Of a stretch of 38,675 nt of DNA, positions 1 to 38,675 are shown one piece after another (position 1 is the first letter of the stretch; each line of letters begins with the position of its first letter). A model generated the notes under the pieces. It did no database searches. It had not been told where the DNA came from and worked only from the letters and a program-made list of their open reading frames with translations. The stretch spans positions 1 to 38,675 of IMG/VR virus record IMGVR_UViG_3300025099_000055. One strand, written 5' to 3'. This DNA comes from a virus. Both the position numbers and the translations under genes were made by a program.

Positions 1-1
1 T

Positions 2-31
2 ACCAAGAACTTAGCGGAGTATGGAGGATAA
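2..31 (+). CDS. 3' end of an upstream gene (partial)
   Basis: An open frame enters from the left edge and stops with TAA at 29-31, encoding the visible tail TKNLAEYGG. The stop abuts the ATG of the next gene at 32, and its last codons contain the GGAGG Shine-Dalgarno sequence for that gene. This tight coupling is what the rest of the virion operon shows. Function cannot be judged from nine residues; a virion gene is likely from position. Confidence 0.5.
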   Translation, partial: TKNLAEYGG

Positions 32-1081
32 ATGGCAGCTTATACAACAATAGACAATCCAGAATTATATTTTCAAGTTAAAACTTGGACAGGAACAGGA
101 AGTTCTAATGCTCTTACTTTAGATGGTTCTGAAGATATGCAACCTGACTATGTGATGATAAAGCAAAGATCAGGCACTCAACAATGGAATGGTTATGATT
201 CTATTAGAGGAGTTCAAAAATATTTAGGTTGGAATACAGATATTGTAGAAAATACACAATCACAAGGATTAACTGCTTTTGGATCAGATGGATTTACAGT
301 TGGAAATGACGATATGGTTAATAAAAGTTCATCAACCTATGTTGCTTATTGCTGGAAAGCTGGAGCTGGTTCAGGTTCATCAAATACTGATGGTGGTATA
401 AACACAACTTCAACATCAGTAAGTCAAACTGCTGGTTTTTCAATTTCAACATGGACGGGTACCGGTAGTAATGCTACAGTTGGACATGGATTAGGTGCTG
501 TTCCAAAATTTATTACTACAAAAGCTAGATCAGATGCTTATGATTGGTACACTTATCATGCAAGTATTGGAAACACAAAAAATGTATATATAAACTTAAC
601 TAATGCCGAAAGTAGTGCTTCAGCTAATTTTCATAATAACACCGATCCAACATCTTCAGTTTGGACTTCTGGTGGAAATATATATAATGTTGATTATACT
701 TTTGTAACTTACGCATTCGCAGAGGTTCAAGGCTTCAGCAAGATTGGCTCCTACACCGGCAACGGAAATGCTGATGGGACATTTGTTTACACCGGATTCC
801 GGCCAGCTTTTTTAATAATTAAAAAATCAAGTGCAACAGAAGATTGGGGTTTGATTGATAATAAAAGAGATCCTAATAATGATGGAGCAAGTTCTCAATT
901 ATTTCCTAATGGATCTAATGTAGAAGATAGTTCAAATGACAGAGCAGACCTTTTAAGCAATGGTTTTAAATTAGTAACATCAAGTGGTCAATGGAATGCT
1001 TCTGGTGCAACATACATTTATATGGCTTTTGCAGAAGCACCATTCGTAAATTCTAATGGAGTACCAGGAAACGCAAAATAA
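32..1081 (+). CDS. Three-repeat virion surface/fibre-type protein (DUF7483-like)
   Basis: This 349-residue protein is built of three related beta-rich units, roughly residues 13-110, 135-230 and 236-340. Each opens with a WTGTGS or SYTGNG motif, followed by a hydrophobic P-x-F/Y-hydrophobic-K strand (PDYVMIKQRSG, PKFITTKARS, PAFLIIKKSS) and later an aromatic YxAYxW/YxAFAE strand. Such repeats are common in marine phage structural proteins, so a tail-fibre or capsid-decoration role is likely but inferred. GGAGG lies four bases before the ATG. The third unit contains a short stretch (about 725-805) clearly richer in G+C than its surroundings. Next gene begins 2 bp after the stop. Confidence 0.7.
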   Translation: MAAYTTIDNPELYFQVKTWTGTGSSNALTLDGSEDMQPDYVMIKQRSGTQQWNGYDSIRGVQKYLGWNTDIVENTQSQGLTAFGSDGFTVGNDDMVNKSSSTYVAYCWKAGAGSGSSNTDGGINTTSTSVSQTAGFSISTWTGTGSNATVGHGLGAVPKFITTKARSDAYDWYTYHASIGNTKNVYINLTNAESSASANFHNNTDPTSSVWTSGGNIYNVDYTFVTYAFAEVQGFSKIGSYTGNGNADGTFVYTGFRPAFLIIKKSSATEDWGLIDNKRDPNNDGASSQLFPNGSNVEDSSNDRADLLSNGFKLVTSSGQWNASGATYIYMAFAEAPFVNSNGVPGNAK

Positions 1082-1083
1082 TT

Positions 1084-3228
1084 ATGTTACAAAAATTAAG
1101 ATTTCAACCTGGAATTAATAAACAAGTCACAGCAACGGGCGGCGAGGGTCAATGGGTTGATGGTGATAATATAAGATTTAGATATGGTTCACCTGAAAAA
1201 ATAGGTGGCTGGGCACAGTTAGGAGACATAACTTTGACTGGTAGAACAACTGCTATGCACCAATTTGTTAATTCAGATGGTATTAAATATTCAGCATTAG
1301 GCACAAATAGAATTTTATATGTGTATTCAGGAGGTGCATTTTATGATATTACTCCTATTAAGGCTACAACAACATTAACAAATGCATTTACAACAACAAA
1401 CGGTGACGCGACAGTTACGATTACGTTTGCATCTTCTCATAACATTAATCAGTACGATATTATTAAGTTGGATAATTTTACCGCTATTACTAATTCTAAT
1501 TTTAGTTCTGGTGATTTTGATGATAAAGTTTTTATGGTGGCAACCGTCCCTACTTCAACAACAATTACAATTGAAATGGGATCAAATGAATCAGGATCAG
1601 GAGCATCCACATCAGGTGGAATAAGAGTTCAACACTACTATTCAATTGGACCTGCAGTTGAAGAATCAGCAGCTGGTTGGGGTCTTGGATTATGGGGCGG
1701 TACTGCATTGGGTGCAGTTACATCTACTTTAGATGGAGCCTTAACTTCAGGTTCAACAAGTATTGTTCTCGATGATTCAAACGGATTTCCTGCATCAGGA
1801 ACTGTTGTAATAGACGATGAAAGAATTGCTTATACGACGAATACAACTGGTACAGGAACTTTATCAGGTTTAACTAGAGGATCGGATAACACAACAGCAG
1901 CATCGCACAGTGATGCAGCTACTGTAACCAATGCATCAGACTACACTAAATGGGGTGCATCACAAACAGGTGACATTGTAACAGCTCCTGGTATGTGGTC
2001 GTTAGATAATTTTGGTAACAAACTTATTGCAACTATTGCAGACGGCTCAAGTTTTGAATGGAATTCTAATGCAACAGGTGCAACTTCTACTAGAGCAACA
2101 CTTATAAGTGGTTGTCCTACTGCATCACAATTTACTTTAGTTTCTACACCAGATAGACACTTAATTTCTTTTGGTTCAGAAACAACAATTGGAACAACCT
2201 CTACGCAAGACGACATGTATATTAGATGGTCAGATCAAGAATCACTAACTGATTGGACTCCAACTTCAATTAATACTGCTGGTACACAAAGACTTGCAGA
2301 TGGCACAAGAATTGTTGGAGCAATAAGAGGTCGTGATGCAATTTATATTTGGACAGACACAGCATTGTTTATTATGAGATTTGTTGGCCCACCATTTACT
2401 TTTTCATTCCAACAAGTTGGAACTAACTGTGGATTAATTGGACAGAACGCAGCAGTTGAGGTTGATGGATCTGCATATTGGATGTCAGAAAATGGTTTTT
2501 TTAGATATACTGGACAATTACAATCATTACCATGTTTAGTTGAAGATTTTGTTTATGATGGTTTAGCAGATGTACCTAGACAACATATTTATGCAGGATT
2601 AAATAATTTGTTTGGTGAAGTAAGTTGGTTTTATCCAGGTAGTGGTGCTACATCCAATTCTAGGAATGTTACATATAATTACATGGACTCAAGTGGCCAG
2701 CGACCTATATGGACCATAGGTTCATTAGCTAGATCTACTTGGGCAGACTCAGCTATATTTGGTAAACCACACGGTACTGAATATGATTCAAGTTCTACAA
2801 GTGATGCAACAGTTGGAAACACTGATGGTTGCACAACTTATTATGAACATGAAACTGGAACTAACCAAATTAAAGCAGGTGCAACAAGTGCTATTCAAGC
2901 TAGTATTGAATCAGGAGATTTTGATATTGGTCAATCACCTATTCCACAACAAGGGGATGGAGAATTTATGATGAAAATAAGAAGAGTTATACCTGACTTT
3001 TTAACACAAACAGGTAATGCAAGAATTACATTAAACTTAAAAAATTATCCAACAGATGCACAAGCAAGTTCATCTTTAGGACCTTTTACATCTTCAACAA
3101 CAACAACTAAAATAGACACCAGAGCACGTGCAAGAGCTATATCCTTAAAAGTAGATAATACGGGAGTTACTCAACATTGGAAACTTGGTACTTTTAGATT
3201 AGATGTACAACCAGATGGGAGAAGATAA
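1084..3228 (+). CDS. Packaged-DNA stabilization protein, P22 gp10-like
   Basis: 714 residues. The N-terminus (FQPGINKQVTATGGEGQWVDGDNIRFRYG) and C-terminal strand region (KIRRVIPDFL, then RARAISLKVDNTG and WKLGTFRLDVQP) match the phage stabilization protein family, which closes the portal-tail channel of podoviruses. Residues about 215-265 look like an inserted small beta domain with the tail-protein pattern GFPASGTVVIDDE followed by GLTRG. The family's P22 member is about 470 residues, so this one is enlarged by insertions. Its TAA overlaps the next ATG (TAATG at 3226-3230), indicating translational coupling. Confidence 0.75.
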   Translation: MLQKLRFQPGINKQVTATGGEGQWVDGDNIRFRYGSPEKIGGWAQLGDITLTGRTTAMHQFVNSDGIKYSALGTNRILYVYSGGAFYDITPIKATTTLTNAFTTTNGDATVTITFASSHNINQYDIIKLDNFTAITNSNFSSGDFDDKVFMVATVPTSTTITIEMGSNESGSGASTSGGIRVQHYYSIGPAVEESAAGWGLGLWGGTALGAVTSTLDGALTSGSTSIVLDDSNGFPASGTVVIDDERIAYTTNTTGTGTLSGLTRGSDNTTAASHSDAATVTNASDYTKWGASQTGDIVTAPGMWSLDNFGNKLIATIADGSSFEWNSNATGATSTRATLISGCPTASQFTLVSTPDRHLISFGSETTIGTTSTQDDMYIRWSDQESLTDWTPTSINTAGTQRLADGTRIVGAIRGRDAIYIWTDTALFIMRFVGPPFTFSFQQVGTNCGLIGQNAAVEVDGSAYWMSENGFFRYTGQLQSLPCLVEDFVYDGLADVPRQHIYAGLNNLFGEVSWFYPGSGATSNSRNVTYNYMDSSGQRPIWTIGSLARSTWADSAIFGKPHGTEYDSSSTSDATVGNTDGCTTYYEHETGTNQIKAGATSAIQASIESGDFDIGQSPIPQQGDGEFMMKIRRVIPDFLTQTGNARITLNLKNYPTDAQASSSLGPFTSSTTTTKIDTRARARAISLKVDNTGVTQHWKLGTFRLDVQPDGRR

Positions 3229-3392
3229 TGGCAAGAATAGTACAATCATTAACACAACCAAATAGAGAATACGATCAACAAATACAACAATCGTTTGTTA
3301 GAGACGTTGATAGTATTGTACAAAAATTAAATACATCTTATCAAAAAGATTTGAAAGATGAATCAGAAGCGGAGGCTTTCTTTTTAGCATAA
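3228..3392 (+). CDS. Small hypothetical virion-operon protein (54 aa)
   Basis: The reading frame starts MARIVQSLTQPNREYDQQ and ends ESEAEAFFLA. It begins inside the stop of the stabilization gene and ends inside the start of the next gene, with TAATG junctions on both sides. It is mostly helical and polar, with no membrane segment or metal motif. The double coupling, correct strand and lack of any other gene in the interval support it as a real gene; function unknown. Confidence 0.75.
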   Translation: MARIVQSLTQPNREYDQQIQQSFVRDVDSIVQKLNTSYQKDLKDESEAEAFFLA

Positions 3393-3733
3393 TGGCAAAT
3401 AGTTTCGTAAATAAAAAAGCAGATTTAACAAGCAATAGTGCAACAACACTGTATACAGTGCCTTCTTTTTCTACTGCTGTTATTAAATCTATCTTAGTAT
3501 CTGAAGATTCAGGTAACGCTGATACTATAACAGTGACTATAACTGATACTTCTGATAACGTATTTAGCCTTTTTAAGACAAAAGCAATATCGGCAAACGC
3601 CACTACAGAATTACTATCAGCACCTTTAATTGCTCAAGAAAGTGAAGTAATAAAGGTGACTGCAGCTACTGCAAATAGACTACATGTTGTACTTTCGGCT
3701 TTAGAAATCAAGCCTAGAGAGGTTACAACATAG
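3392..3733 (+). CDS. Hypothetical beta-rich structural protein (113 aa)
   Basis: A 113-residue protein starting MANSFVNKKADLTSNSATTLYTVPSF. It is rich in Thr, Ser and short hydrophobic strands, with SILVSEDSGNADTITVTITDT in the middle and an aliphatic RLHVVLSALEI strand near the end. The pattern resembles small beta-sandwich virion proteins that sit near tail genes in marine phages, but no named family is certain. Its ATG overlaps the previous stop; an 85-bp gap with a hairpin follows it, so it may end a transcription or processing unit. Confidence 0.65.
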   Translation: MANSFVNKKADLTSNSATTLYTVPSFSTAVIKSILVSEDSGNADTITVTITDTSDNVFSLFKTKAISANATTELLSAPLIAQESEVIKVTAATANRLHVVLSALEIKPREVTT

Positions 3734-3740
3734 TCTTGAT

Positions 3741-3785
3741 TTACTCGTTAAAAACGAGTAATAATGTAAATTCAGGTGCAATCCC
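3741..3785 (+). promoter_or_regulatory. Hairpin and T-arm-like loop in intergenic leader
   Basis: A perfect 9-bp stem, TTACTCGTT (3741-3749) with AACGAGTAA (3753-3761) and a 3-base loop, is followed by CAGG-TGCAATC-CCTG, which folds as a 4-bp stem with a 7-base loop resembling a tRNA T-loop. No T-run follows, so it is not a classic terminator. It lies in the 85-bp gap before the next virion gene and may be an RNA processing or stability element, or a remnant of tRNA sequence. I could not build a full tRNA around it. Confidence 0.4.
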
Positions 3786-3818
3786 TGCCAAAATAATATA
3801 ATAAAACAATTGACATAT

Positions 3819-4922
3819 ATGATAACAAGAGCTCACATTAGAAGACAACTACGTGCATCAGGTGGAATAACAAATGCTGTTCCAAGACAAGGTTATTTTT
3901 TAGGTAAACTAGTTAAAGGTATTGGTAAAGGTTTAGGTAAAGTTGTCGACGTTGCAAAACAAGTTGTTAAAAGTCCAATAGGTAAAGCCGCACTAATAGG
4001 TTTAGGTGGAGCAGGTCTTATGGGTATGGGACCATTGTCTGGTCTTGGTGGAATTGGTGCAAGAATAGGTGGAGGTTTAAGTGGATTAAAATCAAGTTTA
4101 TTTGGAAGTATCATACCAAATGTTAGAGCAGCAGGCATGCCTTCTTTTTTAGGTGAAACAGGGTTTACTTCAACTAAAGGTTTATTAGGAAAACTAGGTT
4201 TAACTAAAGGTGGTGGATCTATGGGTATAACAGGTTTAGGTAAAATGTTAGGTGCAGGAGGTTTAATAGGATATTTTGTATCTAAAGGTGCATCAGAGGA
4301 AGAAGCAAAAGAATTAGCACAAGATGTACGAAGAGGTGAAGGTATTGGCTTTGATCAAATAAGAGCTGATCTAAATAAATATAGAAGTGGTGACTTAAGT
4401 CAATCACAAATGTTTGATAAGAATTATAGATTTTTGACACCTAGAAATTTTGTTGCAGCTAGAGGTGGCAGAGTTGGTTTACAAGAAGGATCATCAGCTA
4501 TGAATAAAGAAAATGTAAAACAAAAGTTTGTATCAGATGAAGCTGGTGCAATACCTAAAAAAGGTGGTGGAGTTTTACCATCTGACATAGGTAAATTAAG
4601 AAGAAGTGATTTTGATACTGATGAAGATTATCAAAGATATTTGAGACAATTAAATAGAAAAGCTATGGGCGGTATCATGAATATGCCTATGGGCAATATG
4701 AGAAGAAACAGAGCTGGTGTTATGGAAAGAGACTACAGGGACGAAGGTGGTTTTGTTCCAGTTGGTGTAAAAGAAAAAGCAGATGACGTTCCAGCAATGT
4801 TATCTAAAAACGAATTTGTAATGACCGCTGATGCAGTAAGAGGTGCAGGCGACGGTAACATAAAAAAAGGAGCACAAAGAATGTATGATTTAATGAAACG
4901 AAATGAAGGTAAGGTAGTATAA
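3819..4922 (+). CDS. Gly-rich virion-associated protein with VPAMLSKNEFVM motif
   Basis: 367 residues when started at ATG 3819 (MITRAHIRRQLRASGG); an in-frame TTG at 3810 is less likely. The N-terminal third is basic and Gly-rich with short hydrophobic segments (KAALIGLGGAGLMGMG, MLGAGGLIGYFVSK) that could insert in or bind membrane. The C-terminus carries DDVPAMLSKNEFVMTADAV, a motif seen at the ends of several marine phage structural proteins. A role inside the virion or at DNA ejection is inferred from its place next to the giant internal protein. It ends coupled to the next gene by TAATG at 4920-4924. Confidence 0.65.
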   Translation: MITRAHIRRQLRASGGITNAVPRQGYFLGKLVKGIGKGLGKVVDVAKQVVKSPIGKAALIGLGGAGLMGMGPLSGLGGIGARIGGGLSGLKSSLFGSIIPNVRAAGMPSFLGETGFTSTKGLLGKLGLTKGGGSMGITGLGKMLGAGGLIGYFVSKGASEEEAKELAQDVRRGEGIGFDQIRADLNKYRSGDLSQSQMFDKNYRFLTPRNFVAARGGRVGLQEGSSAMNKENVKQKFVSDEAGAIPKKGGGVLPSDIGKLRRSDFDTDEDYQRYLRQLNRKAMGGIMNMPMGNMRRNRAGVMERDYRDEGGFVPVGVKEKADDVPAMLSKNEFVMTADAVRGAGDGNIKKGAQRMYDLMKRNEGKVV

Positions 4923-5836
4923 TGGCTGTACAAACCACAAGAACATTACCCGCACAATTTATAGAAGATTTAGGTAGAGATTACGGAACGCAGTTAGCAG
5001 CGTTAACATCATTACCAGTTGATACAACTAAATTTAAACCGACAGTTGCAGCGCAAGATGCTTTACAAACAGCAGCTTATCAACAAGCAACAGACCCTAC
5101 AAAAGGACTTGGATCTTTTCAACCATTTTTAACTAAGGCTGGAACTGCAGCAGATGCAGCAACGGCACTAACAGGAACTGGAGCAGGTACAGGTGCAGGC
5201 TCTATTCAATCTTACATGTCACCTTATCAATCAGATGTTATTGATACAACATTAACTGAATTTGATAGACAAGCTCAAGCACAAAAAGCAGCACAAGCAG
5301 CACAAGCATTAGGTGTGCCAGGTGCATTTGGTGGTGGTAGAGAAGGTGTATTACAAGCACAATATCAATCAGATAGCGACAGGAATCGAGCAGCTTTACA
5401 AGCAGGTTTATTACAACAAGGATTTCAACAAGCACAAGCTGCTAGACAAGCAGATTTAAAAAATCAATTAGGTATCTCGCAACAACAAGCAACATTAGGT
5501 GGTGGTATACAGAATTTAGTACAACAACAAATATCTGGTTTAGGAAGATTGGGCGGCGTGCAGCAAGCACAACAACAAGCTATTGAAGATGCAGCAAGAC
5601 AAACAGCGCAAACACAAGCGTATGAACCTTATCAAAGATTAGGTACATATGGTTCTGGTGTTGCATCATTAATTTCAGGATATCCAGGTTCATCACAAAT
5701 AACACAAACACCACAAGCTAGTGCGTTACAAACTGCATTAGGTGTTGGTACAGGTTTAGCTGGTATCTATGGTGGACTAACTGGTAAAAATCCTTTCCAA
5801 GCTGTAACTAGTGCAATAGGTGGGATTTTTAGATAA
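4922..5836 (+). CDS. Gln/Ala-rich virion protein (304 aa)
   Basis: The protein starts MAVQTTRTLPAQFIEDLGRDYG. Its middle is dominated by Gln and Ala, with long predicted helices (QAQAQKAAQAAQALGV, LLQQGFQQAQAARQ, QQQISGLGRLGGVQQAQQ). The C-terminal 50 residues are Gly-rich and hydrophobic (LGVGTGLAGIYGGL), a possible membrane-active tail. This composition is typical of internal or ejection proteins of podoviruses; no catalytic motif is visible. It sits between two Gly-rich genes with TAATG overlaps at both ends. Confidence 0.65.
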   Translation: MAVQTTRTLPAQFIEDLGRDYGTQLAALTSLPVDTTKFKPTVAAQDALQTAAYQQATDPTKGLGSFQPFLTKAGTAADAATALTGTGAGTGAGSIQSYMSPYQSDVIDTTLTEFDRQAQAQKAAQAAQALGVPGAFGGGREGVLQAQYQSDSDRNRAALQAGLLQQGFQQAQAARQADLKNQLGISQQQATLGGGIQNLVQQQISGLGRLGGVQQAQQQAIEDAARQTAQTQAYEPYQRLGTYGSGVASLISGYPGSSQITQTPQASALQTALGVGTGLAGIYGGLTGKNPFQAVTSAIGGIFR

Positions 5837-7233
5837 TGTCTAGAACTTTAACAAGACCAATGTTCAGAAAAGGTGGCATGGCCCAAAGAGAAAAGTATAT
5901 GGGTGGTGGTATAACAACACCTAGAATAAAACGTATGGGCGGCGGTATGACAGGTATTATGTCAGGTATTAGACCTGATGCAGGCTTAACGCCTAGGGTT
6001 GGTTATCAAGAAGGAACACCTCCTGGACTTTTAAAACGTGCTGCTACGGGAGGTTTAAATTTATTAAAAAGAGGTTTTAGTAAGGCTTATAATTTAATTC
6101 CTGAAGAGGGAATTGGAACTATATTAGCAAGAAACTTTCCTAGAACTGCGGCGGTAGGAAAAGGCACTTCAGTAATGACAGCTCCATTTTTACCAACAGC
6201 TGGAATAGCTGCCGCTAATTATCCTGTATATCCAAAAGGCCACCCTCAAGAAGGTGAGTTTATGCCTATAGATGAAGCTAGAAAAGTTTTAGAAGAAACA
6301 GGAGCAGCTAGTAGTATGGCAACCGGCAAAAGTGTACAAGCTGGAAGTGCTGCAGATATAGAAGGAGAAGCTGCTATGTTTGACCTAGAAACAGGAGAAT
6401 ATCCTAACAAAAGATATGCTACTAAAATAGACTATGAAAGTCCTGAAGTTATTGAAACAGCTAAAGAAATAGGTGTATTGCCTAAAGATGACGATAAAGA
6501 CAAACCAGATTCATTAGATATTACCGGGGGTGAAAAAGATATTAAAGATGAAGAGTCAGCTTTAATGAAAGCATATAAAGAGTATGCACCTATTTTTGAA
6601 AAAGAATTAGGGGTGTCAGATGAAGATACTAAAAAATCATTATATATGAATCTTGCTAAATTTGGTGCAGGCATACTAGCTCAACCTGGTGGAGATTTAG
6701 TTGGGGCAATTGGTAAAGCTGCAGAGAAACCATTAGAAGGTGCGAGTGCAACTCTTAAAGAAAAAACTGATGCTAAAAGACAAGCTAAACTACTTGCATT
6801 ACAAACAGCCATTAGTGAAGGAAAACCTGGAAATATTGGTAAAGCTATAAAAGACATAGCAAAAGTATATAAAGTTTCAGAAAAAGAAGCAGCTAAAATT
6901 TATGAAAAATGGAATGAAAATACATCTACGGCTCAAGCAGCAGACACAAAAGCTTACAGAGAATACGCTGAAAAAAAATTAATGGTTAATCCATATGGCT
7001 TTGAAAAAAATATTAAAGAATTATTAGAAGGTCCTGATGCTGATTTAGTTGGTAAGTTTAACAAAAGATTACCTATGGACGACGGTGTACCTGACCTAGA
7101 TGAAATGGTAGATAAAGAATATTATGTTGGAGAAGATGGAGAATTATATAGAGCAGATAAAAGTACCGATCCACCTACACTTTTACAACCAGGAGACGAC
7201 GGTTTCAAAGATATTAAGAAAAAGAAAAAATAG
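5836..7233 (+). CDS. Gly/Met-rich N-terminus virion protein (465 aa)
   Basis: The N-terminus MFRKGGMAQREKYMGGGI and later RMGGGMTGIM and PRVGYQEG are low-complexity motifs characteristic of marine phage structural genes. After about residue 150 the composition changes to acidic and helical (KAYKEYAPIFEKELG, KAIKDIAKVYKVSEKEAAKIYEKW), suggesting a helical bundle. The C-terminus ends in a Lys run (KDIKKKKK). No enzymatic motif is evident. Position directly before the 1569-residue protein suggests a partner in the internal core or tail. The start overlaps the previous stop by one base. Confidence 0.65.
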   Translation: MSRTLTRPMFRKGGMAQREKYMGGGITTPRIKRMGGGMTGIMSGIRPDAGLTPRVGYQEGTPPGLLKRAATGGLNLLKRGFSKAYNLIPEEGIGTILARNFPRTAAVGKGTSVMTAPFLPTAGIAAANYPVYPKGHPQEGEFMPIDEARKVLEETGAASSMATGKSVQAGSAADIEGEAAMFDLETGEYPNKRYATKIDYESPEVIETAKEIGVLPKDDDKDKPDSLDITGGEKDIKDEESALMKAYKEYAPIFEKELGVSDEDTKKSLYMNLAKFGAGILAQPGGDLVGAIGKAAEKPLEGASATLKEKTDAKRQAKLLALQTAISEGKPGNIGKAIKDIAKVYKVSEKEAAKIYEKWNENTSTAQAADTKAYREYAEKKLMVNPYGFEKNIKELLEGPDADLVGKFNKRLPMDDGVPDLDEMVDKEYYVGEDGELYRADKSTDPPTLLQPGDDGFKDIKKKKK

Positions 7234-7245
7234 GGGGTACTACAT

Positions 7246-10200
7246 ATGGCAGTAAGTCTAGAACAAGCTTATGGAGCCACAGCAGCGGCTAACAAAAAAA
7301 AATCAGAAACTAATTTCTTTGTATCAGCTGCAGCAGGGGTGGCATCCGGTCTTATTAAAATTCCTGAAGGTGTTGTTTCATTAGGAGCAGAACTAATTGA
7401 TCTTGGGCTAGGAACTGAAACAGCAGAAGAAGTAGAAAAATTTTTTGATGATTTAAATCCTTTTGATGAAGTAGCTGAATCAAGAGGTATAGGTAAAATA
7501 ACTCAAGCATTAGCATCTATTGGTCCTGTTGCTATTAAGGGAGCTACACTTGGAGTAAAAGCAGCTAGTTCAATTCGTGCTGCTAATTTAGCTAAAAGAG
7601 CATTAGCTGCAAAGAGAGCAGGTAAAGCAGTTTCATTATCAAAGTTTGGACAAATAATTCAAAAAGGACAAGATGTATTAACTACTCCTCTAGCAGGTGG
7701 TATTATAGGTAGTGGTGTTGGTGAGTCTTTAGTTTCCGATGAGGACATTGGTACATTAGGTGATATGTTAAAAGGGACTTCTTTAGAACCTTTTGCTATT
7801 ACAATGATGGATACAGAAAGTAAAAAAGGAAGAGCAGAAGCTTTTCGTAGATTAACTAATAGAATAAAGTTTGGTACTGAAGGAGCTTTATTTAATTTAG
7901 GATTAACAGGAGCGGGTAAAGGCGTTAAAAAATTAAGAGAACCTGCAACTTACGGATTAGAGAGATGGAAAGAAGGCGGGATTGGAGCTGCAATTGAAAA
8001 AGCTTTATATGGTTTAAAACCATCTTATGCAGGAACACAAGCTGGGCTTGAGGCTCAACGTTTAGGTATAGATGCAACACAAGCTGCTAAAGCAGAAGCA
8101 GCTACAGAAGTTGCAAAATTACATAAAGCTATAAAAGATGTTGTACCTAAATTAGATAAATCTTTAAATCTAGATGAGTCTGAAATTTTAAAAGAAGTTC
8201 AAGGAATACTACAACCTTTTCCCGGTAAAAAACTTGACTCTATTAAATTTGAAGATTTACCAGGTATAATTGAAAGAAGGTCTGGAATTAAAAATAATGC
8301 TAGAGGCTCATTTAAATATGAATATTCTGGAGCGGGTGAGCCAATTAAAAGATTAAATGAAGAAGGTAAACGTTTATTAAAAGATGTTAACTCTGTAAAA
8401 ATGCCTTTAGATTCGCTTCCTTTTACAGAAAAACAATTTATAAAAGCAGTAGAAGAAGGAAAATATCCAAACATAGATTTAAAAAAATATACATTTACTT
8501 CTCCAATAGATAAAAATCAAACTAGAAGATTAATTACTCCTGAAAAAATAATTGGTGAACAAGGACAAAAAGGATTTTTTAGTGTAGATGATTATGCCAT
8601 TGTTAAGGGAGGCCCTGCAGATAAATTTTTAGAAAAAATAAAAAGTGGTGGTGGAGAAAAAGCTAGAAAAGAATTTGAAACTATATTAAAAAATATGAGA
8701 TCTACCGTTGATAATTTAACAGGTAAAATTTCACAAAAAGATTTAGCAGTAATAACATCTCAAAAATTACACGCAGAACTTGGAAACTATTTAACAGCAG
8801 ACTATTTTCAATTTAATCAATCAACTATTCCACTTTTTAGAGTTAATCGAGCTGTTGCAGAAGTAAAAGAACCTGCTTTAAAATCTTATGTTGAACAACA
8901 AAAACGTACTTATCAAATAGCTGAAGCAGAAGCATTAAAGAAAACAGGTAAACAAGTAAGACCAGAAGATATAATAGTGCCTGATAAAATGATTAATGAA
9001 TTTACTAGTGAAGGCGCAGCAAAAATTAATAGATATTTAAAAGCTAAAAGTCTTGACGAACTAGAACCCAAAGAAGCAGTTAAAAAAATATTAGGAGAAC
9101 CAATTAAACAAAGCGAAAAAGATGCAATAAAAATTCAAACTTCAGTTCTTAAAGCAAAAAAATTAGATGAGTGGGAAGAAATTGTTTTAGGACGAATAAT
9201 GGATCCTACATATAATTTTATAAACAGTGTTAGTAAAATGGCTTCCTTAAATTACACTTTAGATTATATGAATACAATTGCTAAACAAGGAAGCACTAAA
9301 TCAGGTAGAGTTGTGGTAGAAGGTGGTGTTACTAAATTTTTAAATTCAATGGATGAACCTATTGACATCGCAGCTTTAACTCAAGACAATATAAAAAAGG
9401 GAAGAGTTAAAGAAAAATTTTATGATGCAAACGGTAAATTTTATACCCCTGAAGAAACATTAGCTATTGCAACTAAAGAAACAGAAGACTTGTTAAAAAC
9501 TGAATTTGATAGATCAAAATATATTTTTGGTCAAGGAGATGCACCAGGTTCAACGCTTAGTGCTGCAGAAGATTTAGTTGCTTCTGGCAAAGCCTATAGC
9601 ATAGAAGAAGCAACAATTATGTTGAATGATCCAAAACAATTTAAGCAAGTAAAATCTACAGGTATAGATGGGTTATCACCTTTAGATGGAAAATGGATGC
9701 AAGCACCACAGTATGACACTGTGTTTGATACAACAAGTGATTGGTTAAATAATTTAGGCACAGTAGGTACAGTATATAAATACGCTGTTCTTGGACCAAA
9801 AACAATTTCTCAAATAAGTAAAACAGTTTTAAACGCTCTTACTCACGTAAGAAACTTTATAAGCGCTGGTGCATTTGTAGCAGCTAATGGTGCAGCTGTT
9901 CCTATAGGTGGAGATTTTAAAGCATTGTTACCTACAAGTTTAGGAGGCGAGGTTTTAAAAACAGGTAAGTTAGATAAAGGTATTATAGAGACTGCAATAA
10001 GAATGAGTGCTTATAGATTAAACCCATCTGGTGTTGGTGCGAATAAAGCTGTTGCTGATATAGTAAATAGATCTGCAAGAGTTGGAGTGGGGGGTGGAAC
10101 TCAAGCAGAGGTTGGTGAAATTATTAGAATGCAAAGTGATTTTGGTGGAAACGTATTGGGTAATTTAACAGAAGCAGAAGGTAAAGCATATAACAGAATA

Positions 10201-11955
10201 TTAAAAGGAAAAAAATTTGCTAAAAAAACTTACGAAAAAATTCAACAATTATACGTTGAAGAAGACACATTTCATAAAAATATAAATTGGTTTTTAGAGC
10301 GTAATAGATATGGAAAAATTTTAGACGATTTAAAAATAAATGAAACTAATTTTAAAGATGCATTAAAAGGTAAAGGTGTTAGTACAGATGTAAGAAATTT
10401 TTTAAACGACTCCGTTGAAAGATTTTATGATAGAAGAACGAGAACGTTTGATGGTGACTTTCAATTATTTTTAGATGAAATAGGTGGAAAATTAACACGT
10501 AATAATGTTCCTAACTATGCGTATGTTGGCAGATTTGGTAGAGCATTACGTATGTCTCCTTTTGGAAACTTTATTGCATTTCCATTAGAAATAATGAGAT
10601 CAGGTTCTAATATAGTAGATACAGCGATTAAAGAAATGTCTAGTAATATACCTTCAGTAAAACAACTTGGTAAAAAAAGATTAGCTAGTTTTGCAATAAC
10701 AGTTGGTGGTGTGCCACAAGCATTTAAACAAACAATGATGGCCATACATGATGTAGACAATGAAGAAATGGAAGCGTTACGAAGAATAGTTCCTGAATGG
10801 TCTAAAAATTCTACACTAGTTCCAACAGGCAGAGATAAAAATGGTTATTTAAAATATGTAGATTTTAGTTATTCTAATGCATATGATTTTTTATTAAGAC
10901 CTATTCAAGCAGTTAGCAACGCTGTTAACGAAGGTAAAGAAGACGGCATATCTTTAAAAGCTGCGTTAGGTGATGGATTACAAGATGGAATAAGAGAACT
11001 AGTAGAACCATTTGCATCAGAATCTATTATAACTGAAGCAGTTTTAGATTCAGTTATTAGAGGAGGAGTAGGTAAGGATGGTCGAAGAGTGTGGAGAGAA
11101 GAAGACGAACCATTTGAAAAAATGATAAAAGCTGTTGGTCACATTGGAAAACAAGTAGTTCCAATGGGATCTACTTTTAAACAGCTAGAAAGATTAGCTC
11201 TTGCAGGAAGAGATAAAACAGATGAATATGGTAGGACTTTTAATTTATCGGACGAGATACCTGGACTATGGGGTTTTAGAGCAGTTAAGTCAGACCCTGA
11301 AAGAGCTTTACAATTTAAAATTTCTTCGTTTGGATCTTCTTTAAAGAAAAGTGAAAACTTATTTACATCACCTTTATTAAGAGGAGGTAGAGTTACTCCA
11401 CAAGATATTTTAGAAGGATATCAATATTCTGAAGCTAGAAGATTCCATGTTTTAAAACAAATGGCTAAAGATGTTGAAGCAATGAGAGATTTAGGGGTAG
11501 AAGATAACATAATTAGAAAAAAATTAGAAGCTAGAAAAGGTTTAGGTAAAGAGGTTGTTAACAGTGTTTTGTTTGGAGAGTATACTCCTAAAAGACCAAG
11601 CGATTTTTTTATAACAAGAATGAATGAAATTAATAATGATTTAAATGAAAAAGAAGGTGTTAATATAGATAATCCTTATTATAAAGCATTACCTTCTATT
11701 AATAATATTATAAACAAAAATTTTAAAATTAATTTATTAGATGACGATATATCTTTTTCTCAACTAGGTTTTGAGTTACCAAAATCTCCATCTATTATTG
11801 GTAAAATATTTAATAACGATGGCGCAGTCAGAAGCAATATAGAACCAGGCGCAACACCTGTACTAGGAGCAAGCGGCACGAATCAAGCTTTAAGTAAGCC
11901 ATATGATCAACTATCAAGTATAGAGAAGGAACAAATATTGTTTAACAGAGCGTAA
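7246..11955 (+). CDS. Giant internal virion / DNA-ejection type protein (1569 aa)
   Basis: The largest gene of the window. GGGGG lies 10 bases before the ATG. The first 130 residues carry hydrophobic stretches (FFVSAAAGVASGLIKIPEGVVSLGAELI) followed by long Lys/Glu-rich helices. A conserved-looking central part includes LTHVRNFISAGAFVAANG and a second hydrophobic part, SPFGNFIAFPLEIMRSGSNI. The size, helical content and place at the end of the virion module fit the large internal core proteins of podoviruses that are expelled with DNA. I see no lysozyme or transglycosylase signature that I can defend. It is the only such large protein here, so it is a good lineage marker. Confidence 0.65.
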   Translation: MAVSLEQAYGATAAANKKKSETNFFVSAAAGVASGLIKIPEGVVSLGAELIDLGLGTETAEEVEKFFDDLNPFDEVAESRGIGKITQALASIGPVAIKGATLGVKAASSIRAANLAKRALAAKRAGKAVSLSKFGQIIQKGQDVLTTPLAGGIIGSGVGESLVSDEDIGTLGDMLKGTSLEPFAITMMDTESKKGRAEAFRRLTNRIKFGTEGALFNLGLTGAGKGVKKLREPATYGLERWKEGGIGAAIEKALYGLKPSYAGTQAGLEAQRLGIDATQAAKAEAATEVAKLHKAIKDVVPKLDKSLNLDESEILKEVQGILQPFPGKKLDSIKFEDLPGIIERRSGIKNNARGSFKYEYSGAGEPIKRLNEEGKRLLKDVNSVKMPLDSLPFTEKQFIKAVEEGKYPNIDLKKYTFTSPIDKNQTRRLITPEKIIGEQGQKGFFSVDDYAIVKGGPADKFLEKIKSGGGEKARKEFETILKNMRSTVDNLTGKISQKDLAVITSQKLHAELGNYLTADYFQFNQSTIPLFRVNRAVAEVKEPALKSYVEQQKRTYQIAEAEALKKTGKQVRPEDIIVPDKMINEFTSEGAAKINRYLKAKSLDELEPKEAVKKILGEPIKQSEKDAIKIQTSVLKAKKLDEWEEIVLGRIMDPTYNFINSVSKMASLNYTLDYMNTIAKQGSTKSGRVVVEGGVTKFLNSMDEPIDIAALTQDNIKKGRVKEKFYDANGKFYTPEETLAIATKETEDLLKTEFDRSKYIFGQGDAPGSTLSAAEDLVASGKAYSIEEATIMLNDPKQFKQVKSTGIDGLSPLDGKWMQAPQYDTVFDTTSDWLNNLGTVGTVYKYAVLGPKTISQISKTVLNALTHVRNFISAGAFVAANGAAVPIGGDFKALLPTSLGGEVLKTGKLDKGIIETAIRMSAYRLNPSGVGANKAVADIVNRSARVGVGGGTQAEVGEIIRMQSDFGGNVLGNLTEAEGKAYNRILKGKKFAKKTYEKIQQLYVEEDTFHKNINWFLERNRYGKILDDLKINETNFKDALKGKGVSTDVRNFLNDSVERFYDRRTRTFDGDFQLFLDEIGGKLTRNNVPNYAYVGRFGRALRMSPFGNFIAFPLEIMRSGSNIVDTAIKEMSSNIPSVKQLGKKRLASFAITVGGVPQAFKQTMMAIHDVDNEEMEALRRIVPEWSKNSTLVPTGRDKNGYLKYVDFSYSNAYDFLLRPIQAVSNAVNEGKEDGISLKAALGDGLQDGIRELVEPFASESIITEAVLDSVIRGGVGKDGRRVWREEDEPFEKMIKAVGHIGKQVVPMGSTFKQLERLALAGRDKTDEYGRTFNLSDEIPGLWGFRAVKSDPERALQFKISSFGSSLKKSENLFTSPLLRGGRVTPQDILEGYQYSEARRFHVLKQMAKDVEAMRDLGVEDNIIRKKLEARKGLGKEVVNSVLFGEYTPKRPSDFFITRMNEINNDLNEKEGVNIDNPYYKALPSINNIINKNFKINLLDDDISFSQLGFELPKSPSIIGKIFNNDGAVRSNIEPGATPVLGASGTNQALSKPYDQLSSIEKEQILFNRA

Positions 11956-11974
11956 AAATAAGGTATAAAATATT

Positions 11975-13945
11975 ATGGGAATAAATAGAATTAGATTACA
12001 AGCCGGGTCAACAGAAGAGATGGCTAAAGCTGAAGCAGCTGCAGATCAAGATCCTGCGTTAGATAGAATTAGAAAACAATTGTTTGGCGAAGGGTATGTG
12101 CAAGATATAGGTAAAGGTGAGGGTATAGCACAATACTATTCAGGTTTTGGAACATCACCATCTTTACAATTTACTCAACCAGGAGAGGAAGTAACACCTG
12201 TTGCTGATGTAACACAACCTGTTGTTGATACAGGTGGTGGAGGTGGAGGCGACGGAGGAGTAACTGGAATTACTAGTGCTTCTACTGTTCAACCTACATC
12301 CGATCCTTTTTTAGCTTCAGGAGCAGCAGGAGGCGCAAGACTTCCTACAATGGATCAAGCAGAAGCTATTGCAGCTATAACAGAAGACCCTGCTTATTCG
12401 TTACCAGGTCAATCTGATCCTTTCTTAGCTTCAGGAGCAGCGGGTGGTGCAAGACTTCCTGCTACACAAGCTACAACAATTCTTCCTTCAGGAGACGTAT
12501 TTGCAACTGATGATCCATTGCTAGCAGAAAAAATGGATTACACTCAACAACAAGATCCAGCTTTTTGGGAAAAAGCAAGAGATAAATTTATTGAGACTGG
12601 ACAAGATGTAGGTAATTTTTTTACTGGTCTTAAAGATAAAGGAATGGATGTAGCTAAAATGGCTGGTTCAGCTATTCTAAGTATGGTAGCCCCTGGTGCA
12701 GGTCTTTTAATGAAAGCAATTCCAGAGGAAACACCAATAGACAAATTTAACAGAGAGTACGCTTTAGGTGGAGACTTATATCAAAATGTAGTTGCACAAT
12801 CAGGAGACCCAAAGTTTGAAGGAAGAATACAAGGATATGCAGATGATTTAATTGCTGGCACAGGAGAAGGAAAAGATCCTTTTGGTATTAATACAGTGTC
12901 TTTAATGGGAGACTATCCAGCTTATGCTACTGAAACATATAATGAAATAGTAGCAAAAGAAAAAGCAGGAAAAGAATTATCTCAATTTGATAAAGATAGA
13001 AAAGAATACTATGGTCATGTCAGTGGACTAACGGGTAAGACTAATATACCTGGAACACCTTTAATGGTTGATAGTTCACCACTTAAAACTTTTCCTGAAG
13101 GTGCACCTGAAGATATTACAATCTTGCCTAAAGACAAACCTATAATAGAAAAAGATATAATAGAACCCGTAACTACTATTGCAGGAAACACAGTGTTTGT
13201 TAACACCAAAACAGGAGAAGTGTTTCCAGATGAAACATTAGCTTATGAAAGTTTATATTCTATGGGGACAGGAGCAATTCCTCCAGGAGAAATAGGTGGA
13301 CCAGGATATGTAGAACCTCCAACTCCTGAAAATATATTAGCTGACACAGGTGAGGCTTTTGATTATTTTGACGATATTGATATTTCACAAGATGCATCAG
13401 ATGCACCAGGAATTACAGATGCACCAGTGACAGGAATAGAAGGTCCTCCAAGCATAATATCAAGATCAGAACCTTCAGGGCCTCCACCAGGAGGACCACA
13501 TGGAGATGGTGGAATGGATATTGGTAAAGGTAGCCCAGGTTCAATGCCAACAGGAACAGGTGGACCCCCAGGTAGAGGCGGAAGTTCCGGTGGACCACCA
13601 AGCCAAGGCGGCGGCGGAGGCGGCGGAGGCGGCGGAGGCGGCAAGATCGTCTGCACTATGATGAACAATTCTTATGGCTTTGGATCATTTAGAAATAAAA
13701 TATGGTTAAGACATTCAAAAGATTTAGCACCTGAGTATCAAATAGGATACCATAAAATATTCTTACCATTAGTAAGACTATCTAAAACAAATAAACTATT
13801 AAAGAAAACATTAGAACACATTGCAGTTCATAGAACTATTGATATTAGACAAGAAGCGAGAGGCAAGAAACATTTATTAGGTAGAGTATATAGAAAAATT
13901 CTTGAGCCAATCTGTTACTGGGTAGGAAAATATGCCAAAAGATAG
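11975..13945 (+). CDS. Gly/Pro-rich protein with conserved C-terminal helical domain
   Basis: 656 residues in three parts. The first part contains a duplicated block SDPFLASGAAGGARLP at residues 109-124 and 147-162. The middle is acidic and Pro/Gly-rich and ends in a poly-Gly linker of about a dozen residues encoded by GGC/GGA repeats near 13608-13645. The last 100 residues form a separate basic, hydrophobic domain (MMNNSYGFGSFRNKIWLRHS, then HKIFLPLVR, HIAVHRTIDIRQE, HLLGRVYRKILEPICYWVG). The C-terminal domain looks like a conserved marine phage module; the linker suggests a domain fusion. Function is unknown. The 3' end overlaps the next gene by 14 bp. Confidence 0.65.
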   Translation: MGINRIRLQAGSTEEMAKAEAAADQDPALDRIRKQLFGEGYVQDIGKGEGIAQYYSGFGTSPSLQFTQPGEEVTPVADVTQPVVDTGGGGGGDGGVTGITSASTVQPTSDPFLASGAAGGARLPTMDQAEAIAAITEDPAYSLPGQSDPFLASGAAGGARLPATQATTILPSGDVFATDDPLLAEKMDYTQQQDPAFWEKARDKFIETGQDVGNFFTGLKDKGMDVAKMAGSAILSMVAPGAGLLMKAIPEETPIDKFNREYALGGDLYQNVVAQSGDPKFEGRIQGYADDLIAGTGEGKDPFGINTVSLMGDYPAYATETYNEIVAKEKAGKELSQFDKDRKEYYGHVSGLTGKTNIPGTPLMVDSSPLKTFPEGAPEDITILPKDKPIIEKDIIEPVTTIAGNTVFVNTKTGEVFPDETLAYESLYSMGTGAIPPGEIGGPGYVEPPTPENILADTGEAFDYFDDIDISQDASDAPGITDAPVTGIEGPPSIISRSEPSGPPPGGPHGDGGMDIGKGSPGSMPTGTGGPPGRGGSSGGPPSQGGGGGGGGGGGGKIVCTMMNNSYGFGSFRNKIWLRHSKDLAPEYQIGYHKIFLPLVRLSKTNKLLKKTLEHIAVHRTIDIRQEARGKKHLLGRVYRKILEPICYWVGKYAKR

Positions 13946-14126
13946 TGCGTTACAAAGAATAGATTCACATGAAAAGCTTTGCAGAATTATGCAAAAACAA
14001 ACTCACGATAAAATTTTAAAATTAGAGCGACAAATTAATAGAGTAGAAAGCATTTTATTAGTGTCTGTTGGCACATTAGTTGCTGGTATGGCAAGTCTTA
14101 TTGTTATGTTGATTACAAAAATTTGA
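13932..14126 (+). CDS. Small one-TM coiled-coil protein, holin/spanin-like
   Basis: 64 residues starting MPKDSALQRIDSHEKLCRIM, then a Lys/Glu helix (KILKLERQINRVES) and one C-terminal membrane segment, ILLVSVGTLVAGMASLIVMLI. A cytoplasmic helix with a single TM close to the C-terminus suits a membrane-anchored accessory such as a small holin-like protein; this is inferred. It overlaps the end of the preceding 656-residue gene and closes the + strand virion operon before the convergent helicase gene. Confidence 0.65.
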   Translation: MPKDSALQRIDSHEKLCRIMQKQTHDKILKLERQINRVESILLVSVGTLVAGMASLIVMLITKI

Positions 14127-14154
14127 GCGCGCCATACGTAAGTCCTACAATTTC

Positions 14155-15600
14155 CTATATCCAATCTTTTAATTCTTCACCCATAACTTGACTAGCTATA
14201 TTAATTTTTTTACGTAAAGCTTTTACAATTCTTTCATCAACAGTATCTTCAGCAATAATATCTACATAAGTCATGGGCTTAGTCTGGCCTATTCTATCTA
14301 TTCTAGCTTCTGACTGTTGTCGTTTTTCTAAATCATAACCATTAGAATAATAAATCATAGTTGATGCAGCGGTTAATGTAATACCATAACCACCAGTTTG
14401 TGGTGTGCCAACTAAAAATCTAACAGGACTATCTGGGTCTTGTATTTCTTTAATTGCTTTTTGCCTATCTTCAACAGACGTATCTCCATAGTAAGTCATT
14501 ACAGAGTTATCCACACTTGTATTAAATTCTTTTTTAATATGTTCTACGATTGTTTCTATGTCGTGCCTATAATGTGCCCAAATTACAACTTTACCGTGTA
14601 CTTCATGCAACAGGTCTATCAATTCATCTATACGATTATTTTTTAAAATTTGTGTAGTGCCATCATCAGCAGTAAAATGTCCACAAGTTATTTGATGCAA
14701 ACGCATAAGTTGTGTCATAACTGTTGCAGTTGTAGCAGCTTTACCATTTAAAAATGCTAGAGCTGTTTGTTTCATTTGTGAATAAACTTTCTTTTGTTCA
14801 TCACTTAATTGTACAATACGTTTCATAAATGTTTTCTTAGGTAAATCTAAACAGTCATCTTTTAATACACGGTAAGAAAATGGTTTTAGTTTTTCTGACA
14901 ACTCACCAAGATTACGATAACCAACAACAATTTGTACAGACCTGCCACCAAAATTAGCTGTTCGCATTACTGCATATCTATTTTTAAAAGTGTAAAAAGA
15001 ACTATGATCTAGTAGCCAAGGACTTAAAAAATAACATTGTGTGTATAAATCTAGAGGTGATTTAGTAACTGGTGAACCTGTAAGTATTCTTCTATATTTA
15101 GAATACTTTGATAGACCTAAAATATTTTTTGTACGTTTAGCACCAGGGTTTTTAATAGTAGTAGACTCATCAACTGCAATTAATGCATTATGACAATTTA
15201 AAAATTTGTGAGCAAAATCAACACCTTTTTTAGTAGAAAAAGCCTCTACATTCATAATCAAAATATGTAGTTCTTCACCAGTTTTGAATAAAGTATTTAG
15301 TTTTTTTGCTTGGGTTTTATTAATCATGGCCTGCCATAGCACCATTTTTTTATCTATATGGTCTACAAGGTGTGTGGGTATTTCTGAATTATACCAGTTT
15401 TGATATACTCCTTTAGGTGCTATAATTAAAGCACCATTAATTTTACCTTTGTCATAAAGCATAGATATATTATCTATTAATACTTTAGATTTACCTGTAC
15501 CCATCTCCATAAAATAAGCATATACTTGCTTTTCCCAAGACTTTTCTAACGCAGTTAATTGATGCGCGTATGGCTTGGTCTTAAATTTGTAATTGATCAT
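14155..15600 (-). CDS. SNF2/SF2-type DNA helicase
   Basis: 481 residues with all core SF2 motifs: Walker A MEMGTGKS (31-38), a DEAH-like box DEST (144-147), motif III LTGSP (173-177), and motif VI SEARIDRIGQ (about 430-439), followed by TVDERIVKALRKK. The RIGQ and VDERI forms are those of SNF2-like ATPases found in many phages. It likely remodels or unwinds DNA during replication or recombination. It is the only gene of its strand in the left 29 kb and starts 18 bp from a palindromic divergent promoter that it shares with the replication module. The 5' leader has an AAAGAAG sequence as a weak ribosome site. Confidence 0.9.
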   Translation of the reverse strand: MINYKFKTKPYAHQLTALEKSWEKQVYAYFMEMGTGKSKVLIDNISMLYDKGKINGALIIAPKGVYQNWYNSEIPTHLVDHIDKKMVLWQAMINKTQAKKLNTLFKTGEELHILIMNVEAFSTKKGVDFAHKFLNCHNALIAVDESTTIKNPGAKRTKNILGLSKYSKYRRILTGSPVTKSPLDLYTQCYFLSPWLLDHSSFYTFKNRYAVMRTANFGGRSVQIVVGYRNLGELSEKLKPFSYRVLKDDCLDLPKKTFMKRIVQLSDEQKKVYSQMKQTALAFLNGKAATTATVMTQLMRLHQITCGHFTADDGTTQILKNNRIDELIDLLHEVHGKVVIWAHYRHDIETIVEHIKKEFNTSVDNSVMTYYGDTSVEDRQKAIKEIQDPDSPVRFLVGTPQTGGYGITLTAASTMIYYSNGYDLEKRQQSEARIDRIGQTKPMTYVDIIAEDTVDERIVKALRKKINIASQVMGEELKDWI

Positions 15601-15617
15601 TTGTTACTTCTTTCTAG

Positions 15618-15651
15618 TTGACAATATAAAGATAAAATATTATATTGTCAA
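15618..15651. promoter_or_regulatory. Perfect 34-bp palindrome with two superimposed divergent promoters
   Basis: Arms TTGACAATATAA (15618-15629) and TTATATTGTCAA (15640-15651) are exact inverted repeats around 10 bases. On the + strand TTGACA (15618-15623), 17 bases, TATATT (15641-15646) makes a near-consensus sigma70 promoter. By symmetry the minus strand has the identical promoter: TTGACA at 15651-15646 and TATATT at 15628-15623. The two promoters occupy the same DNA, so RNA polymerase can fire only one way at a time. They serve the helicase (minus) and the replication module (plus). Confidence 0.85.
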
Positions 15652-15653
15652 GC

Positions 15654-16040
15654 ATGAAAGAAAATACGTTTAACAGCGAACCAATTGTTTATTTACTACA
15701 AGAAGTGCCAGGTACTAAAATAGGTCGTCCTAAATATAATATTATTGGGGCACAAAAATTTGGTGCAATAAAAGTTCTTCTTAGAGAAGATACACAGATT
15801 GTTAGAAGTCCTGGACCTATAACTTATCAATTAAGAAGATTGTTAAAAGATTTTTCGGATAAAGATTTTTTACTTTTATCTGGTGATCCTAAAGTTATTG
15901 GTTTGGCGATTGCTGTTGCGTGTGATATTAACAATGGAAAGTACACAACGTTAACTTGGGACAGGCAAGAAAAGATGTATTACCCAACCGAGTTTAACAT
16001 ACATGAAAGAGGTGAAATCGATGAGTCAAATAGACTATGA
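15654..16040 (+). CDS. Conserved-looking early protein of unknown function (128 aa)
   Basis: The start is ATG 15654 (MKENTFNSEPIVYLLQEVPG). An in-frame TTG at 15645 lies inside the -10 box of its own promoter and is rejected. The predicted transcript starts at or within a few bases of the ATG, so translation would be leaderless or nearly so. The protein mixes strands and helices, with LLREDTQIVRSPGPITYQLRR and KVIGLAIAVACDINNGKY. I recognise no enzyme motif. As first gene of the replication operon it may be an early host-takeover or replication accessory protein. Confidence 0.75.
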   Translation: MKENTFNSEPIVYLLQEVPGTKIGRPKYNIIGAQKFGAIKVLLREDTQIVRSPGPITYQLRRLLKDFSDKDFLLLSGDPKVIGLAIAVACDINNGKYTTLTWDRQEKMYYPTEFNIHERGEIDESNRL

Positions 16041-16572
16041 ACAAGATAGAGTACAATCTGTAACACAAGCGGATGCTGCAAAGTCATTATCTGATAAGGT
16101 TATAGAACTCAAAAATTTAGAAGACGAAATTTCTAATGCAGAAAAAAGTGTTTCTAAATTAAAAGAACAAGCAAAAACCTTATCGCAGTTTGAGATACCA
16201 GCGATGATGGAAGAAATGCATATTACAAAATTAAAGCTGAAAGATGGTGAGTCCGTAGAAATTAAAAAAATATACGGTGCATCAATACCTCAAGAACATC
16301 AAGAGGCAGCTTTTACATGGCTTCGAAACAACGACCTAGGTGATATTATTAAAAATGATATTACCGTTACCTTTGGTCGAGGCGAAGACAACAAGGCGAG
16401 CGAATACGCAAACCTTGCACAAGGTCAGGGGTATGAGCCCGTCCAGAAAATTGGCGTTCATCCCCAGACACTTAAAGCAGTAGTCAGGGAGCGTCTTGAG
16501 TCTGGACGTGAGATGCCCTCTGATTTATTTAAAACTTACGCAGGTAACAGTACAAAAATAACAAGGAGATAG
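16021..16572 (+). CDS. Coiled-coil replication-module protein (183 aa)
   Basis: ATG 16021 is chosen because GAGGTG lies eight bases upstream; an upstream in-frame start at 16003 lacks this. Residues about 18-60 form a coiled coil (DKVIELKNLEDEISNAEKSV), then a conserved-looking core: FEIPAMMEEM, LKLKDGESVEIKK, AAFTWLRNNDLGDIIKNDI, VTFGRGED. The last third has HPQTLKAVVRERLESG. Similar proteins accompany replication genes in marine phages, but the biochemical role is unknown to me. The segment about 16377-16515 is unusually G+C-rich. It overlaps the previous gene by 20 bp and is 2 bp from the next. Confidence 0.7.
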   Translation: MSQIDYEQDRVQSVTQADAAKSLSDKVIELKNLEDEISNAEKSVSKLKEQAKTLSQFEIPAMMEEMHITKLKLKDGESVEIKKIYGASIPQEHQEAAFTWLRNNDLGDIIKNDITVTFGRGEDNKASEYANLAQGQGYEPVQKIGVHPQTLKAVVRERLESGREMPSDLFKTYAGNSTKITRR

Positions 16573-16574
16573 AA

Positions 16575-17297
16575 ATGAGTGACGAGAAACAAGTAGCGGT
16601 AAAAAAAGAAGCAGGGCTACCTTCAACAATTTTGTTTGAAGATGACGCTGCATCGGGTTTTGAGAATGTAAAGACAACTAGTTTGGCTTTACCTATTTTA
16701 AAACTTTTACAAAATGGTTCAGGTGAAGCACAGAAACGTAATCAAAATTATGTTGATGGCGCAGAACCTGGAATGCTTTTAAATACAGTTACAAAAAAAT
16801 TGTATGATGGAGCAAAAGGGGTATCAGTTATACCTTGCCATTACAAACTAGAGTATCAAGAATGGGCTGACTTTGGAACAGGTTCTGGTAGACCAGAAAA
16901 TATTTTTCCAGATGGCTCTGATATTTTAGATCAAACAACTAAAGATGGTTCAGGTAAAGATAGGTTAGAAAATGGTAATTATATCTTAACTGTTGGACAA
17001 CACTTTGTGTTAATTGTTGGAGATGATGGAGCTGAACAAGCTTTAATCTCAATGAGTTCATCTCAAGGTAAGATAAGCAGAAAATGGAACTCAATGATGA
17101 TGTCCATTTCACTTGATGGAAAAAACGGTTCATACACACCGCCATCATTTAGCCACTCTTATAAACTAACAACTGTGTTAAATTCTGGCAAAGGTAATCA
17201 ATGGTATGGTTACAACGTAATCAAAGAAGGTCCAGTAAAAAACCCTTCAATGTATGAACGTGCTAAGAAATTTTACACTAGTTTAGCCGGCAAATAG
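16575..17297 (+). CDS. Putative ssDNA-binding type protein (unconfirmed)
   Basis: 240 residues preceded by AGGAG seven bases before the ATG, the strongest ribosome site of the module, suggesting high expression. The protein is beta-rich with GVSVIPCHYKLEYQEW, ENGNYILTVGQHFVLIVGDDG, then GKISRKWNSMMMSISLDGK and SHSYKLTTVLNSGKGNQWYGY. Its size, beta content, aromatic/basic residues and location just before primase and helicase fit a single-strand DNA-binding protein, but I see no defining OB-fold signature. That role is inference; it could equally be another replication accessory. Confidence 0.55.
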   Translation: MSDEKQVAVKKEAGLPSTILFEDDAASGFENVKTTSLALPILKLLQNGSGEAQKRNQNYVDGAEPGMLLNTVTKKLYDGAKGVSVIPCHYKLEYQEWADFGTGSGRPENIFPDGSDILDQTTKDGSGKDRLENGNYILTVGQHFVLIVGDDGAEQALISMSSSQGKISRKWNSMMMSISLDGKNGSYTPPSFSHSYKLTTVLNSGKGNQWYGYNVIKEGPVKNPSMYERAKKFYTSLAGK

Positions 17298-17305
17298 TGT
17301 GAATA

Positions 17306-17337
17306 GTAGGCGGTCGATGGAGACGTAGACCGCCTAC
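17306..17337 (+). promoter_or_regulatory. GC-rich 10-bp hairpin between replication genes
   Basis: GTAGGCGGTC (17306-17315) and GACCGCCTAC (17328-17337) form a perfect 10-bp stem, 7 of 10 pairs G-C, with a 12-base loop. It stands out in this AT-rich genome. No U-run follows, so intrinsic termination is unlikely. Between a strongly initiated gene and the primase gene it could protect the upstream mRNA 3' end or mark a processing site. Confidence 0.55.
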
Positions 17338-17352
17338 GCTTACCGAGTGGAC

Positions 17353-18891
17353 ATGATAGAATTAGATAAATTTATAAAAATATTCGAAGGCTTAACTAGT
17401 GCCTATGGTCAAACTGTAAAGACAGATCAGTTTAGTGAAAAAGGTAAACATAAAACTAAATCATTTACAATATCAAATCCTGTAACAAAAAAATTATGGA
17501 GAGAACATTTAGAAGGTAAAGATCCTGCTTTAGGTATAGTTCCAATTACAAAAGAAAATAAATGCAAATGGGGGTGTATTGATATTGATACCTATCCATT
17601 TGACCACAAAAAATTTATACAAAAATTAAAACAAAAAAACATACCTATGATAGTGTGCCGATCAAAGTCAGGGGGTGCGCACGCATTTTTATTTACAAAA
17701 GATTTTGTTCCTGCAACTGTTATGAGAGTAAAATTAAAACTTATTGCATCTGCAGTGGGTTTTTCTGGAGCAGAAATATTTCCTAAACAAGATTATATAA
17801 GAGTTGATAGAGGAGACACTGGTAGTTTTTTAAATCTTCCTTATCATGCGAATGAAAGAACAGTTAGATATGCATACGGACTAGAGGGTAACGTTTTAAA
17901 ACTTGAAGAATTTTTTAACTTGTATGATGAAGTATCATTAACTTTAGAACAATTAAATGAATTAAAAATAGAAAGTGAAAAAGAAAAAACAGATTTATTT
18001 AAAGGTATGCCTCCTTGTTTGGTCACACTATTAAGTGATGGTGTGCCAGATGGCCAAAGAAATAATTGTATGTACAATGTAGGTGTGTATCTTAAGAAGA
18101 GATATCCAGACAAAGAAGAATGGCAAAGTCATATGTTTACATACAACAAACAATTTATGACTCCACCTTTAGATGCAACTGAAATTAATACATTAATAGG
18201 TTCTTTAGATAGTAAAGACTATAATTATAAATGTAAGGATGAACCTATACATAGTTTTTGTGATGCTAAGAAATGTGCATTAAAAGAATTTGGTGTAGGA
18301 GACAATGCACCAGCACCAGAAATAAGTGAGATAAGAAAATATGATTCTGACCCACCAATATACTTTGCATCTATAGATGGTGAAAGTGTTGAGGTTGATG
18401 ATGCAACGTTACACGACCCTGAAAAATTTTCACTGGCTTGTATGAATCAAATAGGTAAACCAATGATGCCTGTACCAAAACATATGTGGCGTAGGTTATT
18501 AATAAAACTATTTGCAAACTTAGAAACAATACCTGCACCAGAATCATCTAAGCTAGACGTGCAGTTAAAAGAAATACTAGCAGATTATATAAATAAAACT
18601 CCAGGTAAAGAATTAAAAGACGTTATGCGTGGGATAGCATTTACAGATACTGATGGCTTTACATATTTTAAATTTAAAGACTTTTGGAAATTTTTATTAA
18701 AGACAAAATCGTGGGCAGAAAAAACTTATCCTAAACAAAAGACAATGAGATTGCTACAATCTTTATTTGAAGCAGAAGAAACACTACCAAAGATAGGTGT
18801 TAAAACAGTTCGTCTTTTAAAAATGCCTACAATTAAATTAGAAAGACCAAACCCTAGGACAACAAAAGTAGAAAAATCACCATGGCTGTAG
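17353..18891 (+). CDS. Archaeo-eukaryotic-type primase (AEP / prim-pol)
   Basis: 512 residues from ATG 17353 (GTG 17347 is the alternative). The N-terminal catalytic domain shows the AEP triad: CIDIDTYP with D77/D79, SKSGGAHAFLF with the sxH-type H110, then FPKQDYIRVDRGDTGSFLNLPY. Around residues 230-305 is a primase C-terminal domain, DGQRNNCMYNVGVYLKKR and LDATEINTLIGSL, ending in a Cys cluster, CX8CX4C (CKDEPIHSFC, DAKKC), probably metal binding. It makes primers, and possibly extends them, for the neighbouring family A polymerase. Its 3' end overlaps the SF1 helicase gene by 10 bp. No DnaG-like primase or DnaB-like helicase is seen. Confidence 0.8.
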   Translation: MIELDKFIKIFEGLTSAYGQTVKTDQFSEKGKHKTKSFTISNPVTKKLWREHLEGKDPALGIVPITKENKCKWGCIDIDTYPFDHKKFIQKLKQKNIPMIVCRSKSGGAHAFLFTKDFVPATVMRVKLKLIASAVGFSGAEIFPKQDYIRVDRGDTGSFLNLPYHANERTVRYAYGLEGNVLKLEEFFNLYDEVSLTLEQLNELKIESEKEKTDLFKGMPPCLVTLLSDGVPDGQRNNCMYNVGVYLKKRYPDKEEWQSHMFTYNKQFMTPPLDATEINTLIGSLDSKDYNYKCKDEPIHSFCDAKKCALKEFGVGDNAPAPEISEIRKYDSDPPIYFASIDGESVEVDDATLHDPEKFSLACMNQIGKPMMPVPKHMWRRLLIKLFANLETIPAPESSKLDVQLKEILADYINKTPGKELKDVMRGIAFTDTDGFTYFKFKDFWKFLLKTKSWAEKTYPKQKTMRLLQSLFEAEETLPKIGVKTVRLLKMPTIKLERPNPRTTKVEKSPWL

Positions 18892-20417
18892 TAAAAATAA
18901 TGGGTCCACCAGGCACAGGTAAAACATATAGACTAGTAAATCATTATTTAAAAAAAGAATTAAACAACTACACTACTGATCCTGAAAAAATAGTATATAT
19001 TACTTTTAGTAGAGCGGCAGCCGAAGAAGCAACTGAAAGAATTTTAGAACTATATCCAGATAAAAAATTAAAATACATTTCTACAATGCATGCTATGGGT
19101 ATGAGAGAATCTAACATAGATGCAAATACTCAATTACTTACTGGTAAAAAATGGAATCGTTTTAAACAAGAATATCCTGAGTGGTTGAATATATCTTTTG
19201 AAACTATTGTAGATGCTGCAGGTAATCCAAGATATCAAAATACACATTTACAAATAATACAATACTCAAGATCTAAATTAATTTCTATAGAAGATGCCGC
19301 TGTTGAATTACAGAAACATCACGACATAGATGTAGATTCTACAATACAACTACAAACAGATTTAAAATCATTCAAGGATGGAACTAATATGGTTGAGTTC
19401 TATGATATGATTAACAAGTTTGTCGAGGAAGATCGGTGTCCTCCACTCGATGCTGTCTTCCTCGATGAAGCCCAAGACTTAAGTCCTCATCAATGGAAAT
19501 GTTTTGATTATATAAAATCAAAATGTAAACGAGCATATATGGCTGGTGATGATGACCAAACTATTTATGGGTTTCAAGGAGCTGATCCAGATTGTTTTAT
19601 GGAACAAGAAGGTGAAAGAGATGATCAAGAAATATCTCGAAGAGTACCAAGAGCTATTCATAAAGAAGCAATAAAAATATTAGATCAACTTACAAGTAGA
19701 ATAGATAAGAAATGGATACCAAGAGATGCAGAAGGAATGGTTTATCCTAATCATACCTTAGATGAGATAGATTTTTCTAAAGGTAATTGGATGATATTAG
19801 CTAGGACAAATAAATTATTGGAGAATATATCAGAACACTTTTATTTTTTAGGTGTTAGATTTACGGGCAAAACAAATAAATATTTACCCAACTCTATATT
19901 AGAAGCTTATCAAGTTTGGACAAGACTAAACCAAGGTGCTTCAGTTTCTCCTGAAGAAGCTGAAAGACTTTACGATTATTTATTAGTAAAAAAAGAACAC
20001 GTACGTAGAGGTTATTCTAATGGTAAAACTATACAACGTGAAACAAGTGTTGATTTAGAAAAATTAAAAAGTGAACATGGTTTACTAATAGATGGTGATT
20101 GGAAACAATTACATTTTCCAGAAGATACGAAAGAATATATGCAAACATTACTAGAGAGAGGAGATACATTGATGGAGAAATCAAAAATACAATTATTAAC
20201 TTTACATGGATCTAAAGGTAAAGAATGCGATAACATATGTTTATTCACAGACTACGGTGTCGAAGGTCAAGATGAATTTATTTATCGTAGTGCTTATGAA
20301 AATCAAGATGCAGAACATAGATTATTTTATGTAGGCACAACAAGAGCAAAAGAAAATTTATACATAATGCAACCAACATCAGATTATTATTACACAATAG
20401 GAGGACCAATAGTATGA
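18882..20417 (+). CDS. SF1A (UvrD/Rep-like) DNA helicase
   Basis: 511 residues. Walker A GPPGTGKT (8-15), motif Ia ITFSRAAAEEATER, Walker B VFLDEAQDLSP (about 194), motif III MAGDDDQTIYGFQGAD, motif V LLTLHGSKGKECDNI and motif VI HRLFYVGTTRAKENLY are all present in order. The family moves 3'-5' on ssDNA. In this phage it follows the primase and probably acts as replicative or recombination helicase, since no other hexameric helicase is visible. The stretch at 19420-19480 encoding motif II is locally G+C-rich. It ends with an ATGA overlap to the next gene. Confidence 0.9.
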   Translation: MAVVKIMGPPGTGKTYRLVNHYLKKELNNYTTDPEKIVYITFSRAAAEEATERILELYPDKKLKYISTMHAMGMRESNIDANTQLLTGKKWNRFKQEYPEWLNISFETIVDAAGNPRYQNTHLQIIQYSRSKLISIEDAAVELQKHHDIDVDSTIQLQTDLKSFKDGTNMVEFYDMINKFVEEDRCPPLDAVFLDEAQDLSPHQWKCFDYIKSKCKRAYMAGDDDQTIYGFQGADPDCFMEQEGERDDQEISRRVPRAIHKEAIKILDQLTSRIDKKWIPRDAEGMVYPNHTLDEIDFSKGNWMILARTNKLLENISEHFYFLGVRFTGKTNKYLPNSILEAYQVWTRLNQGASVSPEEAERLYDYLLVKKEHVRRGYSNGKTIQRETSVDLEKLKSEHGLLIDGDWKQLHFPEDTKEYMQTLLERGDTLMEKSKIQLLTLHGSKGKECDNICLFTDYGVEGQDEFIYRSAYENQDAEHRLFYVGTTRAKENLYIMQPTSDYYYTIGGPIV

Positions 20418-20653
20418 CAAACAAAGACATGTTTAAAGGATTAACGTACGAATCATTAGACAAGCAGGTCGGGGGGAAGCACTATCGAAATATGAAAATT
20501 CAGCCGGCAGAGTTTATAAATGAAAACAAGTTGCTTTTTGCCGAAGGAAACGCTATAAAATATATTTGTAGACATCAAAATAAAGGTAAAGCAGACGATA
20601 TAAAAAAGGCAATACACTATTTAGAGATGATATTAGAAAGAGATTATAGTTAA
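20414..20653 (+). CDS. DUF3310 family protein
   Basis: 79 residues. KQVGGKHYRNMKIQPAEFINENKLLFAEGNAIKYICRHQNKGKADDIKKAIHYLEMIL follows the DUF3310 pattern: HY, QP-x-[DE]-hI, GNhhKYhhR, K-GK-x-x-D-hKKAhxYL. Proteins of this family occur in many phages beside replication genes and have been annotated as nucleotide-kinase-like, although the chemistry is not settled. The last 60 residues cover the whole domain. ATGA overlap with the helicase and TAATG overlap with the polymerase tie it to replication. Confidence 0.85.
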   Translation: MTNKDMFKGLTYESLDKQVGGKHYRNMKIQPAEFINENKLLFAEGNAIKYICRHQNKGKADDIKKAIHYLEMILERDYS

Positions 20654-22536
20654 TGTTTGAAGCACAAACTGAATGGATAAGTCCAGAATCTTTTCCTGAC
20701 CTTAAAGATCATAAATATATAGCAATTGATTTAGAAACAAGAGATCCAGGTTTAAAATCTAAAGGATCCGGTGCACTAGTTAATGAAGGAGAAATTATAG
20801 GAATTGCAGTAGCTGTAGAGGGATGGTCTGGTTATTATTCTTTTGGACATAAAGAAGGAAATTTTTTTGATGAATCTGCGGTTATGAATTGGATAAAAGA
20901 TGTGTGTGCCTTACCTTGTGTTAAATTATTTCACAATGCAATGTATGATGTGTGTTGGTTGAGAGCATATGGAGTTCAAATAAATGGCCATATTGTTGAC
21001 ACAATGGTTATGGCATCATTGGTCGACGAAAATAGATTATGGTATTCACTTAATAGTTTATCGATAGATTATCTTGGACAAATTAAAGATGAAACAGCTT
21101 TAAAAACTGCAGCGGATAAAGCAGGTATTGATGCTAAAGCAGAATTATGGAAACTACCTGCTATGTATGTTGGGTCTTACGCAGAAAAAGATGCAGAGTT
21201 AACATTAAAATTATTTAAAAAATTATCTCTTGAGATTAAATTACAAGATCTTACAAAAGTTTTTGATTTAGAAACTCAACTGTTTCCATGTTTAATTGAC
21301 ATGAAATTTAAGGGCGTTCGAGTAGACGTAGAAAAGGCGCACTTATTAAAGTCCAAATTATCAGAAGAAGAAAAACAGTTGTTGTTAAAAGTAAAAAAAG
21401 AAACAGGAGAAGATGTCCAAATATGGGCAGCAAGATCGATTGCCAAAGTTTTTGACAAACTTTCCCTGCCTTATGACAGAACTGCAAAAACACAAGCACC
21501 TTCCTTTACTAAAAATTTTTTACAAGTGCATAAACACCCGTTGGTACAATGTATAGCAAAAGCTAGAGAAATAAACAAGGCTCATACTACATTTATTGAT
21601 ACGATTATTAAGTACCAATACAAAGGTAGAATACATGCAGACATCAATCCTATTAGAGGTGATAGTGGAGGTACAGTAACTGGTAGATTTTCATATTCAA
21701 ACCCTAATCTTCAACAGATACCAGCTAGAAACAAGCAGCTAGGGCCAATGATACGATCATTATTTATACCAGAAAACAATCACAAGTGGGGTTGTTTTGA
21801 TTATTCACAACAAGAACCACGTTTAGTTGTGCATTATGCAGCTACTAAATTTAAAGGAGATGAAGAAGTTACAGAAATAGTAGAGCGTTTTCAAAACAAC
21901 ACAGTAGACTTCCATCAAACTGTTGCAGATATGGCTAATATATCTAGAACACAAGCCAAAACAATTAACCTTGGATTGTTTTATGGTATGGGTAAAGCAA
22001 AGTTACAAGCAGAATTAGGTTTGTCTACAAAAGACGAAGCAACAAAATTATTTAATAAATATCATGACAGTGTACCATTTGTAAAAGATTTAATGGATGC
22101 AATATCAAGAGATGGTTCTGCGTTTGGTTACATTAAAACATTTGGTGGTAGAAAATGTAGGTTTGATAAATGGGAAATAGCAGAATGGAACAATGGTAAT
22201 TTTAAACCACCCATGAGTAAAGCAGATGCAGAAGCAGCATATTTTGAAAAGTATCCTAAAGCTACAAAGCCAAACATAAGAAGAGCATTTACCTATAAAG
22301 CATTAAATAAATTGATACAAGGATCTGCAGCAGATATGACTAAGCAGTCTATGTTAGATTTATATAGAGAAGGTATTGTGCCACACATACAAATTCACGA
22401 TGAACTTGATATTTCTGTAGAGTCAGAGTCGCAGGCTAAAAAAATTATTGAGATTATGGAGAATGCTGTTAAATTAAAAATCCCTAACAAAGTTGACTAT
22501 GAATCAGGAGACAACTGGGGAGAAATAAATGGATAA
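20653..22536 (+). CDS. polA: Family A DNA polymerase (DNA polymerase I-like)
   Basis: 627 residues with an N-terminal 3'-5' exonuclease: IAIDLETR (D26, E28), HNAMYDVCWL (D99) and YAEKDAEL (Y177, D181 region). The polymerase domain has TVTGRFSYSNPNLQQIP (341-357), motif A CFDYSQQEPR (D383), motif B RTQAKTINLGLFYGMG (431-446) and motif C IHDELDIS (H582-D583-E584). Leu440 occupies the position of E. coli Phe762, which affects fidelity and sugar selection. No 5'-nuclease domain is attached. It is the phage replicase, working with the primase and helicase just upstream. Motif A has QQEPR instead of the common QIELR. Confidence 0.95.
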   Translation: MFEAQTEWISPESFPDLKDHKYIAIDLETRDPGLKSKGSGALVNEGEIIGIAVAVEGWSGYYSFGHKEGNFFDESAVMNWIKDVCALPCVKLFHNAMYDVCWLRAYGVQINGHIVDTMVMASLVDENRLWYSLNSLSIDYLGQIKDETALKTAADKAGIDAKAELWKLPAMYVGSYAEKDAELTLKLFKKLSLEIKLQDLTKVFDLETQLFPCLIDMKFKGVRVDVEKAHLLKSKLSEEEKQLLLKVKKETGEDVQIWAARSIAKVFDKLSLPYDRTAKTQAPSFTKNFLQVHKHPLVQCIAKAREINKAHTTFIDTIIKYQYKGRIHADINPIRGDSGGTVTGRFSYSNPNLQQIPARNKQLGPMIRSLFIPENNHKWGCFDYSQQEPRLVVHYAATKFKGDEEVTEIVERFQNNTVDFHQTVADMANISRTQAKTINLGLFYGMGKAKLQAELGLSTKDEATKLFNKYHDSVPFVKDLMDAISRDGSAFGYIKTFGGRKCRFDKWEIAEWNNGNFKPPMSKADAEAAYFEKYPKATKPNIRRAFTYKALNKLIQGSAADMTKQSMLDLYREGIVPHIQIHDELDISVESESQAKKIIEIMENAVKLKIPNKVDYESGDNWGEING

Positions 22537-22541
22537 TAATT

Positions 22542-23192
22542 ATGTCATACTTAAATGCAAACATACCAGTAGAGTACGCACAAATAAGAAGGGAGTATCT
22601 ATATGATCTTAAAAAACATCATGGCGAAGTTGAAGACTGTATTATCTTCGGCATTGCCGCAATCACAGGAAGGCCAATCCTTTTCCATGCCATCATGGAA
22701 AACGGTGCAATCTTTTATCGTCTACCCATATCGGCTTTTATTCAACGTGGTTTTCAACCGGAAGCTGTTCCAACCAAGAGACTTGATGAATTGGAATTGT
22801 GGAATTGTTTTTCTTATTACCCTAGTATTACTAGTTTTGATATTCTAGACGGACAAGCTGGTAAGTATATAGGAAAAGATAAGAAGTGGCATCATGGATC
22901 TTATTTATTCACGGTTGACTTTGCACATCCAGAGAGTAATATAATAGACACTGATCATTCAGAAATACCGCACGAACACAAGTGCGCTCACATAATGGCG
23001 TTAGATGACGGCAATTATGCGGCTCAGCCAAACAATAGAATAATATGGGACATACCTTCATTTACTGTGAAGAATGAAATCCCTGATTGGAAGGTACAAA
23101 CTTCCGAATGGAATGTAGAAGATACAGGTAAGTGGAAAACAGAAGACACTGACAATTTCTTCTACGAAATTGAGGAGAAAAAAAATGATTAA
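22542..23192 (+). CDS. Conserved-looking unknown protein after polA (216 aa)
   Basis: The protein has EVEDCIIFGIAAITGRPILFHAIMENGAIFYRLPI at residues 30-64, SFDILDGQAGKYIGKDKKWHHGSYLFTVDFAHPES in the middle and MALDDGNYAAQPNNRIIWDIPSF, then an acidic tail. These motifs look strongly constrained, and the protein sits directly after the polymerase (5-bp gap), so a replication accessory or nucleotide-related role is plausible; none is proven. Bases 22620-22760, which encode the FGIAAITGRPILFH part, are richer in G+C than the flanks. The final eight bases overlap the next small gene. Confidence 0.75.
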   Translation: MSYLNANIPVEYAQIRREYLYDLKKHHGEVEDCIIFGIAAITGRPILFHAIMENGAIFYRLPISAFIQRGFQPEAVPTKRLDELELWNCFSYYPSITSFDILDGQAGKYIGKDKKWHHGSYLFTVDFAHPESNIIDTDHSEIPHEHKCAHIMALDDGNYAAQPNNRIIWDIPSFTVKNEIPDWKVQTSEWNVEDTGKWKTEDTDNFFYEIEEKKND

Positions 23193-23274
23193 AAAATGGA
23201 TTATAAGACCAGTTAGAAGACGATGGAAAAGATTTATTGGATGGCTTTTTAGTTGGCAGAAAAAAGATGAGTAA
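23185..23274 (+). CDS. 29-residue cationic Trp/Arg peptide
   Basis: The product is MIKKWIIRPVRRRWKRFIGW followed by LFSWQKKDE. It starts with GAGGAG eight bases upstream, overlaps the previous gene by 8 bp and the next by 8 bp. It has five Arg, several Lys and four Trp with hydrophobic residues spaced for an amphipathic helix. Such a peptide would bind membrane or nucleic acid. Roles such as membrane disruption or host inhibition are guesses. The clean ribosome site and coupling make it a likely real gene although tiny. Confidence 0.65.
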   Translation: MIKKWIIRPVRRRWKRFIGWLFSWQKKDE

Positions 23275-23437
23275 ATGTCAAAACTGTAAACACGATTGTC
23301 ATTGTCAAAACAATTTACATAAAGATGATGTAGGTGTTTGCAAGTGTAGCGACTGTAAATGTAAAAGAACTTACAAAAAACAAAAAGATCATGCAACAGA
23401 TATGTCTTTTGAGAACGAGATAAAATACGATGGGTAA
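23267..23437 (+). CDS. Eight-Cys small metal-binding protein
   Basis: 56 residues from ATG 23267, which overlaps the stop of the preceding peptide (ATGAGTAA). A longer in-frame start at 23237 would run back through that peptide gene and has no ribosome site. The first 33 residues hold eight Cys in two clusters, CX2CX3CXC (4-13) and CXCX2CXC (25-32), with His between. This density resembles metallothioneins or a compact zinc module. The second half is basic and then acidic without Cys. Metal binding is very likely; purpose unknown. Confidence 0.7.
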   Translation: MSKCQNCKHDCHCQNNLHKDDVGVCKCSDCKCKRTYKKQKDHATDMSFENEIKYDG

Positions 23438-24164
23438 GAGTATGAATTATTATTTTACAGGCATATTAATTATATTAATTTGTTTACTAACACTTATTAG
23501 ACCAGCTTATCCTGGATCTACACAGACAAATACATCAGGAAGTAATACAGCAATTGAAGGTGGATACACGTCAACTGCCACAACTACATATCAATCTGGA
23601 TCAGAGTCTACAACTACAACTAATAATACTACAAACTCAGATATAAAATCTTCACCACCATCAGCATCTGCACCATCTTATAATTCTATGACACAAGATG
23701 TTTGCGCTGTTGGTGTATCTGCAGGAGTACAAACATTTGGTTTTGGTGTCAGTGGCGGTAAGCATGTAATAGATAAGAATTGTGAAAGATTAAAACTAGC
23801 AAGAATTTTAAATGACTTCGGCATGAAAGTTGCAGCAGTTGCTATACTTTGTCAAGATGAAAGAGTATTTGAGTCTATGATACAAGCAGGAACACCTTGT
23901 CCAATTGATGGTAAGATAGGTAAAGAAGCTAAAGCATTGTGGTCTAAATACGATCATGAAAGACCAGATTATGATTTGTATATTAAACGTATGAAAAAAA
24001 GAGAAAAAAAAGAAAAAGAATTAGCTAAGAAAAAAGCTCTTGAAGAAAAGAAAAGACTTAAAGAAGAAGCTAAGATGACTAAAGAATTTGAAAAAATAGA
24101 CCAGGAAACAGAAAAAGTTATTACACCTAAAAAAAAACCAGTGAACTGGGAATCTCCTAAGTAA
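23430..24164 (+). CDS. Secreted/membrane-anchored protein with C-terminal charged helix
   Basis: 244 residues. A hydrophobic segment at residues 8-27 (YFTGILIILICLLTLIRPAY) is a signal peptide or anchor. It is followed by a Ser/Thr-rich low-complexity linker (about 30-85), a compact domain with QDVCAVGVSAGVQTFGFGVSGGKHV and LNDFGMKVAAVAILCQDERV carrying four Cys, and a Lys/Glu-rich helix from about 188. The layout, exported with a rigid charged tail, suggests an envelope-spanning or virion-surface function. No catalytic residues are obvious. It overlaps the preceding gene by 8 bp. Confidence 0.7.
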   Translation: MGKSMNYYFTGILIILICLLTLIRPAYPGSTQTNTSGSNTAIEGGYTSTATTTYQSGSESTTTTNNTTNSDIKSSPPSASAPSYNSMTQDVCAVGVSAGVQTFGFGVSGGKHVIDKNCERLKLARILNDFGMKVAAVAILCQDERVFESMIQAGTPCPIDGKIGKEAKALWSKYDHERPDYDLYIKRMKKREKKEKELAKKKALEEKKRLKEEAKMTKEFEKIDQETEKVITPKKKPVNWESPK

Positions 24165-24283
24165 TGCCTAGGCCTGTGTTAAAATGGATTGTAAGATTAA
24201 GAATGTGGTATGCAGATTTAAGAGGTCATCATGGTAAGAAATGGGATTATGAACCTTCAAAACATTATATGAGAAAAAAATGA
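24164..24283 (+). CDS. Small basic protein (39 aa)
   Basis: Encodes MPRPVLKWIVRLRMWYADLR, then GHHGKKWDYEPSKHYMRKK. The start overlaps the stop of the preceding gene (TAATG) and the end overlaps the next ATG (ATGA). A short amphipathic first half rich in Trp/Arg is followed by the conserved-looking GHHGKKWDYEP motif. Similar tiny ORFs with an HHGxKWDY motif seem to recur in marine phages, from memory. Function unknown. Confidence 0.65.
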   Translation: MPRPVLKWIVRLRMWYADLRGHHGKKWDYEPSKHYMRKK

Positions 24284-24378
24284 TAGATAAGTATATATTA
24301 AAATTTTGCGATTTGTTAGACAAATTTAGAGAATTAATAGATTGCCTCCTTGAACCCAAAAAGAAAAAGAAAAAATGA
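24280..24378 (+). CDS. Tiny amphipathic protein (32 aa)
   Basis: Encodes MIDKYILKFCDLLDKFRELI followed by DCLLEPKKKKKK. It is coupled to both neighbours by ATGA overlaps. A leucine-rich helix with two Cys precedes a six-Lys tail, so peripheral membrane or nucleic-acid contact is possible. Coding status rests on the overlaps and the absence of any other gene in the interval. Confidence 0.5.
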   Translation: MIDKYILKFCDLLDKFRELIDCLLEPKKKKKK

Positions 24379-25991
24379 AATGGTTAATAGCATTTTTACT
24401 TCTTACAACTAGTGCACTAGCAGAAGAAATAACAACAGGTAATCTATTACCAAACGGCACTGGTTCTGCTTCTAATTTACAATCAGTAGATACTAACATT
24501 CCTAATGTACAGTCAAGCTGTTCATCATTTACATCTGTCAATACTACATGCACAAATCAAAACTGGAACTACCAAGAAGTAGAAGTAGGTAGCACATCAT
24601 CAGGAACAGGAACATTGAACTATCAAGGATCCTTAGTTGACGTTGCAACTGGTGATGAAACTAGCACCCAGGCTATGTTAGATAATGGTGTTACACTAGA
24701 TTCTACAACAGTTGTACAAAACTGTGAGTGGTCAGGTTCATCACATCAATGTGGTCAGGCTCAATCAGGTAGAGATACATTTAAAACAACAGTTAAAATA
24801 TTAGATTCTGATGGCAATGTATTGTCCCAAGTAGATCAAATAAGAAATACAGACTCAGGTTATTATGCAAATGCAAATAAATATACAGATCAAGTCATAT
24901 ACAATGGCACTGGTTCTAATCAATTTGATTGGACCTGGACTGGTATAGATGGTGATTCTACTCCTGTAAATCTAGGTGGACCTAATTTATTAGGTGCTAA
25001 ACTAACTATGACATATGACAATACGGTCATAGCAAATGAAATTATAGAAGAGATAGAGGATATATTTGAAGAGTTACAAGAAGAAATATTTGAAGAGTTT
25101 ACATTTGAATATATAGAAGAAATGTTTGAAGAATTTACACTTATAGCACCACCTATGGAAGAGGTTATGGAAGAAGAATTTGAGGAAATGACATTCGAAC
25201 CAATGCTAGTTATTATGGAAGAAATGCCTATGGAAGAGATTATGGAAGAAGAAATGATTATAGAAGAAATGCCTATGGAAGAAGAAGTAAGCACATCTTT
25301 CTTTTCAATGATGCTACCACAAGAGGAGGAAATATATGAGGAAACAGAAGAGATCATTGCAAGCTTCTTACCGATGGTTTCTCAAGAAGAGGAGACTTTT
25401 ACAGAAGAGAAAATTATTGAAGAAGAAAAAGTAATGGAAGAAGAGCCAACAGAAATGGTTGAGGAAGAAGGTATAAAAGAAGAAACTACTGAAATGGCTA
25501 AAGAAGAAGCTATTGAAGAAGAACCTACTGAGATGGTAGAAGCAACTAATGAAAAAGAAGAAATTAAAGAAGAGAAATCTAATAGCGAGACTCCTGAGAA
25601 GTCCACTGTTCAGACTAAGAAGCTTACCGAACAAAAAAAAATACAACAGAAAAAAGCCATCGTTAAAAATCTTGACAGAATAATGGATAAGGTTGACAGC
25701 GATATTAAAGATATATCTAAAAATTTAGCTGTTAAAAATATTATAAAAATGGAGGCTATGACAAGTGAACAAGCATCATTAAATGCCTACGCAAATACAG
25801 CGTTTTATAAGCCAAAAAACATATATTTAGACCAATTAAATATCTTTGATAATAGACAAATTTATCCAAATACTAATCTTGCAAGTTATACTCAAAATGA
25901 TAAGATTGAAATCAAAGCTAAAAAACTTCAAGAGATAAACTCTAGAAAACAAAAGCTTTTAATGGAATTGGAGATATTAAAAAATGGCTAA
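24375..25991 (+). CDS. Secreted Glu/Met-rich low-complexity protein (538 aa)
   Basis: A signal peptide, MKWLIAFLLLTTSALA, is followed by a Thr/Asn/Gly beta domain with several Cys (NLLPNGTGSASNLQSVDTN through LLGAKLTMTYDN, about residues 20-215). Residues about 220-410 are an extreme acidic repeat region of Glu, Met and Ile in units such as PMEEIMEEEM and EEMPMEEE. After that comes a basic Lys/Gln-rich region and a C-terminal helix ending LLMELEILKNG. The first domain could bind glycans or act as an adhesin; the acidic part could bind cations or mimic nucleic acid. All of this is inferred. It is the most unusual protein in the window. Confidence 0.75.
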   Translation: MKWLIAFLLLTTSALAEEITTGNLLPNGTGSASNLQSVDTNIPNVQSSCSSFTSVNTTCTNQNWNYQEVEVGSTSSGTGTLNYQGSLVDVATGDETSTQAMLDNGVTLDSTTVVQNCEWSGSSHQCGQAQSGRDTFKTTVKILDSDGNVLSQVDQIRNTDSGYYANANKYTDQVIYNGTGSNQFDWTWTGIDGDSTPVNLGGPNLLGAKLTMTYDNTVIANEIIEEIEDIFEELQEEIFEEFTFEYIEEMFEEFTLIAPPMEEVMEEEFEEMTFEPMLVIMEEMPMEEIMEEEMIIEEMPMEEEVSTSFFSMMLPQEEEIYEETEEIIASFLPMVSQEEETFTEEKIIEEEKVMEEEPTEMVEEEGIKEETTEMAKEEAIEEEPTEMVEATNEKEEIKEEKSNSETPEKSTVQTKKLTEQKKIQQKKAIVKNLDRIMDKVDSDIKDISKNLAVKNIIKMEAMTSEQASLNAYANTAFYKPKNIYLDQLNIFDNRQIYPNTNLASYTQNDKIEIKAKKLQEINSRKQKLLMELEILKNG

Positions 25992-26199
25992 ATTAAGAGC
26001 AAAAGATGGAGTGGTCGAGATAGTACCAAGTGACAATCAAATAAAAGTATTAAAAGAAACAGACGGTGTAAAAACAATTCAAGTAGAAACACCTTTTAAA
26101 AAAAAACGAAAACCAAGTTCAAGACCTAAAACAAGAGGTATGAAGGGTGTTAGAATTGCCAAAAGAGGTGGTGGTAGAGCTTATGGAAAAAATTCATAA
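25984..26199 (+). CDS. Small very basic protein (71 aa)
   Basis: Begins MAKLRAKDGVVEIVPSDNQI, with a short beta start, then a Lys/Arg/Pro-rich tail (FKKKRKPSSRPKTRG, then RIAKRGGGRAYGKNS). The net charge is strongly positive, so nucleic-acid binding or pairing with the Glu-rich product directly upstream is possible. It overlaps that gene by 8 bp and the next by one base. Confidence 0.65.
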   Translation: MAKLRAKDGVVEIVPSDNQIKVLKETDGVKTIQVETPFKKKRKPSSRPKTRGMKGVRIAKRGGGRAYGKNS

Positions 26200-26516
26200 T
26201 GAAAAATCTTAAGGACCAATTAGCAGGAATAGCAGCTTTAATTGCAGCAGTGGTTGCTATAGGTGGTGGCTTTGCTACATATGGTAAACTTACAGAAAAA
26301 ATTAATGTATTAGAGAGCAAATCATCTGCAGATTATTCTGCACAAATAGCAGTGCTAGAAGAAAAAGTAGCAGCATTACAAAACGCTGATACAAGTCACG
26401 AACATGACAACGAACACGGTCATACTAAAATACTAGTTAATGAAAAACAAATAGAATTATTACAAGTTCAAATTGAAGAAATAAAAGTATCTACTTCAAA
26501 TCCACTAGCAAATTAA
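26199..26516 (+). CDS. One-TM coiled-coil membrane protein (105 aa)
   Basis: The N-terminal hydrophobic helix LAGIAALIAAVVAIGGGFATYG (residues 8-29) is followed by a coiled coil (KINVLESKSSADYSAQIAVLEEKVAALQ), a His/Glu patch (HEHDNEHGH) and a second helix. The layout resembles inner-membrane spanins or phage anchor proteins. It lies a few genes ahead of the endolysin, fitting a lysis cassette, but the assignment is inference. The His-rich patch could bind metal. Confidence 0.65.
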   Translation: MKNLKDQLAGIAALIAAVVAIGGGFATYGKLTEKINVLESKSSADYSAQIAVLEEKVAALQNADTSHEHDNEHGHTKILVNEKQIELLQVQIEEIKVSTSNPLAN

Positions 26517-26517
26517 A

Positions 26518-26910
26518 ATGGCATTAAAAATATCAGAAGAAGCAGCTGTACAAATGCCTATGAAAACGGTAGCCAGCTTAATTACGCTGGTTGCAATTGG
26601 CACGTGGGCTTACTTCGGTATTATTGAAACTCTTAATAAACATACAACAACTTTAGAATTAATGTCAAAAGACTTAGAACAAAACTCAGAGTTTAGAATC
26701 AAATACCCGCGTGGAGAATTAGGTCAGTCTTCCGGGGAGGCGGAACTTTTCATGTTGGTGGAGCATATGGCGGGGTTGATTGAGTCTATGGATGAAGAAC
26801 TTAAAGGTATGAGAAATAATAAAATTAATATAGATTTTTTAAAAGAACAAGTTTCAAAACTACAAGAAGATGTAGAGAAATTAATTAGAAACGGCAATGG
26901 AGCACATTAA
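26518..26910 (+). CDS. One-TM coiled-coil membrane protein (130 aa)
   Basis: One membrane helix, VASLITLVAIGTWAYFGIIETL (about residues 18-39), is followed by a helical domain containing KYPRGELGQSSGEAELFMLVEHMAGLIESMDEEL and a C-terminal coiled coil. Topology parallels the previous gene, suggesting partners in a membrane complex, possibly the holin/spanin function of the lysis cassette. The part around 26705-26775 has notably higher G+C. A 1-bp gap separates it from its upstream neighbour and it abuts the next gene. Confidence 0.65.
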   Translation: MALKISEEAAVQMPMKTVASLITLVAIGTWAYFGIIETLNKHTTTLELMSKDLEQNSEFRIKYPRGELGQSSGEAELFMLVEHMAGLIESMDEELKGMRNNKINIDFLKEQVSKLQEDVEKLIRNGNGAH

Positions 26911-27126
26911 ATGATAGAAATGGTATTTGCACTTTTACTTCTACAGGACCATAAAATTATAGAACATCGTTACCACGAGACGTTATCAAAATGTCTTAAG
27001 GCCAAGCGTTACGCTATGAAGGACAAGAGTAATAAAGATAGAGTGGTATATAAATGTATTCAATCTAAGGCAAACATAGAAATTTACATGGGTGAGAAAA
27101 AAATATTATCTTTAATATTAGAATAG
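26911..27126 (+). CDS. Small protein with hydrophobic N-terminus (71 aa)
   Basis: MIEMVFALLLLQDHKIIEHR is a short hydrophobic start that may act as signal or anchor. The rest is basic with two Cys (LSKCLKAKRYAMKD and VYKCIQSKANIEIY), possibly a disulphide pair if exported. It lies immediately before the endolysin with a 10-bp gap, so a lysis-related role is possible. No family recognised. Confidence 0.6.
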   Translation: MIEMVFALLLLQDHKIIEHRYHETLSKCLKAKRYAMKDKSNKDRVVYKCIQSKANIEIYMGEKKILSLILE

Positions 27127-27136
27127 GAGAAAAATT

Positions 27137-27622
27137 ATGCAATTAAGTAAACATTTTAAATTAGAAGAGATGACTAAGAGTATGACTGCTACCCGTAAGG
27201 GCATTGATAACTCACCAGGAGCAGGTGATATTAAAAATTTAGAGAACGTATGCTATGAAATACTAGAACCTGTTCGAGCGCATTTTGAAAAGCCAATAAC
27301 TATTACATCAGGGTACCGTTCAGAAGCGCTTTGTGAAGCGATCGGCAGCAAAAAGACGTCGCAGCACGCCCGTGGGCAGGCCGTTGACTTCGAAATTGCA
27401 GGTGTACCAAACATTAAAACAGCTTACTGGATTTCTAATAACGTAGATTTCGATCAATTGATCCTCGAGTTCTACAAAAAAGACGACCCCGCGGGTGGCT
27501 GGGTACACGTGTCGTACAATGAAAAGGGTGCGAACAGAAAACAAGTTTTAACTTATGACGGAAAAAGCTACGAGAACGGATTACCTGAGATGAAATGGTC
27601 AGGAGGAAAAGTAATTGGATAA
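27137..27622 (+). CDS. M15-type peptidase endolysin (peptidoglycan L-Ala-D-Glu/D-Ala-D-Ala type)
   Basis: 161 residues covering the M15A fold: SKHFKLEEMTKS at the start, then ITSGYRSEAL, the zinc motif SQHARGQAVDF (H77, D84) and the second His in GGWVHVSY (H124), with a candidate acidic catalytic residue at E111 (LILEFY). It cleaves peptide bonds in cell-wall stems. No signal peptide is present, so it needs a holin or equivalent from the small membrane genes just upstream. AGGAG lies close before the ATG. Bases 27310-27510 show a marked G+C and codon-use shift, suggesting a recombined patch. Confidence 0.9.
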   Translation: MQLSKHFKLEEMTKSMTATRKGIDNSPGAGDIKNLENVCYEILEPVRAHFEKPITITSGYRSEALCEAIGSKKTSQHARGQAVDFEIAGVPNIKTAYWISNNVDFDQLILEFYKKDDPAGGWVHVSYNEKGANRKQVLTYDGKSYENGLPEMKWSGGKVIG

Positions 27623-27839
27623 TTTTTTTAAAAATAAATTTAAATTTAAACCAGAAATAATAAATGGCACTTGTCCTACGTGTGCAGAGGAAACTTTATT
27701 GGTTTCTTTAACACAAGAATTTTACAGGTGCATGACGTGCGGCACGGATTTAGAACAAAAAGTAAATGGCGTAATAAAATACATTCCAACAATGACATTA
27801 AAAGATGGGGAAAAAGAAACCACTATTCGGGGTAAGTAA
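27615..27839 (+). CDS. Zinc-ribbon protein with TTG start (74 aa)
   Basis: The frame starts with TTG at 27615, because AGGAGG (27601-27606) is eight bases upstream and the only internal Met is within the second Cys knuckle. CPTC (about 20-23) and CMTC (about 39-42) form a four-Cys zinc ribbon, then a short charged beta part. It overlaps the endolysin gene by eight bases. Small zinc ribbons of this kind can bind DNA, RNA polymerase or protein; no specific role can be assigned. Confidence 0.7.
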   Translation: MDNFFKNKFKFKPEIINGTCPTCAEETLLVSLTQEFYRCMTCGTDLEQKVNGVIKYIPTMTLKDGEKETTIRGK

Positions 27840-27930
27840 TTACAAAAAACAAAAGCCTAGAAAAAGACCTGGTAGGCATAAAAAAAGCCCTAATAAACAT
27901 GAGAAAAGAATGGGTAAATATAGGCGTTGA
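27805..27930 (+). CDS. Small Lys/Arg-rich protein (41 aa)
   Basis: Begins MGKKKPLFGVSNYKKQKPRK and continues RPGRHKKSPNKHEKRMGKYRR. It overlaps the zinc-ribbon gene by 35 bp in another frame. More than half of the residues are basic, with a KRPGRHKK motif like small basic proteins seen in other marine phages (from memory). It probably binds DNA or RNA. Its TGA stop lies inside the -35 box of the promoter that follows, so it marks the end of one transcription unit. Confidence 0.55.
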   Translation: MGKKKPLFGVSNYKKQKPRKRPGRHKKSPNKHEKRMGKYRR

Positions 27931-27956
27931 CAAACGTGATATAATATCCTATATTG
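27927..27956 (+). promoter_or_regulatory. Sigma70-type promoter with operator-like TAATATCCTATATTG
   Basis: TTGACA (27927-27932), a 17-base spacer and TATATT (27950-27955) form a near-consensus promoter for the small-gene run starting at 28019. The sequence ATAATATCCTATATTG (27941-27956) covers the spacer end and -10 box; close copies occur at other promoters of this window. The predicted start near 27962 would place GGTTC-8-GAACC (27961-27978), a 5-bp hairpin, at the very 5' end of the mRNA. Confidence 0.75.
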
Positions 27957-28018
27957 ATTTGGTTCCTGGGTATGAACCTTATAATAACTGCCCATAAACA
28001 AATAGAAAGAAGGAAACA

Positions 28019-28339
28019 ATGAAAAAACTAACAAAAAAACAAACTAAAAAAATCAAGGATCAAATAATAATTGATTTTATTGATAGACACATGAGTAAGT
28101 TTGATAAACTAATGAATAATGCAACTAAAGAACTTGAAACAATAAGAAGAACCACTAGCATTGGATGTAGTGTTCATGCACTATCTTCGCAGATAGTAAA
28201 ACATATTGCAACTAATATGGCTGACTACTATGGCACTACTGAAAAGGTAAAAGATACTTTTCAAACTGCTTTAGAAGAAGAAGCAAACCATAGATATATT
28301 CATGCTAAAATGGATAAAGAGGAAGCGCAGTTAAACTAA
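28019..28339 (+). CDS. Unknown helical protein (106 aa)
   Basis: First gene behind the 27.95-kb promoter, with GAAGGAA before its ATG. A Lys-rich start (MKKLTKKQTKKIKDQIIIDF) leads into helices: HMSKFDKLMNNATKELETIRRT, then CSVHALSSQIVKHIATNMADYYG and ALEEEANHRYIHAKMDKEEA. No domain is recognised. Position in a run of short genes under a phage-regulated promoter suggests an early accessory or host-interaction function. It joins the next gene by TAATG. Confidence 0.65.
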   Translation: MKKLTKKQTKKIKDQIIIDFIDRHMSKFDKLMNNATKELETIRRTTSIGCSVHALSSQIVKHIATNMADYYGTTEKVKDTFQTALEEEANHRYIHAKMDKEEAQLN

Positions 28340-28638
28340 TGGCTCATAAACTAGATTGTACTGAAAAAGCGTACGAGATAATGATGAAGCATACGACTTG
28401 GAGAAAACCTAAGCGTATGACTCCAAAGCGTCAAAAAGCAATTGATGAGTCATGGCCTAGATGGAAGATATATAGAGATGCTTTAAAAAAAGCAGGTCTA
28501 TATGGTGGTATGGCGTGGTCAGCTGAACGTAAATATCCTAAAGTTGATATTGATACTAAGGAAAAATTTACTGAAAGTATGTTGACACAACACTGTATCA
28601 GTCATCAATTTATTCTTGATATAGAAAGGATCACATGA
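28339..28638 (+). CDS. Unknown basic protein (99 aa)
   Basis: Begins MAHKLDCTEKAYEIMMKHTT and has a basic Pro/Lys section (WRKPKRMTPKRQKAIDESWPRWKIYRDAL), then GLYGGMAWSAERKYPKVD and a helical end. Overall it is basic with several Trp, which would suit nucleic-acid binding, but no fold is recognised. It is coupled to both neighbours (TAATG upstream, ATGA downstream). Confidence 0.65.
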   Translation: MAHKLDCTEKAYEIMMKHTTWRKPKRMTPKRQKAIDESWPRWKIYRDALKKAGLYGGMAWSAERKYPKVDIDTKEKFTESMLTQHCISHQFILDIERIT

Positions 28639-28757
28639 AAAAGAAAAAACAAAAGTATTGGCAGAGTAAAGCTTTTAAAAAGAAACAGGCTGATATGATT
28701 AAATTTCTTACAAAAGAGTTAACTAAAAAAGGTTATTCTGTGAAAGGAGCTAACTAA
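28635..28757 (+). CDS. Small basic protein (40 aa)
   Basis: Product MKKKKQKYWQSKAFKKKQAD followed by a helix MIKFLTKELTKKGYSVKGAN. ATGA overlap with the gene before it and TAATG with the gene after it. AAAGGATCAC precedes the ATG. Function unknown; coding status is supported by strict coupling in the run. Confidence 0.6.
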   Translation: MKKKKQKYWQSKAFKKKQADMIKFLTKELTKKGYSVKGAN

Positions 28758-28912
28758 TGGATAAAATAAATAAAATGATTGAAAAGACTGATATCTACAG
28801 CAGGCTAATAGAAATATCAGATATGAAAATTCATCTTTTAAAAAAAGAATCAGAGTTAAAAGATAAATTAGAAAAACTGAAAGCTGAAGAAAATGAAAAC
28901 AGTAACGCTTAA
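28757..28912 (+). CDS. Small coiled-coil protein (51 aa)
   Basis: Starts MDKINKMIEKTDIYSRLIEI and continues with heptad-like Leu/Ile spacing (MKIHLLKKESELKDKLEKLKAE). AAAGGAG lies close upstream of its ATG inside the previous gene. The protein is likely a short dimeric coiled coil. It overlaps the next gene by 20 bp. No function can be assigned. Confidence 0.6.
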   Translation: MDKINKMIEKTDIYSRLIEISDMKIHLLKKESELKDKLEKLKAEENENSNA

Positions 28913-29093
28913 CGTAAAAGGTATATCTCAAGGTCAATGGTCTAGCTTTTTATTAGAGTTAAATCTAATGAAGAAAGCATGGCGACCATATGGCGTTGAG
29001 GTAGACTTAAAAGCACATAGTATAAAACGTATAATTGCACAAGGAACAAGTAATGGAGAGTCAACTAAAAAAAATAGACGAAGCCGCAAATAA
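28893..29093 (+). CDS. Unknown small protein (66 aa)
   Basis: MKTVTLNVKGISQGQWSSFL continues into a helix (LLELNLMKKAWRPYGVEVDLKA) and a basic tail. The beta-helix-beta start, TVTLNVKGISQGQWSSFLLELN, reads as a compact folded domain. A GAAGAAAATGAAA sequence precedes the ATG. It overlaps both neighbours, by 20 bp upstream and 41 bp downstream. I recognise no named family. Confidence 0.6.
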   Translation: MKTVTLNVKGISQGQWSSFLLELNLMKKAWRPYGVEVDLKAHSIKRIIAQGTSNGESTKKNRRSRK

Positions 29094-29265
29094 TTGGAAC
29101 AGAACTAAAGATACGTATTACAAAGAACTGTGGTATAAATTAATAGAGGAGTTTGCAAATGGATCTAATAATATTGAACGACGGGTTATACCAATTAATG
29201 CCTGTCACAAAAGAAATAATGGAGGGTATAAAATTAATAGATCAAGTTGGCTTAACCTGCTTTGA
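29053..29265 (+). CDS. Unknown small protein (70 aa), overlapped by the next gene
   Basis: ATG 29053 (MESQLKKIDEAANNWNRTKD) has AAGGAA nine bases upstream. The first half, WNRTKDTYYKELWYKLIEEFANGS, looks like a genuine helical module. The second half shares 107 bases with the next gene in another frame and is less protein-like, so the tail may be only a read-on of the overlap. An in-frame ATG at 29035 is less likely. Function unknown. Confidence 0.5.
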   Translation: MESQLKKIDEAANNWNRTKDTYYKELWYKLIEEFANGSNNIERRVIPINACHKRNNGGYKINRSSWLNLL

Positions 29266-29371
29266 TCTTTGTGACATATTAAGATTAAAATTAACCGGCT
29301 ACGCTAACACTTTAAACTTATATATCATGAACGATGGTAGTGGTAGTATGGTTGGGTGTATGTGCCGTTAA
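29159..29371 (+). CDS. Unknown small protein (70 aa)
   Basis: GAGGAG lies eight bases before ATG 29159, a strong ribosome site, so this start is preferred over the ATG-lacking extension to 29153. The product MDLIILNDGLYQLMPVTKEI continues with GLTCFDLCDILRLKLTGYAN and NDGSGSMVGCMCR, an aliphatic fold with four Cys near the end. It overlaps the previous ORF extensively and the convergent gene by 4 bp. No known family. Confidence 0.55.
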   Translation: MDLIILNDGLYQLMPVTKEIMEGIKLIDQVGLTCFDLCDILRLKLTGYANTLNLYIMNDGSGSMVGCMCR

Positions 29372-29586
29372 GTATCAGCGCTTTGTTCTTCAGCGCAAGC
29401 AAATCTTATAAAGATTTCATATTCATTAACATCTTTTCTACCTATTTCTTCTAATTTATTCATAGATTGTATGTAACCTGCGTTAAAACAATCATACATA
29501 TCGTCAAATTTTTCTGGCCATTGATGTGGGGGTAAACAATTACCCGCAACATAACTACAAATAAATAAAATTAATGTTATTTTCAT
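29368..29586 (-). CDS. Small exported protein with signal peptide (72 aa)
   Basis: The product MKITLILFICSYVAGNCLPP starts with a short signal sequence; the Cys at 17 might be a lipid-attachment site, though the AGN before it is not a standard lipobox. The mature part has DMYDCFNAGYIQSMNKLEEIGR and IFIRFACAEEQ, giving three further or equal-spaced Cys for possible disulphides. Similar short exported proteins seem common in marine phages. It is the sole minus-strand gene between 15.6 and 33.4 kb and diverges from the RHH regulator, hinting at shared control. Confidence 0.65.
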   Translation of the reverse strand: MKITLILFICSYVAGNCLPPHQWPEKFDDMYDCFNAGYIQSMNKLEEIGRKDVNEYEIFIRFACAEEQSADT

Positions 29587-29587
29587 G

Positions 29588-29647
29588 TTGACTTATTAAG
29601 ATATTATCCTATATTGTGTGTTAACTATGAAAGGTAGGATATAATAT
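29588..29647 (+). promoter_or_regulatory. Promoter of the RHH gene with two operator-like sites
   Basis: TTGACT (29588-29593), 16 bases and TATATT (29610-29615) make a promoter reading to the RHH regulator. Operator-like ATTATCCTATATTG (29603-29616) overlaps the -10 box, and TAGGATATAATAT (29635-29647) lies in inverted orientation just before the ATG. Two facing copies in front of a regulator gene are typical for autoregulation. Confidence 0.7.
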
Positions 29648-29821
29648 ATGACAGACATAAGCAAATACAAAAATGTATCTTTGTCTAAAGACACGTATAC
29701 CAAAATAGATAAGTTAAGGCGCATCATACAACCCAATACTGTAATGAGTAGAAGTCAAACTATAAATATTTTAGTAAATGAAAAAGTAGAAAAGTTAAAT
29801 GGAAAGGGGAAAAATGTTTAA
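29648..29821 (+). CDS. Ribbon-helix-helix (Arc/CopG-type) regulator
   Basis: 57 residues. The strand NVSLSKDTYTKIDKLRRII followed by a turn and MSRSQTINILVNEKVEKL fits the ribbon-helix-helix fold: a short beta strand with polar alternating residues (V10-S11-L12-S13-K14), helix A, a tight turn and helix B with SRSQ at its start. RHH proteins are dimeric repressors that bind short inverted sites. Two candidate sites flank its own promoter, and similar ones stand at three other promoters of the window. It is the only clear DNA-binding regulator found here. Confidence 0.75.
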   Translation: MTDISKYKNVSLSKDTYTKIDKLRRIIQPNTVMSRSQTINILVNEKVEKLNGKGKNV

Positions 29822-29966
29822 AATATCACAAGAAGATAGACAAAAACTTTTAAATTATTTAAAGGGAAGACCTTATGAAGAAGTGTTTACATTAATAGCA
29901 CTTATCGTAGGATTAAAACCTCTTGAAAATGGTAAAAAGAAAGAAGAAGATAAGAAGGATAACTAA
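29814..29966 (+). CDS. Small helical protein after the RHH gene (50 aa)
   Basis: Product MFKISQEDRQKLLNYLKGRP and YEEVFTLIALIVGLKPLENG, ending in a Lys/Glu tail. AAGGGG precedes the ATG and the gene overlaps the RHH stop by 8 bp. The form KISQEDRQKLLNYLKGRPYEEV reads as a compact two-helix unit; it could be a partner of the regulator by co-expression. No family recognised. Confidence 0.6.
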   Translation: MFKISQEDRQKLLNYLKGRPYEEVFTLIALIVGLKPLENGKKKEEDKKDN

Positions 29967-30154
29967 TGAAAGATAAAATCTGTCCTAAGTGTAGAGGCAA
30001 TGGTTTTTTAAAGTTTACGGTTGAAGAGGGTCGCGTTCCTGTAGTTGTAAACTGTGATCTTTGTAACTCAGAAGGAGAAGTACATGATAAGGAGTTTGAT
30101 GAGTATTTTGATAATCATCCTTTGCTTAAGTCATTGCGCCAAGCCGGACTTTGA
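29966..30154 (+). CDS. DnaJ-type zinc-finger protein (62 aa)
   Basis: CPKCRGNGFLKF (residues 6-17) and CDLCNSEGEVHD (about 30-41) match the paired CxxCxGxG motifs of the DnaJ/HSP40 Cys-rich domain, with the second copy having SEG in place of GxG. It lacks a J domain. It likely coordinates one zinc ion and binds protein or peptide. TAATG overlap with the preceding gene. A second small ORF (30084-30200) begins within its 3' part in another frame. Confidence 0.75.
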   Translation: MKDKICPKCRGNGFLKFTVEEGRVPVVVNCDLCNSEGEVHDKEFDEYFDNHPLLKSLRQAGL

Positions 30155-30200
30155 TCCTACTACATCTGTATTAAAATGGGTTATAACTAATGAACGATAA
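30084..30200 (+). CDS. Overlapping small lipoprotein-like ORF (38 aa)
   Basis: The product MIRSLMSILIIILCLSHCAK is followed by PDFDPTTSVLKWVITNER. A perfect AAGGAG lies seven bases before ATG 30084, inside the zinc-finger gene. A basic start, a hydrophobic stretch and Cys at 18 form a lipoprotein-type signal, although His at -1 of the LSHC box is unusual. It extends 46 bp past the stop of its host gene and overlaps the following gene by 11 bp. Outer spanins and exclusion lipoproteins often have this size and nesting. Role is inferred only. Confidence 0.5.
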   Translation: MIRSLMSILIIILCLSHCAKPDFDPTTSVLKWVITNER

Positions 30201-30342
30201 AGAATCACATGATCTAGAAGAGATCATTAAGAAACAAAAGACAAGGATCGAGGAGCTAGAAAGAGATAGAGAAATATTAACTAAAGAAATAGATAGACTG
30301 TCAGAGTATGGTCAAAATTTAGAAAGGTTATTAAAACAATGA
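30190..30342 (+). CDS. Small coiled-coil protein (50 aa)
   Basis: Product MNDKESHDLEEIIKKQKTRI, then EELERDRE and TKEIDRLSEYGQNLERLL, an almost continuous heptad pattern over the full length. It ends with an ATGA overlap to the 2OG oxygenase gene. Likely a dimeric coiled coil; no specific partner can be named. Confidence 0.6.
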   Translation: MNDKESHDLEEIIKKQKTRIEELERDREILTKEIDRLSEYGQNLERLLKQ

Positions 30343-31022
30343 GTGAAAAGATACGTTTAGATTATCAAATGTTTAGGTGGGGGCCGTTATTGGTTAAGTT
30401 TAAGATACCAGATGATATGCGTAAGAAGTTCTTAGAAGAAGCTTATGCTAGTGATAAAGACTATGAAAAGAATTTAGCTGGTGTCATTACTAAAGAAGTA
30501 GGTTTTAGAGACATAGATATGTTTCAGCCGTTCTTTCATACCATCTTTGAAATGTATGCAGATGCACAGCTTAAATGGGCTCCAGAGGTAGGTGCTACAA
30601 GAGAAACGTTTAAGCAACAATATTTAATAGACTCTTTGTGGGCAAACTTTCAAGGACCTGGAGATTTTAACCCACCGCACGATCATGGTGGAACTTTGTC
30701 TTGGGTTATATTTTTAAAGATGCCTAAAGAATTAATAGAAGAAAATAAAAGATACAAAGGAAGATCGGCTGGTCCTGGTGGATTGACTTTTATATATGGT
30801 GAAGGACCAAGAAGTTACATCAGTCACCATTCTTTTGTACCAGAAGAAGGAGATATGTTTATATTTCCTGCAACATTAAAGCATTGGGTATTTCCGTTCA
30901 AGAGTGATTGCGTTAGGATATCTGTGTCTGGTAATGTTAGTGATTCTATTAAATGGAAAGATCTAAAAAAAGTAAAGGAGGTTAAGAAAGATGAACAAAA
31001 CGACAGTAAAAAGAGTGATTGA
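30339..31022 (+). CDS. 2-oxoglutarate/Fe(II)-dependent oxygenase-like protein (first copy)
   Basis: 227 residues. The double-stranded beta-helix metal site is seen as PPHDHGGTLSWVIFLK (H114, H116 with D115 between), then a strand GGLTFIYGEG, and EGDMFIFPATLKHWVFPF (H182), followed by CVRISVSGNV (R193, which would bind 2-oxoglutarate). This matches the putative 2OG-Fe(II) oxygenases common in marine phages. Substrate unknown: nucleic acid, protein or a small metabolite are possible. A second, diverged member is at 34357-35025. The next gene starts within its last 32 bases. Confidence 0.8.
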   Translation: MSEKIRLDYQMFRWGPLLVKFKIPDDMRKKFLEEAYASDKDYEKNLAGVITKEVGFRDIDMFQPFFHTIFEMYADAQLKWAPEVGATRETFKQQYLIDSLWANFQGPGDFNPPHDHGGTLSWVIFLKMPKELIEENKRYKGRSAGPGGLTFIYGEGPRSYISHHSFVPEEGDMFIFPATLKHWVFPFKSDCVRISVSGNVSDSIKWKDLKKVKEVKKDEQNDSKKSD

Positions 31023-31209
31023 TAGACAGTTCAATTTGATCATTGATGAAGAGAAAAAGTTGCGGAGAGTCTTGGACATGGAGACGAATGACGAGCATCC
31101 GGAGGCTTTGTTCAGTGGTTTGTATACAAAAGTTGAAAAACATTTGCATGCAATTGTAGATGCTCAGAATAAAATTGTTCTGTTGCAAAATATAATTGAT
31201 CCAGAATAA
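30991..31209 (+). CDS. Small helical protein (72 aa)
   Basis: The ATG at 30991 follows AAGGAGG (about 30975-30981), a full Shine-Dalgarno site, inside the oxygenase gene. The product MNKTTVKRVIDRQFNLIIDE is helical throughout with EEKKLRRVLDMETNDEHPEALFSGLY and KVEKHLHAIVDAQNKIVLLQNI. It overlaps the HNH gene start by one base. Function unknown. Confidence 0.7.
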   Translation: MNKTTVKRVIDRQFNLIIDEEKKLRRVLDMETNDEHPEALFSGLYTKVEKHLHAIVDAQNKIVLLQNIIDPE

Positions 31210-31772
31210 TGGACAAGAAGACTTGTAGTATTTGCAAAAAGTCTTTGTCTTTAGATAAGTTTTATTTAAGTCATAATGGTGCGTATAATTTCTGTTGCAC
31301 ACCATGTGATAGAAAACGAAAAGCGGTGTATAGGCTTGAAAACAAAGAGAAAATTGCACTTCAAGAACACAAGTACAAAAACACAGAAAGAGGCTATGTT
31401 ATGGAAGTAATTAACGGAATATTTTATAGACATAAGAAAAAAAATTCAAGATTAAAATGGGTTCCTGAATGCACCAAGCAACAGATTTATGAAGAGTTGA
31501 TGTTATACATACAAGACCATGGTCGTAACTGTGAGTATTGCAAAGAGCCTTGGACTTATGTTCGAGTGTTGGGAAAGAAGGGACGAGGCTTTAATGAAAG
31601 AGGACCGAAGATTGAAACAAATTTTTCAATCGATAGATTAGATTCTACTAAAACTTATACATTGGATAATTTGGTATTTTGTTGCGTTGGTTGTAACTTA
31701 CGTAAAAATCAAGTAAGATTATCTGATGTAGTTAACATTGTAAGAGTATGGACAAAAAGGAGGATACTATGA
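31209..31772 (+). CDS. HNH-type endonuclease with N-terminal zinc finger
   Basis: 187 residues. An N-terminal finger has CSICKKSLSLDKFYLS (C6, C9) with CCTPCDRK (C30, C33). The C-terminal HNH fold shows CEYCKEPW (C108, C111), FSIDRLDS (D142), YTLDNLVFCCVGCNLRKN (N154, C159, C162). The form SIDR plus YTxDN is the HNH variety in which Asp replaces the first His. It may resolve branched DNA, cut host DNA or act as a homing nuclease; adjacency to the RecB-like exonuclease supports a DNA processing role. It is not inserted within another gene. Confidence 0.8.
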   Translation: MDKKTCSICKKSLSLDKFYLSHNGAYNFCCTPCDRKRKAVYRLENKEKIALQEHKYKNTERGYVMEVINGIFYRHKKKNSRLKWVPECTKQQIYEELMLYIQDHGRNCEYCKEPWTYVRVLGKKGRGFNERGPKIETNFSIDRLDSTKTYTLDNLVFCCVGCNLRKNQVRLSDVVNIVRVWTKRRIL

Positions 31773-31870
31773 ATAAATGGAAGGATAAACTTTCTGTATG
31801 GTCGTTGCACTATAGAGAATATATTGTAGGGTTTGTCGCTGGTTTTATCATTGGCGCATTGATACTTTAG
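31769..31870 (+). CDS. Single-TM small membrane protein (33 aa)
   Basis: Product MNKWKDKLSVWSLHYREYIV followed by GFVAGFIIGALIL. AAGGAGG is seven bases before the ATG and the start overlaps the HNH stop (ATGA). The last 15 residues are one Gly-rich TM helix. Small holins or membrane regulators look like this, but location in a DNA-processing run makes the role open. Confidence 0.65.
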   Translation: MNKWKDKLSVWSLHYREYIVGFVAGFIIGALIL

Positions 31871-31871
31871 A

Positions 31872-32564
31872 ATGAATCTAAAGTGGAATAAACTATATAA
31901 CTATCCGAAGACCGTAAGGTCTTCTATTGATGGAGTACGTAAGTATGATGTTGATGACGAAAAATTACCAAGTGTTACAACGATATTACAAGCGACTCAA
32001 GATGCTGAGAAAGTTGAGAGCCTCAAGAGATGGGTTGAAAGAGTTGGTGAAACTGAGGCGGAGAGAATTAAGAATACCGCAGCAAAGCGTGGGACAGCGA
32101 TGCATAGCTATCTGGAGGCGTATCTACAAGGTGGTAAGATCCTTGATTTAAGAGACGTGGGTCGAGAGGCGAGTAGCATGGGGGAAACTATCATTGAAAA
32201 GGGTTTTCCTGATCTTCATGAAGTGTGGGGCGTCGAGTGTACGTTACACTATCCAGGTTTATATGCTGGTCAAACGGATCTTTGTGGAATTTACCAAGGA
32301 CGCGAAAGTATAATTGATTTTAAACAATCCAACAAGCCTAAAAAAGCTGAATGGATAGATGACTATAAGTTACAACTTGTTGCATACGCTATGGCTCATG
32401 ACCAGATCTACGGGACGAGCATCGAGCAAGGGGTTATATTGATGTGTACACCGGATAATTTCTTTCAACGGTTCATTGTAAATGGGAGCGAGTTTCGAGA
32501 GTGGAAATGGGAGTGGTTGCGACGTATTGACACATATTATGGCAGAAATGTGGCCAAATCATAA
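31872..32564 (+). CDS. RecB/Cas4-like PD-(D/E)XK exonuclease
   Basis: 230 residues. Motifs in order: KRGTAMHSYLEAYL (H78), YAGQTDLCGIYQGRESIIDFKQS (D136, D149, K151), then WIDDYKLQLVAYAMAH (Q168, Y172). These are the catalytic H, D, D-x-K and QhxxY elements of the RecB nuclease family, in an arrangement similar to MGME1-like exonucleases. It probably trims or recombines replicating DNA. Its first 20 residues also hold the typical YNYPKTVRSSIDGVRKYDV start. Bases 32010-32260 have clearly higher G+C than neighbouring genes. It is followed by the repeat-rich noncoding block. Confidence 0.85.
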   Translation: MNLKWNKLYNYPKTVRSSIDGVRKYDVDDEKLPSVTTILQATQDAEKVESLKRWVERVGETEAERIKNTAAKRGTAMHSYLEAYLQGGKILDLRDVGREASSMGETIIEKGFPDLHEVWGVECTLHYPGLYAGQTDLCGIYQGRESIIDFKQSNKPKKAEWIDDYKLQLVAYAMAHDQIYGTSIEQGVILMCTPDNFFQRFIVNGSEFREWKWEWLRRIDTYYGRNVAKS

Positions 32565-33018
32565 AATTGCCACAATTTTTTAAAATCAAAAGTGTGGAAA
32601 AATTTTCAAAAACCCGCATAAAATGACATTTGCAAAAAATTTTTTTGTCGATTTTGCAGAATTTAGGGGCAAAAGTGTGGAAACGGGGGTCAAAAACCCG
32701 CATAAAACGCACTTTACGTTTCAAAAACGTGTAAAACGTGGAAAGTCAAAACGACTAGAACCGTTGGTATACAAGAAGAATACGCGTTTTCCACATTTAC
32801 ACGTTTTTCAAAATGTTTTTGGTCGTGTGAACCTTCAAAAGTATTTTAGGTCTTTATTTGTGGAAAAAGGTCGAAAATCGATTATTAACCGCACTATACA
32901 ACAATAGTATCTTCCACACTTTTGAAATCAAAAATGTGTAAAATGTGGAAAGCCGCAATTACCAACGCTTTTTTAACTTTAAAAATGTGGAAGAAATGTG
33001 TAGTAGAAAAATTAACAT
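32565..33018. other. Noncoding repeat-rich block, candidate replication origin
   Basis: This 454-bp gap holds at least seven TGTGGAA-type motifs on both strands: exact TGTGGAAAA at 32593 (+), 32859 (+) and, inverted, 32787-32795; related ones at 32676, 32910 (inverted), 32944 and 32986, plus CGTGGAAA at 32737. TTTTCCACA differs by one base from the DnaA box TTATCCACA. A 25-bp unit at 32721-32745 recurs at 32928-32952 with 23 matches and inverted near 32788-32813. A second unit, AAAGTGTGGAAA plus CAAAAACCCGCATAAAA, occurs twice (about 32588 and 32671). AT-rich stretches lie at 32620-32660 and 32970-32985. The pattern fits an initiator-binding origin; a packaging site is the alternative. Confidence 0.6.
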
Positions 33019-33174
33019 ATGACAGAAAAAGATTTTTGGGATAAATTCCATAATAAACACAATCCAAATTATTATGCCAAGAAGAAAACCAAAAAGAAGA
33101 AAACCTCAGAAGAGAAAAAGAGTTATCGAGACTCTACAAGTAAAAGATATCCCGTATTCAAAGTATCGGATTGA
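33019..33174 (+). CDS. Small Lys-rich ORF (51 aa)
   Basis: Product MTEKDFWDKFHNKHNPNYYA, then KKKTKKKKTSEEKKSYRD and RYPVFKVSD. It is the first frame after the repeat block and shares 101 bases with the next gene, in another frame. The N-terminal part is protein-like; the Lys-rich part may reflect the basic start of the next gene read out of frame. A small nucleic-acid-binding protein is possible. Confidence 0.4.
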   Translation: MTEKDFWDKFHNKHNPNYYAKKKTKKKKTSEEKKSYRDSTSKRYPVFKVSD

Positions 33175-33394
33175 GTGGATTGATTGTGTCAGTGATAGTG
33201 GTTGGGCATCAGAAAAAGAATTTGATAAGATGAAGTTAGCTACACCGGTTAATGAAGGTTGGGTATACGAAAGAAATAAAAAACATGTTAAAGTTTTTGC
33301 TAGCTACGACAAAGAAGATGATGGTAGTTTAACCTTCGGTGATAGAACAATGATACCTACACCCTGGATTACTAAGATAACTAAAATTAATTAA
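33074..33394 (+). CDS. Conserved-looking marine phage protein (106 aa)
   Basis: Starts MPRRKPKRRKPQKRKRVIET with a very basic arm, then an acidic/aromatic domain: YRIEWIDCVSDSGWASEKEF, NEGWVYERNKKHVKVFASYD, DGSLTFGDRTMIPTPWITKI. The second part reads as a small beta barrel of the kind widespread in marine phages (pattern IEWxDxxxDsxWAsxxEF, then FASYxxxDDGxxTFGDR; from memory). Function unknown. It runs convergently into the small terminase gene with an 8-bp overlap. Confidence 0.75.
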   Translation: MPRRKPKRRKPQKRKRVIETLQVKDIPYSKYRIEWIDCVSDSGWASEKEFDKMKLATPVNEGWVYERNKKHVKVFASYDKEDDGSLTFGDRTMIPTPWITKITKIN

Positions 33395-33911
33395 GTTTTT
33401 TTAATTTTGGCAACCTTGATTCTTTAACATCTTTCTTAATTTTTTTTGTCATGTCTTTCATTTCAACACCCTCAAGTATGGGTGAGTATTGATCTATAAT
33501 ATCTTTCATCCTCGTTTCTAGTTCCTCAGCGGATAGATCATCTATCTTACCTGTTCTAATTATTTTCTGTTCAACATACAACCCGGCAGCTTTACCTCTT
33601 GCAACCTCTGCGTTAGTTGCAGCAGAGAATGCACCTTTTCTTAATGCGTTCTCTCGTATTTTGGCAAGCTCCGTAATATGTCTTTCAAAAGTAACAGCGT
33701 ACTTTTTTTGGTTCTCTTCACGAAGCTCACCAATATACTTAACAACTAAAGGGTACTTTTTTGGGTTCTGTAATTCATACGCTCTAATCCTTGCAGCCTC
33801 ACCATACCCTGCCTCTTTGGCACATTCTGTGCCGTTCATACGGCCTTCATTGGCTACAACTAATTGAGCAAATTTAATCTGTTTTTCTGTTAATCTTTTT
33901 GGTACTCCCAT
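33387..33911 (-). CDS. terS: Terminase small subunit (DNA recognition for packaging)
   Basis: 174 residues from ATG 33911 (MGVPKRLTEKQIKFAQLVVA). The N-terminus LTEKQIKFAQLVV, then TECAKEAGYGEAARIRAYEL with NPKKYPLVVKYI, is the helix-turn-helix pattern of Terminase_2 small subunits; the middle is a helical oligomerization part. An upstream in-frame TTG at 33947 forms the -35 box of its own promoter and is rejected as start. It recognises the packaging site and hands DNA to the large subunit. The large subunit is not next to it and not in the window, an unusual separation. Confidence 0.8.
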   Translation of the reverse strand: MGVPKRLTEKQIKFAQLVVANEGRMNGTECAKEAGYGEAARIRAYELQNPKKYPLVVKYIGELREENQKKYAVTFERHITELAKIRENALRKGAFSAATNAEVARGKAAGLYVEQKIIRTGKIDDLSAEELETRMKDIIDQYSPILEGVEMKDMTKKIKKDVKESRLPKLKKLN

Positions 33912-33914
33912 ATG

Positions 33915-33947
33915 TTGACGTATAGAGTAATTTAAGGTACAAGTCAA
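33915..33947. promoter_or_regulatory. Second superimposed divergent promoter pair
   Basis: Minus strand: TTGACT (33947-33942), 17 bases, TATACG (33924-33919), directed at terS. Plus strand: TTGACG (33915-33920), 17 bases, TACAAG (33938-33943), directed at the gene at 33952. TTGAC and GTCAA form the ends of an inverted repeat. The geometry equals the 15.6-kb palindrome though with weaker -10 boxes. Predicted starts lie within about 5-10 bases of the two ATGs. Confidence 0.65.
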
Positions 33948-33951
33948 CTTT

Positions 33952-34191
33952 ATGATTGATGCGAAGTTAATACGTCAAGTATTAGATAAGTTTTTGAAAG
34001 CAGAAAATGTCAAGACCGCAAGAATGCAAGTTAGAACTCTTGATGGTGTTTACCATGATATTAAATCTATTAAGTTGTTGGAAAATAAAATTATTGGCTC
34101 AAGAGAAACACATAGAATAGTAATAGAGGTTATACCGGAGAAAGCTCCCATGGGTAAAGTTATTAAAGATCACGGAGGCATTATACTTTAA
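33952..34191 (+). CDS. Unknown small protein (79 aa)
   Basis: Product MIDAKLIRQVLDKFLKAENV, then VRTLDGVYHDIKSIKLLENK and ETHRIVIEVIPEKAPMGKVI. Alternating helix and strand pattern suggests a compact alpha-beta fold. Its 5' leader is at most a few bases if the promoter at 33915-33943 is used, so translation may be leaderless. It is coupled to the next gene by TAATG. Function unknown. Confidence 0.65.
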   Translation: MIDAKLIRQVLDKFLKAENVKTARMQVRTLDGVYHDIKSIKLLENKIIGSRETHRIVIEVIPEKAPMGKVIKDHGGIIL

Positions 34192-34364
34192 TGAATTGTT
34201 GGCACTGTAATACTGAATTAATATGGGGTGGTGATCATGATATTGAAGAAGAGAATGATACTTATAGCATGGTTAGTAATTTATCCTGCCCTAAGTGTCA
34301 TTGTTATGTTGAAGTTTATTATCCAAATGAAGAAACTTTAAAAGACTATAAAGATCATGAGTGA
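34191..34364 (+). CDS. Zinc-ribbon-like small protein (57 aa)
   Basis: Product starts MNCWHCNTELIWGGDHDIEE and later has LSCPKCHCYVEVYYPNEE. CxxC near residues 3-6 and CPKCHC near 34-39 make a four- to five-Cys zinc ribbon separated by an acidic segment. The start is inside the previous stop and the end overlaps the 2OG oxygenase by 8 bp. Likely binds one zinc ion and acts in protein or nucleic-acid contact. Confidence 0.7.
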   Translation: MNCWHCNTELIWGGDHDIEEENDTYSMVSNLSCPKCHCYVEVYYPNEETLKDYKDHE

Positions 34365-35025
34365 TTTAAAATCTATATCATTCTTTGATACATTAATTTA
34401 CCAAGCAGAAATACCAGAATATTTAGATGACAAAGATTTTATGGCAGTGTGTGATGAACATACTGACAAAGCAATAGCAGATGCAAAACAAAGTATTGAT
34501 GAAAGACATAAGAAATTTAATGCAGATATAAAAGATCATGGAATGTCTTATCATTCTGGGCCAAAATTATATAAAGATGATAGGTTTCATAATTTCGAAC
34601 TGTTAATTCGTAATACTGCTCGTAATATTTTATTAGATCAAGGCTTTGATTTATCTAATTACACACTAGATTATACTGAAATGTGGATACAGAAGTTTGC
34701 CTATGAAGGGGGTGGACATCAAGACTCGCATGTGCATTGGGATAATCACATCTCTGGTTTTTATTTTGTAGAGTGTTCTGATAGAACATCCAAGCCAATC
34801 TTTCATGACCCTCGTCCCGGTCGCATGATGCTTAATCTTCCAATTAAGAATCATTCTAAACTGTGTCCTGCTATGGAAAGACAGATTGTTAATGTAAAAC
34901 CGGGTACATTGTTGTTGTTTAACTCTTGGTTGCCCCATCAATTTAGTGTAGATAATGGTATTGACCCATTTAGATTTATACATTTTAATTTACAGGCAAG
35001 AGTAAACAGTGAAGGACGAAAGTAA
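34357..35025 (+). CDS. 2-oxoglutarate/Fe(II) oxygenase-like protein (second copy, PF13759-like)
   Basis: 222 residues. QDSHVHWDNHISGFYFVECS (H125, H127), KPIFHDPRP, VKPGTLLLFNSWLPHQFSV (H194), DPFRFIHFNLQ (R206) match the putative 2OG-Fe(II) oxygenase family in order and spacing. This copy is closer to the family form than the one at 30339. The central MWIQKFAYEGGGHQ is also typical. Substrate is not known; in phages such enzymes may modify nucleic acid or proteins. It overlaps the following nuclease gene by 17 bp. Confidence 0.85.
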   Translation: MSDLKSISFFDTLIYQAEIPEYLDDKDFMAVCDEHTDKAIADAKQSIDERHKKFNADIKDHGMSYHSGPKLYKDDRFHNFELLIRNTARNILLDQGFDLSNYTLDYTEMWIQKFAYEGGGHQDSHVHWDNHISGFYFVECSDRTSKPIFHDPRPGRMMLNLPIKNHSKLCPAMERQIVNVKPGTLLLFNSWLPHQFSVDNGIDPFRFIHFNLQARVNSEGRK

Positions 35026-35377
35026 TTTTTGGCAGTATGTAAAAAAGAATACACCCACTATTAAGTGGACAAGAATTGAAAACGCCTGTGCCTTTGGAAC
35101 TCCGGATCTGTTGGGTTATAATACTAACAACACCTTCTTTACAGTAGAACTCAAGGTCGTGAAATCTGGCAATAAGATTCGCTTGTCCCCTCATCAAATT
35201 AGCTTTCATATACGCCACCCCGTTAATACATTTATATTGGTTAAAGATGTTAAGAAAAAACGCTTGTGCTTGTATCTTGGTGAACAAGTGAACGAGCTTG
35301 TCGCTTGTGGTTTGAAGATTACACCCATAGCTCAAAATATTGAAGATTGTTTGTCATGTTTAGAGAAGTTAAGCTAG
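35009..35377 (+). CDS. VRR-NUC / Holliday-resolvase-like nuclease
   Basis: 122 residues. FGTPDLLGYNTNNTFFTVELKVVKSGNKIRLSPHQISFHI contains G-x-PD (D33), ELK (E47, K49) and a downstream Gln (Q63), the active site of PD-(D/E)XK VRR-NUC domains. It is the right length for a stand-alone domain. Likely a structure-specific nuclease that helps resolve replication or recombination intermediates before packaging. It ends convergent with the minus-strand cassette, overlapping by 9 bp. Confidence 0.8.
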   Translation: MKDESNFWQYVKKNTPTIKWTRIENACAFGTPDLLGYNTNNTFFTVELKVVKSGNKIRLSPHQISFHIRHPVNTFILVKDVKKKRLCLYLGEQVNELVACGLKITPIAQNIEDCLSCLEKLS

Positions 35378-35590
35378 GTCTTTTGGCTTTATAAAATCAA
35401 ACTCTATATTAATTTTGTTATCTTTAATATTCATAGAGGGTTTTGTAATTGTATATTCGCAAGGACAGTTATCTAACCATTCATCAAAATATTTTATAGC
35501 GTTATCTCTTATTTCTTTTTGCTTGCGCTCATGCTCTATAGCCTTATTCTTACTATCTCTATAATTGTGTCCTTCATCTCGTTGTGTCAT
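35369..35590 (-). CDS. Small acidic/basic mixed protein (73 aa), end of minus-strand cassette
   Basis: Product MTQRDEGHNYRDSKNKAIEH, then ERKQKEIRDNAIKYFDEWLD, NCPCEYTITKPSMNIKDNKI and an EFDFIKP end. The first half is a charged helix; the second half beta-rich with CPC. Its start carries the first copy of the repeated GAGCAGAAGGGATAA-type leader, in slightly diverged form (AAGCAGAAGGGATAAGCTATG). Last gene of the leftward cassette. Function unknown. Confidence 0.6.
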   Translation of the reverse strand: MTQRDEGHNYRDSKNKAIEHERKQKEIRDNAIKYFDEWLDNCPCEYTITKPSMNIKDNKINIEFDFIKPKDLA

Positions 35591-35593
35591 AGC

Positions 35594-35896
35594 TTATCCC
35601 TTCTGCTTGCTCGATTGTTGTTTTAACTTATTAATTAAATTCTCTACTTCATCACATACATACCAAAAAACCCAAGACATTTTGCCGTCATTCCAATCTC
35701 TGTCATTACCATAACCATAAACACCATAAAATTGATCTTTAGCTGTTAAATAAATATCCTCTTCAACTTGTAGCCACTTAATACCAATTTTACCTTCTTT
35801 ATTTGGTTTGGGAAGTTTAGGTAATTTTTTTAAATTTCTAATATATTTTAATATCCACGCTTTTAGCTTGCGCTCTCTTTTTTCTTTAGGTTTCAT
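35594..35896 (-). CDS. Small Trp-rich basic/acidic protein (100 aa)
   Basis: ATG 35896 is the start: AGAAGGGATAAT lies directly upstream as part of the repeated leader; the 14 additional codons upstream belong to the leader. The product MKPKEKRERKLKAWILKYIR has a basic helix, then GIKWLQVEEDIYLTAKDQFY, DRDWNDGKMSWVFWYVCDEV and ends NKLKQQSSKQKG. Many Trp and Tyr. The C-terminal QSSKQKG is coded by the leader repeat of the next gene, so the 3' end is recombined with, or grown into, that element. Confidence 0.6.
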   Translation of the reverse strand: MKPKEKRERKLKAWILKYIRNLKKLPKLPKPNKEGKIGIKWLQVEEDIYLTAKDQFYGVYGYGNDRDWNDGKMSWVFWYVCDEVENLINKLKQQSSKQKG

Positions 35897-35897
35897 A

Positions 35898-36080
35898 TTA
35901 TCCCTTCTGCTCGCTCGCTTGTTGATTAATACAATCATTACAAATTAAATCAAAATCAATCTCATTAATATCTTTCATTGTTCCATATAATTGCACTCCC
36001 CCACATTTTGAACAAATATCAAATGGTTGATTAGGATTATTTTTCATAATTTGCTTTTGTTGTTGTTCAGTCAATTTCAT
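35898..36080 (-). CDS. Small zinc-binding protein (60 aa)
   Basis: Product MKLTEQQQKQIMKNNPNQPF continues with DICSKCGGVQLYGTMKDINE and FDLICNDCINQQASEQKG. CSKCGG and CNDC make a four-Cys zinc ribbon. The start follows the repeated leader AGCAGAAGGGATAATATG. The last seven residues, QASEQKG, are coded by the leader of the next gene. A 1-bp gap separates TAA from the next ATG. Confidence 0.65.
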   Translation of the reverse strand: MKLTEQQQKQIMKNNPNQPFDICSKCGGVQLYGTMKDINEIDFDLICNDCINQQASEQKG

Positions 36081-36081
36081 A

Positions 36082-36255
36082 TTATCCCTTCTGCTCGTTC
36101 GCTTGTTGATTTATAATATTTTTACATTCTTTTAATCTTCTTAAATCTGCGTCATAATATTCTCTATTTGATTTATTTTTTGACAAAATTTCTTCTTGAA
36201 TATCTAAACAATGTTGTATTATATTTATTTGATCTTCATTAAATTTATAATTCAT
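36082..36255 (-). CDS. Small helical protein (57 aa)
   Basis: Product MNYKFNEDQINIIQHCLDIQ, then EEILSKNKSNREYYDADLRR and LKECKNIINQQANEQKG. Mostly one or two helices. It starts directly after a leader copy with AGAAGAGATAATATG and ends in QANEQKG, coded by the next leader copy (36078-36111). It belongs to the same array as its two downstream neighbours. Function unknown. Confidence 0.6.
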   Translation of the reverse strand: MNYKFNEDQINIIQHCLDIQEEILSKNKSNREYYDADLRRLKECKNIINQQANEQKG

Positions 36256-36347
36256 ATTATCTCTTCTGCTCGCTCGCTTGTCGCTTGAGCTTGTCGTTTG
36301 TTAGTTTTAAATGGACTAGTTATTTTTTCTCGAGTATTTAATGACAT
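36252..36347 (-). CDS. Possible 31-residue leader ORF
   Basis: ATG 36347 opens MSLNTREKITSPFKTNKRQA, then QATSERAEEII, and its TGA overlaps the ATG of the next gene (ATGA). It reads the leader repeat in a different frame from the QASEQKG tails. There is no clear ribosome site. Coupling is the main support; it may be only chance. Confidence 0.3.
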   Translation of the reverse strand: MSLNTREKITSPFKTNKRQAQATSERAEEII

Positions 36348-36374
36348 ATAACTAGCCCATATATTCGCACAAAA

Positions 36375-36647
36375 TTAAACATCTTGCACAAATCCTTTAA
36401 TATGTTTATTTTTATTACAAAATTTTTTTAACCTACAATAAAATCTTATTGATTGTTTATTAGCTTTAATTAAACTTTTATATTCTTTAAATAATTTTTT
36501 ATTTTTTGAAATTCGTTCCGTTGTATCCATACAATGCAATATAAATTCATTTAACATTTTAATTCTTTCTTTATGATTATAATATGCTAAGTCTCTATAT
36601 ATAGTCCCGTCTCGTTTTTTGTAATGGTCGTAAAATATATTATACAT
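36375..36647 (-). CDS. Small basic helical protein (90 aa)
   Basis: ATG 36647 overlaps the end of the upstream gene by 8 bp; the longer frame begins with TTG. The product MYNIFYDHYKKRDGTIYRDL and a helical middle (HKERIKMLNEFILHCMDTTE) is basic, ending IKGFVQDV. The final five residues equal the end of the upstream gene (GFVQDV), because both 3' ends contain the 17-base sequence ACATCTTGCACAAATCC (+ strand sense). Function unknown. Confidence 0.6.
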   Translation of the reverse strand: MYNIFYDHYKKRDGTIYRDLAYYNHKERIKMLNEFILHCMDTTERISKNKKLFKEYKSLIKANKQSIRFYCRLKKFCNKNKHIKGFVQDV

Positions 36648-37344
36648 CTTGCACAAATCCTGTTTGATCTTTTAACGCCCGCCCCTTAGCATATAACCCC
36701 ACAATAACATTTTTTGGATCATTAAAACGTAGATCCGATTTATCCCCGTTAAATACTTTGTAATTTAAAAATCTTTTAGGTAGTTTTTTTGTTCTAAAAA
36801 CAGCGCTAATATTCCCGCCACGCTTTAATATGTATTTCGCTTGCGCCTTGTTATCTTCATTTAAGCTATATGTAAGATGATAATTTTTCGGATATTCTTT
36901 TTTTATATACTTTAATGCTCGCTTGTATATTTTGGTGTAGTCATAAAATTTAACTTGTTTAAACTCTTCATATAGCCCGTGTATATTCCAATCTATATCA
37001 CTTGTTCCATTTAAACGTATTGCGGGTTTAAAGCCGTTTAATTTACATCTTTTAATATGTCTTTTTATTTCTATTCTTAACTGATCTAAAAATGTTTCAC
37101 GTTCTAAAAAATACCATTTAGTTTTATTGATACGCCCTTGTTGGACTGAATTCATTTGCCCGCGCCCTGCTGTATTTAAACAGCTTGCCATACACCCTGC
37201 GCTTGCCATTGGACACACATTAAAACCGCTTGTCCGTTGTGGCGCTAGATATAGAATTGCGGTCATATATTTGTATTTTTGACCTTTGATTGTTTTGGCG
37301 TTGTTATCTATGTTAAGAAGTTTTTTTGATTTGTATAATTTCAT
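36640..37344 (-). CDS. GP88-like protein with CX6CX3C motif
   Basis: 234 residues from ATG 37344 (MKLYKSKKLL); an ATG at 37362 would overlap the previous stop. A distinctive NVCPMASAGCMASCLNTAGR (C44, C51, C55) is followed by a helical region and RLNGTSDIDWN, KFYDYTK, YHLTYSLNEDN, GGNISAVFRT, NGDKSDLRFNDP, VIVGLYAKGRA. This order fits the gene product 88 (GP88/DUF7227-like) family found in diverse phages. Three Cys could hold an iron-sulphur cluster or zinc. Enzyme activity is not established; the alternating strands and helices suggest a barrel fold. Confidence 0.65.
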   Translation of the reverse strand: MKLYKSKKLLNIDNNAKTIKGQKYKYMTAILYLAPQRTSGFNVCPMASAGCMASCLNTAGRGQMNSVQQGRINKTKWYFLERETFLDQLRIEIKRHIKRCKLNGFKPAIRLNGTSDIDWNIHGLYEEFKQVKFYDYTKIYKRALKYIKKEYPKNYHLTYSLNEDNKAQAKYILKRGGNISAVFRTKKLPKRFLNYKVFNGDKSDLRFNDPKNVIVGLYAKGRALKDQTGFVQDV

Positions 37345-37346
37345 AA

Positions 37347-37613
37347 CTAACAATCTAAACAATAATTTTCAAATTGAATATAATCTGGTCTTAATGGTTT
37401 AAAACATTTAAAACAACAACCGCTCATATTTTTATATTTGCCATTAATTTTATGTGTAATACCAAAATGATCTCTTAAATCCTTCACTTTCCATTTTTTA
37501 AAATCTTGTAAGTGTTGGGGTTCAACCATTTTCAATAAATCTGTTTTATTTAATAGTCTATTCTCTCGACTATCAATATAATTCTGTATGTTTATATATT
37601 CTCTAACTTTCAT
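37347..37613 (-). CDS. Small protein with C-terminal zinc ribbon (88 aa)
   Basis: Starts MKVREYINIQNYIDSRENRL; a helical middle (LKMVEPQHLQDFKKWKVKDL with RDHFGITHKING) could bind DNA. It ends GCCFKCFKPLRPDYIQFENY then CLDC, which holds CxxC pairs for one zinc. The start codon lies 8 bases from the palindromic operator at 37621-37653, so this gene is probably the first of a regulated minus-strand unit that includes the GP88-like protein, separated by 2 bp. Confidence 0.65.
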   Translation of the reverse strand: MKVREYINIQNYIDSRENRLLNKTDLLKMVEPQHLQDFKKWKVKDLRDHFGITHKINGKYKNMSGCCFKCFKPLRPDYIQFENYCLDC

Positions 37614-37620
37614 AATTTCT

Positions 37621-37657
37621 AATATGGGATATTAAATTATAATATCCCATATTGCAA
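37621..37657 (-). promoter_or_regulatory. 33-bp perfect palindrome with weak promoter, operator family
   Basis: AATATGGGATATTA (37621-37634) and TAATATCCCATATT (37640-37653) are exact inverted repeats of 14 bp around 5 bases. Each arm is a version of the TAATATCCYATATT site. On the minus strand TTGCAA (37657-37652), 17 bases, TAATAT (37634-37629) may be the promoter, so a bound protein would cover both boxes. Confidence 0.65.
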
Positions 37658-37665
37658 CATTTAAT

Positions 37666-37863
37666 TTAAGCGACTTCTTTTGTTAATACTAAAGGGCTTT
37701 CATATTTTATAATCGAGTGTAAAATATTTTTATTAGTTTTATTAATAAGATTATAACCCTGTAATATATCATTAGCTTTGTCTAAATCTTCAGTTTGATC
37801 TACTACAAAATAGCTATTGTTCAAGCCTTCATAAATTTGCTCTTTTATTATTAAGTATATCAT
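37666..37863 (-). CDS. Small unknown protein (65 aa)
   Basis: Product MIYLIIKEQIYEGLNNSYFV, then VDQTEDLDKANDILQGYNLI and NKNILHSIIKYESPLVLTKE. A beta-helix-beta order with an acidic middle. It follows the 196-residue gene by one base and precedes the palindrome, so it ends the rightmost unit. Function unknown. Confidence 0.6.
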   Translation of the reverse strand: MIYLIIKEQIYEGLNNSYFVVDQTEDLDKANDILQGYNLINKTNKNILHSIIKYESPLVLTKEVA

Positions 37864-37864
37864 A

Positions 37865-38455
37865 TTAATTATATTGTTTATTTTCTAATTGTAGCGCTTT
37901 TGTTTTATTCCATACAATACCAACACCGTTTAAAACCTTCTCTAATACGATATTTAATTGTTCTGGTACACCACACTCAAAAACTGAATTGATCGCGCTT
38001 TGTTTATACAATTCAAGTTCTTTAACTTTTTTGCCTTCTGGTGTTTTTTCAGCCTCTTTTTTAGCTAAATAAGACGCCCATTCTCTTAATTGTTCTCTAC
38101 AATCGGACGGCTGAATTCCACACCCATAAGTATCACGTGAATAATAATTGTCCCTATCAGATTTTTTAAACTTATAGTTTAAATTCTCTTTAAGTTCTCT
38201 ATTATTAATTTTGCCGAAAAATGTCATCGCTTTACGTTGTTTTATTTCTAGTTCAGCAATAGCGCCTTCTAGTTCTTTTATAACAACATCAGCTTTTATT
38301 TTTTTGGCAAGTTTCAATTCTGCGGTTTCAGTAAGATCCGCAATAATAGATTTGACGCTTAATTCCGCTTGATCTATTAACGGGTCAATTTCTGAATTGA
38401 TACGCTTTTTTAAATGTTCCAACTGATACTTAGTCGGATATGTGCTTTTTGTCAT
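37865..38455 (-). CDS. Coiled-coil protein of unknown function (196 aa)
   Basis: Product MTKSTYPTKYQLEHLKKRIN starts a long helical protein: EIDPLIDQAELSVKSIIADL, ELKLAKKIKADVVIKELEG, REQLREWASYLAKKEAEKTP, with DTYGCGIQPSDC in between. It resembles helical phage accessory proteins, no named family. TAGGAG lies ten bases before the ATG. The operator-like TAATATCCTATAATT (38481-38495) sits about 25 bases upstream. It starts the whole minus-strand cassette. Confidence 0.65.
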   Translation of the reverse strand: MTKSTYPTKYQLEHLKKRINSEIDPLIDQAELSVKSIIADLTETAELKLAKKIKADVVIKELEGAIAELEIKQRKAMTFFGKINNRELKENLNYKFKKSDRDNYYSRDTYGCGIQPSDCREQLREWASYLAKKEAEKTPEGKKVKELELYKQSAINSVFECGVPEQLNIVLEKVLNGVGIVWNKTKALQLENKQYN

Positions 38456-38675
38456 ATTAATATACTCCTATTTGTTATGTTAATATCCTATAATTAATAC
38501 TGATTTAAAAATTGATTGCAAGTCTTTTTGTACTTAAAAAAACAAGTTTTATTTTGGACATTTTTTAGTCTCATTTGTGTCATATTTATTATACTTTCTG
38601 CAATTTATAATCATTACAATCTAGAAGTTATTAAAAGTGATTTTCCTGCAAAATCCCGCCACCCGTTACTAGCCT
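38456..38675 (-). promoter_or_regulatory. Right-edge noncoding region with operator-like site
   Basis: Upstream of the 196-residue gene. TAATATCCTATAATT (38481-38495) matches the operator family. A weak minus-strand promoter may be TTGCAA (38521-38516), 16 bases, TATTAA (38499-38494). A 6-bp hairpin GATTTT-5-AAAATC (38639-38655) and a G+C-richer end (38655-38675) follow. A 29-codon open frame at 38494-38583 is not convincing. Nothing else is seen. Confidence 0.4.

Follow-up and report, generated by a model that had tools for sequence, protein, structure and literature searches.

The 38,675-bp window analysed here is the whole of an IMG/VR virus record (IMGVR_UViG_3300025099_000055), an incomplete contig whose relatives measure 57-61 kb, and by nucleotide and protein matches this phage groups with the SAR11 (Pelagibacter) phages HTVC027P, HTVC023P and 023Pt_psg01. 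Within the window, a gap of 53 bp separates the ATG of a leftward helicase gene (15600) from the ATG of a rightward gp32-like gene (15654). The genes and the features of the gap are as follows.

14155-15600, minus strand: SNF2-family helicase gene (SNF2-rel_dom and Helicase_C), 481 aa, from domain and protein matches
15616, minus strand: predicted leftward start (to about 2 nt), 7 nt past its -10 box
15618-15623, plus strand: rightward -35 box TTGACA, promoter match of 11/12 together with its -10 box
15623-15628, minus strand: leftward -10 box TATATT, 17-nt spacing from its own -35 box
15630-15639, no strand: asymmetric 10-nt centre, which varies freely and whose symmetry is at chance in relatives
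15641-15646, plus strand: rightward -10 box TATATT, 17-nt spacing from its own -35 box
15646-15651, minus strand: leftward (helicase) -35 box TTGACA, promoter match of 11/12 together with its -10 box
15653, plus strand: predicted rightward start (to about 2 nt), 7 nt past its -10 box
15654-16040, plus strand: Pam3_gp32-like gene, first in the rightward operon, 128 aa, from protein matches
16003-22536, plus strand: remainder of the rightward replication operon (Pam3 gp33-like, gp34-like, AEP primase, UvrD-like helicase, DUF3310, DNA polymerase A)

The sequence-only reading had described the element at 15618-15651 as an exact 34-bp palindrome placing TTGACA-17-TATATT on both strands. The promoter part of this description is borne out: when sigma70-type hexamers near TTGACA/TATAAT are sought at a spacing of 16-18 nt, each strand yields one pair (11/12, 17-nt spacing), at 15618-15646 (+) and 15651-15623 (-). 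The -35 box of each promoter does overlap the -10 box of the other, by one base, and 24 bp are common to both -35 to -10 spans. The palindrome itself was overstated, the element consisting of two perfect 12-bp arms, TTGACAATATAA and TTATATTGTCAA, around the asymmetric 10-nt centre AGATAAAATA. With a scoring matrix that is E. coli's and not SAR11's, the two interlocked promoters reach the top score between 10 and 22 kb, no other site there being as high. A third TTGACA-17-TATATT promoter, solitary and located at 27927-27955 in front of the gene at 28019, has the same score as the pair, and these three sites share the highest score of the window.

That the inverted repeat would be rare in itself was considered and rejected: repeats with 12-bp arms and a gap of up to 30 nt are expected 0.31 times in each dinucleotide-shuffled window, 19.5% of the shuffled windows containing one, and the repeat alone is therefore no evidence. 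The window indeed holds another inverted repeat of at least this arm length, at 37621-37653, which is perfect over 14 bp (AATATGGGATATTA/TAATATCCCATATT, 5-nt loop) and lies between minus-strand genes. As for the promoters, two on opposite strands scoring at least 11/12 within the 53-bp gap were obtained in none of 3000 gap shuffles, and two scoring at least 10/12 in 0.17% of them.

Relatives were collected by searches with the helicase and the gp32-like protein; many of the loci share the divergent gene pair, and 96 helicase upstream regions were left once near copies had been removed. Forty-five non-redundant relatives hold TTGAC...GTCAA (class R1, in which the left TTGAC is universal by definition), with total lengths of 33, 34, 36, 37 or 38 bp. 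In this class, the best promoter beats composition shuffles (p<0.05) in 32/45 cases on the plus strand, 31/45 on the minus strand and 22/45 on both. When the core is shuffled with the -35 boxes held fixed, the quality of the -10 boxes at 16-18 nt (1.36 and 1.26 bits, versus about -0.7, sd 0.5) lies about 4 sd above the null on both strands and exceeds the maximum of 1000 core shuffles. The proposal of overlapping divergent sigma70-type promoters facing the helicase and the replication genes is thus supported, the pair being conserved in many relatives. The predicted starts are 35-39 bp apart in 40/45 R1 relatives, and the total length varies from 33 to 38 bp.

The two -10 boxes behave differently among these 45 relatives. 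On the plus strand, the TA.A positions are prominent when sequences are aligned on their own -35 box (0.67, 0.67 and 0.56 bits) and less so when aligned on the opposite one, so that the rightward -10 box tracks its own -35 box as the length changes. For the leftward -10 box, which in the 33-34-bp class usually reads TAnnTT, alignment on either -35 box, its own or the opposite one, fixes the position equally well, and the spacing to its own -35 box drifts more than on the plus strand. Some rightward -10 boxes of the 33-bp class (TAAAAG, TAGAAG) lack the final T and look weak. In three relatives (L016, L032 and L057), the helicase leader is longer by 70-130 nt and the 33-34-bp unit is intact beside the gp32-like gene; the additional leader of these three shows apparent inverted repeats.

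A second layout is found at this locus in the HTVC027P-type clade, which retains the right GTCAA (the helicase -35 box) and lacks the left TTGACA. A TATATA or TATAAT is so placed that it could serve both strands; the starts predicted there are mostly 16-27 bp apart, and the scores are weak. Rows of this type nest within the R1-bearing part of the helicase tree, which indicates that the layout changed during evolution. The left arm is lost in more distant relatives, and the perfectly symmetric state requires six changes on the helicase tree, bearing in mind that recombination may affect the gap separately from the helicase. The HTVC027P-type clade thus has the helicase without the symmetry, which is an observation that the sequence-only reading had named as refuting its claim, and symmetry is, on these alignments, a lineage trait and not a requirement.

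Databases were also scanned with a strict pattern, TTGACAWTATA-N12-TATAWTGTCAA. It occurs in at least 119 IMG/VR stretches, counts in this redundant collection being contigs and not independent origins; among the matches listed, 110 lie beside this helicase and/or a gp32-like gene and 9 elsewhere. The 84,980 genomes of prokaryote species that were scanned (257 billion bases) contain 29 matching stretches, none of them at this locus, and 17 of the 29 sit between divergent open frames. Five of the bacterial loci (L438, L449, L456, L459 and L460) combine interlocked promoters with an inner GAAC....GTTC-like palindrome, presumably reminiscent of the Gram-positive LexA box, and are apparently an example of the interlocked layout with an operator at its centre. 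A search of the literature found no paper describing the promoters of these phages.

From these data, we consider it likely that the element is a compact two-way promoter, made of two interlocked sigma70 promoters for the host RNA polymerase; the actual starts, the promoter strength, the use of host polymerase and the competition in this phage are what we infer from the DNA. Among the relatives, the cultured phage HTVC027P encodes no RNA polymerase and depends on that of its host (PMC12753301). The two near-consensus promoters point outward, each -35 box abutting the -10 box of the other, and one polymerase footprint would cover both, in such a way that one DNA copy would hold one polymerase at a time. 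Leftward binding would produce a helicase mRNA whose short leader, some 16 nt long, carries a Shine-Dalgarno-like stretch, AGAAAGAAG, and rightward binding a replication operon mRNA beginning almost at its ATG. Given the start predicted at 15653, this second mRNA is probably leaderless, with 0-2 nt before the ATG at 15654; other relatives have GAAAGTTATG or a similar sequence, i.e., predicted short rightward leaders with a Shine-Dalgarno-like stretch. No regulator would be required under this mechanism: how output is divided between helicase and operon would depend on the quality of the -35 and -10 boxes on each side, and interference between the directions would arise only with frequent firing.

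Whether this amounts to mutually exclusive transcription, as had been proposed, depends on the time scale. Two polymerases should be unable to sit on one DNA copy at once, as predicted from the 24-bp overlap of the spans and the known footprint of the polymerase, and at E. coli bidirectional promoters opposing polymerases indeed cannot bind together (PMC12825309). Exclusion over time does not follow, since at these same promoters there is little competition at basal activity, and it appears only once transcription in one direction is strong (PMC12825309). For a switch, a regulator or a time-dependent change would be necessary, and neither is evident here; the element is probably a two-way promoter, not a proven genetic switch. 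As regards timing, the RNA-seq paper on HTVC027P, which assigns expression classes at the level of genes, reports all early genes as being of unknown function, and the helicase of that phage is hence probably not early.

The strongest argument for some extra constraint remains the uniformity of the TATATT boxes. In all 84 distinct strict-pattern elements at this locus, among the matches listed, TATATT is found on both strands even though the pattern also allowed TATAAT, and this uniformity (84/84) exceeds what simple promoter selection requires; the arms of these elements are otherwise fixed by the search pattern, with two positions free (A/T), and their constancy is no evidence. In relatives of the 33-34-bp class found by homology, the base following the left -35 box is A in 20/21, its right counterpart is T in 12/21, and perfect 11-bp arms are seen in 8/21. 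This pattern could be accounted for in part by a preference for TTGACAA on the left; the -35 box of the solitary promoter at 27927 also continues with A. It is possible, though unlikely, that the element is a dedicated competition device, in which strong and equal host promoters, perhaps together with a symmetric binding factor, would be kept symmetric in many SAR11 phage lineages and would split polymerase between the helicase and the replication operon at a fixed or time-shifted ratio.

We also judge it unlikely that the TTGAC(AATATA) arms are the half-sites of an operator, at which a dimeric regulator of host or phage origin would repress or choose between the promoters, an option raised by the sequence-only reading. 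The arms are perfectly symmetric in the window, the 84 distinct strict-pattern elements (among the matches listed) have TTGACAATATA/TATATTGTCAA arms around unrelated centres, with no TATAAT, and some bacterial matches of the same layout (L438, L459) have an operator-like palindromic centre. Against this, the distance between half-sites is not fixed, being 28, 29, 31, 32 or 33 bp from centre to centre in the 45 relatives, which changes the helical phase, and the left arm is missing from the HTVC027P clade. The centre symmetry of the same 84 elements is at chance (1.68 of 6 pairs, versus 1.57 after shuffling), leaving a palindromic dyad unsupported. Compensatory changes, which the sequence-only reading had named as support for its claim, do not go beyond chance either: when right halves were exchanged between relatives and the inner-arm symmetry was recomputed, it was 3.14, versus 3.08 in the permutations (p = 0.41). 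Conserved symmetry thus stands for TTGAC...GTCAA, kept in 45 non-redundant relatives, and fails for the free centre and for the inner arms, which show no covariation; as far as tested, the symmetry itself does not appear to be under selection. Multiple operator copies were considered and dismissed, as the window has three elements of this type, two of which are weak matches with 5-bp arms. Control by the alphaproteobacterial regulator CtrA was likewise set aside, as the arms do not appear to resemble the CtrA motif.

The neighbouring genes provide no obvious regulator for such an operator. PHROGs and Pfam searches revealed no transcription regulator among the window proteins searched, with the reservation that the contig is incomplete and that a host protein would escape such searches. 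The structure model of the gp32-like protein is confident (pLDDT 89); Foldseek returned nothing below an E-value of 0.001 with it (best E 0.003), and the top rows of VIA-align are nearly all CARF/SAVED domains, with Z up to 7.8, which is possibly chance level. These CARF/SAVED neighbours are cyclic-nucleotide-sensing domains and ring nucleases, and the gp32-like protein could, if the resemblance is not due to chance, be a phage counter-defence protein. Modelled as CARF/SAVED-like and without an apparent separate DNA-binding domain, it speaks against the operator, and the model lends no support to a helix-turn-helix by which it would regulate its own expression. Interlocked sigma70 promoters used by the host polymerase would accordingly suit the locus better than a dimer-bound operator.

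Another, quite improbable, explanation is that a single promoter is of importance, most likely the leftward one of the helicase, and that the other match has arisen incidentally because the gap is short, AT-rich and crowded. The helicase -35 box is in fact the most conserved part of the element, with GTCAA kept in 66/72 non-redundant gaps outside the HTVC023P-helicase clade, versus 45/72 for the left TTGAC, and the rightward -10 box is poor in several relatives. The rightward promoter is nonetheless significant in the 32 of 45 relatives mentioned above, its -10 box follows its own -35 box, and the gap offers no other promoter for the operon downstream, which needs one. Highly implausible, finally, is a hairpin or cruciform, for instance at a replication origin, to which the promoter matches would be secondary: the gap folds as single-stranded DNA at -8.4 kcal/mol (z = -4.4 versus shuffles), but the stem symmetry is not kept across relatives, whereas the -35/-10 spacing is, and the hairpin would be absent from both predicted RNAs.

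Rfam gave no match at the locus, elsewhere in the window, or in the inserted helicase leaders. Two other repeats of the window can be mentioned: a perfect 10-bp GC-rich inverted repeat at 17306-17337 (GTAGGCGGTC/GACCGCCTAC, 12-nt loop), just upstream of the primase gene, without a T run or an Rfam match, and a leader-like repeat, TATTATCCCTTCTGCTCGCTCGCTTGTTGATT, present at 35587-36301 in four copies that are 67-100% identical and precede successive small minus-strand genes.

The two-way promoter favoured here can be compared with several known systems. In phage lambda, the divergent promoters PR and PRM are close together, PRM giving a leaderless cI mRNA, and CI/Cro operators lie between the promoters, with the regulators encoded alongside; in the element described here, in contrast, the centre is not palindromic and no regulator was found beside it. 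The conjugative plasmid pLS20 is likewise a mobile element in which one of the layers of control consists of divergent promoters that overlap, but these are of unequal strength and involve a dedicated regulator, RcoLS20, and DNA looping (PMC4207663), whereas the promoter scores are equal here and no regulator was found among the window proteins searched. The bidirectional promoters of Warman and Grainger are similar in that pseudo-symmetric DNA drives divergent transcription, often between divergent genes, and in that polymerase binds in either orientation and never in both, which is predicted for the present element (PMC12825309; PMC10268837). This class is however defined by starts 7-25 bp apart (most commonly 18) and a shared -10 box (PMC12825309; PMC10268837), and the element would fall outside it, with predicted starts 37 bp apart, separate -10 boxes and two consensus -35 boxes. 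The HTVC027P-type relatives, whose predicted starts are mostly 16-27 bp apart around a shared TATATA, are closer to that kind. The present sequences are best read as overlapping divergent promoters in an extreme form that has been conserved.

Bidirectional promoters have been recognised as a class only recently, and their rules come from E. coli, where basal activity is too low for competition (PMC12825309). Near-consensus interlocked promoters that are kept across a widespread group of ocean phages would provide a natural test of polymerase competition at high promoter strength, and the relatives in which this locus has moved to a shared -10 box would add to it.
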